Positions 1-64,000 of a DNA stretch of 64,000 nucleotides are shown in pieces. The first letter of the stretch is position 1, and each line of letters starts with the position of its first letter. Under the pieces are notes generated by a model, which was not told where the DNA came from, ran no database searches, and saw nothing but the letters and a program-made list of their open reading frames with translations. A program made the position numbers and the translations under genes. The stretch covers positions 620,001 to 684,000 of the forward strand of contig NZ_MWQK01000001.1 in the NCBI RefSeq assembly GCF_002210425.1. Direction: 5' to 3'. Origin of the DNA: Fibrobacter sp. UWB2 (GTDB lineage Bacteria > Fibrobacterota > Fibrobacteria > Fibrobacterales > Fibrobacteraceae).

Positions 1-258
1 TTGCACTTCCTGCGTGAGGCTATCGTACGGCCCAATCGGATTGCCATTATACGCCATCAGTTCAAAGTGAGCGTCCTTCCCAATCATCTGGGCCGTGACC
101 TCTTCTTCGAAACCATTGACCGCCGCAAGCGCCACCACTAGCGCAAACACGCCAATGGAAACGCCGAGCATACTGAAAATACCAATAAGCGAAACAAAGA
201 GACTCTTGCGTTGAGCCCCCAAGTAACGCCAAGCAATGAGGAGTTCGAGTTTGTTCAT
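1..258 (-). CDS. Lipoprotein-releasing ABC transporter permease, LolC/LolE type (5' part)
   Basis: Only the first 86 codons are inside the window; the gene runs off the left edge. The product starts MNKLELLIAWRYL, followed by a hydrophobic segment at about residues 19-45 and then a periplasmic stretch beginning VNGFEEEV. That N-terminus is characteristic of the FtsX-like permeases LolC/LolE/LolCE, which extract mature lipoproteins from the inner membrane and hand them to LolA. The ATG lies 24 bases downstream of the lysS stop, so the two genes are probably cotranscribed. Whether it is LolC, LolE or a fused LolCE type, and whether an ATPase lolD follows, cannot be seen here. Confidence 0.8.
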   Translation of the reverse strand, partial: MNKLELLIAWRYLGAQRKSLFVSLIGIFSMLGVSIGVFALVVALAAVNGFEEEVTAQMIGKDAHFELMAYNGNPIGPYDSLTQEVQ

Positions 259-282
259 CTTAGGCGAGAAATAAACGAGATG

Positions 283-1788
283 CTACACTTCCGGCTTCAT
301 GAGCGGGAAGAGCTGCACGTCGCGGATGGTCTGCTGGTTCGTGAGGAGCATGACCATGCGGTCGATGCCAAAGCCCACGCCGCCCGTCGGCGGAAGACCG
401 CTTTCCACAGCATGCATGAAGTTTTCGTCCATCGGATGGGTTTCACCTTCACCACCACGGCCACGACGCACCTGGTCTTCCAAGAGTTCGCGCTGACGGA
501 TCGGGTCGTTAAGTTCGGTATAAGCGTTACCGAGTTCCCAGCCGTTGGCATACGGTTCGAACTGTTCGATGAGGCCAGCGATCGTGCGGTGCTTCTTGCA
601 GAGCGGCGTGCTTTCGGTCGGCATATCCTTGATGATCGTCGGCTGGATGAGCTTGCCTTCCACCGTGAGGTCGAAGAGTTCCAAGATGCCACGGCCACGA
701 GTAAATTCACCATCGAGGTGACCACCGAGTTCTTCCATCTTGGCCTTGATTTCGTCGTCGCTCATGTCGCCCACCTTGATGCCACCGAACTTTTCAATGG
801 CTTCAATCATGCTGTAGCGCGGCCACGGAGCCTTGAAGTCGATTTCCTTGCCCTGGTAGTTGATCTTGGTCGTACCGTTAGCGGCAATGCAAGCGCGTTC
901 GTAAATGTTTTCGAAGTGCACCATCATGTCGTTGTAGTCGGCGTAGGCTTCGTAGAATTCGAGGCCGGTGAATTCCGGGCTATGCGTACGGTCCATGCCT
1001 TCGTTGCGGAAGTTCTTGCAGAACTCGAAAACCTTTTCCATACCGCCGATGATGCAGCGTTTGAGGTAAAGTTCCGGAGCCACGCGCAAGTAAAGCGTCA
1101 TGTCGCAAGCATTGTGGTGCGTCGTAAACGGACGGGCGTTTGCACCACCATAAATCGGCTGGAGCGTCGGGGTTTCGACTTCGATGAATCCCTTTTCAAT
1201 GAGGTATTCGCGGATAGCCTGCATGATCTTGGAACGCTTGATGAAGACTTCCTTCACGTCGTCGTTCAAAGCCATGTCGATATAACGCTGGCGGTAGCGG
1301 GTATCCACATCGGCAAATTCGTTGAACACGACCTTGTTGCCGTTTTCGTCGACCTTTTCCTTGGCGACCGGGAGCGGACGCACAGCCTTCGAAAGCATCG
1401 TGACCTTTTCGGCACGCACAGAGTATTCACCGCTCTGCGTTTCGAACATCGTACCGTTCACACCGATGAAGTCACCGAGGTCCGTCATCTTCACGATTTC
1501 GTAGTTTTCTTCGCCCACTTCGTCACGGGCAACCACAACCTGCAAGCGACCGTAGCGGTCCTTGAGGTGCATAAAGCACATTTTACCCTTGCGATTGAAA
1601 CGCACAACGCGGCCGGCAAATGCAACCGGTTCCTTGGTCACCATCAAGGCTTCCTTGTTTTCCTTCAAAACCTTGGAATCATGGGTCCTGTTAAACTTGT
1701 GCGGATAAGCATCCACACCCATTTCCTTGAACTTGTCGAGCTTAGCCAAGCGAGCCATCACCTGGTCATTCATGTCTTGCATTGCCAT
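283..1788 (-). CDS. lysS: Lysyl-tRNA synthetase, class II
   Basis: Charges tRNA-Lys with lysine in the cytosol. At 501 residues it has the usual length of bacterial class II LysRS. An N-terminal OB-fold anticodon-binding domain (about residues 55-160) contains AGRVVRFNRKGKMCFMHLKD. The catalytic core carries motif 2 (FRNEGMDRTHSPEFTGLEFY) and motif 3 (GVGFGIDRMVML). The ATG at 1788 is preceded by AGGT at suitable spacing. A second in-frame ATG lies two codons later. The gene is upstream of a Lol permease on the same strand. The only tRNA in the window is also tRNA-Lys(UUU), but it lies 29 kb away. Confidence 0.97.
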   Translation of the reverse strand: MAMQDMNDQVMARLAKLDKFKEMGVDAYPHKFNRTHDSKVLKENKEALMVTKEPVAFAGRVVRFNRKGKMCFMHLKDRYGRLQVVVARDEVGEENYEIVKMTDLGDFIGVNGTMFETQSGEYSVRAEKVTMLSKAVRPLPVAKEKVDENGNKVVFNEFADVDTRYRQRYIDMALNDDVKEVFIKRSKIMQAIREYLIEKGFIEVETPTLQPIYGGANARPFTTHHNACDMTLYLRVAPELYLKRCIIGGMEKVFEFCKNFRNEGMDRTHSPEFTGLEFYEAYADYNDMMVHFENIYERACIAANGTTKINYQGKEIDFKAPWPRYSMIEAIEKFGGIKVGDMSDDEIKAKMEELGGHLDGEFTRGRGILELFDLTVEGKLIQPTIIKDMPTESTPLCKKHRTIAGLIEQFEPYANGWELGNAYTELNDPIRQRELLEDQVRRGRGGEGETHPMDENFMHAVESGLPPTGGVGFGIDRMVMLLTNQQTIRDVQLFPLMKPEV

Positions 1789-1858
1789 ATTATTTTACCT
1801 CGTGAATATATCACGTCTTAAATTTGAACGGGATAAAATTTAGAAAAATAGATGGCTG

Positions 1859-2185
1859 CTATTTATGCTTCTTCATAAAATACCACGCAATCAAACCCGA
1901 TATACTCAAAGTATGCGGGACACTAAGCCAAAGTTCGTTCAATGGCACAGGACGCGTCGGAATTTTCACCCCCAAATGCAGCGATAAAAGTAAGCCTATG
2001 GTAAAAACAATCGTAAAAGCAAGCCACTCGATAAAATACGCAGTCGGCTTTTTAGACATATAAAGTAACAAAGAAGCAAAAGCAACTAAAAAAGACGATT
2101 CCAAACCCTGCCTTACATTCCAAATAAAGCTAGTTATAATAAAAAATAGAATACAAATTAACAGCGTCCAAAAGAACCACTTCAT
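1859..2185 (-). CDS. Small hypothetical membrane protein
   Basis: A protein of about 108 residues with three or four predicted hydrophobic helices (residues about 3-22, 29-44, 53-72 and 88-103) and a basic C-terminus KKHK. No family is recognised. The ATG at 2185 is preferred over the upstream TTG, three codons earlier. No strong ribosome-binding site is visible. The gene is more AT-rich than its lysS and prfC neighbours and sits alone between them. A palindromic-element-like sequence lies immediately upstream. Function unknown. Confidence 0.6.
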   Translation of the reverse strand: MKWFFWTLLICILFFIITSFIWNVRQGLESSFLVAFASLLLYMSKKPTAYFIEWLAFTIVFTIGLLLSLHLGVKIPTRPVPLNELWLSVPHTLSISGLIAWYFMKKHK

Positions 2186-2241
2186 ATTTTTCAATATACA
2201 AAAAACGACAACTTAACTAAAAGTTGCCGTTAAAAGAAATC

Positions 2242-2282
2242 ACTGGATTCTATCGGCCCGTCGGACCTCCAGAATGACAAGA
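2242..2282. repeat. Divergent palindromic element
   Basis: Contains CTGGA at 2244-2248 paired with TCCAG at 2269-2273 and ends with GAATGACAA. The terminal ATGACAA matches the end of the better-preserved palindromic elements of this window, but the stem sequence differs. It may be a diverged copy or a separate subfamily. Confidence 0.4.
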
Positions 2283-2287
2283 ATAAA

Positions 2288-3853
2288 CTACCCTTGCGAG
2301 GTTTCAGCGAAGCTCAAGCGTTCGTAGTTTTTGAGCGCAAGGTTCAGGCGGTACTCATTCGGGAAGAGGCACACGAGATTGCGTTCCTTATCCATCATGC
2401 AATCGCCGGCGTATTCTTCAGCGAACTTGCCAACATCGGCTTCAGGGCCTTTCACCCAGCGGATGCAATGGGCGGGCACGCGGTCGAGCTGCACGTCGGC
2501 ACCGTATTCGCTCTGCAAACGGAACTTGAGCACGTCGAACTGGAGTTCACCCACAACGCCCACGACAGGCACAGCGGACTTGAGCGGTTCATAAAGCTGC
2601 GTTGCACCTTCTTCCGAAAGTTCGGCAAGGCCCTTCGCCATCTGCTTGGACTTGAGCGGGTTCAAGAGCGTCACGCGGGCAAAGTGTTCCGGAGCAAAGT
2701 CCGGGATGCCCGTGAAGTTCATCTTTTCGCCGTCCGTGAGCGTATCGCCAATGCGGAAAAGTCCCGGGTCGTTAATACCCACAATATCGCCCGCCCAGGC
2801 GTGGTCAATGACTTCCTTGTCCTTCGCGAGGAATGCGGTCGGAGCTGCCAAGCGGATGTCACGACCCGTACGCACGTGGAAAACCTTTTCGCCACGGGTA
2901 AAGCTGCCCGAGCAAATGCGGAGGAATGCCGTGCGGTCGCGGTGTTTCGGGTCCATGTTGGCCTGAATCTTGAAGACAAATGCGCTGAAAGCGTCTTCGT
3001 CCGGCTTGACCGGGCGCTTGTCGGTGTCGCGGATCATCGGCGGCGGAGCGAGTTTTGCAAAAGCGTTCAAAAGCTGACGCACACCGAAGTTGTTCACTGC
3101 AGAACCGAAGAACACCGGGCACATTTCGCCCTTCAGGAACTTTTCGTGGTCGAACGGATCCATACCGCCCGTGACCATTTCGTATTCTTCCTTAAACTGG
3201 TTCACCCAGTTTTCACCACAAAGTTCAACGAGACGCGGATCGTCCGGGCCTTCCATCTGGATAATCTCTTGCTTGCCATCGTCCGGGTTGAACGTGTGGA
3301 ACGTATTTTCGGCGATGGAATAGACGCCCTTAAAAAGCTTACCGACGCCAATCGGGAGCGTAAACGGAGCGGTCTTAATCTGCAAAACGCTTTCAATCTG
3401 GTCGAGCAAGTCAAGCACATGACGGCCATCCAAGTCCATCTTGTTGATGAACGTGATAATCGGCGTATGGCGCATGCGGCAGACATTCATCAAGCGAATC
3501 GTCTGCTTTTCAACACCATTCACGCTATCGATAAGCACGAGAGCAGCATCGACAGCGGTAAGCGCACGGTACGTGTCTTCGCAGAAGTCCTGATGCCCCG
3601 GGGTATCGACGAGGTTGAACATGCAACCTTCAAACGGGAAGTTCAGCACGGAACTCGAAACAGAAATACCACGCTGCTGTTCAATCTTCATCCAGTCACT
3701 AACAGTGTAGCTCTTGTTGGCCTTCGCGCGCACGTGACCAGCCTCGCGAATCACATTCCCGTACCACAGGAATTTTTCGGTGATGGTGGTTTTACCGGCG
3801 TCAGGGTGGCTGACAATAGCGAAAGTGCGGCGTTTTTCAATTTCTGGATTCAT
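2288..3853 (-). CDS. prfC: Peptide chain release factor 3 (RF3)
   Basis: GTPase that recycles RF1/RF2 from the ribosome after peptide release. Motifs visible are G1 SHPDAGKTT, G2 in the QQRGISV region, G3 DTPGHQDF and G4 NKMD. The C-terminal RF3-specific region includes the LQFDVLKFRLQSEY segment typical of the family. The ATG giving MNPEIEKRRTFAIV is chosen (521 residues, normal RF3 length). An upstream in-frame extension of 16 codons is possible but aligns with nothing expected. The region upstream is short and divergent from the DNA glycosylase gene. Confidence 0.96.
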   Translation of the reverse strand: MNPEIEKRRTFAIVSHPDAGKTTITEKFLWYGNVIREAGHVRAKANKSYTVSDWMKIEQQRGISVSSSVLNFPFEGCMFNLVDTPGHQDFCEDTYRALTAVDAALVLIDSVNGVEKQTIRLMNVCRMRHTPIITFINKMDLDGRHVLDLLDQIESVLQIKTAPFTLPIGVGKLFKGVYSIAENTFHTFNPDDGKQEIIQMEGPDDPRLVELCGENWVNQFKEEYEMVTGGMDPFDHEKFLKGEMCPVFFGSAVNNFGVRQLLNAFAKLAPPPMIRDTDKRPVKPDEDAFSAFVFKIQANMDPKHRDRTAFLRICSGSFTRGEKVFHVRTGRDIRLAAPTAFLAKDKEVIDHAWAGDIVGINDPGLFRIGDTLTDGEKMNFTGIPDFAPEHFARVTLLNPLKSKQMAKGLAELSEEGATQLYEPLKSAVPVVGVVGELQFDVLKFRLQSEYGADVQLDRVPAHCIRWVKGPEADVGKFAEEYAGDCMMDKERNLVCLFPNEYRLNLALKNYERLSFAETSQG

Positions 3854-3942
3854 GGCGCCAAATATAGTAACTTTAGGGGTTAAGTTCAATGATGGGGTCA
3901 TCCTGAGCGAGAGCCTCGAAATATCTTTTTATTTTTAAGGAT

Positions 3943-4470
3943 ATGGCAACAAAGAAGTCGCAAACTAAAACCGCAAAGAATACGAGGACTCGGGTAACGC
4001 ATGAGTTCCCTGCGCTATTTGACGCAAATTCGGAGGTTCTTTTGCTCGGTTCCATCCCCTCGCCCAAATCGCGCGAACAGGGCTTCTATTACGGGCATCC
4101 GCAAAACCGTTTCTGGAAAGTTCTCGCAAGCGTCTTGAACGAGCCTCTCCCCGCAACCATCGATGAGAAAAAATCGATGCTTTTAAAGCACCACATCGCC
4201 CTTTGGGACGTTCTCGACAGTTGCACCATCATCGGGGCAAGTGACACGAGCATCGAAGATGTCGTGCCCAACGACATCACCTCGCTCCTCGCCCAAACGA
4301 AAATCAAACGCATCTTTTGCACAGGCGCCACCGCCCACAAGCTCTACGAAAAGTACTGCGAAAAATCGACCGGAATCAAGGCTGTAAAGCTACCTTCCAC
4401 CTCCCCCGCCAACTGCGCCGTCAAATTCGAGAAGCTCGTGGAAGCGTACCGAGTAATAACTAACAACTAA
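3943..4470 (+). CDS. Hypoxanthine-DNA glycosylase (UDG superfamily family 6)
   Basis: 175 residues. It carries the family signatures GSIPSPKSREQGFYYGHPQNRFW at residues 36-58 and, near the C-terminus, LPSTSPAN. The first motif is typical of the DNA-deoxyinosine glycosylase (HDG) branch of the uracil-DNA glycosylase superfamily, which removes deaminated adenine from DNA. The N-terminal 20 residues are Lys/Thr-rich and probably disordered. The start ATG lies in a short divergent interval with prfC. A palindromic element begins two bases after the stop codon. Confidence 0.85.
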   Translation: MATKKSQTKTAKNTRTRVTHEFPALFDANSEVLLLGSIPSPKSREQGFYYGHPQNRFWKVLASVLNEPLPATIDEKKSMLLKHHIALWDVLDSCTIIGASDTSIEDVVPNDITSLLAQTKIKRIFCTGATAHKLYEKYCEKSTGIKAVKLPSTSPANCAVKFEKLVEAYRVITNN

Positions 4471-4471
4471 A

Positions 4472-4502
4472 GGAGATTCCCGCTCGGTGGCGGGAATGAC
4501 AA
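4472..4502 (+). repeat. Palindromic element (GGAGAT...ATGACAA family)
   Basis: A perfect 8-bp inverted repeat ATTCCCGC (4476-4483) / GCGGGAAT (4490-4497), preceded by GGAG and followed by GACAA. It is one of the clearest copies of the dispersed palindrome family in this window. It lies between convergent genes and could also act as a transcript 3' end. Confidence 0.75.
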
Positions 4503-4505
4503 ATG

Positions 4506-4541
4506 CAAAAACGCCCCGCGGCTTTAACCACGAGGCGCTCT
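4506..4541 (-). terminator. Rho-independent terminator of the giant repeat-protein gene
   Basis: Read on the minus strand, the sequence forms an 11-bp stem (with G-U pairs) between AGCGCCTCGTGG and CCGCGGGGCGT, loop TTAAAG, followed by TTTTTGC. It lies about 20 bases after the stop of the large minus-strand gene. Confidence 0.8.
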
Positions 4542-4560
4542 TTATTTTACAAGGAAATCC

Positions 4561-7500
4561 TTATTTCTTTTTCTTGTTAGCGTTATTTCCGCGGACATCC
4601 TTCGGCTTGAACTGGACGCTGATTTCCACGTTCGTCACCTTGGAACCGAGTCCAGACGGGTCGTACACCTTGTACGTAAATTCATCAATTCCAGAGAAGC
4701 CCTTATTCGGGGTGTATTCGAAGGAACCGTTCTTTTCGTTCAAGACGATTCGACCATTGCGCGGCTTCATCACCGTCTTCACGGATTCGAGCTTGTCGCC
4801 ATCCGGATCCTTAGCGGCAGACATGAGGCCTGTTGCAGCCGGAACCTTGAGCGTTTCGCCTTCGCGAGTCTGGTAAGAGAGCGGCTTCGTTTCCGGAGCG
4901 TTGTTCACAGCAATCACCGTGAATGTAGCGGTCTTGTGAGCCGTTGCACCTTCCGGGTCAGTGACCGTGAACGTGATGCGTTCCGGCTTGCCCTTCCAGT
5001 GAGAGTACGGCTGAGCCACAATCACAGTTTTCTTGGACTTGTCGTAAGTCACCTGCAACTGCTTCTGACCCGTGAATTTCCACTTGAGGTCGTCGAAGTT
5101 GTGGTCCTTATCGCGAGCATACTGGTCAAGCTTAATCGTTGCAATCACGCCTTCATTCTGATTTTCCCTGATGGTGTAATCAGGAATGTCACGCATCACC
5201 GGAGCGGCATTCACATGCTTCACGATGAACTTCACGACAGACTTGTCAGAAGCGCCAGCCGGGTCCGTTGCGGTAAAGATAATCGTTTCGTCACCGAACC
5301 AGTTATCCCTTCTCGGCTTGATTTCAGCAACGTGGTTAGCATTGATTCTCACGTCGATATTCTTAGCACCAGAAACACTCCATCTGATTTCGTTCTTCTT
5401 GTGGTCCGGGTCGCTAACATATTCATCCAGGTTGATGGACTTGAAAGCCTTGCCTTCAAGCGTCGTCTGGCCTGGGATTTCCTTCACGACCGGAGCGTCG
5501 TTCACGGACTTCACCGTAAAGCGCACGTCGATAGAAGCCTTTTCCTTGCTCGGGTCGAACACGTTGATAGTCACCGTTTCGGTACCGTTCCAGTACTTGT
5601 TCGGGATTTCAACAGTGAGGATACCCTTTTCGCTGATGTTGTACTTCAGCTCATGCTTAGCAAACGTCGGAGCCGGAGCTTCTTCCTGCTTCTTGGCCTT
5701 CTTTTTCTTCTTGTCCTTCTTGTTGTGCTTAGCCTTTGCAGGTGCAGCCACAGCAAACGGATTTTCACCATCGATAGACCACTTGAGTTCATCGACGCTG
5801 TTATCCGGGTCCGTCACGAACTTCGTCAAGTCAATTGCCGGGAAGGTCTTCTTTTCGTCAATGACCTGCGGCGGAATCGTCTTGAACTTCGGAGGATCGT
5901 TCACCGGAATCACTTCGAAAGTAGCCTTGGCAGACTGCTTATCGCCAGCCGGGTCCATCACCGTGAACGTGAGAGTTTCCTTGCCAAACCAGTTCGGGTT
6001 CGGAGTCGTCACTGTTGCACGGCCGTTCTTGATATCCACAACAAGCTGGTTGTTGCCAGAAACAGACCACTTGAGTTCATTCGGCTTGTTATCCGGGTCG
6101 TGAACGATTCTTGCGAGGTCCACCGGAGTAAACCTTTCCTTTTCCTTGATCTTCTGGTTGCCAATTTCCTTGGTAATCACAGGCGGGTCGTTCACCGGAG
6201 TCACGTCAAAGTCAATCTGCTGAGAAGCTCTTGCACCTTCCGGGTCCGTCACATCGAGGCGGATCTTTTCAGAACCGTTCCAGTACTTGTCCGGAGTCGT
6301 CACAACCAACTGCTTCTTGGCATTGATTGTAGCCTTGAGAGCGCGGGTCGGAGCCACTTCGATCTTGAGAGAACTCGTCGGATGATCCGGGTCAGAGATG
6401 AACTTGGTCAAATCAATCGGTTCAAAATGTTCCTTTTCCTTGATGGTCTGGGCGAGAATCGGTCTGATGACCGGAGCATCGTTCACGGATTCCACGACAA
6501 AGTTTACAGTCTTGGAATCAGTTGCACCATCCGGGTCCTTCACGGTGAACACGACATTGCGTTCGCCATGCCAGTACTGGTCTGCAATATTGATGTGAGC
6601 GAGGCCGCCCTTATAAATCACGACACTGAACGGATCCTTGACGACTTCTTCTTCCTCGTCATCATCATCCTTCTTGCCCTTCTTACCCTTCTTGCTCTTC
6701 TTAGGCTGTTCGGATTCTGGCTTCTTAACCTTGACCGACCAAGAGAGCTGTTCCATGGTGTTATCCGGGTCGCGGACAAACTTGCTCAAGTCGATATCCT
6801 TGAACGTACCCTTTTCACGAATCTTCTGCGGCGGAATATCCCTCAAGACCGGAGGATCGTTCACAGAGACAATTTCGAACGTAATCGTCTGAGAAGTCTT
6901 TGCACCATCCGGGTCGCTCACTTCGAGCATCATGAGTTCAGGAGCGCACCAGAAATCCTTGTTCGGAGCCGTCACCGTAAGCACACGGCTCGGAGAGATT
7001 TCGGCCTTGAGCTGCTTAGCACCCGTGATTCTCCAGCGGAGTTCGTTCGGCTTGTTATCCGGGTCCTTCACGAATTCGTCAAGCTTGATCTGCTTGAAGG
7101 TTTCCTTTTCCTTGATCTTCTGGTCCGGAATTCTCTTCACGAACGTCGGAGGATCGTTCACGCGGGTCACTTCAAAGACCATCTTGTGGCGAGCATAAGC
7201 ACCTTCCGGGTCGGTCACGGAGAACGTGAGGTTTTCCTTGCCGCTCCACTGCTTATCAGGAACAGAAACGATCACGGTGTTGTCCTTGCGGATATCCACC
7301 TTGAGGTCGCGGTTGCCAGTAACTTCCCACTTCAAGGAAGATGCCGGATGGTCCGGGTCTTCGGCGAGAGTCGAGAGGTCGATAGTCTTGAAACGGCCAC
7401 CTTCGAGAATCGTTTCACCCGTCGGAGCGCTTGCAGAAATCACCGGAGCATCGTTCACGGAGCGAACTTCAAAGCGAGCAGTCTTGCTTGCAGAAGCGCC

Positions 7501-10500
7501 TTCCGGGTCCGTTGCGGTAAACGTGATGTTTGCTGCACCGTGCCAGTACTTGTTCGGGATAACAATGTTAGCCACCTGGTCTGCACCCACCTGGACGCGG
7601 AGCGTTTCACCAGCAGGTTCATCACCGCCCTTCTTCTTGGAAGAAGAACCCTGGTTAATCGGGTTAACCTTGAAGGTCCACTTAAGTTCGCTAATCTTGT
7701 GGTCCGGATCCTTGACAAAATCAGCAAGCTTGATCGGCTGGAACTGCTTCTTTTCGTCAATCGTCTGGTCACGAAGGTCACGGACAAATTCCGGAGCATC
7801 GTTCACGGACTGAACCGTAAATGTAACTTCCTTGCTGTCGCTTGCGCCATCCGGGTCGGTCACGGTAAAGCGAATCTTTTCGGAACCGTTCCAGTTCGGA
7901 TTCGGCGGAGTCACCGTCACCTTATGCGTCGGGTCCATAGCCACGCGGAGTTCCTTCTGGCCTTCGATCTTCCACTTGAGGCGGTTCTTCGGATGGTCAA
8001 GGTCTTCAACAAAGTTGTCAAGTTCAATCGGCTTGAACGATTCCTTTTCCTTGACAGTCTGGCTTGCAATTTCCTTCATGACCGGCGGGTCATTCACAGA
8101 AACAACCGTAAACGTTGCCGTCGTACGGGCCTTGGCACCAGACGGGTCGGTCACAGTGAAGGTCACCTTTTCAGAACCGTTCCACATCTTGTTCGGGGTC
8201 TTCACAGTCACAATGCCCGCCTTGGACATATCGACCTTGAGGTCCTTATTGCCAGTGAAGTCAATCTTCAAGCTTTCAAAACGGTCATCCGGGTCAGACA
8301 CGAGTTCAGATACGTTGAATGGAGTGAATTCGCCCTTTTCCTGAATGGTCTGGTCGGCCACCTGCTTGATTTCCGGGAGGTCGTTCACAGATTCCACCGT
8401 AAAGAGTGCAGAAGAAGAAGCCTTTGCGCCTTCCGGGTCTGTTACGGTAAACGTGATTTCTTCGGCACCGTTCCAGTACTTGTTCGGAATGACAATCGTT
8501 GCAACCTTATTGGCATCAATATTGACCTTGAGTTCAGAATCCTTCTTCTTAGAGCCGGCTGCCGGCTTGCTAGAGACAGAGAACGAGAGGTCAGAGAGCT
8601 TGTTATCCAAGTCCTTCACCATGTCAGCAAGCTTGATCGGCTGGAACTGGCCCTTTTCGCGAATCGTCTGCGGCATAATCTGCTTCACGAACATCGGAAC
8701 GTCGTTCACGGATTCCACCGTGAAGTTCGCCGTGCGTTCGTCGCAAGCGTTATCCGGGTCGCAAACCTTGAACGTCAGAGCTTCGGCACCATGCCACTGC
8801 GGAGACGGCGGAGTGATACGCACGACATGAGCACCATCCATGGCAACCTTGAGTTCCTTGTTGCCCGTAATCGTCCACTTGAGGCGATTCTTGGCGTGGT
8901 CAAGGTCTTCGACAAAGTTGTCGAGTTCGATCGGCTGGAATTCACCCTTTTCCTTGATGGTCTGTTCGCGGATATCCTTCATGACCGGCGGGTCGTTGAT
9001 AGCCTTGACCGTGAACTTAGCAGAAGTCGATGCACGAGCGCCTTCCGGGTCCGTTGCAGTAAACATGAGAGTTTCCGTACCGTTCCACTGGTCGTGCGGA
9101 ATCTTCACGAAGACTTCATGAGACCTGTTATCGATATTGACCTTGAGGTCCTTATTGCCAGTGATTTCAATCTTGAGCTTCGAGAAATCGTGGTCGGCAT
9201 CGCTCAAGTAGTCATCCATGATAAACGAAGTAAATTCGTTCTTTTCGTCAATAGCCTGGTCCGGAATTTTCTTGAATACCGGCGGGTCGTTCACAGAACG
9301 CACGTTAAGAGCGACATCCTGCTTAGCAGAACCGCCTTCCGGGTCCGTCACGGTGAATGTAGCAATCGTGTTACCAAACCAGCTCGGGTCCGGAATTTCA
9401 ACAGTTGCGACATGTTGGTCGTCAATATTCACGTTGAGCGTACCGAGTTCCGGCATCTGGCCCTGGTGCTTGACTTCGACATCCCAGGAGAGTTCGGAAT
9501 TCTTGTGGTCTTCGTCCTTGACGAAGTCATCAAGCTTGATCTTGGTGAACTGCTGCTTTTCGTTGATGTTCTGGTTCGGAATCGGGCGAATGAACTTCGG
9601 CAAGTCGTTCACGGAGTTGACCGTAAACACAGCTTCGCAATCAGCAGAAGCGCCTTCCGGGTCCGTAGCCTTGAACTTGATGGATTCAGAGCCGTTCCAC
9701 ATCTTGTTCGGGATGCGGATTGTAGCCACACCGCCAGAAACAGAGACCTTCAAATCCTTGGCGCCCGAAACAGCCCACTTGAGCATTTCGATGCGGTGGT
9801 CCGGATCCTTCACGTATTGGCCAAGCTGGATCGGAGCGAATTCCTGCTTTTCATCAATCGTCTGGTCCGGAATGTTTTGAACAAATTCAGGAGCATCGTT
9901 CTGAGAATTGACCTTGAACAAAACGTCCTGCTTTGCAGAAGCGCCAGCGGCGTCCGTCACGGTAAATGTCACGCGTTCCTGGCCATTCCAGAATTCATTC
10001 GGGATGGTTGCAATTGCAGAACCGTACTTGTCGATTTCAATCTTCAAGTCCTTGTTGCCCGAAACGGTCCACTTGAGTTTCATGACATCGTCATCAGGAT
10101 CTTCGACATAATCGGCAAGCGGAATCATGTCAAACTGATTCTTTTCATCGATAATCTGATCCGGAATCTTCTTCGTGATTTTCGGGGGGTCGTTCACCGG
10201 CGTCACCGTGAATGCAGCGGTCTTGTTGTCGCTACCGTAATCCGGGTCATTTGCGATGAACTTGATTCTTGCGGCACCAAACCAGTGCTTGTCGGGAACC
10301 ACAATCGTTGCGACGCGGTTACCGTCAATCGTTACAGACAAATCACCATCGGCCTGAGCACCGCCAGCCGGGACTACTTCGGTATCCCATGTAATCTGGT
10401 CTTTCTTGTGGTCCGGGTCGTTCACAAAGTCATCCAAGCGGATCTTTGTAAACTGCTGGCCTTCCGTGATGACCTGGCTTGGAATCTGGGTCACCGCCGG

Positions 10501-10965
10501 CGGATTGTTCACAGACTCGACAGCGAAGTTCACCGTTTCAGACGCACTGGCACCCTTGGAGTCCGTTGCCGTGAAAGTAATGTCTTCGGAGCCGTTCCAA
10601 AGCGGGCCCGGCGTTGCAATTTCAACCGTGTGGTCCGGAGCGATCGTCACCTTCAAGTTCTTGTTGCCGCTCACCTTCCAGCGGATCTGCGAGGGCTGGT
10701 CCGTGTCGTCAGTGACAAAATTATCGAGCTTAATTTTCGAGAAAGTCCCGCCTTCCAAAATAGATTCGCCAGGAATTCCACCCACCTGTGGCGGTTCGTT
10801 CGCCGGAGCAGGTTCAGGGGCAGGTTCATTCACAGGGGCGGCAGCCGGTGCGGGGGCCGCCTGTGGAGCCTGGTCCGCAGGCGCAGGATTTTGCGCAAAC
10901 GATGATGTTGCAATAACACTAGCAGAAGCTATCAAGGTCGCCATGGACCTCTTCAGTTTATTCAT
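4561..10965 (-). CDS. Giant secreted protein with 20 tandem cadherin/Ig-like repeats
   Basis: About 2,134 residues. Order: signal peptide (MNKLKRSMATLIASASVIATSSFA), a Pro/Ala/Glu-rich linker to about residue 60, then 20 repeats of about 95-130 residues. Each repeat opens with a VNDPP-like boundary and a D/E-Q-x-I-x-E-K stretch, then has DPDHK/DPDNK (a likely Ca2+-binding Asp cluster), a W/L core and VTDPEGA. The last repeat resembles the cadherin-like 'GSFEYTPNKGFSGIDEF' type. The C-terminus is NNANKKKK, with no visible type IX sorting domain or LPXTG. Loops are inserted at the same place in repeats 2, 5, 8, 11, 14 and 17, four of them Lys-rich. The ATG at 10965 is preceded by GGAG; an upstream extension of nine codons is unlikely. 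Probably a cell-surface or periplasmic adhesin or scaffold. Function is inferred only from architecture. Confidence 0.88.
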   Translation of the reverse strand: MNKLKRSMATLIASASVIATSSFAQNPAPADQAPQAAPAPAAAPVNEPAPEPAPANEPPQVGGIPGESILEGGTFSKIKLDNFVTDDTDQPSQIRWKVSGNKNLKVTIAPDHTVEIATPGPLWNGSEDITFTATDSKGASASETVNFAVESVNNPPAVTQIPSQVITEGQQFTKIRLDDFVNDPDHKKDQITWDTEVVPAGGAQADGDLSVTIDGNRVATIVVPDKHWFGAARIKFIANDPDYGSDNKTAAFTVTPVNDPPKITKKIPDQIIDEKNQFDMIPLADYVEDPDDDVMKLKWTVSGNKDLKIEIDKYGSAIATIPNEFWNGQERVTFTVTDAAGASAKQDVLFKVNSQNDAPEFVQNIPDQTIDEKQEFAPIQLGQYVKDPDHRIEMLKWAVSGAKDLKVSVSGGVATIRIPNKMWNGSESIKFKATDPEGASADCEAVFTVNSVNDLPKFIRPIPNQNINEKQQFTKIKLDDFVKDEDHKNSELSWDVEVKHQGQMPELGTLNVNIDDQHVATVEIPDPSWFGNTIATFTVTDPEGGSAKQDVALNVRSVNDPPVFKKIPDQAIDEKNEFTSFIMDDYLSDADHDFSKLKIEITGNKDLKVNIDNRSHEVFVKIPHDQWNGTETLMFTATDPEGARASTSAKFTVKAINDPPVMKDIREQTIKEKGEFQPIELDNFVEDLDHAKNRLKWTITGNKELKVAMDGAHVVRITPPSPQWHGAEALTFKVCDPDNACDERTANFTVESVNDVPMFVKQIMPQTIREKGQFQPIKLADMVKDLDNKLSDLSFSVSSKPAAGSKKKDSELKVNIDANKVATIVIPNKYWNGAEEITFTVTDPEGAKASSSALFTVESVNDLPEIKQVADQTIQEKGEFTPFNVSELVSDPDDRFESLKIDFTGNKDLKVDMSKAGIVTVKTPNKMWNGSEKVTFTVTDPSGAKARTTATFTVVSVNDPPVMKEIASQTVKEKESFKPIELDNFVEDLDHPKNRLKWKIEGQKELRVAMDPTHKVTVTPPNPNWNGSEKIRFTVTDPDGASDSKEVTFTVQSVNDAPEFVRDLRDQTIDEKKQFQPIKLADFVKDPDHKISELKWTFKVNPINQGSSSKKKGGDEPAGETLRVQVGADQVANIVIPNKYWHGAANITFTATDPEGASASKTARFEVRSVNDAPVISASAPTGETILEGGRFKTIDLSTLAEDPDHPASSLKWEVTGNRDLKVDIRKDNTVIVSVPDKQWSGKENLTFSVTDPEGAYARHKMVFEVTRVNDPPTFVKRIPDQKIKEKETFKQIKLDEFVKDPDNKPNELRWRITGAKQLKAEISPSRVLTVTAPNKDFWCAPELMMLEVSDPDGAKTSQTITFEIVSVNDPPVLRDIPPQKIREKGTFKDIDLSKFVRDPDNTMEQLSWSVKVKKPESEQPKKSKKGKKGKKDDDDEEEEVVKDPFSVVIYKGGLAHINIADQYWHGERNVVFTVKDPDGATDSKTVNFVVESVNDAPVIRPILAQTIKEKEHFEPIDLTKFISDPDHPTSSLKIEVAPTRALKATINAKKQLVVTTPDKYWNGSEKIRLDVTDPEGARASQQIDFDVTPVNDPPVITKEIGNQKIKEKERFTPVDLARIVHDPDNKPNELKWSVSGNNQLVVDIKNGRATVTTPNPNWFGKETLTFTVMDPAGDKQSAKATFEVIPVNDPPKFKTIPPQVIDEKKTFPAIDLTKFVTDPDNSVDELKWSIDGENPFAVAAPAKAKHNKKDKKKKKAKKQEEAPAPTFAKHELKYNISEKGILTVEIPNKYWNGTETVTINVFDPSKEKASIDVRFTVKSVNDAPVVKEIPGQTTLEGKAFKSINLDEYVSDPDHKKNEIRWSVSGAKNIDVRINANHVAEIKPRRDNWFGDETIIFTATDPAGASDKSVVKFIVKHVNAAPVMRDIPDYTIRENQNEGVIATIKLDQYARDKDHNFDDLKWKFTGQKQLQVTYDKSKKTVIVAQPYSHWKGKPERITFTVTDPEGATAHKTATFTVIAVNNAPETKPLSYQTREGETLKVPAATGLMSAAKDPDGDKLESVKTVMKPRNGRIVLNEKNGSFEYTPNKGFSGIDEFTYKVYDPSGLGSKVTNVEISVQFKPKDVRGNNANKKKK

Positions 10966-10995
10966 TGTCGATCTCCGATACCATACACGCAATCA

Positions 10996-11014
10996 AAATT
11001 TCATTGTGAAATTT
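10996..11014. promoter_or_regulatory. Perfect inverted repeat in the 5' leader of the giant gene
   Basis: AAATTTCA and TGAAATTT flank a three-base spacer TTG, about 30-50 bases upstream of the ATG. The symmetry suits an operator or a small leader hairpin. It stands alone, without a T-run in either direction, so a terminator is unlikely. Regulatory role inferred. Confidence 0.35.
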
Positions 11015-11317
11015 CTCACACGTCCTTAAAAAACGTTTCTAAATATAATGCTTTTCCCTCAAAACTTTTCACCCTGCAGGAATCTTTTTCCTTAACAAAA
11101 ATTGCCTTTTTTGTCTAATCCGCTTTTCAATTTTACGTAAGTATTTGAGTATCAACGAGTTACAGAAAAAGCTCCCCCAAATGGCAAAAAATCAGGAAAA
11201 ATGCGTTTTCAAGCCCATTTCGACGCGAAGCTGCCGGTTATAGGCACTTTCTATTGTAAATTTTTTGTAAAACTAGGGGGATTTTGGGTATCAAGCCCCG
11301 ACAAGGCCCCTCAAAAA

Positions 11318-11347
11318 ATGACAAAATCGGCCAAAAATAGCTATTTT
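11318..11347 (+). promoter_or_regulatory. Possible sigma-70 promoter for the 11384 gene
   Basis: ATGACA as -35 (5 of 6 match), an 18-bp spacer and TATTTT as -10. The start of transcription would fall about 30 bases before the ATG, leaving room for the AGGA ribosome-binding site. Confidence 0.35.
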
Positions 11348-11383
11348 ATGAAAATAAACCATTAAATCTAACCAGGAAAAACA

Positions 11384-11791
11384 ATGAAATTCGTATTTCT
11401 CTGCGACGCCAACTACCTCAAGGGCGACATGGTCAACTTCCAGAACAACTTCCCGACCAATCACGAACTCGTGACGATGACCTCTGAAGACCTTCTCCAG
11501 AGCAAGTCCATCATCGAAGGGACCTTCGCTATCTTGGCAGAACGCACCACTTGGCAGAAGAACTTCAGCCTTTTCCGCTACTTCGGCTTGCTCCCGCTTC
11601 TCGAAGTGCTCCCGCTCGGCATCGTGAGCCGTGGCCGCCGCAACGAACCCATCAAGGGCCGCAGCCAGAACAGAAACCAGGAAATCTTCTTCAATCCGGC
11701 CGCATCCGCTGAAGAACTCTACCTCCAGGTCGACAAGTTCGTCGCCGCTCCTCCTTCTGGCTACTCCTATCCGCGCGGTGCCGCCAAGTAA
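11384..11791 (+). CDS. Hypothetical cytosolic protein
   Basis: 135 residues with no signal peptide or membrane segment. The N-terminus MKFVFLCDANYLKGDMVNF begins with a beta-strand; the middle holds a hydrophobic FRYFGLLPLLEVLPLG segment, and a basic patch SRGRRNEPIKGRSQNR follows. I do not recognise the family. It has a good ribosome-binding site (AGGA). It is followed after three bases by the M23 peptidase gene, so the two are very likely cotranscribed and may work together, for example with the cytosolic domain of the peptidase protein. That link is inferred from position only. Confidence 0.75.
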   Translation: MKFVFLCDANYLKGDMVNFQNNFPTNHELVTMTSEDLLQSKSIIEGTFAILAERTTWQKNFSLFRYFGLLPLLEVLPLGIVSRGRRNEPIKGRSQNRNQEIFFNPAASAEELYLQVDKFVAAPPSGYSYPRGAAK

Positions 11792-11794
11792 GGC

Positions 11795-13327
11795 ATGCAG
11801 AGAAAGGTCCTAGAAAGCCTTTACAACCATGGCGGGCTTACGCTTTTCGCCATTTCTGACGAAGAAGCGTTGCCCACAGAAGCCTTGCACAAGTTCGCAC
11901 TGGCACTTAACGCCGGTGCGCGTTTTGTTGTAATTGACTTTACCGGAAAGCGCCCTTTTGAAGGGAAAGCGCCGTTCCAGACTTCGGACCTTTCACAAAA
12001 ACTCCTTTCCACCGAGGATATCGAACAGATTACAGCCTCCGCCGCAGATGACGGATGCATCTCGTTCACGGGCGTCAAGCCCCTCCCCACCTCGGACACC
12101 GAATTCCGCACGCTCTACCACAATATCAGAAGCCTCGAAACGATTGCCCCGCAAGTTATCGGCATCATTTCGACAGAGCAGGTAGAAAACGTCGGGAACC
12201 TGGTCTCCATGGCCCGCCTCCTGATAATGCACGTGACCCCGCTTTCCATGAAATCGGCAGCATCGTTTATCGAAGATGTCAAGGAGGCTCAAAAAATCGA
12301 AATTTTGTGGCTTTCCAAGGAACGCCCCACAGGGCGCGCCTACCCCAAGGCTCGCAAGGCCATCCGCAAAAACGCCTGCGCCACCAAGGAAGCGTTCACC
12401 CTGGATTTCAAGAAAAATCCGGAAGAGCTCGCGAAAGTCATCAAGAAGCTTCACAAGATTTCCATTCTCACTAAGAACCCGCTTGACGGATTCCCGAGAC
12501 TTGTCCGCAACCTGTTCCCGCTGCTCCTCCTTGCGGTAATCATTGCGCCGTTCCTCTTTGTCACCGACATCGACAGGAGCGATTCCAACCTCCGCGACCG
12601 CATCCAGGAACGAAACCAGCTCTCCGTAGCGCCTTCGTTCGAATACACCTTCGACGGAAGCGAAAGCATGCAACGCATCGCGCGCTACGCCATTGGCAGA
12701 TTCGACGCCATCATCACCAACGAAAAGATGATCAAGAACTATGTAGCGAAAACGCTCGAAGATAACGGCTTTAGCGTCGTCGCATGGGAAAAGAACAACT
12801 TGAACATTCCGCCCAAGGGCACGGTCATGCGATTCTCGCGACCAGACGAAATTAAGCGCCCCGCCTCTGCAGATACCATTGGCGCCGCCTGGAAATTCTG
12901 GACATCCGTCATTTCGGACAGCATCGCCTACCTCACGGAATTTTATCATGAAACAGCGACCGCCACGCAGAGAAAGCACAACGGCATCGACGTCGCAAGC
13001 CGCCAGGGAGCCCGCATCCTAGCGCCGTTTGGAGCCAAGGCCTGGACTAGCCGAGACGAACGCGGAGGCGTCATTATCGCACTTGTCCGTAAAGAAGATG
13101 TTATCTTGTTTATGCACTGCGACAAGCTCCTTTATCTGAACGGTCAAGAAGTCATGCCGGGCGACCCAATCGCCACCGTTGGCACTACCGGGCACACAAC
13201 TGGACCCCACGCCCACATCGTTACAGGCCTCGTCAGCAAGAAGGGAAAAAAGAGAATCGGGAACGTTCGTTACGATGTTATTGACCCCATAAAGTGGTTT
13301 TACAGGTTCAAGCCGACCTCCAAATAA
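11795..13327 (+). CDS. Membrane-anchored M23 metallopeptidase with large cytosolic N-terminal domain
   Basis: 510 residues. Residues 1-235 lack a signal peptide and look like a soluble alpha/beta domain (GARFVVIDFTGKRPF, QVIGIISTEQVENVG). Residues 239-256 (LFPLLLLAVIIAPFLF) form one transmembrane helix. The rest is periplasmic and ends in an M23/LytM domain. Zinc ligands H395 and D399 (HNGID) and H474 (HAH), plus catalytic His at 441 and 472, are all present, so the enzyme is predicted active on peptidoglycan cross-links. Before it lies a region (about 275-345) that resembles a substrate-binding or LysM-like segment only weakly. A cytosolic domain tied to a periplasmic endopeptidase suggests control from inside the cell. 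The soluble domain is not identified. Confidence 0.85.
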   Translation: MQRKVLESLYNHGGLTLFAISDEEALPTEALHKFALALNAGARFVVIDFTGKRPFEGKAPFQTSDLSQKLLSTEDIEQITASAADDGCISFTGVKPLPTSDTEFRTLYHNIRSLETIAPQVIGIISTEQVENVGNLVSMARLLIMHVTPLSMKSAASFIEDVKEAQKIEILWLSKERPTGRAYPKARKAIRKNACATKEAFTLDFKKNPEELAKVIKKLHKISILTKNPLDGFPRLVRNLFPLLLLAVIIAPFLFVTDIDRSDSNLRDRIQERNQLSVAPSFEYTFDGSESMQRIARYAIGRFDAIITNEKMIKNYVAKTLEDNGFSVVAWEKNNLNIPPKGTVMRFSRPDEIKRPASADTIGAAWKFWTSVISDSIAYLTEFYHETATATQRKHNGIDVASRQGARILAPFGAKAWTSRDERGGVIIALVRKEDVILFMHCDKLLYLNGQEVMPGDPIATVGTTGHTTGPHAHIVTGLVSKKGKKRIGNVRYDVIDPIKWFYRFKPTSK

Positions 13328-13338
13328 AAAAATTGGTG

Positions 13339-13362
13339 TTTTACGTCACACGTAACGTAAAA
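13339..13362. other. Inverted repeat TTTTACGT/ACGTAAAA
   Basis: An 8-bp perfect inverted repeat with an 8-base spacer, just after the peptidase stop and about 130 bases upstream of the lipoprotein gene. No U-run follows the stem, so it is a weak terminator candidate; an operator is equally possible. Confidence 0.35.
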
Positions 13363-13493
13363 ATACGTGAAAAACGGGCTTTCGTAACAGTAAATTTACA
13401 CCCATACTATCGCAAATTAATCCACAATTAAGTAACTTTGGTACACGGGATTGATGTAGTTAAAAAACAATGTCAAAACAAAAGGATTAGGAC

Positions 13494-13946
13494 ATGAAAC
13501 ATTCAATCATTTGGGCTTCTCTCGCACTCGCTGCAGCACTCGTTTCCGGTTGCTCTGGAGTCGTAACCCCAAAGGCCGAACTTGCCACCCATAACGACGC
13601 AGTTCACGATATTCCTGCCATTGACAGCCTCATCGTCAGCATGAAGCAAGACTACATCAAGCAGTGCTATATGCCGGTTGCAAGCCACTTGCCGCCTGAA
13701 AATTCCTGCCAGTCCGACTTGTTCCAGATGGTCGAACGCCGCTACCACATGGAATACAACCAGAACCACGTTGCCGCCGCTAGCAACGAACTCTTCTTCA
13801 AGGACGTCGTTCCGGAAATCAACAAGAAGGTCAAGAGAGAACCGGCCCTCCGCGATCCGCTGCGCCGCGCATTCTCCAACAGCAACGAAATGCTCGCCTA
13901 CTACAAGGACAAGTATAAGTTCAATACCCAGATTGAACAGTTCTAA
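13494..13946 (+). CDS. Hypothetical lipoprotein
   Basis: 150 residues with a signal peptide and lipobox LVSGC, so probably a lipid-anchored envelope protein. The mature part is mostly helical and charged and contains two cysteines (KQCYMPVA and NSCQSDLF) that could form a disulfide. No family recognised. The start ATG has a good AGGA ribosome-binding site. It is monocistronic by position: an intergenic gap precedes it and a strong terminator follows. Confidence 0.75.
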   Translation: MKHSIIWASLALAAALVSGCSGVVTPKAELATHNDAVHDIPAIDSLIVSMKQDYIKQCYMPVASHLPPENSCQSDLFQMVERRYHMEYNQNHVAAASNELFFKDVVPEINKKVKREPALRDPLRRAFSNSNEMLAYYKDKYKFNTQIEQF

Positions 13947-13971
13947 TTCTAAAGCATGATTTTTGACGAGA

Positions 13972-13997
13972 GCGCGGCCGCGAGCTGCGCTTTTTTC
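13972..13997 (+). terminator. Rho-independent terminator after the lipoprotein gene
   Basis: Stem AGCGCGGC / GCTGCGCT (one G-U pair) with loop CGCGA, followed by a run of T. It ends about 45 bases before leuC and separates the two transcription units. Confidence 0.8.
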
Positions 13998-14040
13998 TAT
14001 ATTTGACCCGCAATAAAACAAACCTAAAAGAGACAAATCT

Positions 14041-15450
14041 ATGGGAAAATCACTCTATCAGAAAATTTTCGAAAGCCACACGGTAGCTAAGCTCCCGAGC
14101 GGCCAGTGCCAGCTCTTTATCGGGCTTCACCTCTGCCACGAAGTGACGAGTCCGCAGGCCTTCGCCCAGCTCCGCGAAGAAGGCCAGAAGGTGCTGTTCC
14201 CGGAACGCACTTTTGCCACGGTCGACCACATTATCCCGACCACTTTCCCGGAACGCAACCGCCCGCTCCAGGACGGCATTTCCGAAGAGATGTTCTCCCA
14301 TATCGAAAACAACACCAAGAATAACGGCATCAAGTTCTTTGGCCCCAGCACCTGCGAACAGGGCGTTATCCACATCGTGGGCCCGGAAGAAGGCGTGACG
14401 CAGCCGGGTATGACCGTTGCTTGCGGTGACTCTCACACGGCAACGCACGGTGCATTCGGTGCTATCGCATTCGGTATCGGCACAAGCCAGGTGGCAGACG
14501 TTCTCGCCACCCAGACGCTCGCCATGAGCCCCCTCAAGACTCGCCGCATCAAGTTCACCGGCAAGCTCAAGCCGGGTGTGACCGCCAAGGACGTTGCCCT
14601 TGCTTACATCGCTAAGCTCGGCGTGAACGGTGGCGTTGGCTACGCTTACGAATTTGCCGGTCCGGTCATCGAAGAAATGGGCATGGAAGGCCGTATGACG
14701 GTCTGCAACATGGCTATCGAAGGTGGCGCCCGCGTCGGTTACTGCAACCCCGACGAAAAGACTTTTGAATACCTCAAGGGCCGTCCGTACGCCCCGAAGG
14801 CAGACAAGTGGGACGAAGCCGTTGCTTACTGGAAGTCTGTGGCTACCGACGCCGACGCCCAGTTTGACGACGAAGTCGAAATCAACTGCGACAACCTCGA
14901 ACCGATGGTTACCTGGGGTATCACTCCGGCTCAAGCCATCCCGCTCAACGGCAACATGCCGAAGATCGACGAATTCGAAGGCAGCGAAAAGAAGGTCATT
15001 TCCGAAGCTTATGAATACATGGGCTGGGAAGAAGGTTCCAAGATGATTGGCCGCCCGATCGACATCGCATTCGTGGGTAGCTGCACTAACGGCCGCCTCT
15101 CCGACTTGCAGGCCGCCGCCGAAATCATCAAGGGCCACAAGGTTGCCCCGACCGTCAAGATGTGGGTCGTTCCGGGCTCCATGAAGATCAAGGTGGAAGC
15201 CGAACAGCTCGGTCTCGACAAGATCTTTAAGGAAGCCGGTGCCGAATGGCGCGAAGCAGGCTGCTCGCTCTGCCTCGCCATGAACCCGGATAAGCTCAAG
15301 GGTCGCCAGGTCAGCGCAAGCTCCAGCAACCGTAACTTCAAGGGCCGCCAGGGCAGCCCGACGGGCCGCACCATCCTCATGAGCCCCGCCATGGTGGCTG
15401 CCGCCGCCATCGAAGGCAAGATCACCGACGTCCGCAAGTACATCAAGTAA
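14041..15450 (+). CDS. leuC: 3-isopropylmalate dehydratase large subunit
   Basis: Catalyses, with LeuD, the isomerisation of 2- to 3-isopropylmalate in leucine synthesis. The 469 residues match the standard length. Iron-sulfur ligands are visible in GSCTNGR and in [13 protein letters not shown]. The aconitase-family segment [20 protein letters not shown] is intact. leuC is the first gene of a leuCD pair with 18 bases between the stop and the next start. An AGAGA ribosome-binding site precedes the ATG. Confidence 0.97.
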
Positions 15451-15468
15451 CGCAAGGAGATTTAAAAA

Positions 15469-16071
15469 ATGAATTCTATCGACATTGTTAAAGGTTCCGG
15501 CGTTCCTGTACGCGGCAACGACATCGACACAGACCGTATCATCCCGGCACGTTTCCTCAAGTGCGTGACTTTCGAAGGCCTCGGCGCAAACGCCTTTGCC
15601 GACGATATCGCTGGCCTCGCCGCTCAGGGCAAGGTCCACCCGTTCCGCGATCCGGCCTACAAGAACGGTTCCATCCTCGTTTCGAACCAGAACTTCGGTT
15701 GCGGTTCCAGCCGTGAACACGCTCCGCAGGCACTCAAGCGCTGGGGCATCCGCGCCATCATCGCCGAAAGCTACTCCGAAATCTTCTTCGGTAACTGTGT
15801 GGCCATTGGCGTGCCTTGCTACAAGGTAAGCCACGAAGTTGCAGACAAGATCCTCTCCTGGATTGAAGCACACCCGAGCGAAGAACTCGTCACCAGCACC
15901 GAAAGCCGTACGCTCAAGATGGGTGACGAAACCATCGAGCTCACGCTTGCCGACGGCCCCCGCGGCCAGTTCCTCGACGGCTCCTGGCACGCACGTTCCG
16001 CCCTCATGGCCAACGCCGACAAGGTGCAGGAACTTGCAAGCAAGCTGCCGTATATGCAGTTCCTTAAGTAA
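15469..16071 (+). CDS. leuD: 3-isopropylmalate dehydratase small subunit
   Basis: Swivel domain partner of LeuC, 200 residues. The conserved GNDIDTDRIIPARFLK and FGCGSSREHAPQAL motifs are present. A strong AAGGAGA ribosome-binding site precedes the ATG. The transcript probably ends at the hairpin 45 bases downstream. No leuA or leuB lies in the window. Confidence 0.96.
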   Translation: MNSIDIVKGSGVPVRGNDIDTDRIIPARFLKCVTFEGLGANAFADDIAGLAAQGKVHPFRDPAYKNGSILVSNQNFGCGSSREHAPQALKRWGIRAIIAESYSEIFFGNCVAIGVPCYKVSHEVADKILSWIEAHPSEELVTSTESRTLKMGDETIELTLADGPRGQFLDGSWHARSALMANADKVQELASKLPYMQFLK

Positions 16072-16080
16072 TTGCAAGAT

Positions 16081-16104
16081 GTCATGCCCGCCTCTGAGCG
16101 GGCA
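16081..16104 (-). repeat. Palindromic element
   Basis: TGCCCGC (16085-16091) and GCGGGCA (16098-16104) form a perfect 7-bp stem. The flanking GTCATG is the reverse complement of the CATGAC end of the family, so this copy is in minus orientation. It directly precedes the leuCD terminator. Confidence 0.7.
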
Positions 16105-16114
16105 CCCCCCTTTC

Positions 16115-16149
16115 AAAAACGTCCAGGTTAAAAGCCTGGGCGTTTTTTT
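16115..16149 (+). terminator. Rho-independent terminator after leuCD (copy 1 of a repeated terminator)
   Basis: Stem AACGTCCAGG / CCTGGGCGTT with loop TTAAAAG, preceded by A-run and followed by TTTTTT, so it may work in both directions. Two near-identical copies follow at 17241 and 17953. Confidence 0.85.
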
Positions 16150-16211
16150 CAAGCAAAAACCAAACATAAAAAAGATATATTTAAATAAGAAAATTAAAAA
16201 AGGAACATGTT

Positions 16212-17225
16212 ATGCAATATTTTCTTGAATACATGAAAGAGATCTTTATCGGCAACACGCCTCTAATTTTACTCTGTTTTCTTCCATTATTACCTTATTT
16301 GGGAACATTCGCTATACTTTATATGATTGCGACGATGACTGCTACAGGAACTCGCTTTGCGAACTGGTTGATTCAAAAACTAGGACCATTCCAAAAAGTT
16401 GGTTTCGCTTTGCTTATCACATTCGTTTATTTTATTTTCAAAAATTTTCTATACTCACATATAGATAATTACACTGATGAAATAAAAATTTTTGATGATG
16501 AAAGCGATTTTTTTGCAACATGCTTTGGGTGCACCCTTCTATTTATAAATTCGCTATTGTTACTTTACGCCAAAAACATTTTCACAATACTCCAATGGAA
16601 AAAATGGATATTCATCCCTCTTTTTATTGTTGCTCAACTAATAACACTCTTCTTTGCCTCAGCATCTCTCAATTGGACAACCGATTTTAAATATGGAGAC
16701 ATCCAGACGACGCTTCTTGACGATAGATTAAGATCAATGGAAAAATACTATGACTACGAAATTATCATCAACAAAGAAGACATCCTTATTGCATTGAAAG
16801 GACCATCATTTATAAAACAGACATCTATAAACCTGCGTGTATACGGAGACTCAATTTGTCTTGTAGGACAAGAAATTCTACAAGATCTTTATTCAAGCAA
16901 GGAAACAACACCGTCAATACTAAACTCTAAGACCTGCAGATGGATTGTCGATGAAGCCCAAAACGAGGAAAGTGCAAAGAATTTGGCCCAAAGTATTCGA
17001 TCTTACCATCAAGAATATTTCATCGGGTGGGAACCGACATCTGGCACATCTACTGAAATAATTCTTCTCGATTACAAGAAATTTAGGCAAAAAAAGTTAT
17101 TCTTCACTTTTGCAGACGAGCGCATTCCCAAAGCCACGAAAATTTTAAATGCAGTTAATTTCTATCTCGATTATTGGGAAAAGTTTAAGCCACAAAATGT
17201 TGACAGCGAACAAACTGACAAGTAG
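16212..17225 (+). CDS. Hypothetical membrane protein, AT-rich
   Basis: 337 residues. Four hydrophobic segments occupy the N-terminal half (about 14-40, 55-78, 105-125 and 135-155). A soluble region of about 180 residues follows, with mixed alpha/beta character and a Cys pair (SICLVGQ, SKTCRWIV). No family recognised. Base and codon use is markedly richer in A/T than leuCD, with AAA, ATT and TTT codons dominating, which suggests horizontal origin. The ribosome-binding site AAGGAAC is 7 bases from the ATG. The gene stands alone between two near-identical terminators. Confidence 0.7.
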   Translation: MQYFLEYMKEIFIGNTPLILLCFLPLLPYLGTFAILYMIATMTATGTRFANWLIQKLGPFQKVGFALLITFVYFIFKNFLYSHIDNYTDEIKIFDDESDFFATCFGCTLLFINSLLLLYAKNIFTILQWKKWIFIPLFIVAQLITLFFASASLNWTTDFKYGDIQTTLLDDRLRSMEKYYDYEIIINKEDILIALKGPSFIKQTSINLRVYGDSICLVGQEILQDLYSSKETTPSILNSKTCRWIVDEAQNEESAKNLAQSIRSYHQEYFIGWEPTSGTSTEIILLDYKKFRQKKLFFTFADERIPKATKILNAVNFYLDYWEKFKPQNVDSEQTDK

Positions 17226-17240
17226 AACCCTCAAAACATT

Positions 17241-17276
17241 AAAAAACGTCCAAGTTAAAAGCCTGGGCGTCTTTTT
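17241..17276 (+). terminator. Rho-independent terminator (copy 2)
   Basis: Near-identical to the leuCD terminator, with the sequence AACGTCCAAG, loop TTAAAA and GCCTGGGCGT, then CTTTTT. It lies 16 bases after the AT-rich membrane-protein gene. Confidence 0.8.
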
Positions 17277-17438
17277 GCAAGACGAATAAAAAGGACAAAA
17301 TAATAGTCATTTATTCAACATTTCCATTTTTCCAAGTCCAAGGCCCCGCAATTTCGCATAAATAAAGGTATATTTAGGCTGTTTTATAGGAATTCATTGA
17401 GAGACAAAACAAACAAAAAAAATATGGCATAAATACAT

Positions 17439-17873
17439 ATGTTATGGATAATTTTAATCTGCTTAATCATTGTCGGTGTTATTACCAATAATTATACACC
17501 ATTAAAAGTTTTTGGTAAAATCGTGGCTTGGTTCTTTGGAATTGTATTGGCTTTATGCTTAATTTTATTATTGATAGCTGCTATTGCTACAAGAATTGAA
17601 GAAGCCGACAAAAAGAAAGAACAAGAAGCTTATTGGGAAAAGGTTAAGCAAACGCCGTTAATTCAATGGGCATGTGATTCTGATGGCTACCAATTATATT
17701 TAGCGGAACGTCCTGAATACGTTTATCAATGCACAACCGGAAAATTAATCGCCACTTTGTATTCAAACGGTTATACATGCAGACCATCATATAAGACAGT
17801 AAACCATTGGAAGTATTGTGAGCATACAAATCAAGCAAAGAACTCAAAATACAACCATTTATTGAAAAAATAG
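17439..17873 (+). CDS. Hypothetical membrane protein, AT-rich
   Basis: 144 residues with two N-terminal hydrophobic helices (about 2-16 and 28-51, CLILLLIAAIA) followed by a charged helix (RIEEADKKKEQEAYWEKVKQ) and a short soluble C-terminus with four cysteines (ACDSDGYQLY, YQCTTGK, YTCRPS, KYCEHT). The cysteines could bind metal or form disulfides. Not recognised. Composition is as A/T-rich as the preceding gene. No convincing ribosome-binding site is visible before the ATG. The 210-bp interval upstream contains no other gene. Confidence 0.6.
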   Translation: MLWIILICLIIVGVITNNYTPLKVFGKIVAWFFGIVLALCLILLLIAAIATRIEEADKKKEQEAYWEKVKQTPLIQWACDSDGYQLYLAERPEYVYQCTTGKLIATLYSNGYTCRPSYKTVNHWKYCEHTNQAKNSKYNHLLKK

Positions 17874-17952
17874 GTTTGGCCGAAGTTCTCATTTTATCGA
17901 GGCGCTTTACGAGCAAAGGGTTTTAGGGCGTCGCCCTAGGCGAACCCCATTC

Positions 17953-17986
17953 AAAAACGTTCAGGTTAAAAGCTTGAGCATTTTTT
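17953..17986 (+). terminator. Rho-independent terminator (copy 3)
   Basis: Third copy of the same terminator: AACGTTCAGG, loop TTAAAAG, then CTTGAGCATT and a T-run. Several stem changes are compensated on both sides (CC/GG to TC/GA), consistent with selection for the hairpin. A second small hairpin, AGGGCG/CGCCCT, lies 20 bases before it. Confidence 0.75.
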
Positions 17987-18049
17987 ATAACTCATTTAAC
18001 ATTTTGTATATTACAAAATATTTAACGCACAACATTTCAAAAGCTTCTG

Positions 18050-18574
18050 ATGAAAATATCACGAACACCTCTCCTACTTTTACTAACATTTCTTTTGTTC
18101 TCTTGCTCTTCAGAAAAGGAATCTCCTAAAGTCATGATTACCTCGCCCATTGACAACATTCTCGTAGAAAAGGCTAACCACAAAATGTATTTGCTCAAGG
18201 GCGATGTCGTTGTGAAGTCATACAGAATTTCATTGGGCAAGAATCCAGTTGGAGCGAAGGTCAAGTCCGGCGACAACAAGACTCCCGAAGGCAACTACAC
18301 CATCGAAAGGCACAACCCCAAAAGCATTTTTCATTTATCGCTGAAGGTTTCGTACCCGAACGCAGAGCAAATCAAGGCCGCGAAAGATGGTAACTACGAG
18401 CCAGGCGGAGACATCATGATCCACGGCTATCCGAACAAGATTCCCGCATTTCTCTTTAAATTCTGGCATAAATGGAAAGATTGGACAGCCGGCTGCATCG
18501 CGGTCACAAACGACGAAATCGAAGAAATCTATGACGCCGTCAAAGACGGAACTCCGATAACAATTCTGCCTTAA
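18050..18574 (+). CDS. L,D-transpeptidase (YkuD family) lipoprotein
   Basis: 174 residues, lipobox LLFSC (C19). The YkuD catalytic domain spans about residues 35-173. It contains the early strand IDNILVEKANHKMYLL, TPEGNYTI, the His motif IMIHGYPN (H125) and the catalytic Cys motif WTAGCIAVTNDE (C149). Such enzymes form 3-3 cross-links in peptidoglycan or attach proteins to it. The lipobox predicts membrane anchoring in the periplasm. It probably starts a short cluster with the two secreted-protein genes that follow. Confidence 0.88.
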   Translation: MKISRTPLLLLLTFLLFSCSSEKESPKVMITSPIDNILVEKANHKMYLLKGDVVVKSYRISLGKNPVGAKVKSGDNKTPEGNYTIERHNPKSIFHLSLKVSYPNAEQIKAAKDGNYEPGGDIMIHGYPNKIPAFLFKFWHKWKDWTAGCIAVTNDEIEEIYDAVKDGTPITILP

Positions 18575-18594
18575 TATAAACTATATTGTTTTTT

Positions 18595-19272
18595 ATGAAA
18601 AAGATTTTAATTACCCTATTCACAATTTGCATTGCACAAACTTTCGCCGCTAAAGCCACGCCCGAGCAATGGATCGCAAAAGCCAACGGAGTACTGAAAG
18701 AACAGCCTCGCATTTCTTCTAAGTATATTTACCCAGGCCTTGAACCGAGTAGCGTATTTGAGGCATCGGCAATACTGGACTCCGCAACCAAGGAATACCC
18801 TTACCGAATCGATATGTGGCTTGGGCAAGTTCAGTTATTCGGCGAAATAAACGAATGTGGTATGCAGTCTAAATTTTTTGACAAAATTAACACTTTGTTG
18901 AAAAAGAAAAAAGATAAATGCGAACTTGCCGGCGGGAAAAAAATCGACGACGCCGAAAAGTTGCTTGAAAAAGAATTTACCCTTGTCATACGGAAATACT
19001 TTGAACTAGAGTACGACTCCTGTTTCGAGATCATGTCCCGCCAGATGTACAAGTACCTCCCCAATAGCGTCGAAGCATTGAATTTCTTGAGCATCCACTA
19101 TATGCTTCAGAAAAACGACAGCGCGCTAGCACTTCTTGAACGAGCCCACAAAATCGCCCCTACCGATTGCATTGTACTATCAAACCTTGCGCTATATTAC
19201 AAACGAAAAGGCGATACGAAAAAAGAAGACGAATACAAGAAGAAACAAGATCTATTCTGCAAAGAAAAATAA
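18595..19272 (+). CDS. Secreted TPR-like protein
   Basis: About 225 residues. A signal peptide (MKKILITLFTICIAQTFAAKA) is followed by helical repeats. The C-terminal part (SVEALNFLSIHYMLQKNDSALALLERAHKIAPTDCIVLSNLALYYKRKGDTKKEDEY) fits two TPR units. The ATG at 18595 is preferred over a TTG nine bases earlier. It lies 20 bases after the L,D-transpeptidase gene and 5 bases before the next lipoprotein gene, so the three are probably cotranscribed. TPR proteins usually act as protein-interaction scaffolds; the partner is unknown. Confidence 0.7.
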   Translation: MKKILITLFTICIAQTFAAKATPEQWIAKANGVLKEQPRISSKYIYPGLEPSSVFEASAILDSATKEYPYRIDMWLGQVQLFGEINECGMQSKFFDKINTLLKKKKDKCELAGGKKIDDAEKLLEKEFTLVIRKYFELEYDSCFEIMSRQMYKYLPNSVEALNFLSIHYMLQKNDSALALLERAHKIAPTDCIVLSNLALYYKRKGDTKKEDEYKKKQDLFCKEK

Positions 19273-19277
19273 TTTCC

Positions 19278-19706
19278 ATGAGTTTCATAAAAATTTCCTT
19301 AATTTTACTGGTGGCCGCAACAGCATTTTCCTGTAGCGACAAACAAGAATCAAGCAGCAACAACGTAGACACCAAAGCCATAGAAAAAATCCAAACTTTC
19401 TATACCAATTACATTTTCGGAGACGAGTTCGCGAACGATTCCGTCATTGCGAAGTATTGCACAAAGAATCTCGCCCAGGAGCTTTCAAAAGCTTACGACG
19501 CCGAGTTCAGCGATGGTGGTGGCTACGCGGTCTGGAAATTCCGCAGCGACGCGCAAGATGGCGAAGACATTCACGAAATCGAAAAAATCGAACCTCTCGG
19601 CAATGGCAAATACATCGTCCATTACAACGACATGGGCAACAAAGGAACACACTCCATCACCATCATCCAGCAAGACGGCGATATTTTCTTCGACAAACTT
19701 GATTAA
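19278..19706 (+). CDS. Hypothetical lipoprotein
   Basis: 142 residues. Signal peptide with lipobox TAFSC, then a Ser/Asn linker and a small alpha+beta domain (FYTNYIFGDEFANDSV, YCTKNLAQEL, GKYIVHYNDMGNKGTHSITIIQQDGDIFFDKLD). The pattern resembles the DUF3828/NTF2-like lipoproteins, but that is only an impression. The ATG five bases after the preceding stop is chosen because it starts the signal peptide. It is followed 11 bases later by the acetyltransferase gene. Confidence 0.7.
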   Translation: MSFIKISLILLVAATAFSCSDKQESSSNNVDTKAIEKIQTFYTNYIFGDEFANDSVIAKYCTKNLAQELSKAYDAEFSDGGGYAVWKFRSDAQDGEDIHEIEKIEPLGNGKYIVHYNDMGNKGTHSITIIQQDGDIFFDKLD

Positions 19707-19717
19707 AAGGCAACCCA

Positions 19718-20155
19718 ATGGATATTAAAGTTCTCCGTGCAACAGAAGAATGGCAGCGCGCAGGCGCGTACAGCGTGCGCATCCAGGCAATGAATCGGGC
19801 GTACCACATTTCACTTCGAGATGAGTTTGACGAGCACGATTGCGACGGTACGAAGTTCATCGTTTTACTTGACGATGAATATCCTGTTGCGACGTGCAGA
19901 TTCTACGAAATTGATGCAGAAACAGCAACAATCGGACGCGTGGTCGTGATGCCGGAATATCGCGGTCAAAAGCTTGGCGCCATGGCGGTCCGTGAAGCCG
20001 AAAAATGGATTGCCGAATGCGGTTACAAACAGATAATCATCGACAGCCGTTTGGAAGCCACGGGCTTTTACGAGAAGCTTGGGTACAAGCTCATCGGAGA
20101 TCAGCCACACCGCTGTGGCATCTTTGACTGCACCCGCATGAAAAAAATTCTCTAG
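19718..20155 (+). CDS. GNAT family N-acetyltransferase
   Basis: 145 residues with the acetyl-CoA-binding motif A (IGRVVVMPEYRGQKLGAMAV) and motif B (ATGFYEKLGYKLIGD) of the GNAT fold. The substrate cannot be predicted. The ATG is preceded by AAAGG. Its last four bases overlap the end of the convergent minus-strand gene. Confidence 0.88.
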   Translation: MDIKVLRATEEWQRAGAYSVRIQAMNRAYHISLRDEFDEHDCDGTKFIVLLDDEYPVATCRFYEIDAETATIGRVVVMPEYRGQKLGAMAVREAEKWIAECGYKQIIIDSRLEATGFYEKLGYKLIGDQPHRCGIFDCTRMKKIL

Positions 20156-21003
20156 AACTTGATTGTCACATCGACTCGCGTGGCATCAGGATCTCGTGCT
20201 ATACGAATTATGCCCCAAGTAGTGAAACCAACAAATCCAGCAAGTGACGCCCAGCCCACATGTTTCCAGTTATAGCCGCCCATAAAGAATGACACTGGTA
20301 TTTCTGCAACCATCGATATAAGAGCCACATTTATCGCGCCATAAAGCCCCGTAAAAAAGCCCCAACCTACACCAATTTCGGTATCTTGATACATGTGAAC
20401 TGATTTCACGTCATCAAGTTTATAGTTTAAATCTCTCTGTATTTGCAATTTTTTCAGAGGAGTCCAATAATCAAGATTTTGCTGATTCTTCTTCGATTTA
20501 TCGCAAATATCTTCTGGAGCATTATTTTTCTTTTCGGATTTTTGCGTATACTCCCATAACGACACTTGTCTAGTTTTAGAAAATTGATTACGCTCAAGCG
20601 AAGTACAATATTCCTTCTTGAGATTTTCAACAACTTGTAATAACTCCCCTTCTCTGCAATTATCGGTCTGATTTCCAAAACAAGTTTTTTCATGATGCGT
20701 ATTGATTTCGCTAGTCATGATGGGTTCGCCCCTTTCATCTAAAAATTCGATTTTGCAACGAGGAGAATCATCACGGTTAGACCAACACCAGTAAAAATTT
20801 AGGATTGTCTCTATAGGCGCATTTTCGGCTTGTTCTGCATCTAACAAAAAAGCACTCGTTCTAACAGAACGATTGAAATCAAGAAACGCATCCTGCGAAG
20901 ATTGAAATTCGTACTGTTTAACCTCACGTTTTTCGTCATCACTAGCAAAAGAAAATGAAGCCGTTAAAAACAACAAGCAACAAATTAAATACCGCAAATT
21001 CAC
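20152..21003 (-). CDS. Hypothetical secreted protein with C-terminal membrane segments
   Basis: 283 residues, GTG start with AAGGAATGGG upstream. Signal peptide MNLRYLICCLLFLTASFSFA. The mature part is charged and carries several cysteines (PRCKIEF, KTCFGNQ, NCREGE, YCTSLE, DICDKS), and two hydrophobic stretches lie near the C-terminus (GFFTGLYGAINVALISMVAEIPVSFFMGG and WASLAGFVGFTTWGIIRIA). No family recognised. Codon use is intermediate. Convergent with the acetyltransferase gene. Confidence 0.65.
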   Translation of the reverse strand: MNLRYLICCLLFLTASFSFASDDEKREVKQYEFQSSQDAFLDFNRSVRTSAFLLDAEQAENAPIETILNFYWCWSNRDDSPRCKIEFLDERGEPIMTSEINTHHEKTCFGNQTDNCREGELLQVVENLKKEYCTSLERNQFSKTRQVSLWEYTQKSEKKNNAPEDICDKSKKNQQNLDYWTPLKKLQIQRDLNYKLDDVKSVHMYQDTEIGVGWGFFTGLYGAINVALISMVAEIPVSFFMGGYNWKHVGWASLAGFVGFTTWGIIRIARDPDATRVDVTIKF

Positions 21004-21031
21004 TTACCCATTCCTTAATTATTGATTTTTA

Positions 21032-21661
21032 TTACCCACGATACTTTGTATTGTACCCGTGATTTTCACGAGGACGCAAGTCATTCGGATACATCACATC
21101 GGCATACACATCCTGCTGGAGCTTTTTCACGATGTTGTAGACTTCGATGTAATTGGAAATACTATCGATAGAAATACCCGCATTCGTAGAAGTCGTCCTT
21201 CCGTTCCGTGTTACAGGATTTGCCTGGGCTGACGTCGTAATAACATCCCCTACGCCAAACCATTGGTCAAAAATGCCGCGGTGCAAATCCACGTGCGAAA
21301 GTTCCGCAAACGGTTTTGAATTGTAGCGTTTGCTGAAAACTCCTCCAGACGCATATATAGCTTTGTCCGTAATGATATAGTTCGTATTCTGGTAACGCCT
21401 AAACGACAGGAGCGCACCGCCGAGGTAAATCCAGACCGGCATCAGGTGGAGCAACATAAACGGGACCAAGAAAAAGCCAATGTGTTCATCTTTGGACGAG
21501 AACGAAGCGCCAATAAATCCAAAGTCAATGATACCCCAAATCAGCGCAAACGGGAGCAGTGGATTAAAGATGCTTTCGAAGATGAAGCACTTTTTGTTGG
21601 GCTTCCCCGCATAAATGATTTTTTCGTCTTTACCAATTAACAGTTTAAGTTCGTTGTCCAT
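21032..21661 (-). CDS. Bacterial PH-domain membrane protein
   Basis: 209 residues. Two hydrophobic segments (about 33-52 and 63-90) are followed by a YdbS-like bPH2 domain: NTNYIITDKAIYASGGVFSKRYNSKPFAELSHVDLHRGIFDQWFGVGDVITTS. The pattern of two membrane helices plus a bacterial pleckstrin-homology domain is a known family of inner-membrane proteins of unknown biochemical role. Good ribosome-binding site (GGAG, 8-base spacing). Confidence 0.75.
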   Translation of the reverse strand: MDNELKLLIGKDEKIIYAGKPNKKCFIFESIFNPLLPFALIWGIIDFGFIGASFSSKDEHIGFFLVPFMLLHLMPVWIYLGGALLSFRRYQNTNYIITDKAIYASGGVFSKRYNSKPFAELSHVDLHRGIFDQWFGVGDVITTSAQANPVTRNGRTTSTNAGISIDSISNYIEVYNIVKKLQQDVYADVMYPNDLRPRENHGYNTKYRG

Positions 21662-21715
21662 AAAAATTGCTCCAAAATGACGAACCCTAATAAATTACAA
21701 TTTTTTATTGGAATT

Positions 21716-21746
21716 TTGACAAATTACGTTTGTTTTTGTTTACAAT
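21716..21746 (+). promoter_or_regulatory. Possible sigma-70 promoter upstream of the 21913 gene
   Basis: A perfect TTGACA at 21716 and TACAAT at 21741 with a 19-bp spacer, in an A/T-rich divergent region. The spacer is long and the distance to the ATG (about 165 bases, containing a palindromic element) is considerable, so this is tentative. Confidence 0.3.
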
Positions 21747-21787
21747 TTTATCAAAAATTATGATATATTATAGAAACGGCTCCTTAA

Positions 21788-21872
21788 GGAGATGCATTCC
21801 CCATTCGCGGATCATGCTCACATAAGTGCTAAAGCACTAAGTGAGCAAAGAGATCACGTCGGGCATGACAAC
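21788..21872 (+). repeat. Long palindromic element, 85-bp subfamily (copy 1)
   Basis: Begins GGAGATGC and ends GGGCATGACAA. The interior holds a nested palindrome in which TGCTCAC pairs with GTGAGCA around AGTGCTAAAGCACT. A second copy of the same length and nearly the same interior lies at 58909. Confidence 0.7.
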
Positions 21873-21912
21873 CAAAACGGAGAAAATCAATTTTTAGGGT
21901 ATGGAGAATAAA

Positions 21913-22431
21913 ATGGAAGAACAGAACATCCCTTCGGCAGAAGTACAAAAGCAAATGAGAAAGGTGGGGCTGAAAATTGCGTTTATCATGGCGCTTTTGA
22001 TGAGCTTCGGACTTTCGCTCACCGGCCAGCTGATGGCAGAACACCCGCCTGAGATGCCGACAATCGCAATTGTCATCGGTTTCTTGAAATGTTTCGCCTT
22101 GAGCTTTGTCATTAGCTTTGCAATTGGCTTTTTCGTACCGATTCCCAAAGTGAACGCCGCCCTCGCCCGCAAGTTCCACCTGCAGCCACGCACGCCAAAG
22201 GCTCATTTCGTGGAATCGCTTGCTTCGAACTTGATTTACACGCCACTAATCACGACGGCCATGGTCTGCTTCGTGTACTTCACAATGATGCCCGAAGGCC
22301 ACAAGCCGCCGTTCCTTGCGATGTTCATCTTTTCGCAGGTCGTTTGCCTTGTCGTAGCACAAGTGCTGATTATGGTGTTCGTGCCGATTATCATGAAGCT
22401 CGTGCTGCCGAAAATGCCACCGCGACCATAG
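21913..22431 (+). CDS. Membrane protein, DUF2798-like
   Basis: About 172 residues with four hydrophobic helices (LKIAFIMALLMSFGLSL, IVIGFLKCFALSFVISFAIGFF, YTPLITTAMVCFVYF, FIFSQVVCLVVAQVLIMVFV). The layout of two repeated helix pairs, with G-F-x-L-S and F-A-L-S-F-V-I-S-F, resembles small DUF2798-type proteins; this is a tentative match. The ATG at 21913 is chosen because GGAG lies 6 bases upstream. An ATG 12 bases earlier lacks a properly spaced site. Followed directly by a bidirectional terminator. Confidence 0.65.
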   Translation: MEEQNIPSAEVQKQMRKVGLKIAFIMALLMSFGLSLTGQLMAEHPPEMPTIAIVIGFLKCFALSFVISFAIGFFVPIPKVNAALARKFHLQPRTPKAHFVESLASNLIYTPLITTAMVCFVYFTMMPEGHKPPFLAMFIFSQVVCLVVAQVLIMVFVPIIMKLVLPKMPPRP

Positions 22432-22432
22432 C

Positions 22433-22463
22433 AAAAACGCACGGGATGACCCGTGCGATTTTT
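22433..22463. terminator. Bidirectional Rho-independent terminator
   Basis: A perfect 8-bp stem CGCACGGG / CCCGTGCG with loop ATGA, flanked by AAAAA on the left and ATTTTT on the right. It serves the membrane-protein gene from the left and the superoxide dismutase gene from the right. Confidence 0.88.
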
Positions 22464-22480
22464 GTTGTTGAGAAATGGTT

Positions 22481-23080
22481 TTAGCCGAGGCGTTCGTTCA
22501 CGACATCCCAGTTGACGATGCTCCACAACGACTTCAGGTAATCCGGACGGCGGTTACGGTAGTCTATGTAGTAGGCATGTTCCCACACATCGAACGTGAG
22601 GAGCGGCTTGAGATCCTTGGTAATCGGGTTCTGCGCATTACCTTCCTGCGTGATGACCAAACGGCCCTTATCAGTCACAGAAAGCCACACCCAGCCAGAA
22701 CCAAAAAGTCCAGCCCCTTTCGCCTGAAATTCTTCTTGGAATTTTTCAAAAGATCCAAATTCGCTAGTAATCAACGTTGCGATTTCACCCGTCGGGACAT
22801 TGCTCATCGTCGGAGCCTTGAACTGCAAAAAGTACATAGCATGGTTCAAAATCTGCCCTGCGTTATTGAACACGCCACCTTCGGACGTCTTTACGATTTC
22901 TTCAAGGGACTTGCCTTCGAAAGCGCTCCCCGGAAGTGCGGCATTGAGATTATTCACATAAGTCTGCAAGTGCTTGCCAAAATGGAACAGCATCGTTTCT
23001 TGGCTTAATGCAGGAGCCAAATCAGCCATCCCGTACGGAAGCACTGGCATTTCAAATTTTCCATTGACTGGTTCAAACAT
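22481..23080 (-). CDS. sodB: Superoxide dismutase, iron type
   Basis: Converts superoxide to hydrogen peroxide and oxygen. 199 residues. Metal ligands H33 (FHFGKH), H80 (NHAMYF), D164 and H168 (DVWEHAYY) are all present. Gln76 in FNNAGQ sits at the position that distinguishes Fe-SOD from Mn-SOD. There is no signal peptide, so it is cytosolic. The ATG is preceded by a full AGGAGG Shine-Dalgarno at 8-base spacing, the strongest in the window, consistent with high expression. Confidence 0.95.
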   Translation of the reverse strand: MFEPVNGKFEMPVLPYGMADLAPALSQETMLFHFGKHLQTYVNNLNAALPGSAFEGKSLEEIVKTSEGGVFNNAGQILNHAMYFLQFKAPTMSNVPTGEIATLITSEFGSFEKFQEEFQAKGAGLFGSGWVWLSVTDKGRLVITQEGNAQNPITKDLKPLLTFDVWEHAYYIDYRNRRPDYLKSLWSIVNWDVVNERLG

Positions 23081-23127
23081 GAAGAACCCTCCTTTTTTGG
23101 ATAGTTTTTATCATTGCTCTAAATAAA

Positions 23128-23158
23128 TATATACTAACCTAGCGCACTATCGTATCAA
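23128..23158 (-). promoter_or_regulatory. Possible promoter of the superoxide dismutase gene
   Basis: On the minus strand TTGATA and TATATA are 19 bases apart, about 48 bases upstream of the ATG. The spacer is longer than ideal. No obvious Fur or OxyR site was seen. Confidence 0.3.
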
Positions 23159-23208
23159 AAAAGTAAGAAATGATTATTCCATATTATAGGAGAATGCTCT
23201 ATTAAACA

Positions 23209-23264
23209 GGAGATGCCCGCTTACTTCGACTGCGCTCAGCACAGGCTCCGGCGGGCATGACAAT
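23209..23264 (+). repeat. Palindromic element with longer loop
   Basis: GGAGATGCCCGC at the left and GCGGGCATGACAAT at the right form the family stem. The 29-base interior includes CGACTGCGCTCAGCAC and its own partial symmetry. Confidence 0.7.
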
Positions 23265-23297
23265 ATTAGCACTGGGGCCGGGATGACTGCATAAAAG

Positions 23298-23322
23298 GAA
23301 ATGCCCGCCGATGGCGGGCATA
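23298..23322 (+). repeat. Short palindromic element
   Basis: ATGCCCGCC / GGCGGGCAT around a two-base spacer, preceded by GGAA. It lies 35 bases from another copy, so the 264-base interval between the sod and 23345 genes carries two elements. Confidence 0.65.
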
Positions 23323-23344
23323 ACTCGAGGATGACTAAAGACGA

Positions 23345-23836
23345 TTATTCTTCGTCGCCCTCGTCGGAACCTTCATCGCTAGCAGCTGCTGCGGCGGCAT
23401 AGTTGCCGAGCAAGATGCTCACGTCCACGGACTGGAGGTCTGCAAGGCTCTTCACGCCCGTCTTCTTGTCTTCTTCGACCTTGCCGAAGTTAGCGACAAT
23501 GACGTTTGCAGAACTGGCTTCAAAGCGGCGAGTCTTATTGGCGAGGCTCATGTTGCCCTTTGTTGCCGGGAAGAACTTGGCTTCGAGTCTAGCCATGTCC
23601 TGGGAGGTTCTAACAGTCTGGAGAGCTCCGCAAGCAATGGCCCAAGTGGACTTGTTCATTTCGATGCCGTTGTTCACCAAATCAAGCACCATGGAGTTAC
23701 CCTTGAAGGACTTGTTTGTCGTGGCTTCGTAATGTTCCCTAGCCTGGTTGACATAGTTACCCTTCTGCATGAAGAGCATGGCGATAACGCCAAAAACGAG
23801 AACGGTAAGAGCAATGGAAATATTCTTTAAATTCAT
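23345..23836 (-). CDS. Hypothetical membrane-anchored periplasmic protein
   Basis: 163 residues. One N-terminal helix (ISIALTVLVFGVIAMLF) acts as signal anchor. The domain behind it contains NNGIEMNKSTWAIACGALQTVRTSQDMARLEAKFFPATKG. The C-terminus AAAAAASDEGSDEGDEE is Ala-rich, then acidic. The gene follows 23848-24408 after 11 bases, with its own GGGAGA site, and the two proteins share a plan: basic N-terminus, one helix, about 130 extracytoplasmic residues. Function unknown. Confidence 0.7.
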   Translation of the reverse strand: MNLKNISIALTVLVFGVIAMLFMQKGNYVNQAREHYEATTNKSFKGNSMVLDLVNNGIEMNKSTWAIACGALQTVRTSQDMARLEAKFFPATKGNMSLANKTRRFEASSANVIVANFGKVEEDKKTGVKSLADLQSVDVSILLGNYAAAAAASDEGSDEGDEE

Positions 23837-23847
23837 GACGTTCTCCC

Positions 23848-24408
23848 TTATTCAAAATGGTATTCAGCCGGCTTTTCAATCTTGAGGCTGTTTGCAAGGT
23901 TATACTGGACCAATGCGCTGTAATCAACGTTCTTGAGCTTGCCCTTGGCATAGCTGAACTTCACAACGCAATTCTTACCGCAAGCGACTTCCTTAGAACC
24001 CTTTTCGTTCTTGAGGAGAATCGTGCCTTCGGCAAGGCCAGCCTTCTGGAAAATGCCGTTCTGCACAGCGTCGTTAATACCTGCGCCCGTGTAAAGGTGA
24101 GAAATCTGCTTGAAGCGAGCTTCCTTGTCGGATTCGATAGCAGTAAGAGCGCTCTTGAATGCGGCTTCGCTCTTAGCACCGGAAAGCACCGTGTAAACAA
24201 GCTTCCAAGCCATGCTGTACTGGTCCACAGAACGCCACTGTTCCACGAGAACCTGAGTATTCTTTTCCAAATAAGCCGATTCCTGTTCGTTTGCAGTACG
24301 CTTTGCCTGTTCCTCATAGCCGCCCTTGAGCGTCATCAGGATAATGATGAGAGCGACGAGGATGACAACGTCAGCCACGACGAGGATCTTCATTTTCTTT
24401 TTATCCAT
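23848..24408 (-). CDS. Hypothetical membrane-anchored periplasmic protein
   Basis: 186 residues, N-terminal anchor ILVVADVVILVALIIILMTL after a MDKKKMK basic start, then a helical region with QVLVEQWRSVDQYSMAWKLVYTVLSGAKSE and a beta-rich C-terminal part with one CGKNC pair. First gene of a two-gene operon with the 23345 gene. An AGGAAT site precedes the ATG. No family recognised. The matching architecture of the two products suggests a complex or a duplication too old to see by eye. Confidence 0.7.
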   Translation of the reverse strand: MDKKKMKILVVADVVILVALIIILMTLKGGYEEQAKRTANEQESAYLEKNTQVLVEQWRSVDQYSMAWKLVYTVLSGAKSEAAFKSALTAIESDKEARFKQISHLYTGAGINDAVQNGIFQKAGLAEGTILLKNEKGSKEVACGKNCVVKFSYAKGKLKNVDYSALVQYNLANSLKIEKPAEYHFE

Positions 24409-24524
24409 AGTATTCCTTTAGAAAAAGTCGTTTCAGAAACAATCTAAACTTTAATTTAAAAAAATCAAGCAAATTTAAAGTAAAAATAGAGAACTTACGC
24501 GCCTATTTTTTATATTCTTCTCGT

Positions 24525-25040
24525 ATGAGCGAAGATATTTCCCAATTACCCTCCCAGATTATCTACAATAACCTCAAGGAAATGATGCGTGCCAAGAATA
24601 CCGCGCACGAATCCATTTTCAAGTTCCACTGGAAAAAGATGTGGCCGTTCAGCCTTATTTGGCCGCAGGTGGATTTTGTCCGTATTGTAAGGCTCATGGA
24701 CGAACTGCGCAAGAACGTCGTTTCACAAAAAGCGCTCGTCAAGGAAGCTAAGAAAAAAGCCAAGCCGTACGAAGAAACGTTCCTCGGAACCATTCCGCCT
24801 TATCTAGAATGTCTTGACGTTTCTTGCAAGTGCCTCGCCGATGTCGCCCAGTGGAAGCAGGACATGCTCGAAAAGAAGCTTCACCACGATGTGAAGATGA
24901 TACGCGACGTTTCGGAATACAACAACATTCTCAAGGCATACGAGAAGGCGCAAAACGACCTCGTCAAGGCAGGCGAATTTGTCAGACTGGGCTGGGTGGA
25001 AATGCTTAAGGGTTACGTAAACGAAGTCGAAGGCAAATAA
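24525..25040 (+). CDS. Hypothetical helical cytosolic protein
   Basis: 171 residues, no signal peptide, rich in Lys, Glu and Leu with long predicted helices, e.g. FVRIVRLMDELRKNVVSQKALVKEAKKKAKPYEE. No family recognised. A TATATT box sits only nine bases before the ATG and no Shine-Dalgarno is seen, so the transcript may have a very short or no leader. Its stop overlaps the start of the following glycosyltransferase (TAATG), which indicates translational coupling and a possible role in polysaccharide synthesis. Confidence 0.7.
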   Translation: MSEDISQLPSQIIYNNLKEMMRAKNTAHESIFKFHWKKMWPFSLIWPQVDFVRIVRLMDELRKNVVSQKALVKEAKKKAKPYEETFLGTIPPYLECLDVSCKCLADVAQWKQDMLEKKLHHDVKMIRDVSEYNNILKAYEKAQNDLVKAGEFVRLGWVEMLKGYVNEVEGK

Positions 25041-26005
25041 TGCCAGCTATAAGCGTCATCATCCCAATGTACAACACCGAGGCATACATCAATGACTGCC
25101 TCGACAGTCTCGTTGCACAGACTTTTACGGATTTTGAAGCTATCATTATCGACGACGGTTCGACCGACGAAAGCGCTCGAATTGCCGCCGGCTACGCCTC
25201 ATCCGACGCCCGTTTCAGGCTTATTGGACAACCGAACAAAGGACCGTCTGAAGCCCGCAATACAGGACTCAAGATTATGCGAGGGGAATACGTTACGTTT
25301 ATCGATAGCGATGACTGCGTAGCCCCGAACTTTCTGGAAACGTTATTTTTCATAGCGCAGTTGCATAAGGCCGATGTCGCCTGCTGTTCCATCAAGAATA
25401 TCGATGAAGCGTACAAGTGCGACGGCACAACGCCCAACACATCTATTTCGGCAAGCCTAACGCCAGAAGAAGCGGCCAGAATTTCGCTTTACCAGGACTC
25501 ATTGCCGGATTACTCCGCCTGGAATAAGCTATACAAGGCCGACTTGTGGAAAGGGAAGTTTTTCCCGGCAAATACGATTTACGAAGATCTCGCCGTCGTT
25601 CCAGAAATTTTGCTTGGAGCAAACAAAGTAGTAACGACAAAGTCACACCTCTACTTTTACCGCAAGCGCGCCGGAAGCGAACTCGCCACGCAGACCGGCA
25701 GCACAAAAATCATCCTTTTGCTAGACATTGCCGAAGACGTTTTCGAAAAGATGAAGCATATTTCGAAGCCGCTTTACAAAGCTGCCCGCAGTATGCTCGT
25801 GAGCGCAAGCTTCAGCATATTGATGCGCACTAGTGACGATGAAAAATTTGCAGAAAGCCGCAAAAGAGCGATTGCGCACATCCGTAAATATCGTTTTGGC
25901 ACGTTCTTTGATTTGAGAATTCGCATGCGCAACCGCATGGCCATTTTGCTTTCGTACCTCCCCCGTTCAATCTTTTTGAAGATTCTTAAGAAAGGTCTTT
26001 CGTGA
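25040..26005 (+). CDS. Glycosyltransferase, family 2
   Basis: 321 residues. The GT-A fold is evident: ISVIIPMYNTEAYINDCLDSLVAQTF, IIIDDGSTDESARI, NKGPSEARNTGLKIMRGEYVTFIDSDD (the D-x-D metal site). The C-terminal 100 residues are basic and helical, as in membrane-associated members. It transfers a sugar from a nucleotide-sugar donor to a surface glycan; the sugars are unknown. Its stop overlaps the GTG start of the next gene. Confidence 0.9.
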   Translation: MPAISVIIPMYNTEAYINDCLDSLVAQTFTDFEAIIIDDGSTDESARIAAGYASSDARFRLIGQPNKGPSEARNTGLKIMRGEYVTFIDSDDCVAPNFLETLFFIAQLHKADVACCSIKNIDEAYKCDGTTPNTSISASLTPEEAARISLYQDSLPDYSAWNKLYKADLWKGKFFPANTIYEDLAVVPEILLGANKVVTTKSHLYFYRKRAGSELATQTGSTKIILLLDIAEDVFEKMKHISKPLYKAARSMLVSASFSILMRTSDDEKFAESRKRAIAHIRKYRFGTFFDLRIRMRNRMAILLSYLPRSIFLKILKKGLS

Positions 26006-27081
26006 TTCCCTTAACGTTCAAAGAAGTCGTTATCCGCATGGCGCGGCGCATCCTTGGAGAGGAGCGCGTACACGACCGTTTGATTGAACGAGGGATTAAG
26101 TTAAGGCATTTACAGGACGGGTACTCAAGAAATGGCGAGATTCTCGAAAGTTGCGACGGAGGCGAGAGTCGCCAGACGCTCATATTCATGGCTGACGGCA
26201 AGTGGATGCACGGCGGGCTCACGGACCGCTTGCGCGGAATGGCAAGTGCGTACAAGTTTGCTACCGAGCGCAATCTTGACTTCAAGATTTTCCACACTTC
26301 GCCGTTTTTGCTTCAAGAAATTTTGCAGCCGAATAAAGTCGACTGGATTATTGACGAACACGAAATAAGCCACAATTGCGAAATTGCCAAGCCCGTATTG
26401 CTTTACCGCGAGGATTTCAACAATGATTCTGCGCTAGAAAGGCAGCTGGATTCTAGGCACAAGCAGTTCCATCTTTATTCGTGCGTAGACACTGTCGGCG
26501 AAGAGTTCCCTAAATACTTTAACGAGCTTTTCAAGCCTTCCCCGCTGTTAGAAAATGAACTTACGCATTACAGCGAACTGCTAGGCGAAAGCTACACTGC
26601 TATTTCGTTCCGATTCCAGAACAAGCTCGGGGATTTTAAGGAATTCACGTTCAAGGAATTGTCAGAGAAGGGCAAGCGGAAACTGTTGAGTGCGGCGATA
26701 AATGTTTTGAAGAAGGAGATGCCCCATCAAGTGGGGCATGACAATTCAGATACAGCATTGTCATGCCCGCCAGTGAGCGGGCATCACCATCTCGTCAATG
26801 AAACAAGTAAAATACTTGTAACAGCGGATAGTCCGACGTTCCTTGCAGAAGCGGAGAAATTGCCAAACGTTGTTACGGTCAAGGGCAAAAGCCTCCACAT
26901 CGACTTCAACAGTTCCAAGAACGCTACAGATTATCTGAAAGCGTTCACAGAATTTTTCTTGATTTCAAAGGCTTCCAAAGCAATCCTTTACCGCAATCGC
27001 AAATACAAGACGTATCCGTCAAACTTCCCAAAGTACGCGGCGATGCTTGGGCATGTGCCATACAAGATTGCGGAAGAATAA
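26002..27081 (+). CDS. Putative fucosyltransferase-like glycosyltransferase with inserted palindromic elements
   Basis: 359 residues from a GTG that overlaps the previous stop (GTGA). The motif HGGLTDRLRGMASAYKFATERNLDFKIFH at residues 70-98 resembles the N-terminal GGLGDRLRG-type motif of GDP-fucose transferases such as NodZ, and ILVTADSPTF near 271-280 resembles their donor-binding region. The family call is tentative. About residues 238-264 are encoded by two palindromic elements in opposite orientation, in frame and without stop codons. The inserted peptide, rich in His, Pro and Gly, lies between the two halves of the enzyme. It may or may not be active. Confidence 0.65.
   Translation: MIPLTFKEVVIRMARRILGEERVHDRLIERGIKLRHLQDGYSRNGEILESCDGGESRQTLIFMADGKWMHGGLTDRLRGMASAYKFATERNLDFKIFHTSPFLLQEILQPNKVDWIIDEHEISHNCEIAKPVLLYREDFNNDSALERQLDSRHKQFHLYSCVDTVGEEFPKYFNELFKPSPLLENELTHYSELLGESYTAISFRFQNKLGDFKEFTFKELSEKGKRKLLSAAINVLKKEMPHQVGHDNSDTALSCPPVSGHHHLVNETSKILVTADSPTFLAEAEKLPNVVTVKGKSLHIDFNSSKNATDYLKAFTEFFLISKASKAILYRNRKYKTYPSNFPKYAAMLGHVPYKIAEE
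26715..26745 (+). repeat. Palindromic element inside a glycosyltransferase gene (plus copy)
   Basis: GGAGATGCCCCA at the left, TGGGGCATGACAAT at the right, forming an 8-bp stem ATGCCCCA/TGGGGCAT. It is translated in frame with the host gene as EMPHQVGHDN. Confidence 0.8.
26757..26785 (-). repeat. Palindromic element inside a glycosyltransferase gene (inverted copy)
   Basis: TGTCATGCCCGC and GCGGGCATC form a perfect 8-bp stem. The orientation is opposite to the copy 12 bases upstream. It is translated in frame as LSCPPVSGHH. Confidence 0.75.
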
Positions 27082-27090
27082 CCAAGTCTC

Positions 27091-27120
27091 AAAAAATGAT
27101 AGCCGGAGTTTATTCCGGCT
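27091..27120 (-). terminator. Rho-independent terminator of the polysaccharide operon
   Basis: On the minus strand AGCCGGA / TCCGGCT forms a 7-bp stem, followed by ATCATTTTTT. It lies 9 bases after the last minus-strand glycosyltransferase gene and also separates it from the convergent plus-strand gene. Confidence 0.8.
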
Positions 27121-27128
27121 TCACGAAA

Positions 27129-28004
27129 CTAATACTTCAAAAGCTTTCGTGGAATAAAAAGTTTTGGAAGTCTAAGCCAAAACCGGGGCGAAAGCGAAAT
27201 CACCTTCGGAATCAGGCGGAGCGCCTTGAGCTTGCTCTGGGCTGCAACGGCAGAAAACCAGTTCGCCTTCCAGCAACGGACCGCCTTTTTATACAACGGG
27301 TGCTTGCTGTAGTTTTCGGCTAAGATACGCAAAATTTCGCTAAAAATGCGGTCATTGTCCACATGCAGATTATCGCCATGTTCCCGGTAATAGCAACACA
27401 CGAAATCCTTCGAGACCGGTTGCGGGCCATAGTGGTAAAGAATGCTCAGATAAAGCGGATAGTCTTCAAAATAATACCGCTTATCGTAGCCACCGATTGC
27501 GAGAATTTTTTCGCGCACAAACATTTCGGCACAGCCGTGCAAGGCTTTCTGCCCTAGGAAGGACTCTTCAAAAGAAATCCGAGGGACACTCCGCAAGTAG
27601 CGAACGTCCATTTCGGAGCCAATCTTATCACCTTCGTATAGCGGGACGATTTGCCCAAAACAGGATGCGGCTTCTGGGTGTGCATCCAAAAAATCGCTCT
27701 GTTTTTTAAGGCGATCCGGCGGCATGATGTCATCGGACGAAAACGAACAGACATAGCGCCCACGAGCTAGAGAAAGTGCTTCTATAAGCGTCGGTACAAC
27801 GCCCTTGTTCGGCCGATGGATGTACGTGAATTTCAGTTCATCAGCCAAGCGCTTTAGAATTTCAGGGGTACGGTCCTTGCTTCCGTCGTCGATGACAATC
27901 AGTTCAAAATCGACACCGGACTGCAACATTACAGAACGCACAGCCGCTTCGACATACTGCTCATGGTTATAACTTGGCAAGATTACAGAAACTTTTGGAG
28001 TCAT
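27129..28004 (-). CDS. Glycosyltransferase, family 2
   Basis: 291 residues. GT-A motifs are VSVILPSYNHEQYVEAAVRSVMLQ, LIVIDDGSKDRTPEIL and SFSSDDIMPP, where SSDD replaces the usual D-x-D and is acceptable in this family. Starts with ATG overlapping the flippase stop (ATGA). It is the last gene of the sugar aminotransferase-flippase-glycosyltransferase operon, so it probably helps build the repeat unit that the flippase exports. Confidence 0.9.
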   Translation of the reverse strand: MTPKVSVILPSYNHEQYVEAAVRSVMLQSGVDFELIVIDDGSKDRTPEILKRLADELKFTYIHRPNKGVVPTLIEALSLARGRYVCSFSSDDIMPPDRLKKQSDFLDAHPEAASCFGQIVPLYEGDKIGSEMDVRYLRSVPRISFEESFLGQKALHGCAEMFVREKILAIGGYDKRYYFEDYPLYLSILYHYGPQPVSKDFVCCYYREHGDNLHVDNDRIFSEILRILAENYSKHPLYKKAVRCWKANWFSAVAAQSKLKALRLIPKVISLSPRFWLRLPKLFIPRKLLKY

Positions 28005-29293
28005 TTTTCACCCCACTTTAAGCGGCAGACGAGAACAAATGAAGCAACAAGCGTAAGGAAATTTTCTAGCGCATACGCCATCATCGGGCCATTGAACTCA
28101 TAAAGTTTTACAAAGGCATAAGTCGATAGCGCCAAGACAAGTTCCGAACAAATTTCAAGCGTCAGGAATTTCTTTGTTTCACGGCGCACTATTAACACAA
28201 GCCCAAGCGCCCAGCCGCCCACGCGGAAAAAGTCACCAAGCAACTGAACCGGGAGATAATCGGCGGCCCCCGCATACGATGAAGAAAGCATCACTGCAAC
28301 AAGGAGCGAACGGCCAAAGTAAAGAATCAATACAGCCACTAGCGCAAGCAACATCGTCTTAAGGAATATCGGGCGGAACATTCCCCAGAATTCCGATTTC
28401 GTCATTTTCGCAGAGACTCGAGGCAAGATGATAACGCCGAGGATGGCTGAGAAAAACGCCGTCAAGAAATCCGATATTTTCCAGATTCCCTGCCAAATGC
28501 CGGCGGCATCCCACCCTAGATTATCGCCAACAGTCTGTCGCATAAACGTGAGCACCACAGGCGACAAGAGCATAGGGACAATTCCCATCAACGCATACGA
28601 GAGCCACGGCGCACGGATGTCAAGCGCGCTCTTGCGGATTTCACGCAGGCTAAAGCCAGCACGTGACGCTATTTGCGCCGCAAAAATCCCTGCAACTACA
28701 GACTGCGTTGCCACAATCGAAAGTACGCTCAGGCGCCCCGAATAAAGGAAAAACGCGACCCACAACATTTGCCATAGCGAGGACACCATGTTGATGAGCG
28801 CCCAACGGCGGTAATGCCCAAGCCCGTTCATCACAGATGCAGTAATCGTAATGATGTTTGTCGCAAAGACGCCCGGCAAGGCAAAGATAATCGCCGCCTG
28901 CACAAGACGCGGGTGGATGCCCGGGAAAAACGATTCGAGCGGGACCGTAAAGCAGAGAACGAGTGCTACAGCAAACGTGAAAATACTAGCAAACGTGGTC
29001 AAGCGAAAACCGCCTCGCCACACGCCTTTCAGTTGTTCCAAATCATTTTTATTCTGAGCGCTAAGGCTGACCCAGCCATTCTGGAGCGCCAACGAAGACG
29101 TTGCCTGCCCCATCGTCATAAAGTTCATGAACTGGCCAACACATGCAAAAGCACTCGGCGGCAAGAACACCGCCAAAAGCTTGTTCACTACAAAAACGCG
29201 CAAGGCGTTGAGGAACGTCACCATTCCAGAACCCATAAACGCCTTCCAAAAATTCACAGGCTGAGGATTTGTCTTATTTTCCCTAGAACTCAT
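28001..29293 (-). CDS. Wzx-like polysaccharide flippase
   Basis: About 430 residues with 12 predicted membrane helices, in the pattern of the O-antigen/enterobacterial common antigen flippases (MATE/MVF-like fold). The segment [41 protein letters not shown] is similar in layout to WzxE. It moves undecaprenyl-linked glycan units across the inner membrane. The ATG at 29293 is chosen because GGAG lies 6 bases upstream; it overlaps the aminotransferase stop by 11 bases. An upstream TTG is possible. Confidence 0.85.
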
Positions 29294-30401
29294 TAATGGC
29301 TCCAATCACTTCGGAGACTTCATCATCGGTCATCACGGGACTCATGGGAATGCTGAGAATCATTTTCGCCATCGCTTCTGCAACCGGATACTCGCCGCTA
29401 AACTCGTGGACATAAGCCTCTTGCAAATGCGGCGGAATCGGGTAATGGATGAGCGTTTCAATTCCGCGGGCAGCCAAGAATTTTTGCATTTCGTTGCGAG
29501 ATTCTTCATTCTTTAAGCGGATCACGAACACATGGTAAACATGTTCCGAAGGCGTTGCAGGAATCTCGGGCAAAAGGACTTTCGGATTCTTGATTTCGGC
29601 GCAATAACGAGAAGCGATTTCACGACGGCGTTCATTGGAAGCGTCCAAATGCGGAAGCTTCGCGAGCAAAAGCGCCGCTTGCATTTCGTCTAGGCGAGAG
29701 TTTACCCCCTTATACTTGTTCACGTACTTGCGCTCGGAGCCGTAATTGCCAAGAGCACGCACCATGTTCGCGACATCGGCATCGTTCGTAAGAACCATTC
29801 CCGCATCGCCAAGCGCCCCCAGATTCTTTGTCGGGTAAAAACTGAAAGCCGCTGCAGAACCAAACGTTCCCGCACCACGGCCATCACTCATTCGCGCGCC
29901 ATGAGCTTGAGCACAGTCTTCAAAAAGCAACAAGTCATGTTCATTGGCAAACGCACAAATTTCATCCATGGCGCAGAGGCGCCCGTACAAATGAACGACC
30001 AAAATAGCACGAGTCCGAGCCCCGTAGGCATCCTTCAAGCGTTTAGGATTCATGTCATAGCTATTTTCGGCAGGTTCCACAAGTACCGGCTTGAGTCCAA
30101 CAGCGCTAACGGCAAGGACAGTCGCGATATACGTATTCGCCGGCACCAAGATTTCATCGCCCTCGTGCAAGCGACCCAGTTCCATTGAGGCCCGCAGCAT
30201 AAGCGAAAGGGCATCCAGGCCATTCCCGACACCTACGGCATACTTGACTCCGCAGTATTCCGCAAAAGCATTTTCAAAGCGTTCGCAATAATGCCCCCGA
30301 ATATACCAGCCAGATTCCACGACGGAACACGCAGCATTTTTGAGATCATCCATGAAGGGAGCATTTAAGCTTTTGAGATCAAGAAAGGGAACTTTTGTCA
30401 T
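29283..30401 (-). CDS. DegT/DnrJ/EryC1 sugar aminotransferase
   Basis: About 372 residues. A PLP enzyme that aminates a 3- or 4-keto nucleotide sugar. The PLP lysine is in [14 protein letters not shown]. The conserved [24 protein letters not shown] and [10 protein letters not shown] segments are present. The sequence is closest in feel to the QdtB/FdtB group (dTDP-3-amino-3,6-dideoxyhexose), but the substrate is not certain. The ATG at 30401 has GGAG close in front of it (three bases), and a TTG three codons upstream is an alternative. It is the first gene of the operon with the flippase and glycosyltransferase. Confidence 0.92.
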
Positions 30402-30412
30402 AAACTCCAATA

Positions 30413-30446
30413 TAAAAAAAATCGGCTCCGATAAACGGAACCGATT
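30413..30446 (-). terminator. Rho-independent terminator of tRNA-Lys
   Basis: On the minus strand AATCGG-TCCG pairs with CGGA-CCGATT around TTTAT, followed by eight T. It begins three bases after the tRNA 3' end and lies just upstream of the aminotransferase gene, which therefore needs its own promoter or read-through. Confidence 0.85.
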
Positions 30447-30448
30447 AC

Positions 30449-30521
30449 TGAGCTACGAAGGGCTCGAACCTTCGACCCACGCCTTAAAAGGGCGTTGCTC
30501 TACCAACTGAGCTAGTAGCCC
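30449..30521 (-). tRNA. tRNA-Lys (anticodon UUU)
   Basis: 73 nt. Acceptor arms GGGCTAC / GTAGCTC pair with one G-U. D arm GCTC-AGTTGGTA-GAGC. Anticodon stem ACGCC/GGCGT with loop CTTTTAA gives anticodon TTT. T arm GAAGG-TTCGAGC-CCTTC is canonical. Discriminator base A; the CCA tail is not encoded. Only tRNA gene in the window. Confidence 0.97.
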
Positions 30522-30649
30522 GAGCACGAGCAAATATATAAAAACATTTTTGTATTGTAAAGGTGTCGAAAACCCCAATAAACAAAAAAAATCACGCTTA
30601 TGGGACGTTTAGTGCAAAATATTTGTTCGACTTTTTATAAATTTACATC

Positions 30650-31663
30650 ATGGATTTCTTGAAAAAACTCTCAGCAATAGCGGTTATCGCAGTCGCATGT
30701 CCGGCATCAGATTTAGGCTACTTTTCAAAGCACGATGCAGGCCAAGAAGTTTTTTCGTTCCTTTCTACTTTTGATAGCCCGCGCAATGCGGCTCTCGAAA
30801 AATCCGCATCGGCACTCAACTCCACGGACCCGACCATTGTGCAGTTGAACCCAGGCGCCATCCTCATGACCGAAGGAAAAAAGCGCGTCGCCGAAGCCCA
30901 TTGGCAGACAGGCGAATTCGCCGCAAACCAGGGAACTCTCTCATACACAACGCAGTATGAAAAGTTTATCTTCCAGGCCTCGTACAACTGGATTTCTTAC
31001 GGGACCATTGTCGGTTACGATGAATACGGCGAGAAAAACGGAAGCGAATACAAGCCGTTCAGCCAGCTTGCTACAGCGACCGTAGCCTACCCGATGAAGC
31101 ACATCCACGTTGGTGCAACTCTCAAGTTTGCCTCCGACAAGCTCACCGGCGATGCCACAGACCAGACTGCAATGGCGGTCGCTTTTGACTGGGGCCTGAC
31201 CTGGCAATCTTCAAGCAACAACTACGGTTTTTCGTTTGTTGCAAGAGATTTTGGCGCCATGATCCGTGGCTATGTCAAGGAAGACGCAGACGACTCCTAC
31301 CCCTTGTCGCAGACGTTTGCCATTGGCGGATTTTTCAGGCCTAGCCGTGTACCACGCTTAACCTTGTTTGCCGAAACAGACTTTCCGCGCTATGCAGAAC
31401 CGGACCTGAACCTCGGTGCAGAATACGCTCTCGGCGAATTTTTCCGCATCCGCGCAGGCTTCACGCGCACCTGGCTCGACATCTCCCGCGATATCAAGGA
31501 ACTGGCATCTTCGTCTAGCAGACCGGACGAGACAAACGAAGCACGAGTGCTCAGCCTTGGCCTTGGATACTCATCCGATTTGTTCGCCTTTGACTACGCC
31601 ATCTCTTACCTTGCAGAAGACTTGGGCTTTGAGCACAGACTCGGCCTCCGCGTTGAATTTTAA
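30650..31663 (+). CDS. PorV/PorQ-like outer-membrane barrel protein
   Basis: 337 residues with an N-terminal signal peptide (MDFLKKLSAIAVIAVACPASDLG). The first mature segment SALNSTDPTIVQLNPGAILMTEG matches the 'NPA-like' loop of PorV/PorQ (UPF0164) proteins, and the remainder alternates amphipathic beta strands ending in LGLRVEF with a terminal Phe. Members of this family serve type IX secretion or act as outer-membrane porin-like barrels. No other type IX gene is seen here. Followed 18 bases later by a glycosyltransferase-like gene. Confidence 0.75.
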   Translation: MDFLKKLSAIAVIAVACPASDLGYFSKHDAGQEVFSFLSTFDSPRNAALEKSASALNSTDPTIVQLNPGAILMTEGKKRVAEAHWQTGEFAANQGTLSYTTQYEKFIFQASYNWISYGTIVGYDEYGEKNGSEYKPFSQLATATVAYPMKHIHVGATLKFASDKLTGDATDQTAMAVAFDWGLTWQSSSNNYGFSFVARDFGAMIRGYVKEDADDSYPLSQTFAIGGFFRPSRVPRLTLFAETDFPRYAEPDLNLGAEYALGEFFRIRAGFTRTWLDISRDIKELASSSSRPDETNEARVLSLGLGYSSDLFAFDYAISYLAEDLGFEHRLGLRVEF

Positions 31664-31681
31664 AAGTTTTTGAGACAAACG

Positions 31682-32476
31682 ATGCGACAGTTTGACGTTT
31701 TTGTTTTTGACGAAAACTACGACGAAGCACAAGGCAAGCTCCCCCAACCGCCATTCACGGACCCTGAACTTGGCTGGTTTTACACCAACGACTGGAACAG
31801 GCATCTCGACGAAATTGAAGGCGAATGGGTTGTTTTTGCGCACCCGAGCATCAAGATCGATCGCAACTTTTTGAACAACGTTGCCGAAGTCACAGACGGA
31901 TTCCCGATGGTCGATGCCTTTGCCCCACGCATCCGTACAGACAAAGGAAATTTTTTAGGTGGATATTTGCTAAAACCCGCATCTAAGGGTTCTGGCTTTG
32001 TCGAAATTGACGAGAACGCACCGCTGCGCTATGTAGCCGCACCGCACCCTTATTTGGGAATTTTCTCGAGGCGCATCATCCAACGTACCGGCGGGTTCGA
32101 CACGACACTCCCGGAGAGCGCAAGGCTTGCAGACTTTACGCTCCGCATGATGCACGCCGGCGGCAAGATGTTCTCCGTGCCGTATCTCGTGGCTCAAGCA
32201 ACAGGCGACGAAGCTGAGGCAGTCACAGGAAACGATTGCAAAGAAAATGCGCACAATCTCGCAGGAATGCGCGCGGGAATGCGCGACCTCAAGTCAATCG
32301 CTATTATCTTGTCTAAAGCATTCGGTGCTGAAGCATCCGTGCCATTTGCACTCCACCATCCAAGCGTCATTCCGACGCTACTCCGCAATCACAAACAGCG
32401 CAAAGAAAAGCGCAAAGCGGCAACACTCCTTTCCAAGCTCAAAGCAGACTTTCTAAAAGAAGTGATTAGCCATTAA
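31682..32476 (+). CDS. GT-A-like glycosyltransferase-related protein
   Basis: 264 residues. Segments EIEGEWVVFAHPSIKIDRNF, GFPMVDAFAPRIRTDKGNF and RRIIQRTGGFDTTLPESARLADFTLRMMHAGGKM resemble the central and C-terminal parts of family 2 enzymes that act on sugars (for example rhamnosyltransferases). The N-terminal nucleotide-binding strand and the D-x-D motif are not obvious, so it may be degenerate. ATG at 31682 is preferred to a TTG four codons earlier. The C-terminus is highly basic (KQRKEKRKAA). Confidence 0.6.
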   Translation: MRQFDVFVFDENYDEAQGKLPQPPFTDPELGWFYTNDWNRHLDEIEGEWVVFAHPSIKIDRNFLNNVAEVTDGFPMVDAFAPRIRTDKGNFLGGYLLKPASKGSGFVEIDENAPLRYVAAPHPYLGIFSRRIIQRTGGFDTTLPESARLADFTLRMMHAGGKMFSVPYLVAQATGDEAEAVTGNDCKENAHNLAGMRAGMRDLKSIAIILSKAFGAEASVPFALHHPSVIPTLLRNHKQRKEKRKAATLLSKLKADFLKEVISH

Positions 32477-32481
32477 CGAGA

Positions 32482-32513
32482 GGGCGATGTCCGATCGGAG
32501 TCGGGCATGACAA
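32482..32513 (+). repeat. Palindromic element
   Basis: ATGTCCGA and TCGGGCAT form an imperfect stem, and the copy ends CATGACAAA like the rest of the family. It follows the glycosyltransferase-like gene by six bases. Confidence 0.6.
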
Positions 32514-32547
32514 ACAAAAACAATCGTATACTGCGCCTCCGGCGCAT

Positions 32548-32576
32548 AAAAAAAGAACCCCGCCGAGTGGCGAGGT
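32548..32576 (-). terminator. Rho-independent terminator of gapA
   Basis: On the minus strand CCTCGCC / GGCGGGG (loop ACTC) is followed by TTCTTTTTTT. It lies about 80 bases after the gapA stop. Confidence 0.8.
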
Positions 32577-32596
32577 CCAAAAGCTTTTTTAGCGGA

Positions 32597-32636
32597 GGTG
32601 TGGGAATCAATTTGCTTAGAGCGTTACGCCCACACC
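32597..32636 (-). other. Long-loop hairpin in the gapA 3' leader region
   Basis: GGTGTGGG and CCCACACC, eight perfect pairs, enclose 24 bases between the gapA stop and its terminator. It may protect the transcript from 3' exonucleases. No known RNA family recognised. Confidence 0.4.
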
Positions 32637-32658
32637 ACTAACACTAGTTAAACTTTAA

Positions 32659-33702
<1,044 letters not shown>

Positions 33703-33852
33703 TTATTGTTGAAATTGCTACCCACCTACACGGTGGAGCTTTGCTGGCTGGAAAGATACAAAAAATCGAGATGTTTGTGTAGTAATAATCTCAAAAAAAG
33801 AGAGTAAAACGACCAAAGACCGCCAAGTGAGGTCTTACCGCATCTACCACCA

Positions 33853-34620
33853 CTATTTTTCCAGGACTTCGAGGACGAGCTTTTCGAGCATTTCGAAACT
33901 CGGGGCCCCGCTCCAGACGCGCTTGATGTAGCCATTCGAGTCTAGGAGCATGAGCGTCGGGACCGCATGAATCCCGTAACGGCGCCAGAGTCCCTGGTCG
34001 GCATCGCGGTAAAGCGGATACGGAGACGCATGTTGCTTCTTGTAGAAAGCGAGGAGCGGCTTGGTCTGTTCAGAGGAGATTCCAATGACCTCTAGCCCCT
34101 GGCTAGAATACTTGTTGTAGATTTTTTCGAGCACGGGGAGCGTCTGGCGGCAAGGTCCGCACCAGGTCGCCCAGAAGTCGAGAAGTGTAGCCTTCGGAGC
34201 ATCCTTTCTCTTTTCGCCGTTCTTGTAGAAGTTCTTGCCGAATTCAGCCATCTTGCTTCCAATGGCAGAACCAGTGAGGCTAGAAATATCGTCCGGGCGT
34301 TCCGTCAGCGTCACCGTCAGCGGGATGCGCTTGCCATCGCGGAAAATATCGATGGAAACCTTAGAGCCCACCTTTGCCGATTTCAGGACATTCTGGATTT
34401 GAGCCACATTGACCAAGTCCTTGCCATCAAAGCCCACAACCAGGTCTCCCGAGACTATCCCCGCCGAGAGGCACCCCGATTCCGGATGCACCCCAGAGAC
34501 ACGGAGCGCTAAGTGATTTTGATAGAGATTCTTCTTATAAATAAGTCCAAGCCACGGCCCTGCAAACGCCGAAACCGAGAAAAGGGCAAGAACGCAAATG
34601 GCACGAACAATTCTAGACAT
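33853..34620 (-). CDS. Periplasmic PDZ-thioredoxin (TlpA/ResA-like) fusion
   Basis: 255 residues. A signal peptide ends at about residue 20 (VSAFA). Residues about 21-108 form a PDZ domain (ALRVSGVHPESGCLSAGIVSGDLVVGFDGKDLVNVAQI). Residues about 140-255 form a thioredoxin domain with the redox motif WCGPC (C154, C157) and the cis-proline in AVPTL. It resembles TlpA/ResA proteins that reduce periplasmic thiols. The PDZ part could select a partner by its C-terminus. The ATG has an AGGATGG site. It is preceded by a barrel-protein gene in the same orientation, 27 bases away. Confidence 0.9.
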   Translation of the reverse strand: MSRIVRAICVLALFSVSAFAGPWLGLIYKKNLYQNHLALRVSGVHPESGCLSAGIVSGDLVVGFDGKDLVNVAQIQNVLKSAKVGSKVSIDIFRDGKRIPLTVTLTERPDDISSLTGSAIGSKMAEFGKNFYKNGEKRKDAPKATLLDFWATWCGPCRQTLPVLEKIYNKYSSQGLEVIGISSEQTKPLLAFYKKQHASPYPLYRDADQGLWRRYGIHAVPTLMLLDSNGYIKRVWSGAPSFEMLEKLVLEVLEK

Positions 34621-34647
34621 TTAATCCATCCTATATATAATTGCTAT

Positions 34648-35202
34648 TTAAAACAGGTAAAAACCGATATTCAAAGCGGCCGAAAAATGAGCTTCGCGAC
34701 TGAACAAGTCATCGCTCTTGTCCAAGAGCGCCTTGCCCATGATGTAGCTTGCATCCAGTTCTATACGGCATAAAAAGCTCGTGTTCTTGAAGAACGTGAT
34801 ATCGCGGCCGTAACCAAGTGTTGCTCGTGGCTGGAAATAGTTTTTGCCGTAGCGGTCGAAGGAAATCATCGAAAAGCCGAGGCGAACAAAGTCATCTTCA
34901 CGCGTGCCACGGAAAAAGAACCGCCAATCCGAGCCAACTTCAAAGTAGTCGTTCGAAAAGAGGAGCGCCATAAAAAGGTCTGCCGAATGGTGGTTATGGA
35001 AGCGGTATTCGCTGCTCAGCAAAATTCCCGGATGCACAGAGCTCAAATAATAGACAAGTTGCAGCTCGCCACCAAACGAGAACGCCGAAAGCGAATCTGA
35101 CGCCGGAGCGTCTTCGTAGGGTTGCTCGATAAAGTATCCAGCGAAAGACTGGACACAACTGAGCAAAAGCGCCACGAGGAATATTTTAACGCACCGGGCC
35201 AT
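34648..35202 (-). CDS. Small outer-membrane beta-barrel-like protein
   Basis: 184 residues with signal peptide (MARCVKIFLVALLLSCVQSFA) and alternating amphipathic strands (GGELQLVYYLSS, GSDWRFFFRG, LGYGRDITFF), ending AALNIGFYLF with a terminal Phe typical of outer-membrane barrels. Also a possible lipobox LLSC, but the signal-peptidase I site QSFA-GYF fits better. It sits between the dihydroorotate dehydrogenase and the PDZ-thioredoxin gene on the same strand, with 9 bases on the upstream side. Confidence 0.65.
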   Translation of the reverse strand: MARCVKIFLVALLLSCVQSFAGYFIEQPYEDAPASDSLSAFSFGGELQLVYYLSSVHPGILLSSEYRFHNHHSADLFMALLFSNDYFEVGSDWRFFFRGTREDDFVRLGFSMISFDRYGKNYFQPRATLGYGRDITFFKNTSFLCRIELDASYIMGKALLDKSDDLFSREAHFSAALNIGFYLF

Positions 35203-35211
35203 CAGCTTTCT

Positions 35212-36387
35212 TTAGCCCTTCGGATTCTTGGCGTCGTAATCGGCGAGAGTCTTGAAGCCGTCTTTCGAAAGAGCCTCTTCAAGTTCCTTGCGCATCGCAT
35301 GGGCAGCCATCCAGCGGAAAGCCACTACAGAATAGCACTGCACAGCATCGACACCGAGCTTGATGAGGTCGTAAATCTTGTAACCGTGGTCAATGCCACC
35401 GCAGGCGATCACGCTCATCTGCGGGTAATGTTCACGAATAAACTTGACATTGCGCACCGTATTTTCGTAAAGAGGGCGGCCAGACATGCCACCGCGATCG
35501 CCATCGGCACGGAGCGGAGTCAAATCGTCGTACTTCACATGAACCGGGAGGTCCGTAACTTTCTTTGTCGGGTACGTGTTGCCCATGACAACGCCGTTCA
35601 CGCCCACCTTCACCAACATATCCATGATGGTCGCCGTGTGATTTTCGGGCATATCCGGGCTGAGTTTTGCATAAATGGCCTTGCGGACCGGCTGTTTATT
35701 GCGATAATCCGTGATAGCGGTAAAGATTTTGTTGACAAGCGTCATGTCCAAATCGAGGCGATTCTCCCCCGTATTCGGGCAGCTCAGGTTGATTTCGACG
35801 TAGTCCGCCACGCGGTAAGCGATGGAGAAACTTTCAACGATGTCCTGAAGCTTTTCGTTTTCGTCCGAGAGACCCGGCGTTTCGGCAACAGAGATGCCCA
35901 CGCACATTTGAACCCTGTGAGCTGCGGTAATTTGGGTATCCACGCGACGGGTCACTGCGTCGACGCCATCGTTGTTGAGACCCATGCTATTATGAATTGC
36001 ACGGTCATTCTCGATAAAACCGATACGCGGTCTGTGCGTATTTCCTTCACGGACATGACGGGTTGCAGTCCCGACAGAGATGCCACCAAAGCCCATGTTG
36101 GCAAAATCGCAAATGCGTTTTGCCGTCTTGTTTGCACCAGCCGCGAGCATAATCGGGCAACCGAAATGGAGCGGATTCGAGCCATCCGCAAATGTCACCA
36201 CGCGATTCAAAGTCTTGCTCAAGTCCGGGCGACCACCCATAAACGGGATAACCGGGGCAAAGCGGGCCACATGCTTCAGGGAATCATGGCGAAATTCCGG
36301 ATTATTGTGGAAAATACGGCGAATAAGTGCCAAAATGCGGTCACTCACGCGCATATAGTATTCGTGGTTGATGCAATTATTGTTCAT
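35212..36387 (-). CDS. pyrD: Dihydroorotate dehydrogenase
   Basis: About 391 residues. FMN enzyme that oxidises dihydroorotate to orotate in pyrimidine synthesis. GANKTAKRICDFANMGFGGISVGTATRHVREGN and the N-terminal helical extension (NHEYYMRVSDRILALIRRIF) are laid out as in class 2, quinone-linked enzymes. The active-site segment, however, is EINLSCPNTG, with Cys203 where class 2 has Ser; Cys is the class 1 catalytic base. Starts at ATG 36387; an extension of 10 codons upstream is improbable. No ribosome-binding site is obvious. Confidence 0.9.
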   Translation of the reverse strand: MNNNCINHEYYMRVSDRILALIRRIFHNNPEFRHDSLKHVARFAPVIPFMGGRPDLSKTLNRVVTFADGSNPLHFGCPIMLAAGANKTAKRICDFANMGFGGISVGTATRHVREGNTHRPRIGFIENDRAIHNSMGLNNDGVDAVTRRVDTQITAAHRVQMCVGISVAETPGLSDENEKLQDIVESFSIAYRVADYVEINLSCPNTGENRLDLDMTLVNKIFTAITDYRNKQPVRKAIYAKLSPDMPENHTATIMDMLVKVGVNGVVMGNTYPTKKVTDLPVHVKYDDLTPLRADGDRGGMSGRPLYENTVRNVKFIREHYPQMSVIACGGIDHGYKIYDLIKLGVDAVQCYSVVAFRWMAAHAMRKELEEALSKDGFKTLADYDAKNPKG

Positions 36388-36457
36388 GAGTAGTAAAATA
36401 GAAAAATCTGATACCAAAGACAGCCTAGCTAGACTTATAGAACCAACAAACCACCTA

Positions 36458-36484
36458 TTGCCATGATACGAAAAATTTTATAAT
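36458..36484 (+). promoter_or_regulatory. Possible promoter of the M20 peptidase gene
   Basis: TTGCCA (-35) and a perfect TATAAT (-10) with a 15-bp spacer, 25-50 bases before the ATG. The spacer is short. Confidence 0.35.
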
Positions 36485-36508
36485 TCTTACTAGACAAGAG
36501 AGTAAATT

Positions 36509-37882
36509 ATGCAAAATCAAATCAAGAAAGATATTCACGAAAACATGCCGCGCTATATCGACATGCTTTCGAGCCTGGTAGCCATTCCGTCCATCAGTTT
36601 TGACAATTTCGATCAAAAGTACGTTTTGGATAGCGCGAACGCCGTCAAGGCGATGTTTGAAAAAGCGGGACTCACGAACATCCAGTTTTTGATGCCGCCA
36701 AGCGGGCGTCCGAGCGTTTATGCCGAAAGCCTCACCAGCCCAGACAAGCCGACCATCCTTTTGTACGCTCATCACGACGTGCAGCCACCGATGCGAGAAG
36801 CTTTGTGGGACACGCCGCCGTTTACCGCTACACAGAAAGGCGACCGTCTCTTTGGACGCGGCACCGCTGACGACAAGGCCGGCATCATCACGCATCTCGC
36901 AGCCCTTGAACAGGTTCGCCGCGAGCTCAAGGGCAACGGTCCGAACCTCAAGTTTATCATTGAAGGTGAAGAAGAATCCGGAAGCGCAGGCTTCGAGAAG
37001 ATTCTCACAGAACATGCGGAACTATTGAAGAGCGACGCCGTCATTATCGCAGACCTCGGAAACTTCGCGAAGGGAACGCCCTCCATCACAACGACGCTCC
37101 GCGGCATGAGCGCCATCAACGTGACGCTCCGCGCGACAAAGGCTCCGCTCCATTCCGGCTCTTGGTCCGGCCCGATTCCCGACCCCGCCCAGGCTCTTTG
37201 CCGCATGATTGCAAGCCTCACCGACAAGGACGGCAAGATTCTCATCCCGCATTACGAAGACGACATTATCCCGCCGACAAAGGAAGAGCTCGAATCATAC
37301 AAGTCGCTCGGCATGACCGAAGAAATTTTCCGCAACGACGGCGGTGTTCTTGAACAAGTAAAGTTGAACGTGCCCGAAGACGAAATTCTGCTTTCACTGT
37401 GGCGCCGCCCGAGCATCATCGTGAGCACGATTGAATCCGGCTCCCGCGTGAACGCCGGTAACGTATTGCAAGACAGCGCCTATGCCCGAATCGGCATCCG
37501 CCTTGCACCCGGCATGGACGCCGTGAAATGCACCGACATGCTCGCCGACTTCCTCAAGGCACAAGTTCCGAACCACATGGAAATCACCATCGACAAGGAA
37601 GACGGTGCCAATCCGTTCACGACCGACACGAATCACCCGTTCTTCAAAAAGATGAGTGAAGCCATGGCGGACGCTTACGCCTCCCCCACCAAGTTCATTG
37701 GCTGCGGAGCAAGCATCCCGGGCGCAGAACTTTTCCGCAACACGCTCGGAAACATCCCGATTTTGCTCACGGGCCTCGAAGACCCGGAATGCAACGCCCA
37801 TGGCGAAAACGAAAGCCTTTACCTGCCCGATTTCGAAAGCGGAATCGTTGCAGAAGCGCTTTTCTTTGCATCCATTTCGTAA
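36509..37882 (+). CDS. M20 family metallodipeptidase/carboxypeptidase
   Basis: 457 residues. Binuclear zinc motifs: LLYAHHDVQPP (His and Asp ligands), GRGTADDKAG (bridging Asp), FIIEGEEESGSAG (catalytic Glu plus ligand), DLGNFAKGTPSI, and the C-terminal NAHGENE His. The insert between 200 and 340 is the dimerisation domain. Sequence type matches the PepV/CNDP-like dipeptidases that cleave short peptides in the cytosol. A GAGAG site precedes the ATG. The sirtuin gene starts 9 bases later with its own site, so the two may share a transcript. Confidence 0.93.
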   Translation: MQNQIKKDIHENMPRYIDMLSSLVAIPSISFDNFDQKYVLDSANAVKAMFEKAGLTNIQFLMPPSGRPSVYAESLTSPDKPTILLYAHHDVQPPMREALWDTPPFTATQKGDRLFGRGTADDKAGIITHLAALEQVRRELKGNGPNLKFIIEGEEESGSAGFEKILTEHAELLKSDAVIIADLGNFAKGTPSITTTLRGMSAINVTLRATKAPLHSGSWSGPIPDPAQALCRMIASLTDKDGKILIPHYEDDIIPPTKEELESYKSLGMTEEIFRNDGGVLEQVKLNVPEDEILLSLWRRPSIIVSTIESGSRVNAGNVLQDSAYARIGIRLAPGMDAVKCTDMLADFLKAQVPNHMEITIDKEDGANPFTTDTNHPFFKKMSEAMADAYASPTKFIGCGASIPGAELFRNTLGNIPILLTGLEDPECNAHGENESLYLPDFESGIVAEALFFASIS

Positions 37883-37891
37883 GGAGGATCT

Positions 37892-38581
37892 ATGAAACGT
37901 AAAAGACTCGTCGTACTGACAGGCGCTGGAATCAGCGCGGAATCTGGCCTCCGCACATTCCGCGGAAACGACGGTATGTGGGAACACGAAAACATCGAAG
38001 ACGTCTGCACACCAGACGCCCTCCGTCGTGACCCGAAGCGCGTCAAAGACTTTTACAACTTCTTGCGAAAGGGGCTCCCCGAGCATGAGCCGAATGTGGC
38101 GCACATCGCGCTTGCGAAGCTCGAAGAGCGCCTCGGCGACGAATTCTTGCTCGTGACGCAGAACGTCGACGACCTCCACGAACGTGGAGGAAGCAAGCGC
38201 GTTTTGCACATGCACGGCGACTTGATGAAACTCCGTTGCACTAAAAACGAGCACGAATTTGAATTCACGGGTGAAGAAACTTTGGACACAAAATGCCCGA
38301 TTTGCGGAAGCCCCGTGCGCCCGGACATTGTGTTCTTTGGCGAAACGCCTTTATATATGGACGAGATTCAAGAAGCACTCATGAACTGCGACGAATTCGC
38401 CTACATTGGCACAAGCAGTGTCGTGTATCCAGCAGCAGGGTTCAAGAGTTTCGCGAAATCTTACGGCGCAAAAGTCACTTGCTTAAATCTAGAAGCACCC
38501 TATGGCGACCCGTACACAGACGTCGTCATTCAAGGCAAGGCGACCGAAGTCGTACCCAAGTGGTGCGAAGAATTCAAGTGA
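37892..38581 (+). CDS. cobB: NAD-dependent protein deacylase (sirtuin, CobB type)
   Basis: 229 residues. GAGISAESGLRTFRG, TQNVDDLHERGG with catalytic His108 (LHMHGD), and a zinc ribbon of one Cys (LRCTKN) plus CPICG. The CobB of E. coli has the same one-Cys first half. A strong GGAGG ribosome-binding site lies before the ATG. In CobB-like desuccinylases a Tyr-x-x-Arg pair reads the acyl group; here Tyr55 is present but the Arg position is Leu, with Arg one step later, so substrate preference may differ. Confidence 0.92.
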   Translation: MKRKRLVVLTGAGISAESGLRTFRGNDGMWEHENIEDVCTPDALRRDPKRVKDFYNFLRKGLPEHEPNVAHIALAKLEERLGDEFLLVTQNVDDLHERGGSKRVLHMHGDLMKLRCTKNEHEFEFTGEETLDTKCPICGSPVRPDIVFFGETPLYMDEIQEALMNCDEFAYIGTSSVVYPAAGFKSFAKSYGAKVTCLNLEAPYGDPYTDVVIQGKATEVVPKWCEEFK

Positions 38582-38633
38582 GTTACTAGTTATTAGTTAC
38601 TAGAATGGAAGTAGACAGTAGGCTGTGGTTAGT

Positions 38634-38675
38634 AAAAAGCGCGGGGTTCAATCTGAACTGCCCGCGCATTTTTTT
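38634..38675. terminator. Bidirectional Rho-independent terminator
   Basis: GCGCGGG / CCCGCGC stem extended by GTTCA / TGAAC, A-run on the left and T-run on the right. It separates the convergent sirtuin and FISUC-domain genes. Confidence 0.88.
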
Positions 38676-39615
38676 ACTTCTTTTCCGGTATTTTGGTTTC
38701 CGCCGTATCGTCCTTAATCAAGCGCACATACGATTGCGAATGTGTACTGAAAGTCACGCGGCCGGGGAAAATTTCAAAGCAGAACTTGTCTTCGGAGGTC
38801 CAGAAATGACTAAAGAAGTTATTGCTGATACCGGTGCTACATTTGACCGGAGTCGCTTCAAATCCCAAGTTATCGGTCGGGGTCACATTACACTTTTCCC
38901 AGCCCTTGCGAGACATGAGTACGCTCGACGGGTCACCAAGCCCTAAACCAGCAGCAGTCTTGATCAATGTTTCAAAGTCCTTTTTGCTCGGAACGCGCCA
39001 GCCCCTTACGGCACAATACTTGTTCACCGAGCTCCATTCGTACAAGCCCTCGCCCGTATAACCCACGCACTTGTACTTTAAGGGTTCCTTCATCCACACT
39101 TGTTCGCCAATCCTTACGGTCTTGTAAACCTGACCATCGCGAGGGTCGACAAACTGCGATTCAAAAAGATTCGGGGAAAGCGAAAACCTTTTTTGCCAAA
39201 TGTATTCCTGCAAGATATCGAGCATTTGCGCGCACGGTTCAAAAGAGAGTCCCAAATCCACGCAAAGTCGTCTTTGGCAAGCCTCCAAAACTTCTTGCTG
39301 TTCGCCATCCGAAAAACTTCTGACCTCATACATGCTTGACGGAATTTGCTTTAAGACAAGCAGGAACAAACGGTCCTTGGCATCTGCAAATTCGGGAGCA
39401 TTCAAATCACGCAGTTCTTTTTCCAAAGTCGATTCGTTTGCGAAAATGGAATCACCAACTTTTTGTACAAGAGCTTCACACAATGCATTGACATCTTTTT
39501 GCGCCACCTTGACCGCTGGGCGCACCAATTTGGCGCCGCAGAACGGGCAATTTTCCATTTTATCGATTAAAGCATCAAAATCTTTTAGATTTTTATGACA
39601 CTCTTTACAGAACAT
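38674..39615 (-). CDS. FISUC (Fib_succ_major) domain protein with N-terminal zinc ribbon
   Basis: 313 residues, no signal peptide. An N-terminal zinc ribbon CKECHKN ... CPFCG at residues 3-27 is followed by a helical region of about 100 residues. The C-terminal 140 residues match the Fib_succ_major paralogous domain: DPRDGQVYKTVRIGEQVWMKEPLKYKCVG ... YEWSSVNKYC ... GWRVPSKKDFETLI ... GLGDPSS, with FFSHFWTSE. That domain is normally found on secreted or lipid-anchored proteins of Fibrobacter. A cytosolic zinc-ribbon version is unusual. Function unknown. Confidence 0.85.
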   Translation of the reverse strand: MFCKECHKNLKDFDALIDKMENCPFCGAKLVRPAVKVAQKDVNALCEALVQKVGDSIFANESTLEKELRDLNAPEFADAKDRLFLLVLKQIPSSMYEVRSFSDGEQQEVLEACQRRLCVDLGLSFEPCAQMLDILQEYIWQKRFSLSPNLFESQFVDPRDGQVYKTVRIGEQVWMKEPLKYKCVGYTGEGLYEWSSVNKYCAVRGWRVPSKKDFETLIKTAAGLGLGDPSSVLMSRKGWEKCNVTPTDNLGFEATPVKCSTGISNNFFSHFWTSEDKFCFEIFPGRVTFSTHSQSYVRLIKDDTAETKIPEKK

Positions 39616-39716
39616 AGCGTTTTCCCCGAAAAGATTCTCGTATTTTCAATCTTAATATTAAAAAACAAGAATGAAAGGGATGTAAAACTTATGCAAAAAA
39701 CGATTGCAAGGATTAA

Positions 39717-40835
39717 TTACTTGGCACAAAAGCAATAGGCAAAATGATCCGCTTCGGCAATTTTCGTCGGGAGTTCGGCGGAAAGACATTTTTCACGAAC
39801 TTCGGCAGAAGCCTGTGCGCATTTACAGCAGCGATCGGCAAAGCGGCAACCCTTGGCAAAATCCTTTGGATGCGGCACAGACCCCGGAATGGACGCAAGC
39901 GTGTGCAAGTCGCTATGGCTTTCAGGAATCGCAGCCAAGAGTCCTTGCGTGTACGGGTGCATCGGATGGTTGATGACTTCGCGGACAGGACCTTCTTCGA
40001 CAATGCGGCCAGCGTACATCACGGCCACGCGATGGGCGTACTGCGAAACAATACCCATATTGTGCGTAATGAGGAGAACGGCAGTTCCCGTTTTCTCGGC
40101 CATTTCTTTAAGCACAGCAAGAACTTGAGCCTGAACAGTCACATCCAAAGCAGTCGTCGGTTCATCAGCAATGATCAATTTGGGCTTTGGCAAAAGCGCC
40201 ATCACGATGCAAACACGCTGGAGCATGCCGCCCGAAAGTTCGTGCGGATAGGAATTCAAAACGCGGTCTGGATCGGTGAAACCGGCCAAGCGGAGCTGTT
40301 CGCGGACAAGGTCTAAAGGAGATTCCCGATCAAGTCGGGAATGACAATCCTTTTGGGACTGCGAGGAATCTTGTTTGGACTGCGCACTTTTCGAGACTGC
40401 GCCGAACTTGAAAACTTCGAGAAGTTGCTTTTTGATAGTGACGACAGGGTTCAGCGCCTGCATTGGTTCCTGGAAAATGCACGCAATTTCAGAACCGCGA
40501 ACAGATTGCAAATCCTTGAGCGGGAGTGTCGCCAGGTCGCAAGCATTACCATCGTCAGCATTACGCGAATCTTGAGCCATCGCATCGAACAAAATCTCGC
40601 CGTTCACAATCTTTGCACTTGGCCACGGCAACAAGCGCAAAATACTCATCGCAGTCACGCTCTTTCCGCAACCGGACTCGCCCACCAACGCAAAAAATTC
40701 GCCCGGGAAAATGTCAAACGAGACTCGGTCCGTCACTTGCAACGGTTTCCTGCCGTCACGCGAGTTATCGTTCTTGTCGAACCCGAACGCCACAGAAACT
40801 TCTTTAACGCTTAAAACTGGAGAACGATTAGACAT
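39717..40835 (-). CDS. Oligopeptide ABC transporter ATP-binding protein with palindromic insertion
   Basis: 372 residues. Walker A GESGCGKS (52-59), Q-loop FQEPMQALNP (121-130), signature LSGGM (200-204), Walker B IIADEPTTALD (221-231) and the OppD/DppD C-terminal extension with Cys-rich CRFADRCCKCAQ. Residues about 164-173 (HSRLDRESP) are encoded by a palindromic element in frame, between the Q-loop and the signature helix. Codons around it (SAQSKQDSSQSQ) are also low-complexity. Together with the permease upstream it forms a half-size oligopeptide importer. The partner ATPase OppF/DppF-like and a solute-binding protein are not in the window. Confidence 0.9.
   Translation of the reverse strand: MSNRSPVLSVKEVSVAFGFDKNDNSRDGRKPLQVTDRVSFDIFPGEFFALVGESGCGKSVTAMSILRLLPWPSAKIVNGEILFDAMAQDSRNADDGNACDLATLPLKDLQSVRGSEIACIFQEPMQALNPVVTIKKQLLEVFKFGAVSKSAQSKQDSSQSQKDCHSRLDRESPLDLVREQLRLAGFTDPDRVLNSYPHELSGGMLQRVCIVMALLPKPKLIIADEPTTALDVTVQAQVLAVLKEMAEKTGTAVLLITHNMGIVSQYAHRVAVMYAGRIVEEGPVREVINHPMHPYTQGLLAAIPESHSDLHTLASIPGSVPHPKDFAKGCRFADRCCKCAQASAEVREKCLSAELPTKIAEADHFAYCFCAK
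40318..40348 (+). repeat. Palindromic element inside the transporter ATPase gene
   Basis: GGAGATTCCCGA and TCGGGAATGACAAT with a 6-base spacer. The element lies in plus orientation, so the minus-strand gene reads its complement in frame (HSRLDRESP). Confidence 0.8.
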
Positions 40836-40982
40836 ACCTATCCCCCCGATTTCGGGTCGGTTGACGACTCCGCAATCGACTTAAAAACGCTATCAGAACA
40901 TCTGAAGTCAATTGCTCCGCGCTCCCACGGCTCGTCAATACGAGCCGTTCCCGCTTGGCATGGACCACTCAGTCGTATTGCA
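40836..40982. other. 147-bp spacer between permease and ATPase genes
   Basis: Unusually long for two genes of one operon. It contains a hairpin GGCTCG (40929-40934) / CGAGCC (40941-40946) and a short CCCGATTTCGGG palindrome. An open frame of 50-60 codons on the minus strand could be read here (from ATG at about 40990), but it has neither a family match nor good codon use, so I treat the region as a non-coding insertion or a diverged repeat. Confidence 0.45.
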
Positions 40983-42062
40983 TTAAACATAGCGATCTCC
41001 CGACTTCGGGTCCATGGCATCCCTCACGCCTTCGCCAACAAATGTCGTGAGCAAAAGCGTTACGAAGAGCGCAGCAACAGTGCTCACGGAAATCCACGGA
41101 GCATAGAGGTTGTTAAGTCCTTGGCTCATGAGTTCGCCCCAACTCGGCGTCGGCGGCTGGAGTCCAAAGCCCAAGAAGTCAAGCGACGTAAGGCTTCCGA
41201 TTCCACCGATAAGCGTGAACGGGAAAAGCGTCACCACGGGAGTCATTGCATTCGGCAAGATTTCCTTGAAAAAGATATGGCGATGGCCAAGCCCAAGGAC
41301 CTTTGCGGACATAACGTAAGTCATGCTGCGGAGCTTCAAGAATTCCGCACGCATGTAATAGCTGAGCGAAAGCCAGTTAAACGCCGCCATAATCAAAATC
41401 AAAAGCCAGAAACTGCGGCCGTAAATACTACCGATGAGAATCACCACGTAAAGCATCGGGAGCGACGACCAAATTTCGATCATACGCTGCATGCCCGTAT
41501 CCCAGAACTTCCCGAGATAGCCCTGGATACCACCAATGACAATGCCGAGGAACGTTCCAAGCACGGTCAAGAGCAAACTAAAGCTGATGCAAATGCGGAA
41601 CCCGTGAATGAGGCGGCTCAAAACATCGCGCCCATTGCTATCGGTCCCGAGCCAGTGCTTTGCGCTCGGCGCAAACGGAGGGGTTCCCTCCTCACTCAGA
41701 TCCGCCTTCAGCGGATCGTGCGGCACTGGCGGCATGAGCGTCCACATCTCGGGGCAGCCTCCAGCACGTGGGAATCCGTCTTCTTCATCCTGCTTACATT
41801 CTTCGACATCCGCAAAAAGCTTTGCGTAATCCTGTTCCGTCTTGTATTCGCCACCAAAGTCAGCTTCGCTGTAACGCGCAAACGCTGGGAAATAGCTTTT
41901 GCCGTTGTAACGCAAATAGAACGGCTCGTCATTCACCGTCCACGGGCTCGTGAGCGAAAGCAAGTACGCCACAACCAGAATCACAAGCGACCAAAAGGCG
42001 CGCTTGTTCTTGCGGAAGCGCTTCAGGCGGTTCAAAGTTTCTGTCGAAAGTCTAAGTTTCAT
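40983..42062 (-). CDS. yejE: Oligopeptide/muropeptide ABC transporter permease, YejE-like
   Basis: 359 residues. The N-terminal helix and the large periplasmic region with LRYNGKSYFPAFARYSEADFGGEY match YejE of E. coli in layout and sequence (RYDGSWYFPLLKNYSESDFGG). The second half has the BPD_transp_1 permease domain with the EAA-type loop SAKVLGLGHRHIFFKEILPNAM and ends EGVRDAMDPKSGDRYV. YejABEF imports microcin C and, in Agrobacterium, muropeptides. The companion permease YejB is absent here. It follows the NamZ gene by 47 bases. No clear ribosome-binding site. Confidence 0.9.
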   Translation of the reverse strand: MKLRLSTETLNRLKRFRKNKRAFWSLVILVVAYLLSLTSPWTVNDEPFYLRYNGKSYFPAFARYSEADFGGEYKTEQDYAKLFADVEECKQDEEDGFPRAGGCPEMWTLMPPVPHDPLKADLSEEGTPPFAPSAKHWLGTDSNGRDVLSRLIHGFRICISFSLLLTVLGTFLGIVIGGIQGYLGKFWDTGMQRMIEIWSSLPMLYVVILIGSIYGRSFWLLILIMAAFNWLSLSYYMRAEFLKLRSMTYVMSAKVLGLGHRHIFFKEILPNAMTPVVTLFPFTLIGGIGSLTSLDFLGFGLQPPTPSWGELMSQGLNNLYAPWISVSTVAALFVTLLLTTFVGEGVRDAMDPKSGDRYV

Positions 42063-42109
42063 AGATTAAACAAGGTTCGGCACATTTTTTGCGGCAGTCC
42101 CTACAAGCA

Positions 42110-43207
42110 TTAAATACTCGACTCGATAAATTCCTTGCGGAACGTCCCGTTGCCAAGCAAAATATCAATCGGCAGCTTGTGGAATTCATACTCGTACGGA
42201 GGCTGCTTCCACGCAAAGTCCTTCGGGTATTCGTTGAAAATGTACTGCAACAACTTCACCGCCATTTCAAAACTGCGGAACTTGTTACGGTCCGTCACGT
42301 GAATCTGCGCACCGCCACAAATCTGCCCTGCACCCTTGTGGAATGTCGGCTGGAAGTAGTTTTCGCGGAAATACACGCCCGGAAGCTTAAGCCCGTTCAT
42401 GTACTTGCAAAGCTTGACCGCATCGATAAACGGAGCGCCAAAGATTTCAAACGGACGCGTCGTGCCACGGCCTTCGCTCACGTTGGTCGCCTCAAACAAA
42501 CACATACCCGGATACACAATTGCAGTATCAAGCGTCGGCATGTTCGGGCTCGGCAAAATCCACGGGAGTCCCGTTTCATCGAACCACATGCGCTTATCGT
42601 AGCCGTCCATGTGCATCACATAAAGTTCGCACTTCGGGAATCGTTCGGCCTTGAACTGTTCGGCAAGTTCGCCAATCGTCTTGGCATGGCGCGTACGAAT
42701 GCTATGAAGCCCAACAAAGCTCGTGTAATTGAGGTCGAGCACCGGACCTTCCTCGTCCACGCAGTTAATCGGATTCGGGCGATCCACCACGACCACCGGG
42801 ATTCCCGCCTTTTCACAGGCCTTCATGCAGAGGAAGAGCGTCCAGATGAACGTGTAGTAACGCGCACCCACATCCTGCAAATCGACAAGCATAGCATCCA
42901 CGTGCGAAAGCATTTCTGCGGTCGGTTCGCGATGTTCACCGTAAAGGCTGTAAACCGGAATATGCAATTCCGGGTCTTCGTAGCCTTCCCATTCAATCAT
43001 GTTGTCTTGCGTATGCCCCTTGATGCCGTGCTGCGGGCCAAACAAAGCCGAAAGCTTAAAGAGCTTGCCATCCAAATCCTTGAGCAAGTCAAGCGTATAA
43101 CTCAAATCGGCACAGACCGAAGCCGGATGGAGAACCGCACCCAGGCGCTTACCACGAAGCGCTGCCGGAAAACTTTTTTCAAAATGAGAAAGAGCTAACG
43201 TAACCAT
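42110..43207 (-). CDS. namZ: Exo-beta-N-acetylmuramidase NamZ (DUF1343)
   Basis: About 365 residues. The DUF1343 hallmark segments are present: FGPQHGIKGHTQDNMIEWEGYEDPELHIPVYSLYGEHREPTAEMLSHVDAMLVDLQDVGARYYTFIWT, VVDRPNPIN and the later FEATNVSEGRGTTRPFE. NamZ-type enzymes (GH171) cleave terminal N-acetylmuramate from peptidoglycan fragments. No signal peptide is obvious, unlike some family members. ATG at 43207 is preferred over an in-frame TTG 15 codons earlier that overlaps the radical SAM stop. Adjacent to the YejE permease, consistent with cell-wall recycling. Confidence 0.88.
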   Translation of the reverse strand: MVTLALSHFEKSFPAALRGKRLGAVLHPASVCADLSYTLDLLKDLDGKLFKLSALFGPQHGIKGHTQDNMIEWEGYEDPELHIPVYSLYGEHREPTAEMLSHVDAMLVDLQDVGARYYTFIWTLFLCMKACEKAGIPVVVVDRPNPINCVDEEGPVLDLNYTSFVGLHSIRTRHAKTIGELAEQFKAERFPKCELYVMHMDGYDKRMWFDETGLPWILPSPNMPTLDTAIVYPGMCLFEATNVSEGRGTTRPFEIFGAPFIDAVKLCKYMNGLKLPGVYFRENYFQPTFHKGAGQICGGAQIHVTDRNKFRSFEMAVKLLQYIFNEYPKDFAWKQPPYEYEFHKLPIDILLGNGTFRKEFIESSI

Positions 43208-43232
43208 GTTTTTAAAGGTAGTAAAACCACCT

Positions 43233-44309
43233 TTAAACGCCAGCCGCTTCAAGCCGTTTCACATGGCAATATGCAAGTTCTTTTGTCCGCTCGTCACGCA
43301 AATGCAGGCTGGAGCCCTCGCAATAGCGCCAATACTTGCAAGTTTTACAGTCACCAATTTTCGCCCAGCTGCGGTCACGCATCACCTGATAGCGGTTCTG
43401 CCATACATCCCACAAGTCATCCTTGTAGATATTCCCTTGAATGTAATCCCCACGCAAGCTCGGGCATGCCGAAATACTTCCGTCACACAACACCGACGCA
43501 ATATTGACGCCCGCCCAGCAAAAGAACGGATTATCGCGAACGGCCTTTTCGTAACTGCCGAGAAATCCTTCGCAATCGTAGTTCACATTCATGAGATTTT
43601 GCTTCTTGGCTTCACGAATAAATTCAAATACTTGACGAAATTCTTGATTCGTAAGTTGGAACAGCGGATTGTCTTTTGCACGGCCTTTCGCAAAGACATT
43701 CGAAACACGCCAACGCTTGACGCCCAAATTTAAAAGCAAGTTATAAATCTTGGGCAATTCCTTAAGGTTCTTACGATTCACGCAAGTCATCACGTCAAAC
43801 GTAATGCCGTCCGTATGTGAGGCCATGTTGATGGCACGCACCGCACGTTCGAAGCTGTGCACATTGCCGCGGAAATGGTTATGATTATCTTCAAGGCCAT
43901 CAAGGCTAATCGTCAACGCACGCAACCCTGCATTCATGAGTTTCGTATAACGTTCTGGATTTAAAGCCATTCCATTCGTCACCATGCCCCAAGGGTATCC
44001 ACGCGACTTGATTTCTTTGCCGATTTCTTCGAGATCGGCGCGCATCAACGGTTCACCGCCAGTAATCACCACGATAAAATTGTTAGGATCGACATGGGGC
44101 GAAACGCCATCCAAGACCCGCATAAAATCTTCGCGAGGCATGTCCGGAATCGCATCGGCAACACAGTCGCTCCCGCAATGCAGGCAATGCAAATTGCAAC
44201 GCAACGTACATTCCCAAAAGAGGTACGTCAGCGGATGCGCCTTAATCTGGCTATGACGATAAAGGCGATGCGCTTCGAGCGCAAGAAACTTTTTAAAACC
44301 GAGATGCAT
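43233..44309 (-). CDS. Radical SAM/SPASM enzyme of the rSAM/lipoprotein type
   Basis: 358 residues. The radical SAM cluster motif is CNLHCLHC (C38, C42, C45) within WECTLRCNLHCLHCGSDC; extra Cys34 and Cys49 are also present. SAM-binding segments GGEPLMRADLEEIGKEI and NGMALNPERYTKL follow. The C-terminal SPASM region carries seven cysteines (264, 275, 282, 321, 324, 330, 348), enough for two auxiliary iron-sulfur clusters. Such enzymes modify peptides or proteins. The sequence around the first motif resembles, from memory, the rSAM_w_lipo group of Bacteroidetes. The gene lies 17 bases after a lipoprotein gene with repeated YG motifs, its likely substrate. Confidence 0.93.
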   Translation of the reverse strand: MHLGFKKFLALEAHRLYRHSQIKAHPLTYLFWECTLRCNLHCLHCGSDCVADAIPDMPREDFMRVLDGVSPHVDPNNFIVVITGGEPLMRADLEEIGKEIKSRGYPWGMVTNGMALNPERYTKLMNAGLRALTISLDGLEDNHNHFRGNVHSFERAVRAINMASHTDGITFDVMTCVNRKNLKELPKIYNLLLNLGVKRWRVSNVFAKGRAKDNPLFQLTNQEFRQVFEFIREAKKQNLMNVNYDCEGFLGSYEKAVRDNPFFCWAGVNIASVLCDGSISACPSLRGDYIQGNIYKDDLWDVWQNRYQVMRDRSWAKIGDCKTCKYWRYCEGSSLHLRDERTKELAYCHVKRLEAAGV

Positions 44310-44326
44310 ACGGAGTCAATTCCGAA

Positions 44327-44974
44327 TTATTTATCTTCTCCGCAAGAGCCGTCAAACGCGCAAGGAGGGCCGTAAAGAACAACGGTCTCATCAATGATAA
44401 TGGTATTATAATTCGCCCGGAATTCAGCTTCGTTGTAGACCTTGCCATCGCTGCATGTATAAACTTTATCCTTCACATAAACAACGCCATACTTGGCCGT
44501 AACTTCGGGCTTGTAAACAACACCATATTTTGCGGTCACTTCTGTCGGATCACGCGTTACAGGAGCCTGCTCTTCATCAGCCGTAGATTCAACGCAAGTC
44601 ACCCCATCGGTACATTCATAAACATTGTCACCTTGATGAGTCGTGCAAGTTTCCTTATCCATATAAACACCGTACAAGGGTACGACTTCTATTCCGCCAC
44701 TAGAGCTTTCTGCAATCGGAGAAGAACTTGAGGATTCTACGGAACTAGACGATTCTGCAGACGAACTCGACTGAACATCCGAAGAACTTGAAGACTGAGT
44801 TTCGACAGTCGAACTGGAACTTGAATTTTCTACGGACGAACTCGAATTTTGTCCATTCGTTGTACTTGAACTGGAATCCGGAAAGACAGGAGCCGTAGGT
44901 GAAGCTCCATTATCGCAGGCATTCCATAAGAATGTCGTCAGTGCAAGAAGAAATTTTTTCCAGTGTTTATACAT
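44327..44974 (-). CDS. Ser-rich lipoprotein with repeated YG motifs, likely radical-SAM substrate
   Basis: 215 residues from ATG 44974 (GGAG 8 bases upstream). Signal sequence ends at Cys20 (LWNAC; a weak lipobox). Residues 31-95 are a poly-Ser linker, as in many Fibrobacter surface proteins. The C-terminal part has four YG motifs: YGVY at 101, YGVVY at 150 and 162 (within a direct EVTAKYGVVY repeat), and YGPP at 201. Six Cys follow or lie between them (110, 121, 127, 174, 205, 211). The rSAM/lipoprotein systems pair such a YG-motif lipoprotein with the adjacent SPASM enzyme. A modification at Tyr or Gly is inferred. Confidence 0.85.
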   Translation of the reverse strand: MYKHWKKFLLALTTFLWNACDNGASPTAPVFPDSSSSTTNGQNSSSSVENSSSSSTVETQSSSSSDVQSSSSAESSSSVESSSSSPIAESSSGGIEVVPLYGVYMDKETCTTHQGDNVYECTDGVTCVESTADEEQAPVTRDPTEVTAKYGVVYKPEVTAKYGVVYVKDKVYTCSDGKVYNEAEFRANYNTIIIDETVVLYGPPCAFDGSCGEDK

Positions 44975-45012
44975 TTTACAGACTCCTTCAAAACCCATTC
45001 AACCACATCCTT

Positions 45013-45041
45013 AATATAACCAAACGATTGGGCATTTTCAA
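45013..45041 (-). promoter_or_regulatory. Sigma-70 promoter of the lipoprotein/radical SAM operon
   Basis: On the minus strand TTGAAA (-35, 5 of 6) and TATATT (-10, 5 of 6) are 17 bases apart. The predicted start lies about 30 bases before the lipoprotein ATG. This is the best-spaced promoter I found in the window. Confidence 0.65.
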
Positions 45042-45132
45042 TTGCAGAAAGCCCCCTTCACAACGCTTTTTTATCAAAAAACGCCCCCAAAAAAGCCAAA
45101 TCTTTCTGCTAATGTATTATATAAAGTTTTTT

Positions 45133-46584
45133 CTACTTGAATTCCGGAGCAATCGTCAATACAAGGCTCAAGCCATGCCAACTATGGAAAGCAAACTGCA
45201 CGCGGAACAGATACATATCCGGCTTGCGGACGCGAACGCCGAATCCCCACGAATTGTAGAGACGGTCCTTTGACCAGCCGGTAATCTTGTCACTAATCAT
45301 CGCGTATTCGTTAAATACGACGCCATCAACAAGGCGGTCCACCGGCCAGCGGTATTCCGCCGAAAGACCGAGCAAGAACGGAGCCACCCAAGCATCCGTG
45401 TAGCCACGCAACGGGAATCTCGCATTCAAAGCCGGGAAAGCTGAATTCGGGGCGCCGCCCTTTTCCATTTCCCAAATTCCTTGGAATCGCAACTGGAATG
45501 CCAGCACGCGATGTTCAAAAAGCGTTTCTACAAGATTTTCAGGACGCCACACACGCAACGCTTCATTCAAAGAGAAGTCCGTATAGAATTTTCTCGTCTT
45601 GCGGCCTTCTTTTGCCGACAATACATATTGATCCGCACGACCGATAAAGAAATAAATCTGGTAAAAAGCATCGACACTCACATAATCATGATTCTTTCCG
45701 CCATCGCGCAAATCGTCAGGACGGCTCAAGCCCGCTAATTCAAGGTCTTTGTGCGTGATTCCACCATATTTACCCGTCAACACATACGAAGCCTTCAGGC
45801 TCAGGCGCTGGCCTCTCGATGGAGCGAACGGGAAATCCAAATTATCAAACACCAGGTTTGCATAAATCGGAATTTCATAGTGTTTTTGGTAAAGGCCACG
45901 GTCTTCAATCGGATATTTCGGGTCATCCAGCACGGTATCCTTCGTGTCCGTGAAATCAGCCTTATGATAAACTAATTCCGTACCGACGCTAAAGTTCAAA
46001 TTTCGCGATTCTGTAATCGGAAATCCCAGCTGGGCGCCCAAATTAATCGTCGTATCGGCCTGTTCAAACGATTCCTTTGTCCCTGGCAAAATAAATCCGT
46101 TATCGCGGTCCATGTAAAGGTTCGCGTTTACCGCGCCATACAGTTTTTTTCCAAAAAGCGACTGCTTAGAATAACGCAATTTTACATCGATATCGCTATT
46201 GGCATAGTAATGACCTTCAAAAACAGCATAGTCGCCCTCCTTTATCAAGTTTCGGTGACGGTAACATAAACCAATCATCGTGGAACTCCCCGGCTTCAAG
46301 TTGAACACCGGGTAAATGAGGACGTTACGTTTTTCACCGAACGTAATGAGGTCTACAGCCTTGTCGGCAACACCATTTTCAATCGCATAATGTAGCGGAG
46401 CCGCGATCGGGTAGACTAGCGAGCTAAAAACCGGCTGAATAATGTGGAGGAACGGCCACGCAATGACTTCGGTAAACGACATTGAACCCGAAGAAGTATC
46501 TTGCACAGCTTCGCCAGACTTCTTCGCATGTGCAGGCAAACTCAACACGCCCACAAGCACCAGTAATGTCACCAAACGCATCAT
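45133..46584 (-). CDS. Omp85/BamA-like outer-membrane barrel protein
   Basis: 483 residues with a signal peptide (MMRLVTLLVLVGVLSLPAHA). Amphipathic strands fill the protein from about residue 80 on. NARFPLRGYTDAW contains the RGY/RGF-type motif of loop 6 of Omp85-family barrels, and the last strand ends SLVLTIAPEFK. There is room for no more than a short N-terminal domain, so POTRA repeats seem to be missing. It could be a stand-alone surface-antigen (D15) barrel. The gene faces away from the RND exporter gene, only 29 bases separating the start codons. Confidence 0.75.
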   Translation of the reverse strand: MMRLVTLLVLVGVLSLPAHAKKSGEAVQDTSSGSMSFTEVIAWPFLHIIQPVFSSLVYPIAAPLHYAIENGVADKAVDLITFGEKRNVLIYPVFNLKPGSSTMIGLCYRHRNLIKEGDYAVFEGHYYANSDIDVKLRYSKQSLFGKKLYGAVNANLYMDRDNGFILPGTKESFEQADTTINLGAQLGFPITESRNLNFSVGTELVYHKADFTDTKDTVLDDPKYPIEDRGLYQKHYEIPIYANLVFDNLDFPFAPSRGQRLSLKASYVLTGKYGGITHKDLELAGLSRPDDLRDGGKNHDYVSVDAFYQIYFFIGRADQYVLSAKEGRKTRKFYTDFSLNEALRVWRPENLVETLFEHRVLAFQLRFQGIWEMEKGGAPNSAFPALNARFPLRGYTDAWVAPFLLGLSAEYRWPVDRLVDGVVFNEYAMISDKITGWSKDRLYNSWGFGVRVRKPDMYLFRVQFAFHSWHGLSLVLTIAPEFK

Positions 46585-46613
46585 TTTCCTTTTAATATAT
46601 AGTTATATTGAGT

Positions 46614-49046
46614 ATGATGTTTTCTCTTTTTGCAAAAATTATCAAAAAATTAGCGACTTATCCGAAGATTATCCTTACGGTTTTCCTCGCGATAGGCATT
46701 CTCAGCATTTACCCCATCATGCACTTGCGATGGGATTTGCAGCTGCAAGATACCATTACAAGCGCTCGCGAGCCAAGCAACGTCCAAAAGATTGAAGACG
46801 AATTCGGGGGGCTCGGAAGCCTTATTGTCATCTTGCAATCGGAAGATTCAAGCGCAAACTATCGCATTGCAAAAGACCTCGCACAAAAGATGCAGCAGAG
46901 TCCGGCCGTCCATTTTGCAGACTTCGAGACAGACATCGATTACTACAAGAAAAACAAATTCTTGTACGCCAGTGAAAACGACATCGACATCATGGTGCAT
47001 CGCATTGAGAAGCTCAAGCACGACTACATCATGAAGAACAATCCGCTGTTCATCGACCTCAAAAGCGCGATCGATTCCATCACGCAGACGACCTCGGAAC
47101 AGCGCGAGCAGCTATTGAGCGACCTCGAGCAGAAGTATTTTGACAAGCTCGCCGTGAGCCATTCCAACAAAACCGGAACGATTCGAATCGTCGAAATCTA
47201 TCCGACGCATTCCATCTCGGATTTGCAGGCAAACAGGAACCTTTTCTACGAAGTTTCGACGCAATTGAAACTTGAAGAAACTCCTAGCGATTTTCGGGTG
47301 CATTTTGCAGGAAAGGTCTACGAATCCATCCAGACCGGCAAGCGCCTTTTGCCCGAAGCAAAGATGGTGGGCTGCGTTACGGCAGGGCTGATTATTCTGC
47401 TCTTGATTCTCAACTTCTTTAGGCAACCGCAATTGATTTTTATTTCGGCACTGCCGATTGCAACGCCGATTATCACAACGATGGCATGTTCGTACATGTT
47501 TTACGGACGCATCAACCTGTTTACGCTTTTGCTTGCGATTGTGCTCCCGGGGCAGGCGTTGCAGATTATCAACCACGTTCTGAACAGATACTTCTTGGAA
47601 CGCGAACAAAACCTGAGCCCGCAACTTTGCATAGAAAGCGCGCTGCTCGGCATTGGCCCCTCCACAGCCGTTTCGAGTTTCGCATTTGCCACGCTATTTG
47701 CAAGCCTCATCTTTATTCCGCTGCCGGGCCTCCAGGAACTTGGCGTGCTAGGTTCGACGGGTTGCATTTTGAACTGGGCCATCACGCTCCTTTTCTCGAC
47801 CGCCCTTTTGCAGGTGGCACAGCGCAAGAAGCCGTTTTCCATCAGGCATTCGCAAATCCACCCAGAGTGCAAGATTTCGATGCTTTCGAACCGTTTAAAC
47901 TGGACAATTTTCTCGATTATCATCGCAGCAAGCCTTGTCGGGCTTTACATCGGCGGAACGCGTCTTCACATCCGCAACGATTTTTCGGCTACAGAAATCA
48001 ACTACAAGGACGCAACGATTGATTCCCTGATTGCCGAGACGGGATTCATGAACAAGACGCCCGTGGTCGTCATGCTCCCGGAAAGTGCCGAAAGCGAAAA
48101 CCTGCTGGAACGATTCACCGAGCTCAAGAACAACGGCGAACTTTCGACCGTCAATTCACTGTTTACGCTTGCACAGTTCTCCCCCAACTTGCAACAGAAA
48201 AAAATGGAAAAGCTCCGCCAGTTGCACAGCTTGGTCACTAAGGAATTCCGCGAAGCGCTCTCCAAGAGCGAACTTGAAAATCTTGAGAAGGTGGAACAGG
48301 CTCTGGAATTCGACGAATCCGACGATTTTGAACCGCCTGAGTACATCGCCAAAAAATTCCGCGACAAGCACGGCAAGCAAGGACGTTTTGCGTTCATCTT
48401 TACCGACATCAAGGAAAACTACGGTAGTGAATGCGTCAAGCTGTACAAAGAACTCCACCAGATTGAAGGAATCGATAGCGGTAAATACCTGGTCGCAGGC
48501 ATCCCGATTACACGCGCTATTTTCTTGGACAGGATTACAAACCATATCAGTAGGCCCTTGCAAGTGGGTGGTATTTTGGTTTTCCTGTTCATGCTCGTTT
48601 ACTACAACCGCTTTAGCCGCGCCTTGTTTACCGCACTCCCGTCTGTATTTGCCGCAAGCTGGTTCTTGGCCGCCCTTAACGCTTTTGACGTGAAGATTTC
48701 GGCATATAGCGCACTCGCCTTCCCGATTTTGATTGGCGCAAGCGTCGATGGTTCCCTCCAGTTCTTCACGGCTTATTACGAGAAGCAAACTGGGACCGCG
48801 CTCACCATCCTTAGGGATAAGTTCTTTACGATTTTTCTCTCGCAGATGGCCGCATTCATCGGTACTTACGGCATGCTCGTTTCGTCCCACCCGGGGTTGC
48901 GTAGCATGGGTTATGTCTCGTTGACAGGCCTTATCTGCATATTCATTTCTCAATTCACCATCTTCCCCCTCATTGCAGGATCGCTCGACCAATACCGTCT
49001 GAGACAGAAAAGGAAAAAGGAAGCTAAAAATGAAAACGCTTTCTGA
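46614..49046 (+). CDS. RND/MMPL-family membrane transport protein
   Basis: About 810 residues. Two halves each hold one N-terminal helix, a large extracytoplasmic domain (about 40-250 and 460-640) and a five-helix bundle (about 250-410 and 645-795), the layout of MMPL/RND proteins. Motif-like segments are LLAIVLPGQALQIINHVLNRY and GASVDGSLQFFTAYYEK, the latter resembling the conserved G-x-x-x-D motif. It probably moves lipids or hydrophobic compounds. ATG at 46614 is preferred; a TTG six bases upstream is also in frame. Its last 17 bases overlap the aminotransferase gene. Confidence 0.85.
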   Translation: MMFSLFAKIIKKLATYPKIILTVFLAIGILSIYPIMHLRWDLQLQDTITSAREPSNVQKIEDEFGGLGSLIVILQSEDSSANYRIAKDLAQKMQQSPAVHFADFETDIDYYKKNKFLYASENDIDIMVHRIEKLKHDYIMKNNPLFIDLKSAIDSITQTTSEQREQLLSDLEQKYFDKLAVSHSNKTGTIRIVEIYPTHSISDLQANRNLFYEVSTQLKLEETPSDFRVHFAGKVYESIQTGKRLLPEAKMVGCVTAGLIILLLILNFFRQPQLIFISALPIATPIITTMACSYMFYGRINLFTLLLAIVLPGQALQIINHVLNRYFLEREQNLSPQLCIESALLGIGPSTAVSSFAFATLFASLIFIPLPGLQELGVLGSTGCILNWAITLLFSTALLQVAQRKKPFSIRHSQIHPECKISMLSNRLNWTIFSIIIAASLVGLYIGGTRLHIRNDFSATEINYKDATIDSLIAETGFMNKTPVVVMLPESAESENLLERFTELKNNGELSTVNSLFTLAQFSPNLQQKKMEKLRQLHSLVTKEFREALSKSELENLEKVEQALEFDESDDFEPPEYIAKKFRDKHGKQGRFAFIFTDIKENYGSECVKLYKELHQIEGIDSGKYLVAGIPITRAIFLDRITNHISRPLQVGGILVFLFMLVYYNRFSRALFTALPSVFAASWFLAALNAFDVKISAYSALAFPILIGASVDGSLQFFTAYYEKQTGTALTILRDKFFTIFLSQMAAFIGTYGMLVSSHPGLRSMGYVSLTGLICIFISQFTIFPLIAGSLDQYRLRQKRKKEAKNENAF

Positions 49047-50220
49047 TAGAACGCAAAATATTGCAGCATCGCTCACCGTCGCCATCGACACGATGGCAAA
49101 ACAGATGATCGCAGACGGCAAGGACGTCGTGAGTCTCGGCGCAGGCGAACCCGACTTTGGAACGCCCACTCCCATTCAAGATGCGGCAATTGAAGCCATC
49201 CGCGCAGGCAAGACGCGCTATACTGCACCTGTCGGGATTCTCGATGTACGCAAGGCCGTAGCAAAGAAATTGGAAGAAGAAAACGGACTCCATTACGATG
49301 CATCGCAAATCATCATGACGAGCGGTGCAAAGCACGCCGTGTTCAACGCACTCGCCGCCTTGATTAATCCGGGTGACGAAGTGATTATCCCCGCCCCGTA
49401 CTGGGTCACGTATCCGGAACTCGTGAAGTGGCTCGGCGGTACGCCGGTGTTTGTTGAAGCGGGCATTGAAAAGAACTTCAAGATTGACGCCGAAGATTTA
49501 CGCAAGGCATGCACGCCGCGCACGAAGGCAATTCTCCTGAACAACCCGTGCAACCCGACTGGCGCCGTTTACAGCAAGAGTGAACTTGAAGCTCTCGCCA
49601 AAGAAATTGTCGCACAGGACATCTACTGCATCTCGGACGAAGTTTACGAATACTTTGTCTACGATACAGAATTTACAAGTGCCGCAGTGTTCCCGGGAAT
49701 GGCAGAACGCACAATTGTAATTAACGGTTTCTCGAAATCTCACTGCATGACCGGTTGGAGAATCGGTTATGACGCCGCCCCCGCTCCGATTGCAAAGATC
49801 ATCGGCAAAATCCAGGGGCAGGCCACGCACCACCCGAGCAATGTCGCACAGTACGCCGCCCTCGGTGCACTCAACATGGACAAGAGCAACGTGCACGCCA
49901 TGCAGGCAGCCTTCCGCAAGCGCAGAGCCTACATGCTGGAACGCACCTCGTTCTTACAAACAAAGCCGCGCGCACCCGAAGGCGCGTTCTACCTTTTTGC
50001 TCCGGTAAGCGATTACTACGGCAAAAAAACTCCGGACGGCAAGGTGATTGCAGGCTCCATTGATTTTTGCAGCGCACTTTTGGAAAGCAAGGGACTTGCG
50101 ATTGTGCCAGGCGCCGCCTTTGGCGACGACACTTGCGTTCGATTCTCGTACGCCGCAAGCGATGAAAATCTCGCGAAGGCTTGCGACCGCTTTGAAGCAT
50201 TCGTGAAAGAACTCTCGTAA
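49030..50220 (+). CDS. Aspartate/aromatic aminotransferase (PLP class I)
   Basis: 396 residues. GAGEPDFGTPTPIQDAAIEAIRAG, the substrate-binding NNPCNPTGAVYSKSEL and the PLP lysine motif VINGFSKSHCMTGWRIGY identify a class I aminotransferase close to AspB/AspAT of the thermophile group. Likely reaction: aspartate plus 2-oxoglutarate to oxaloacetate plus glutamate. The start has an AGGAAGC site inside the end of the exporter gene, so it is translationally coupled to it. The two functions have no obvious link. Confidence 0.92.
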   Translation: MKTLSDRTQNIAASLTVAIDTMAKQMIADGKDVVSLGAGEPDFGTPTPIQDAAIEAIRAGKTRYTAPVGILDVRKAVAKKLEEENGLHYDASQIIMTSGAKHAVFNALAALINPGDEVIIPAPYWVTYPELVKWLGGTPVFVEAGIEKNFKIDAEDLRKACTPRTKAILLNNPCNPTGAVYSKSELEALAKEIVAQDIYCISDEVYEYFVYDTEFTSAAVFPGMAERTIVINGFSKSHCMTGWRIGYDAAPAPIAKIIGKIQGQATHHPSNVAQYAALGALNMDKSNVHAMQAAFRKRRAYMLERTSFLQTKPRAPEGAFYLFAPVSDYYGKKTPDGKVIAGSIDFCSALLESKGLAIVPGAAFGDDTCVRFSYAASDENLAKACDRFEAFVKELS

Positions 50221-50232
50221 TAAGGAATTGCG

Positions 50233-52332
50233 ATGTTCCCATTCCGCCTCGTCAATCCAGACCCATCGAAACCGTTTACCATCGGGCGCAAATCGGATAA
50301 CGTTTTGCAATTCGACAACCTGATGGTTTCGAGGTATCATGCGGTTCTGAATTTTACGGACGGCAAATGGATTTTGCAAAGCTTGACCCAGAACAGCATC
50401 ACAATGCTGAATGGGAAAGACGTGACGACCGCCGTTTTGAATGATGGCGACGTGATTCTCATTGGGCCAAGGCAGTTGCGAGCAACGCTCCGTGGCGCCG
50501 ATTTGACGCTTTTGATTATGGAGCGCGAAACGGAAAGCGATATGCAGACCGTAACGCTCTCGACGGAATGGAGAGATATTGAAATTCCGGGAATCGGGAA
50601 AGCGAAGTGCCGCAGGATTGCGAGCCGAGATGCGCGCAGTTCTAGGAATACCGAGTGCCGCGAAAATCGTGCCGAGTTCAAGTTCGCGAAAGCGATTGTG
50701 GACGAGAGCGGCAAGCGCACACGCACGATTACAGTTGCAAGTGGTGACGCCTGTCGTTTTGAATCCGCCGTGGTCGGTTTCCGCAATAACGATTTACTGA
50801 TTGAAGCGCAAAATTCAGGCTTTGACGTTTTTGCGCAGAACGTGAATGTCTTTGCCGGCAAAAAGCAATTATTAAAAGGGATTGATTTCGAACTCCCCGC
50901 CGGCGAGATTCTCGCAATTATCGGACGTTCTGGACAAGGTAAATCATCTCTCCTGAAGATGATTCAGGGAATTAACAGTTGCGACAAGCAAAGCATTGTA
51001 CGCATCGGCGGTGTCGATTACCGCAAAAACGAGATTCGCAGGCGCATTGCAATATTGCCGCAAGACCCGCCGCTCCGCCCGGAGCTGACCGTCGAAGAAA
51101 CTATTCTCGACGGAGCGCGTTCGTCGATGGACGTGCAGAACTTCAAGCAAGATGCACTCGCGCGACTCGAAAAGTTCTGCGAACTTTTCGGGCTGAGCGG
51201 ACGCAAGCATAACCTCGTGAAGACGCTCAGCGGCGGCGAAATGCGCCGCGTCGCGCTCGCACGCGAGCTCATGGGCAATCCGGGCCTCGTGATTCTCGAC
51301 GAACCGCTCTCGGGTCTTGACCCGTACAATTCGAGAATCCTTTGCACGCACTTGAAGCAGCTAGCGTTCCTCGGTCATACGATTATCCTCACGACTCACA
51401 GCTACGAAGCTTTGCAAATTGCAAATAAAGTTCTCGTACTGCACCAGGGCGAAGAAGCGTTCTTCGGGACTGTTCAGGCCGCATACGCGCACTTCAACAC
51501 GAACGATCCGCAAGCACTCCTCACGAGCATCACGCAAAGCATGGCTGCCGAATTTCACGAGAGCTACAAGCACGAGCAAAAAGTACGCGACAGCAAGTAT
51601 TACTTTGAACGCACCAAGCTCCCCCGCAATTTTGCCTACACCGTGCGCATCACGGCCAAGCAGTGGTTCCGCGACAAAGGCCGCATTGCCGCACTTTTTG
51701 TGCAGCCCGCGATTATCGGATTTTTGCTCTCGCAAATATTCTCCGACCAAAGTTCGCTCTGGACCGTCGCCTTTGCGATTATCCTTTGTGCAAACTGGTT
51801 TGCGCTCTCGCTTTCTATCCGTGAAATCGTGCAGGAGAAAGACATTCTCCGCGACAAGTTCCGCCGAGGCGTTTCTGCAATCTCGACGCTGACCGCAAAA
51901 TGCACGCTCCCCATCATTTTCACGATGATGCAGACGGCAATCGTCTATGCGTTTATCAGTACCCGCATTACCCCCCACCCCCAAATTGCGCTTATCGCCT
52001 GCGTTTTCGCCTGCATCGCTGTCCCCGCAACTACCGTCGGGCTATTTACGAGTACGCTTTCCAAGAACACGAGCCAGGCAAACGCCTTCTTGCCGCTCCT
52101 CATCATCCCGCAAGTCGCCCTCGCAGGCGCCCTCGTGCCGCTTGACCAAATGCAGCCCATTGGCCGCGCGCTTTCGAGCGTCATCTGGTCGCGCTACAAC
52201 CAAGCTTCGCTCCTCAACATTTTGCTGGAACGAAAAGACGACATTTTCAATGCGATTTTTGCCATCGCTATCGCACTTAGTTTCTATATTGTAACTGCAA
52301 TTTTACTACACAAATTAAAGAAGCCAAGATGA
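50233..52332 (+). CDS. FHA-domain ABC transporter (ATPase plus ABC-2 permease)
   Basis: 699 residues. An N-terminal FHA domain (about 15-80) has the GRKSDN, SRYHA and NS loops that bind phosphothreonine. An ATPase domain follows with Walker A IIGRSGQGKSS (229-239), LSGGE (332-336), Walker B LVILDE (352-357) and H-loop TTHSYE. The C-terminus has six hydrophobic segments of the ABC-2 type (IAALFVQPAIIGFLLSQIF to YIVTAILLHKL). It is an ABCG-like half transporter. The stop overlaps the kinase start (ATGA), so the kinase probably phosphorylates a protein read by the FHA domain, or the transporter itself. Confidence 0.92.
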   Translation: MFPFRLVNPDPSKPFTIGRKSDNVLQFDNLMVSRYHAVLNFTDGKWILQSLTQNSITMLNGKDVTTAVLNDGDVILIGPRQLRATLRGADLTLLIMERETESDMQTVTLSTEWRDIEIPGIGKAKCRRIASRDARSSRNTECRENRAEFKFAKAIVDESGKRTRTITVASGDACRFESAVVGFRNNDLLIEAQNSGFDVFAQNVNVFAGKKQLLKGIDFELPAGEILAIIGRSGQGKSSLLKMIQGINSCDKQSIVRIGGVDYRKNEIRRRIAILPQDPPLRPELTVEETILDGARSSMDVQNFKQDALARLEKFCELFGLSGRKHNLVKTLSGGEMRRVALARELMGNPGLVILDEPLSGLDPYNSRILCTHLKQLAFLGHTIILTTHSYEALQIANKVLVLHQGEEAFFGTVQAAYAHFNTNDPQALLTSITQSMAAEFHESYKHEQKVRDSKYYFERTKLPRNFAYTVRITAKQWFRDKGRIAALFVQPAIIGFLLSQIFSDQSSLWTVAFAIILCANWFALSLSIREIVQEKDILRDKFRRGVSAISTLTAKCTLPIIFTMMQTAIVYAFISTRITPHPQIALIACVFACIAVPATTVGLFTSTLSKNTSQANAFLPLLIIPQVALAGALVPLDQMQPIGRALSSVIWSRYNQASLLNILLERKDDIFNAIFAIAIALSFYIVTAILLHKLKKPR

Positions 52333-53834
52333 TACGTCCAGAACAACCGCTAAATTTTCCGTACCCCTTTAACGAAAACTACGAACTATTGGGAACGCTC
52401 GGCAAAGGTGGAATGGGCTATGTCTACAAGGCTCTCGATAAAAGGCTAAACCGCGAAGTCGCCTTCAAGATTCTCGACTCGACCTCCGATGTCGAAGCTA
52501 TCAAGCGTTTCTATCTCGAAGCGCAGGCCATGAAGGAACTCGACCACCAGAACATTGTTCACGTGTTCGACTTTGGACAGCAAGGGAACCAGCTTTTTAT
52601 CTCGATGACTTACGTGCAAGGTATTTCACTTGCCGAAATTTTGCAGAACAAGAGCAAGCTTTCGTTCGAGGCGATTGAAGTCATCATCAAGCAAATTGCA
52701 CGCGGTCTCCTTTACGCGCACAGCAAGGGCATCGTCCACCGCGACGTGAAGCCCTCGAACATCATGCTCACGCGCGACAACCGCGTCTACATCATGGACT
52801 TTGGCATTTCGTACATCCAGGAGATGGAAAAGGAACGCCTCACCCGCACCGGCATGACGATGGGTACGCCCGAATACATGTCGCCCGAACAGTGCCACGG
52901 TGACGAAGTCACGCTCCAGTCCGACATTTACAGCATGGGCGTGATCCTTTACGAAATGACTTGCGGACGTTTGCCGTTCGAAGGCAGCCGCCCTGTAGAA
53001 ATTGCACTCAAGCACGTGCAGGAACCGCCTCCGGCTCCGGAACTTTTCCGCGAAGATATCCCGGATGGACTTTCGGCGCTAATCCTCAAGTGCCTCAAGA
53101 AAAAACTGAACGAACGCTTCCACGACATGCAGGAATTCTTGGACGAATGCGACCAGGTGTTTCCGCAGCACGACACACCGCACCAGAATTCGTCTCTCGG
53201 CCGCAAGACCGGGAGCCACCGCAACGTGCCCTCGATTGCAGAAGCCGCCAAGCGATTCAGCAGCAACATGACTCCGCACAAGCTCATGATTGTGGCGTTC
53301 TCGGTGCTGTTCCCGCTCATTGTGATTTTGCTCATGCTTCTCATGTTCACGCACAAGCCGCAGAACATGCTGCACGAAATCGAATGGAACGAAGTCATTG
53401 CAAACTACGAGACAAGAGCTATCGAACCCGAAATGAAAAAGGGATACCCGATTGCAAACTTGACCGATGGCGACCTTACGACTGCATGGCTCAACAAGAT
53501 GCCGCTCAAGCCGCTGAACCCCGTGCTCGCCATGTACTTCGACCAGAACACGCTCATCACGAACATCGGTATTGCTGTTGGATACCAGAAGTCCGTGGAT
53601 GACGCCTTCGGCGACCGCTTCCGCATTTTCAAGAAGCCGCGCACGCTCACCATCGAGACGAAGGACGGTTTCAAACAAAGGATTCACCTCGAGAATATCA
53701 AGGGGATGCAATACCCGAACATCCAAGCGGTAGAAACGACTGAACTCCGCTTCTACCTCGAAGACGTTCACCCCGCCGACAACGACGACTACGCTATCTC
53801 CGAGATTCGCCTGCTCGGGATTGAACTAGAATAA
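52329..53834 (+). CDS. Membrane Ser/Thr protein kinase with C-terminal discoidin-like sensor domain
   Basis: 501 residues. Hanks-type kinase: glycine loop GKGGMG (25-30), Lys48, HRDVKPSN (D139), DFG (157-159), GTPEYMSPEQ activation segment. A transmembrane helix lies at about 318-338 (LMIVAFSVLFPLIVILLMLLMF). The extracytoplasmic C-terminal 140 residues (ANLTDGDLTTAWLNK, IGIAVGYQ, TTELRFYLEDVHP, AISEIRLLGIE) have the shape of a discoidin/F5-8C-like, 'NADase-type glycan-binding' domain and may sense a sugar ligand. The catalytic residues are all present. Overlaps the FHA-ABC gene by four bases. Confidence 0.93.
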   Translation: MIRPEQPLNFPYPFNENYELLGTLGKGGMGYVYKALDKRLNREVAFKILDSTSDVEAIKRFYLEAQAMKELDHQNIVHVFDFGQQGNQLFISMTYVQGISLAEILQNKSKLSFEAIEVIIKQIARGLLYAHSKGIVHRDVKPSNIMLTRDNRVYIMDFGISYIQEMEKERLTRTGMTMGTPEYMSPEQCHGDEVTLQSDIYSMGVILYEMTCGRLPFEGSRPVEIALKHVQEPPPAPELFREDIPDGLSALILKCLKKKLNERFHDMQEFLDECDQVFPQHDTPHQNSSLGRKTGSHRNVPSIAEAAKRFSSNMTPHKLMIVAFSVLFPLIVILLMLLMFTHKPQNMLHEIEWNEVIANYETRAIEPEMKKGYPIANLTDGDLTTAWLNKMPLKPLNPVLAMYFDQNTLITNIGIAVGYQKSVDDAFGDRFRIFKKPRTLTIETKDGFKQRIHLENIKGMQYPNIQAVETTELRFYLEDVHPADNDDYAISEIRLLGIELE

Positions 53835-53863
53835 CATCGTCGTAATAAAAAAAAGGGGAGCGA

Positions 53864-54271
53864 ATGATTTCGAAGAAATCACAGAACAGGTCGAAGGGAA
53901 ATTTTATCGAGACTCAGGCGGTCGCGTTCCTGATGCGCGAAGGCTACCAAGTTGTAGCCCGCAATTATGCTTACCATGGCGGAGAGCTTGACATTGTCGC
54001 CCGCGATAACGGGACTCTCGTTTTTGTCGAAGTCAAGTCCGTCTGGAACAACCAAGAAGGGAACCCCGCCGCCCGCGTGAACGCTTTCAAGCAAAAGAAA
54101 ATTTGGCAAACCGCTTGCCACTTTTTGTCCACTCAAAAAGCAATCGCCCCCAAGGGCTTTGACACTCCGTGCCGTTTCGACGTGTTAAGCACCCGCGCCT
54201 ACCAGGAACCGCTCCAGTTTGCGCACTTCAAGAACGCATTCGAAGGCCGCGAAGTCATTCCCAATATTTAA
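53864..54271 (+). CDS. yraN: YraN/UPF0102 nuclease-fold protein
   Basis: 135 residues. GNFIETQAVAFLMREGYQVVARNYAYHGGELDIVARDNGTLVFVEVKSVW carries the restriction-endonuclease-like core (G-E-x-D...F-V-E-V-K) of the UPF0102/YraN family, thought to act on DNA in repair or recombination, with no settled function. Good GGGGAG ribosome-binding site. Probably transcribed with the kinase gene (29-base gap). Confidence 0.9.
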   Translation: MISKKSQNRSKGNFIETQAVAFLMREGYQVVARNYAYHGGELDIVARDNGTLVFVEVKSVWNNQEGNPAARVNAFKQKKIWQTACHFLSTQKAIAPKGFDTPCRFDVLSTRAYQEPLQFAHFKNAFEGREVIPNI

Positions 54272-54437
54272 TCCGGCGACAATTACACATAACATTTCGC
54301 ATTCTTTGTAAACACAGAGTTACAAAGCAACAGATAAAACGTTTCACTTCAGGAATCGTCTTAATTGGACTATCGTAATTTATCTAAATTGCATAAGTTG
54401 AGTACTCTTTTTAAAAACAATTTTGTTTTTTATAAAT

Positions 54438-57400
54438 ATGAATTTGAAAACAGTTAAAATATCTCGCTCTTGCCTTTGCGCCTCCCTGTTTGGGTTGTTT
54501 TTCCTTGTGTCCTGTGCCGGTAACACTCCCGACGTGAATACCGAGCCATCGCAAGAAGTTTCTGAATCCACAGATGCTTATTACGATGACGAATCCTCTG
54601 CGGATTACGTTACCGAAGAAGCGCCCGCCACTGTAGCAACTGGCGGAACTATCGAAACGAGCGGTTACACGTTTACCGCACCCGACAACGGATGGACAAT
54701 CATCGGTGGCGAAGACAACGCCCCCTACGAATTTTACAATCCGAAAACCGGTCGCCGCGCCGTCCTCGTCGAAGTGACTCTCCCCGAAGGCGAACCGCTC
54801 CGTCTTATGGACCGCGCCCAGATCGAAATGCAGTCGTTCGAATCGAGCGGCAAAAAAGCATCTCTCGCAGAGACTTACCCAGAAGAAGCATTCGGTACAA
54901 CTGGCGCATTCTTTGATATCGCCGGCAAGCGTTACGACACGCCATACGAAGCCGTCGGCTTAGTCACGAATGCAGGCAACCGAGTCTTCACGCTTACGTT
55001 AGCAGCAACAGACGCCCAGCTCCCTGCAGGCGCCCTCAAGCAAGAATGGAAAGACTTCTTTGCCACATTCAAATTAAAGGAAGTTGTCCAGGAAGCCGTT
55101 TCTGAGCTTTCCGAAGAACGCATCATGCAGTATTCCAGCGCAGACCTCGGCTACTCCTGGAACACGAGCGACACGCTTTGGCACAACTGGACAGGCGTTG
55201 CCCGCCAAAATGAAGATCCGGATTTGGTGCTCAGCAACAAGAAAGAAGATATTTCACTTTTCGTGTATGGCGCTATCGTCCCGAGCGAAGAAGTCAGCCA
55301 GCAAGACATGTTCAAGGTACTCCTCAGCCGCCTCGGACTTTCTATGAACGAACCGAGCTTTGAAGTCCAGCGCATTAAGGTCGGCGACCGCTACGCCCAG
55401 GAATTCACGCTCACCCACGTCGTCAACAAATTCGACTTCTATTATACAGGCCGATTCTATTACGATAACGGACGCGGCATCTTGATTGCCACCTGGACTC
55501 AGGGCATCAACAAGAAGAAATACGCCTCCGTGATGAAAAATGCGGTCAACGGCCTCAAGGTCGGTGCAATGCCGAAAATGGCAAGCGACGAAGAAGCCCG
55601 CAAAAAGCAGAACAAGTTCAACGCCGCCGTCATGAGCCAGGTCGGCATCCTCCGCTTGCTCGAAGACCAGCCGTTTGTCGCCCTCAGCTACTTTGAACGC
55701 GCCAACAAGATGGACCCGGAAGAACCGCTTTATCTCATCAACTGCGGTTTCGTTTACCAGATGAAGGAACTTTACGGCCCAGGCATCAGCTATTTCACAA
55801 GCCAGATGGATCTTGTCCGCAAGAACGGCAAGTTGCTCTCAATTCTCGGCGAAATGTACGAAGCCCTCTTCGACTACGGACACGCTCGTGAATGCGCCGA
55901 AGCAGCCCTCCGCTACACCCCGAACAATCCGGAATACGTCATCAACTTGAGCGATGCCCTCTGGGGCCTGGGACAGCGCCACCAGTCTCTCATCGTGGTG
56001 CAGCGCCTCTATGACACGCAGCCGAGCTCCCGTCTGGGAGTTTACCTCGCAAAAACCTACATGGGTCTTGACCAGTACGCCGAAGCCGTCGATATCTTGT
56101 ACGCTATCCGTGGCCGCTTTGGCATGAGCAAGGAACTCGGTGAAACCCTTATGGACGCACTCATGTTCCTCGGCCGTTACGAAGAAGCACGCGCCATCAG
56201 CGAAGAAACTCTCGCCAAGGCCAAGAACGATTATAAAGTCTGGACGATGCACGGCAAGATTTTGTTCTACAGCCGCAACTACCGCGATGCCGAAAAGGCA
56301 CTCACCAAGGCACTCGCCCTCCGCCCAGATAATGAAGACGCCAAAAGTTTCCTCTCCGCCACAAAGGCATACCTCGGCAAAGCAGACAACCGTACGCTAC
56401 AAAAGCCGATTACCCCGGTTGAAGACCGCACGGCAGACTTGAAGACGCTCCTCCGCCCGCAGGCAAAACAGAACGCCATCGATGGCGACTTCCCTGCCGT
56501 CATCCATTACCAGAAGGAAACCCTCAAGGCCGAAAAGAGCGCCAACTGGGTCCGCAGCGAAGAAATGCTCCTCGAAGTTTTGGACCAGCGCGGTGCAGCC
56601 ATTTATCGTGAATTCACGTTCGACTTTTTGCCGGGCTACGACCGCATTTTCTTGAACGCCCTCGAAGTCTACGATAGCAACTGGAAGCTCAAGCAAAAGG
56701 CAACGCTCAACGGCGCCTATATTACATACGCAACAGAAATTGGCGGCGGTAACGAAAGCCAGACAGCACACTTCCCGCTTTCGGAACTTGCTCCGGGTGA
56801 CTTTATCTACATGCAGTTCAGCCGCACGAACCTCGAAAACAAGGGCATGATTCCGTACACGAACTACGAAAGCAGCCGCGATGTACCGGTCGGAGAATCT
56901 GTCTTCCGCATTTACGCCGATACGACCCGCTTTGTCACTGAAGAATACGGTCCGCTCGAAAAGTCCCCGATCAAGGGCGGTATCGAATGGAAGATTGAAA
57001 ACCCGGTCATTGTCCGCAAGGAACTTTATATGCCGGTGTACCGCGACTTCGGTGCAGGTCTCATCCTCACAGGCAAGCAGGAATGGCGCGATGTCGGTGA
57101 TGACTACCAGAACCTCATCAGCCACCAGTTCAAGAAGGCCGTCAAGGTCCGCGAACAGGCTTTTGAAGTGCGCGGCAACAAGATTGGCGATGAAGCGGTC
57201 AAGGCTATTATCAACTTTGTCCGTCAGGACATCCGCTACCGCGACGTGCGATTCGGTGGCCACAGCCTGATTCCGCAAACCGCAGAAGTGACGCTCAAGG
57301 AACACCGCGGCGACTGCAAGGACATGGCACTCTTGCTCAAGGATATGCTCGAAGCGATTGGCGTCAAGAGCTACCTCACCGCTATCCACCTCACGGAAGA

Positions 57401-58238
57401 AGGTTTTTCGCACTTGCCGACCATCCAGCAGTTCAACCACATGATTCTCTACATCCCGAAGCAAGGGAAGATTAGCGAACGCTGGGTCGACGCCACCGAC
57501 AAGACGGGCAACGATCGCCCGGTACCGCTCGACATGGAAGGCAAGGTCGCCCTCGTGATTGACGGAGACCAGAGCCACGTGGTCACGACTCCGATTCTCG
57601 AAGACAACCAGGAACACCAAATTGCCATCCAGCACGATTTGTACATCGGCGTGAACGGCGAATGCGAATTCCGCGATTCCGTACAGCTCCAGGGCAAGTT
57701 CGCAAGCGCCATCCGCAACAAGTTCTTTGGCCGTGATGTCAAGGACCAGGAAAAGCTCTTGGAACAGTTCCTCGCCGCAGGCGTGCCGGACGTGAGCATC
57801 GGCAACATCCGCATCGAGAATCTCGACCAGTTCAACAAGCCGCTCATCATCGTGAACACTTACGCCTCGAAGGGTTACTTTGGTCAGGGCGGTTCCGAGC
57901 TCAAGGGAAGATTCCCGAACGTCTGGGAACGTAGCCTCTTCAAGCTCCCGAAGGTCGCGAAGCGCCACCACCCCATCCGCATGCCGCACGAAACGCAGTT
58001 CAGCTTCAAGTTGAACATCAAGACGGCTAGCGGCCACACGGTAACGCTCACCGAAGCAAAGCCGCTTAACCGCGCCCCGGATTACGTGAGCTTCGAAAAG
58101 CAGCCGAAGTCCAAGACTTCTAGCGGCATCAAGTGGACCACGTTTGCACTCTACGCCGATCCGAGCGAATACGACAAGATCCGCGAAGAATGGAACTACC
58201 TCTTGAGCGAAACGAGCCCGATGATCACGGTGAAGTAG
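54438..58238 (+). CDS. Large TPR / DUF3857 / transglutaminase-like lipoprotein
   Basis: About 1,266 residues. Lipobox FFLVSC near residue 30, then an acidic linker. N-terminal region (about 60-370) contains two similar alpha/beta domains. Residues about 390-640 carry TPR repeats (LLEDQPFVALSYFERANKMDPEEPLYL, YVINLSDALWGLGQRHQSL, LAKTYMGLDQYAEAVDIL, YRDAEKALTKALALRPDNEDA). The rest is a DUF3857 region followed by a transglutaminase-like fold: RGDCKDMALLLKDML (catalytic Cys), FNHMILYI (His), WVDATDK (Asp). The triad is intact. ATG at 54438 is chosen over an upstream TTG because it starts the signal peptide. Confidence 0.88.
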   Translation: MNLKTVKISRSCLCASLFGLFFLVSCAGNTPDVNTEPSQEVSESTDAYYDDESSADYVTEEAPATVATGGTIETSGYTFTAPDNGWTIIGGEDNAPYEFYNPKTGRRAVLVEVTLPEGEPLRLMDRAQIEMQSFESSGKKASLAETYPEEAFGTTGAFFDIAGKRYDTPYEAVGLVTNAGNRVFTLTLAATDAQLPAGALKQEWKDFFATFKLKEVVQEAVSELSEERIMQYSSADLGYSWNTSDTLWHNWTGVARQNEDPDLVLSNKKEDISLFVYGAIVPSEEVSQQDMFKVLLSRLGLSMNEPSFEVQRIKVGDRYAQEFTLTHVVNKFDFYYTGRFYYDNGRGILIATWTQGINKKKYASVMKNAVNGLKVGAMPKMASDEEARKKQNKFNAAVMSQVGILRLLEDQPFVALSYFERANKMDPEEPLYLINCGFVYQMKELYGPGISYFTSQMDLVRKNGKLLSILGEMYEALFDYGHARECAEAALRYTPNNPEYVINLSDALWGLGQRHQSLIVVQRLYDTQPSSRLGVYLAKTYMGLDQYAEAVDILYAIRGRFGMSKELGETLMDALMFLGRYEEARAISEETLAKAKNDYKVWTMHGKILFYSRNYRDAEKALTKALALRPDNEDAKSFLSATKAYLGKADNRTLQKPITPVEDRTADLKTLLRPQAKQNAIDGDFPAVIHYQKETLKAEKSANWVRSEEMLLEVLDQRGAAIYREFTFDFLPGYDRIFLNALEVYDSNWKLKQKATLNGAYITYATEIGGGNESQTAHFPLSELAPGDFIYMQFSRTNLENKGMIPYTNYESSRDVPVGESVFRIYADTTRFVTEEYGPLEKSPIKGGIEWKIENPVIVRKELYMPVYRDFGAGLILTGKQEWRDVGDDYQNLISHQFKKAVKVREQAFEVRGNKIGDEAVKAIINFVRQDIRYRDVRFGGHSLIPQTAEVTLKEHRGDCKDMALLLKDMLEAIGVKSYLTAIHLTEEGFSHLPTIQQFNHMILYIPKQGKISERWVDATDKTGNDRPVPLDMEGKVALVIDGDQSHVVTTPILEDNQEHQIAIQHDLYIGVNGECEFRDSVQLQGKFASAIRNKFFGRDVKDQEKLLEQFLAAGVPDVSIGNIRIENLDQFNKPLIIVNTYASKGYFGQGGSELKGRFPNVWERSLFKLPKVAKRHHPIRMPHETQFSFKLNIKTASGHTVTLTEAKPLNRAPDYVSFEKQPKSKTSSGIKWTTFALYADPSEYDKIREEWNYLLSETSPMITVK

Positions 58239-58246
58239 GAGATACA

Positions 58247-58897
58247 ATGCGCTCATTAATACTCTCCGACATTCATGGTTCTGCTTTGGCGGCAAGGCAG
58301 GCGCTCACGTTCTTTGAAAAGTTCAACTGCGACAAAATTTTCTTGCTGGGAGACACGCTCTATCACGGCCCGCGAAACCCGCTCCCGGCAGGGCACGGCC
58401 CCATGCAAGTCGTCGAAGCGCTAGCCCCGTACAAAGACCGCATTGTCGCCGTCCGCGGCAACTGCGATGCCGATGTCGACTTGATGATGCTCGACTTCCC
58501 TATCGAAAACGAATACAAGGTTGTCGCAGATTGCGGGTTCAACTTGTTCATGAGCCATGGGCACATTTTTATGCCGGAATGTTTCCCGAAAGATGCGCTA
58601 AACGCCATCGAATCTACGGGGGCGTCGCAATCCTCAGCGCAGTCTCAAGCAAGCGCTCCGCAAAAGCCGCAAATCGACGTTTACCTGTACGGTCACACGC
58701 ACATCTGGAAACTCGAAAAGAACTTCCGCGATGTGCTTCTCGTGAATCCGGGTTCCACGAGCCTCCCGAAAGGCGGTAACCCGCCGACATTCGGATTCTA
58801 CGAGAGCACGCCCGCAACTGCAAGCGAGCCCGCGCATGCCAAATTCAGTATCCACACGCTAGAAGATGGCACGGAAATTGCAACAGTCACTATATAA
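58247..58897 (+). CDS. yfcE: YfcE-like metallophosphodiesterase
   Basis: 216 residues. Calcineurin-like metal motifs: LSDIHGS, LLGDTLYHGPRNPLP, VRGNCDADVD, SHGHIF and YGHTHIWK. These match the YfcE family, which hydrolyses phosphodiester model substrates and whose natural substrate is unknown. A Gln/Ser/Ala-rich insertion of about 20 residues (SQSSAQSQASAPQKPQ) precedes the YGHTH motif. Start has AGGAGA 6 bases upstream. It follows the transglutaminase gene by 8 bases. Confidence 0.92.
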   Translation: MRSLILSDIHGSALAARQALTFFEKFNCDKIFLLGDTLYHGPRNPLPAGHGPMQVVEALAPYKDRIVAVRGNCDADVDLMMLDFPIENEYKVVADCGFNLFMSHGHIFMPECFPKDALNAIESTGASQSSAQSQASAPQKPQIDVYLYGHTHIWKLEKNFRDVLLVNPGSTSLPKGGNPPTFGFYESTPATASEPAHAKFSIHTLEDGTEIATVTI

Positions 58898-58908
58898 CAA
58901 TACGAGAT

Positions 58909-58994
58909 GGAGATGCCCTCCCCATACGCGGATCATGCTCACATAAGTGCTAAAGCACTAAGTGATCAAAGAGCTCGGAGGCGGGCATGACAAT
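58909..58994 (+). repeat. Long palindromic element, 85-bp subfamily (copy 2)
   Basis: Begins GGAGATGCCC, ends GGGCATGACAATT. The middle matches the copy at 21788 at nearly every base over the GCGGATCATGCTCAC and AAGTGCTAAAGCACTAAGTG stretches. GTGATCA replaces GTGAGCA, weakening the inner stem. Confidence 0.75.
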
Positions 58995-59025
58995 TCACCT
59001 GCTATTTTTTTCTTACATTTGAGCC

Positions 59026-60273
59026 ATGGTTTTAAACGTAATCTGGCTCGTGTTTTTCTTCGGTGCATTTATCGCATGCATCGTCCAATGGCTTGCTTTC
59101 GGCGATACCGGCATTTTTAACAAGGCAATTCTTGGCGCTTTCGACATGTCCAAAACGGCATTCGAAATCGCCCTCGGCCTCACAGGCATTTTGAGCCTGT
59201 GGCTCGGCATCTTGAAAATCGGAGAAAAGGCAGGCGCCATCCAGATTTTGGCAAAAATCGTGCAGCCGCTGTTCTCGAGACTCTTCCCTGAAATTCCAAA
59301 GGGCCATCCGGTCGTGGGCACCATGCTCATGAACATCAGCGCAAACATGCTCGGTCTCGACAATGCGGCAACCCCGATGGGCCTCAAGGCCATGAAGCAG
59401 CTCCAAGACCTGAATCCGAACGACGACAAGACAGTCGCAAGCGATTCGCAAATTATGTTCCTCGTTTTAAACGCAAGCGGACTTACGCTAATTCCTGTTA
59501 GCATAATGACTTACCGCGCACAGCTCGGCGCCGCAAACCCGAGCGACGTGTTCCTCCCGCTCCTCCTCTCGACGTTTTTCAGCACCATCGCAGGCATCTT
59601 TGCACTCAGCTTTTTCCAGAAAATCAAGCTCAAGGACCCTGTAACCGTCATGTGGCTCGGCGGCATCAGCGCCTGCGTTATCGCCGTGATGTTCTACTTT
59701 AGCCACCTCACTGCCGAAGCTCTCGGCACCACAAGCCTTTTCATCAGTGGTCTTGTGCTGTTCGGTGTCATCGTTGCATTCCTTGGCCTCGCCTGCTATA
59801 AGAAAGTCCAGGCATACGAAGCATTTGTAGAGGGCGCCAAGGAAGGTTTCAACACCGCTGTGATGATTATCCCGAACCTCGTCGCAATTCTCGTGGGTGT
59901 CGCCGTGTTCCGCGCAAGCGGAGCCATGGACTTAGTGATGAACGGCATCTCAGCTTTGCTCGGCCTTATCGGCGTCGGAAACGACGTCGTCCCTGCACTC
60001 CCCACCGCCCTTATGAAGCCCCTTAGCGGTAGCGGTGCACGCGGCATGATGATCGACGCCATGAAGAATCTTGGCCCGGATAGCTTTGCAGGCCGCCTCA
60101 GTTGCATGTTCCAAGGAGCAGCCGACACGACGTTCTACATCATCGCCGTATATTTCGGCTCCGTGGGCGTCAAAAAGACCCGCCACGCCGTCACCTGCGC
60201 CCTCATTGCAGACGCCGTTGGCGTTATCGCAGCCATCATCATCGCCTACATTTTCTTCCCACCTATCCACTAG
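59026..60273 (+). CDS. SpmA/SpmB-type nucleoside-recognition (Gate) membrane protein, fused
   Basis: 415 residues with about ten membrane helices in two halves. The N-terminal half includes NISANMLGLDNAATPMGLKAMKQLQDLN (SpmA-like Gate motif), and the second half contains PLSGSGARGMMIDAMKNLGPDSFAGRLSCMFQGAADTTFYIIAVYFGSVG (SpmB-like motif). In Gram-positive bacteria these are separate spore-maturation proteins; the fused form is common in non-sporulating Gram-negatives. The transported compound is unknown. No good ribosome-binding site. Confidence 0.88.
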   Translation: MVLNVIWLVFFFGAFIACIVQWLAFGDTGIFNKAILGAFDMSKTAFEIALGLTGILSLWLGILKIGEKAGAIQILAKIVQPLFSRLFPEIPKGHPVVGTMLMNISANMLGLDNAATPMGLKAMKQLQDLNPNDDKTVASDSQIMFLVLNASGLTLIPVSIMTYRAQLGAANPSDVFLPLLLSTFFSTIAGIFALSFFQKIKLKDPVTVMWLGGISACVIAVMFYFSHLTAEALGTTSLFISGLVLFGVIVAFLGLACYKKVQAYEAFVEGAKEGFNTAVMIIPNLVAILVGVAVFRASGAMDLVMNGISALLGLIGVGNDVVPALPTALMKPLSGSGARGMMIDAMKNLGPDSFAGRLSCMFQGAADTTFYIIAVYFGSVGVKKTRHAVTCALIADAVGVIAAIIIAYIFFPPIH

Positions 60274-60384
60274 TATTGTGATGATACACACGCGTTCTAA
60301 GATGGAATAAAAATATTGTGTTATATTAAATATTTTTTAACCTTTCTAAAAATTTTTATTTACATTTAGAACGCTAATTTGGTG

Positions 60385-60390
60385 TATAAT
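60385..60390 (+). promoter_or_regulatory. Possible -10 box of the EAL-domain gene
   Basis: A perfect TATAAT 23 bases before the ATG, preceded by GGTG but without a well-placed -35 hexamer (TTTACA lies 20 bases upstream). A short leader with AAGGGG then follows. Partial support only. Confidence 0.35.
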
Positions 60391-60412
60391 GTGTGGACTT
60401 TAAGGGGTGAAA

Positions 60413-62107
60413 ATGGACTACGTCATTTTCAGTAGTGTTTATAAAGACTTTAGGGATGCGATTTTAGATAATATTCCTGATATGACAGCGATGAGCAAAC
60501 GAGTCAGCGCTGCCATTCCTCCTATATGTAATATTTTAAACATTGGCTTTATAAAAATTAAACTTATTGCCCCTAGTTCCATCATTGCGCGTAACGGTCT
60601 AAACCAAGAACAAGTCATGTACGAAGACCCGAACGGTTTTGAGTCAATGCCGATTATCCAAACCTACAGAACAGGCGAAAACGGCATGGCCACCATCGAA
60701 ATCCGCGCCAAAAAGAGCCACAAGTTTACACCCCCTGAACTGCAAGCCGCAAAACTCATCAGCGATGACATATTCATCATTCTCGGACGTTCCCGCCTGA
60801 TGAGCGCAATCCACTACGCAAGCCAAACCGATACAATGACAGGCGCACCGAACACGGCACAACTAGTCCATCACAGTATCGAACTCAAGGCCAAAAACAA
60901 GCTGCAGAACTTCAGCGGGCTTTTCCTGAACCTCAAAAACTACAAGTACATCAACCAGTCCAAATCCCCCGCTATCGGCGACATGGGAATTACCTGCTTT
61001 ACACGTTCCGTCATGGCTATGTGTCACGATGACGAAATGATAGCAAGACTTGGCGGCGACAACTTCTTTGTGCTTGTGAAAAAGGAAAACAGGGACATAT
61101 TCGTCAAGGCGCTCTCCTCCATGAACGTCTCCGTGACCGTTCCACACGGCCCGACCATCCCGCTGACCATCCAAAGCCGCATCGGTGTCTACGACATCCA
61201 GCCGCAAGATTCGATGAACGAGATTATGCACTGCAGCTCGGTCGCCCTGAACGAATCTAGACTCCATCCGGGCAACGACATCGTCTATTTCACCAAGAAG
61301 ATGCTCGAAGACGCCTATCACGAAAAAGAGATTTCTTCCCTTTTCCGCGAAGCATTGCGCCGCAAGGAATTTATCGTCTACTACCAGCCCAAGGTCTCCG
61401 TCAAGGACCAGAAACTTTGTGGCTGCGAAGCCCTCGTGCGCTGGAACCGCAATGGACAGGTCATCCCGCCAAGCGAATTTTTGCCCATTCTCGAAAAAGA
61501 AGCCTCCATTTGCCTTCTCGATTTTTACGTATTCCGCAAGGTCTGCGAAGATATCCGTAATTGGCTGGACGCAGGTATTGAACCGGTCCGCGTGTCCTCC
61601 AACTTTTCAAGGCACCACCTCGGCAACCCGCATTTGACTGAAGATATCCTTGCCATCATGAAGGAATACAATATCGATAGCAAGTTTATCGAAATTGAGC
61701 TCACGGAATCCTCCAATTTTGAAGACAAAATCGCCATGCAGAAGTTCGTGAACGGACTCCGCCAACATGGTATTTCCGTCTCTATCGATGACTTTGGTAC
61801 AGGCTACTCCACTTTCGCCGCCATCAAAGACTTGAATGTCAACGTCATCAAGCTCGACAAGTCGCTCCTCGACCACATCGGTGACGAAAAGTACCACGAT
61901 GAAGTTGTCATCAAGAACATGGTGAACATGATCAACGAGCTCCATCTCGAAGTCGTGGCAGAAGGTGTCGAAAACACTAAGCAGCTCGACTTCTTGCAGA
62001 ACGCCAAGTGCTCGATTATTCAGGGATTCCTATTCGACAAGCCGCTGACTAAGGAAGATTTCGAAAAGCGACTTTCGAACGAAGTCACTTATACGCACAT
62101 CTCTTAA
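60413..62107 (+). CDS. Cyclic-di-GMP phosphodiesterase (EAL) with degenerate GGDEF and N-terminal sensor domain
   Basis: 564 residues. The first 150 residues have a GAF-like character (MATIEIRAKKSHKFTPPELQAAKLISDDIFIIL). A GGDEF domain (about 150-300) has RLGGDNFFVLV in place of GGDEF, so no cyclase activity is expected. The EAL domain (about 310-560) is intact: CEALVRW, ELTESSNF, DDFGTGYSTF, LDKSLL, EGVENTKQLDFL, QGFLFDKPL. It should hydrolyse c-di-GMP. The ATG at 60413 has AAGGGG at good spacing; an upstream GTG two codons earlier is weaker. No membrane helix, so cytosolic. Confidence 0.93.
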   Translation: MDYVIFSSVYKDFRDAILDNIPDMTAMSKRVSAAIPPICNILNIGFIKIKLIAPSSIIARNGLNQEQVMYEDPNGFESMPIIQTYRTGENGMATIEIRAKKSHKFTPPELQAAKLISDDIFIILGRSRLMSAIHYASQTDTMTGAPNTAQLVHHSIELKAKNKLQNFSGLFLNLKNYKYINQSKSPAIGDMGITCFTRSVMAMCHDDEMIARLGGDNFFVLVKKENRDIFVKALSSMNVSVTVPHGPTIPLTIQSRIGVYDIQPQDSMNEIMHCSSVALNESRLHPGNDIVYFTKKMLEDAYHEKEISSLFREALRRKEFIVYYQPKVSVKDQKLCGCEALVRWNRNGQVIPPSEFLPILEKEASICLLDFYVFRKVCEDIRNWLDAGIEPVRVSSNFSRHHLGNPHLTEDILAIMKEYNIDSKFIEIELTESSNFEDKIAMQKFVNGLRQHGISVSIDDFGTGYSTFAAIKDLNVNVIKLDKSLLDHIGDEKYHDEVVIKNMVNMINELHLEVVAEGVENTKQLDFLQNAKCSIIQGFLFDKPLTKEDFEKRLSNEVTYTHIS

Positions 62108-62547
62108 AAGAACATCCAGACCGCCATCCACAGGACGATGAGTCCAAACTCGATTTCCCTTGAAATTCGAGCCATAAAACTACAGCCAAGCGCAATCCCG
62201 GCTATAGCGGCAAGACGTATCCACGGAGCCTCCGCCCCCATCTGGTAAAGCGAAGCATTCCCAACAAGTTCCACCCAAAGCCAAAACGTCTGGGCAAGCA
62301 CCATAAAGCGCCTACGGTTTTCGCGCAAACCGGTCGTAAACACACATAGCGCAAGCGCCACCATACGGAACGGATAGTTTTCTAGAATCGGGTCGCCAAA
62401 GTTACCGACAAACGCCGTATACAAGCAGCTCGTCATGACGATAAGGAACATCACGAGCGTGATGCGGAACATCCCCTTTATTTTCCAGAGGAACGCCGCA
62501 AAAACAAGGCACAAAAGGCAAGCCACCGCATTTGCAAACATGCTCAT
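62104..62547 (-). CDS. Hypothetical membrane protein
   Basis: 147 residues with five hydrophobic helices and short loops; ends FGLIVLWMAVWMFF. No family recognised. Its ATG overlaps the stop of the upstream gene (ATGA), so the two are translationally coupled and likely form a complex. Convergent with the EAL gene; the two stops overlap by four bases. Confidence 0.65.
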   Translation of the reverse strand: MSMFANAVACLLCLVFAAFLWKIKGMFRITLVMFLIVMTSCLYTAFVGNFGDPILENYPFRMVALALCVFTTGLRENRRRFMVLAQTFWLWVELVGNASLYQMGAEAPWIRLAAIAGIALGCSFMARISREIEFGLIVLWMAVWMFF

Positions 62548-63803
62548 TTGCAGCCCCCTTTGCGTTTCTTCGAAAAGCCAAGATGAGCCAATGGTTGCAG
62601 ACAGACTAACAGACTACTCACGTATGCGCCGAACGGCCCCGCCAAATTAATCCAGTCCGAAGTGAGGTAGCCATACACCACCGCGGCAAGCACGCCACAC
62701 AGCACAGGCAACCGCACCACCTTGAATTCTGGAGCCGAGAACGGCGAATAATACTTTTGTCCATCGGTATCGCTAACTTCACCATCTGAACTATCGCTTT
62801 CCTCGCCCATCAGGATTTCATCGTTTTCAAAGAATCGCGAAAGCAAAAAGCGCACGCCAAAGAAGAGCGCGACAAACAACGCGCCACCTGCAAACATCAA
62901 GCTTGCGTTCGCAAATGTAGCGTTTGAAAAGAAATGATAGTCGTTATGGTTTACAACAAAGTCACATTTAAGCAACACACCAAACAAAATGCTCGAAACG
63001 ACAAGCAAACGGCCCCAGAGATTTTCGCGGACCACCTCAAAGAACAACAGCTGCGGGAGCACACACGCAAAGACAAAAGCGGTATAGCTCCCCACACCCT
63101 TCAAAAGTATAAGCCAAAGGAACAACAAAGACACAAACCAGCTACAAAGCATCAAGAAGCGTTCTATAAGGCGGTTGTAGTAGTTTTCAAACGAAAGCAA
63201 GGCTATCGAATTTGAGAGTCCCGTATAAAAGACAATCGAAACCACGTATAAAGGAAAGAACGCGCCCTGCCACATGGAATTTTCAATTTTTGCGTAATCC
63301 AGCGCAAACTCCGAGACCACCCAAAATACCGTCGGGAGGAGAATCCACGCAAGCGGTCGCCGGATTTTTGCAAGTTCCTTACAAAGCGAAGCATCCTCGG
63401 CGCTGTCCGCCGCCACAAGATGCGTCACGAAAAACAGGAGCGAAATAAAGCCGACTATGCCGATGCCATAAACGTCGCTATGGACATCGCTATTCATCTT
63501 TACGGAACCAGAATACAGCGCGGCAAAAGCAACAGCAACCACCAGACTGCAAAGCGAACTGAGTTCGAGCAAAAGCGATGTGCGGCGGTGGATTTTCACC
63601 TTCATAACAAGCAAGAACGCCGAAAGCAGAACGCCCGCCTGCGACATGCCAACCCAGAAGATAAAAAGTGTCCTCGGGAATTTCCAGTTACCGCCATTGT
63701 GCAAAAGAAGATCGAAGGAGCCATCCCAAAACGAGCCCCCTACCGAAAGCAGGAGCAACAAGCACAACCCAATAAAAACGATAGTAACGACTTTGTTGTT
63801 CAT
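62544..63803 (-). CDS. Multi-helix membrane protein, distantly NrfD-like
   Basis: 419 residues with about ten hydrophobic helices. A segment near the N-terminus (FPRTLFIFWVGMSQAGVLLSAFLLVMKVKIHRRTSLLLELSS) recalls the start of the NrfD/PsrC quinol-interacting membrane subunits (F-W-I-G-x-x-x-A-G-T-L-x-S), but no other hallmark is evident. A charged acidic loop (EESDSSDGEVSDTDGQ) precedes the last helices. Could also be an unrelated transporter. The downstream gene is translationally coupled. Confidence 0.6.
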   Translation of the reverse strand: MNNKVVTIVFIGLCLLLLLSVGGSFWDGSFDLLLHNGGNWKFPRTLFIFWVGMSQAGVLLSAFLLVMKVKIHRRTSLLLELSSLCSLVVAVAFAALYSGSVKMNSDVHSDVYGIGIVGFISLLFFVTHLVAADSAEDASLCKELAKIRRPLAWILLPTVFWVVSEFALDYAKIENSMWQGAFFPLYVVSIVFYTGLSNSIALLSFENYYNRLIERFLMLCSWFVSLLFLWLILLKGVGSYTAFVFACVLPQLLFFEVVRENLWGRLLVVSSILFGVLLKCDFVVNHNDYHFFSNATFANASLMFAGGALFVALFFGVRFLLSRFFENDEILMGEESDSSDGEVSDTDGQKYYSPFSAPEFKVVRLPVLCGVLAAVVYGYLTSDWINLAGPFGAYVSSLLVCLQPLAHLGFSKKRKGGCK

Positions 63804-63893
63804 AGTACGGCTTCGCCGCTAGCCCAACCTCCCCCTACAATATATTTTTTATTTTTGTGGGCGTTTTTCGCATTTTATAAAAAACGGCTTTTC

Positions 63894-64000
63894 ATGAGTA
63901 CTATAGAGATTATCGTTATCGCAATTGTCGAGGCAATGGACTGCTTTGCGGTCGCTATTTCGACCGGACTTTGCAAATCGAGCATCAAGCGTTCGCGCGC
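63894..64000 (+). CDS. mntP: Manganese efflux pump MntP (5' end)
   Basis: The first 35 codons are in the window: MSTIEIIVIAIVEAMDCFAVAISTGL. The A-M-D-x-F-A-V-x-I/A motif in the first helix is typical of MntP, a six-helix Mn2+ exporter, although the usual 'LAMDAF' is 'EAMDCF' here. No Mn riboswitch (yybP-ykoY type) is seen in the 90 bases between it and the divergent gene. Confidence 0.8.
   Translation, partial: MSTIEIIVIAIVEAMDCFAVAISTGLCKSSIKRSR

Follow-up and report, generated by a model that had tools for sequence, protein, structure and literature searches.

The window analysed here, a 64,000-nucleotide stretch of the genome of Fibrobacter sp. UWB2, carries on its minus strand a gene for a lipoprotein and, 17 nt beyond the lipoprotein stop, the ORF of a radical SAM/SPASM enzyme. 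The features of both are collected in Table 1. The likely start of the lipoprotein is the ATG at 44974, which gives a protein of 215 aa, because its relatives begin with MYKHWKK. In the ORF, the lipobox cysteine is Cys28 and the YG motifs stand at residues 109, 158, 170 and 209, in such a way that the first of them lies 81 residues past the lipobox. A preliminary description of the locus had reported a lipoprotein with a Ser linker and four YG motifs (YGVY, two YGVVY and YGPP), encoded just upstream of a SPASM radical SAM enzyme, with two repeat copies differing at synonymous sites in the DNA, and all of this held: 6 of the 10 codons differ between the EVTAKYGVVY copies, every difference being synonymous. 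It had also counted seven C-terminal cysteines in the enzyme. The count is right for the last 100 residues (C264, C275, C282, C321, C324, C330 and C348), and seven conserved cysteines remain, although the set changes, since the family conserves C246 but not C275.

Table 1. Features of the gene pair, in window coordinates, and two examples of related arrays, in the coordinates of their own loci
Feature	Position	Strand	Basis or remark
Lipoprotein gene, predicted multi-site substrate	44327-44998	minus	ORF of 223 aa; relatives compared
TIGR04133 radical SAM/SPASM enzyme gene, predicted XYG splicease	43233-44309	minus	ORF of 358 aa; family score and tree
Signal peptide and lipobox MYKHWKKFLLALTTFLWNAC, presumed recognition leader	44915-44974	minus	K-H-W-K-K-x2-L-x5-F-W-x2-C nearly invariant in 79 partners
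Ser-rich linker, residues 42-100	44699-44875	minus	read off the sequence
YG site 1, PLYGVY (Y109, PLYGVYM)	44669-44674	minus	motif positions
Repeat copy 1, EVTAKYGVVY	44513-44542	minus	YG site 2 (Y158) at 44522-44527
Repeat copy 2, EVTAKYGVVY	44477-44506	minus	YG site 3 (Y170) at 44486-44491
YG site 4, VLYGPP (Y209, VLYGPPC)	44369-44374	minus	motif positions
Radical SAM CxxxCxxC (C38, C42, C45), then G46 common to PlpX-type enzymes	44175-44198	minus	
SPASM domain, C264 to C348	43266-43520	minus	
Chagasin-like/KYG-array examples	L231 2605-3540; L237 2607-3806	minus	

A gene for a NamZ-type exo-muramidase lies at 42110-43252 of the window, its longest ORF overlapping the end of the radical SAM gene, and adjoins that gene only in the closest relatives. 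The NamZ, Omp85-like and MMPL neighbours were ruled out as partners because these flanks are not retained beyond the closest relatives.

The enzyme belongs to TIGR04133 (rSAM_w_lipo), with a score of 598.5 bits over positions 1-350 of the 350-position profile against a curated cut-off of 425 bits, and it carries the PF04055 and PF13186 domains (radical SAM with SPASM). The lipoprotein gave no match to TIGR04134 (lipo_with_rSAM, cut-off 39.8 bits), and we therefore take it as a variant partner, not as a member of that family; across the whole genome the best TIGR04134 score was 20.5 bits, below the cut-off, and no hit lay beside the two TIGR04133 genes. The second of these genes, which the preliminary description had missed, encodes an enzyme 83% identical to the first, with three more such lipoproteins upstream. 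Of 80 genomes of the genus, 71 have TIGR04133, as do 89 of 168 genomes of the phylum. At four loci (L042, L061, L094, L099) two TIGR04133 genes stand near each other, and the genes between or ahead of them encode several different YG lipoproteins. The family is common in Fibrobacterota and in Bacteroidota of the gut and rumen, yet no reaction is assigned to it in NCBIfam, and to our knowledge no member has been assayed. A search of the literature available here for TIGR04133 and TIGR04134 returned no paper, although an earlier description as a splicease family is not excluded, and a sequence search of the PDB found no solved splicease or close relative.

The genes upstream of the enzyme were examined at about 60 Fibrobacter loci. 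The length and body of the partners vary greatly, and what they have in common is the leader and the YG motifs, most of them carrying 2-8 YG, many past a Ser linker. YG is found 233 times in 79 non-redundant partners against 42.6 expected from composition, an excess beyond chance, whereas 226 neighbouring control ORFs showed no excess (186 against 216.5 expected). Within single proteins, 83 of 103 pairs of KYG sites differ at synonymous third positions, and the protein motif is therefore retained while the DNA drifts. The residue preceding YG, hereafter X, is most commonly L (104) or K (60), less often D, E or A, and the one following varies among V, C, I, A, P and T. Cys-Asp-Gly modules (CxDGxxYxxxEF) are also shared beside the YG motifs.

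The leader, KHWKKxxLx5FWxxC, is nearly invariant: the tryptophan at -3 is present in 78 of the 79 partners and the one at -15 in 74, the leucine at -10 in 77 and the histidine at -16 in 76. The columns of the KHWKK block (-17 to -13) and the one near -3 are biased, because the search pattern partly demanded that block and W, G, A, V or F near -3; the W before the lipobox is also present in partners found without the KHWKK pattern. The UWB2 genome has three KHW[KE]K sites, all of them beside the two TIGR04133 genes. KHWKK sites average about 3.7 per genome in 12 enzyme-bearing genomes, a few of them spurious, against four in total in nine members of the genus without TIGR04133, and none of six sites checked in genomes without the enzyme (one within the genus, five in neighbouring genera) belonged to a lipoprotein. 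In one genome that has the enzyme, a KHWKK-leader lipoprotein with two YG lies outside the TIGR04133 locus (L246, G003:C1:962809), as a possible unlinked substrate.

Outside Fibrobacter, the 80 top-ranked loci in a search of 84,980 species genomes were all from Bacteroidota, a ranking skewed in that direction because a Parabacteroides sequence headed the query. A YG partner was found upstream in 76 of the 79 usable loci (two passes combined, with differing criteria), the exceptions being L112, L131 and L170. The preliminary description had given Bacteroidetes partners one YG near the lipid anchor. Of the 70 distinct partners, 42 do have a single YG, usually at a distance of 4-35 residues from the lipidated Cys, whereas two are found in 19 and three or four in nine; X is mostly M or E. 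The layout in the window, with several YG past a Ser linker, is indeed different from that of the Bacteroidota partners, as had been proposed. Two Bacteroidota precursors (L138, L167) are only 46 and 50 aa long, the mature part extending scarcely beyond the YG motif. In other families of Fibrobacterota, the partner is either a TIGR04134-like lipoprotein (L065, L067) or, in another family (L071-L077, L080, L081), a secreted protein with one to four YG and a length of about 200-295 aa; no partner was seen at L070. The C-terminal part of these secreted proteins resembles a type IX secretion sorting domain, a resemblance only. YG is thus the element common to these differing scaffolds, with only Y and G constant. 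The preliminary description would have been refuted by an enzyme from an unrelated SPASM group and a lipoprotein without conserved YG motifs or co-occurrence across genomes, and this is not the case, both the motifs and the co-occurrence being found in the genus and in Bacteroidota.

In a tree of SPASM enzymes, TIGR04133 forms a single clade that joins TIGR04103, the GDL enzymes and their relatives with support of 97/92, and the same grouping was recovered at 98/90 in a second tree to which AhbD heme b synthase and further relatives were added. The joint group stands apart from mftC, nirJ, AhbD, TIGR04053 and TIGR04347. Five residues (G46, W200, G248, E254, S284) are present in 17-18 of 18 and 4-5 of 5 sequences of the two groups against 0-2 of 13 others. 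The window enzyme is about 29% identical to the Nostoc TIGR04103 enzyme and reaches 138 bits against TIGR04103, below the cut-off of 725, so it is not a member of that family. PlpX is assigned to IPR026482 (PMC11002830), which we take to be TIGR04103. We show, as a new result, that TIGR04133 groups with PlpX-type enzymes and that XYG partners are recurrent in that group, within a modest outgroup sample (14 rows in the second tree) and without PlpX itself in the trees.

The XYG partners of the joint group are of five types, those of TIGR04133 among them. A Nif11 peptide of Nostoc ends in SIALYGLPPELF, with the XYG site SIALYGLPP, and two GDL peptides carry RPYGPAM and QPYGAGI. There are exceptions, as some DUF1843 peptides of L107 and L108 lack YG, the Tropicibacter locus shows no obvious peptide, and L229 has no clear partner. 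On an Agathobacter rectalis plasmid (L106), an unannotated ORF ending at 3416 (plus strand) encodes a peptide of about 35 aa that ends in GPVMYGTGVRM (VMYGTG), directly upstream of a PlpX-like radical SAM gene. Ten Fibrobacter genomes (L230-L239) hold another PlpX-like enzyme with an upstream chagasin-like protein of 11-21 YG repeats, typically KYGYPCGVQDA (KYGYP arrays). The domain ahead of these arrays matches PF09394 with a best E of 0.00063, below the gathering score, and a profile of it searched against the PDB found no chagasin. Pfam matches to XylR_N and OTU1 on the arrays were discarded as spurious, since they are located on the repeats.

PlpXY excises tyramine at XYG, with a loss of 135.0757 Da, its natural sites being MYG and LYG and its tested tags including AVAAGYGVVFP and PIRPGYGLPI (PMC10533398). 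The four XYG sites of the window lipoprotein are LYG and KYG, and VTAKYGVVY and VVLYGPP are close to those tags. The modification had been described as unknown, which we correct by inference, since both the XYG motif and the enzyme's relatives point to tyramine excision; on balance we consider it probable, from sequence alone, that tyramine would be removed at these sites to leave electrophilic ketoamides. Several points weigh against this splicease reading. PlpX requires a partner, PlpY (PMC11002830, PMC10373908), and no small adjacent gene for a PlpY-like protein was found among the ORFs of the window locus, and the stretch ahead of the CxxxCxxC motif is only about 30 residues long. A sister position and about 29% identity need not mean the same reaction, and the placement of PlpX in its family rests on one review, the chemistry of the GDL family being likewise only inferred.

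With these reservations, we lean towards the gene pair being a maturation system for a surface lipoprotein, a proposal that remains inferred, whereas the pair itself, its family, the motif enrichment, the leader conservation, the co-occurrence and the enzyme phylogeny are shown. In the cytosol, the TIGR04133 enzyme would recognise the lipoprotein precursor, probably through its unusual signal peptide, which we infer with moderate confidence to double as the leader. The modified lipoprotein would then be exported and lipidated at Cys28, the Ser linker holding it off the membrane, and would display up to four electrophilic ketoamides with X being Leu, Lys, Lys and Leu. Their most likely use would be covalent protease inhibition, with X as the P1 residue. 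This is the leading guess because potent inhibition of proteases is reported for splicease products (PMC10373908) and a chagasin-like domain precedes the related KYG arrays, yet it remains a guess, and for the window lipoprotein we doubt such a protease-trap role slightly more than we credit it.

The alternative that survives best accepts the splicease and assigns the ketoamide array to attachment or crosslinking, with amines or nucleophiles on plant fibre, neighbour cells or the cell's own surface proteins as targets. It is possible, as ketoamides are electrophilic and the sites would be tethered at the surface past the Ser linker; the genus lives attached to plant fibre, and the secreted partners of the other family combine a YG block with a C-terminal domain resembling a sorting signal. 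However, the window lipoprotein has no adhesion domain, and the chagasin-like domain on the related arrays weakly favours protease inhibition. A different modification of Tyr-Gly, either a three-residue cyclophane linking the Tyr ring to the residue past Gly or another Tyr-derived crosslink, is unlikely: aromatic-x-x motifs are linked in this way by other SPASM enzymes (cited in PMC11002830), but the residue past YG varies widely (V, C, I, A, P, T, S) while Gly is constant, and maturases of the ranthipeptide, dynobactin and WgK types score far under the PlpX-type families. That the YG motifs are unmodified structural or binding elements, the enzyme acting elsewhere, such as on a conserved Cys (the Cys-Asp-Gly modules could offer one) or on the signal peptide, is very unlikely, because the Bacteroidota partners examined lack these modules, some of them holding little but YG, the sole element common to the several scaffolds.

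Returning to tyramine excision, a relative of a YG-cutting enzyme beside a surface lipoprotein with four YG suggests reactive, possibly protease-blocking surface groups. A bolder reading, which taken jointly is no more than possible, would have the surface of Fibrobacteria covered with lipoproteins bearing ribosomally encoded arrays of alpha-keto-beta-amino acids, made by a TIGR04133 splicease that needs no PlpY and reads the signal peptide as leader, the arrays being tethered covalent protease traps and the chemistry extending to the one- and two-site lipoproteins of gut Bacteroidota. If true, a backbone-altering modification known from cyanobacterial peptides would be common on the surfaces of anaerobic gut bacteria. 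The predicted loss of 135.08 Da per XYG, with products that tetrazine or hydrazine probes would trap, allows a direct and cheap test.

Compared with named systems, the GDL-motif radical SAM maturase (TIGR03913) with its DUF1843 peptides belongs to the same wider enzyme branch and has some PYG partners, but these are short peptides without a signal peptide and with at most one YG, some with none. The chagasin-like KYG-array system shares the genus, the wider branch and a multi-site KYG partner, and differs in its enzyme subgroup (about 485 aa), the absence of a lipobox, the N-terminal chagasin-like domain and the higher number of repeats. The TIGR04133/TIGR04134 system of NCBIfam has the same enzyme family, a lipoprotein directly upstream and YG past the lipobox. 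The window lipoprotein, by contrast, has neither a TIGR04134 match nor a carboxypeptidase-regulatory domain, it has four YG past a Ser linker and its own signal-peptide motif, and it does not meet the TIGR04134 trait of a YG near the lipid anchor (81 residues against 4-35 in most Bacteroidota partners). As for PlpXY of Pleurocapsa, the window activity is only predicted, the locus shows no PlpY partner, and the substrate would be a lipoprotein with a signal peptide and without a Nif11 or nitrile-hydratase leader; on the other hand, TIGR04103 stands in the sister group and shares the signature residues, and the spliceotide precursors have the same XYG target with nearly identical flanks and several sites per substrate.
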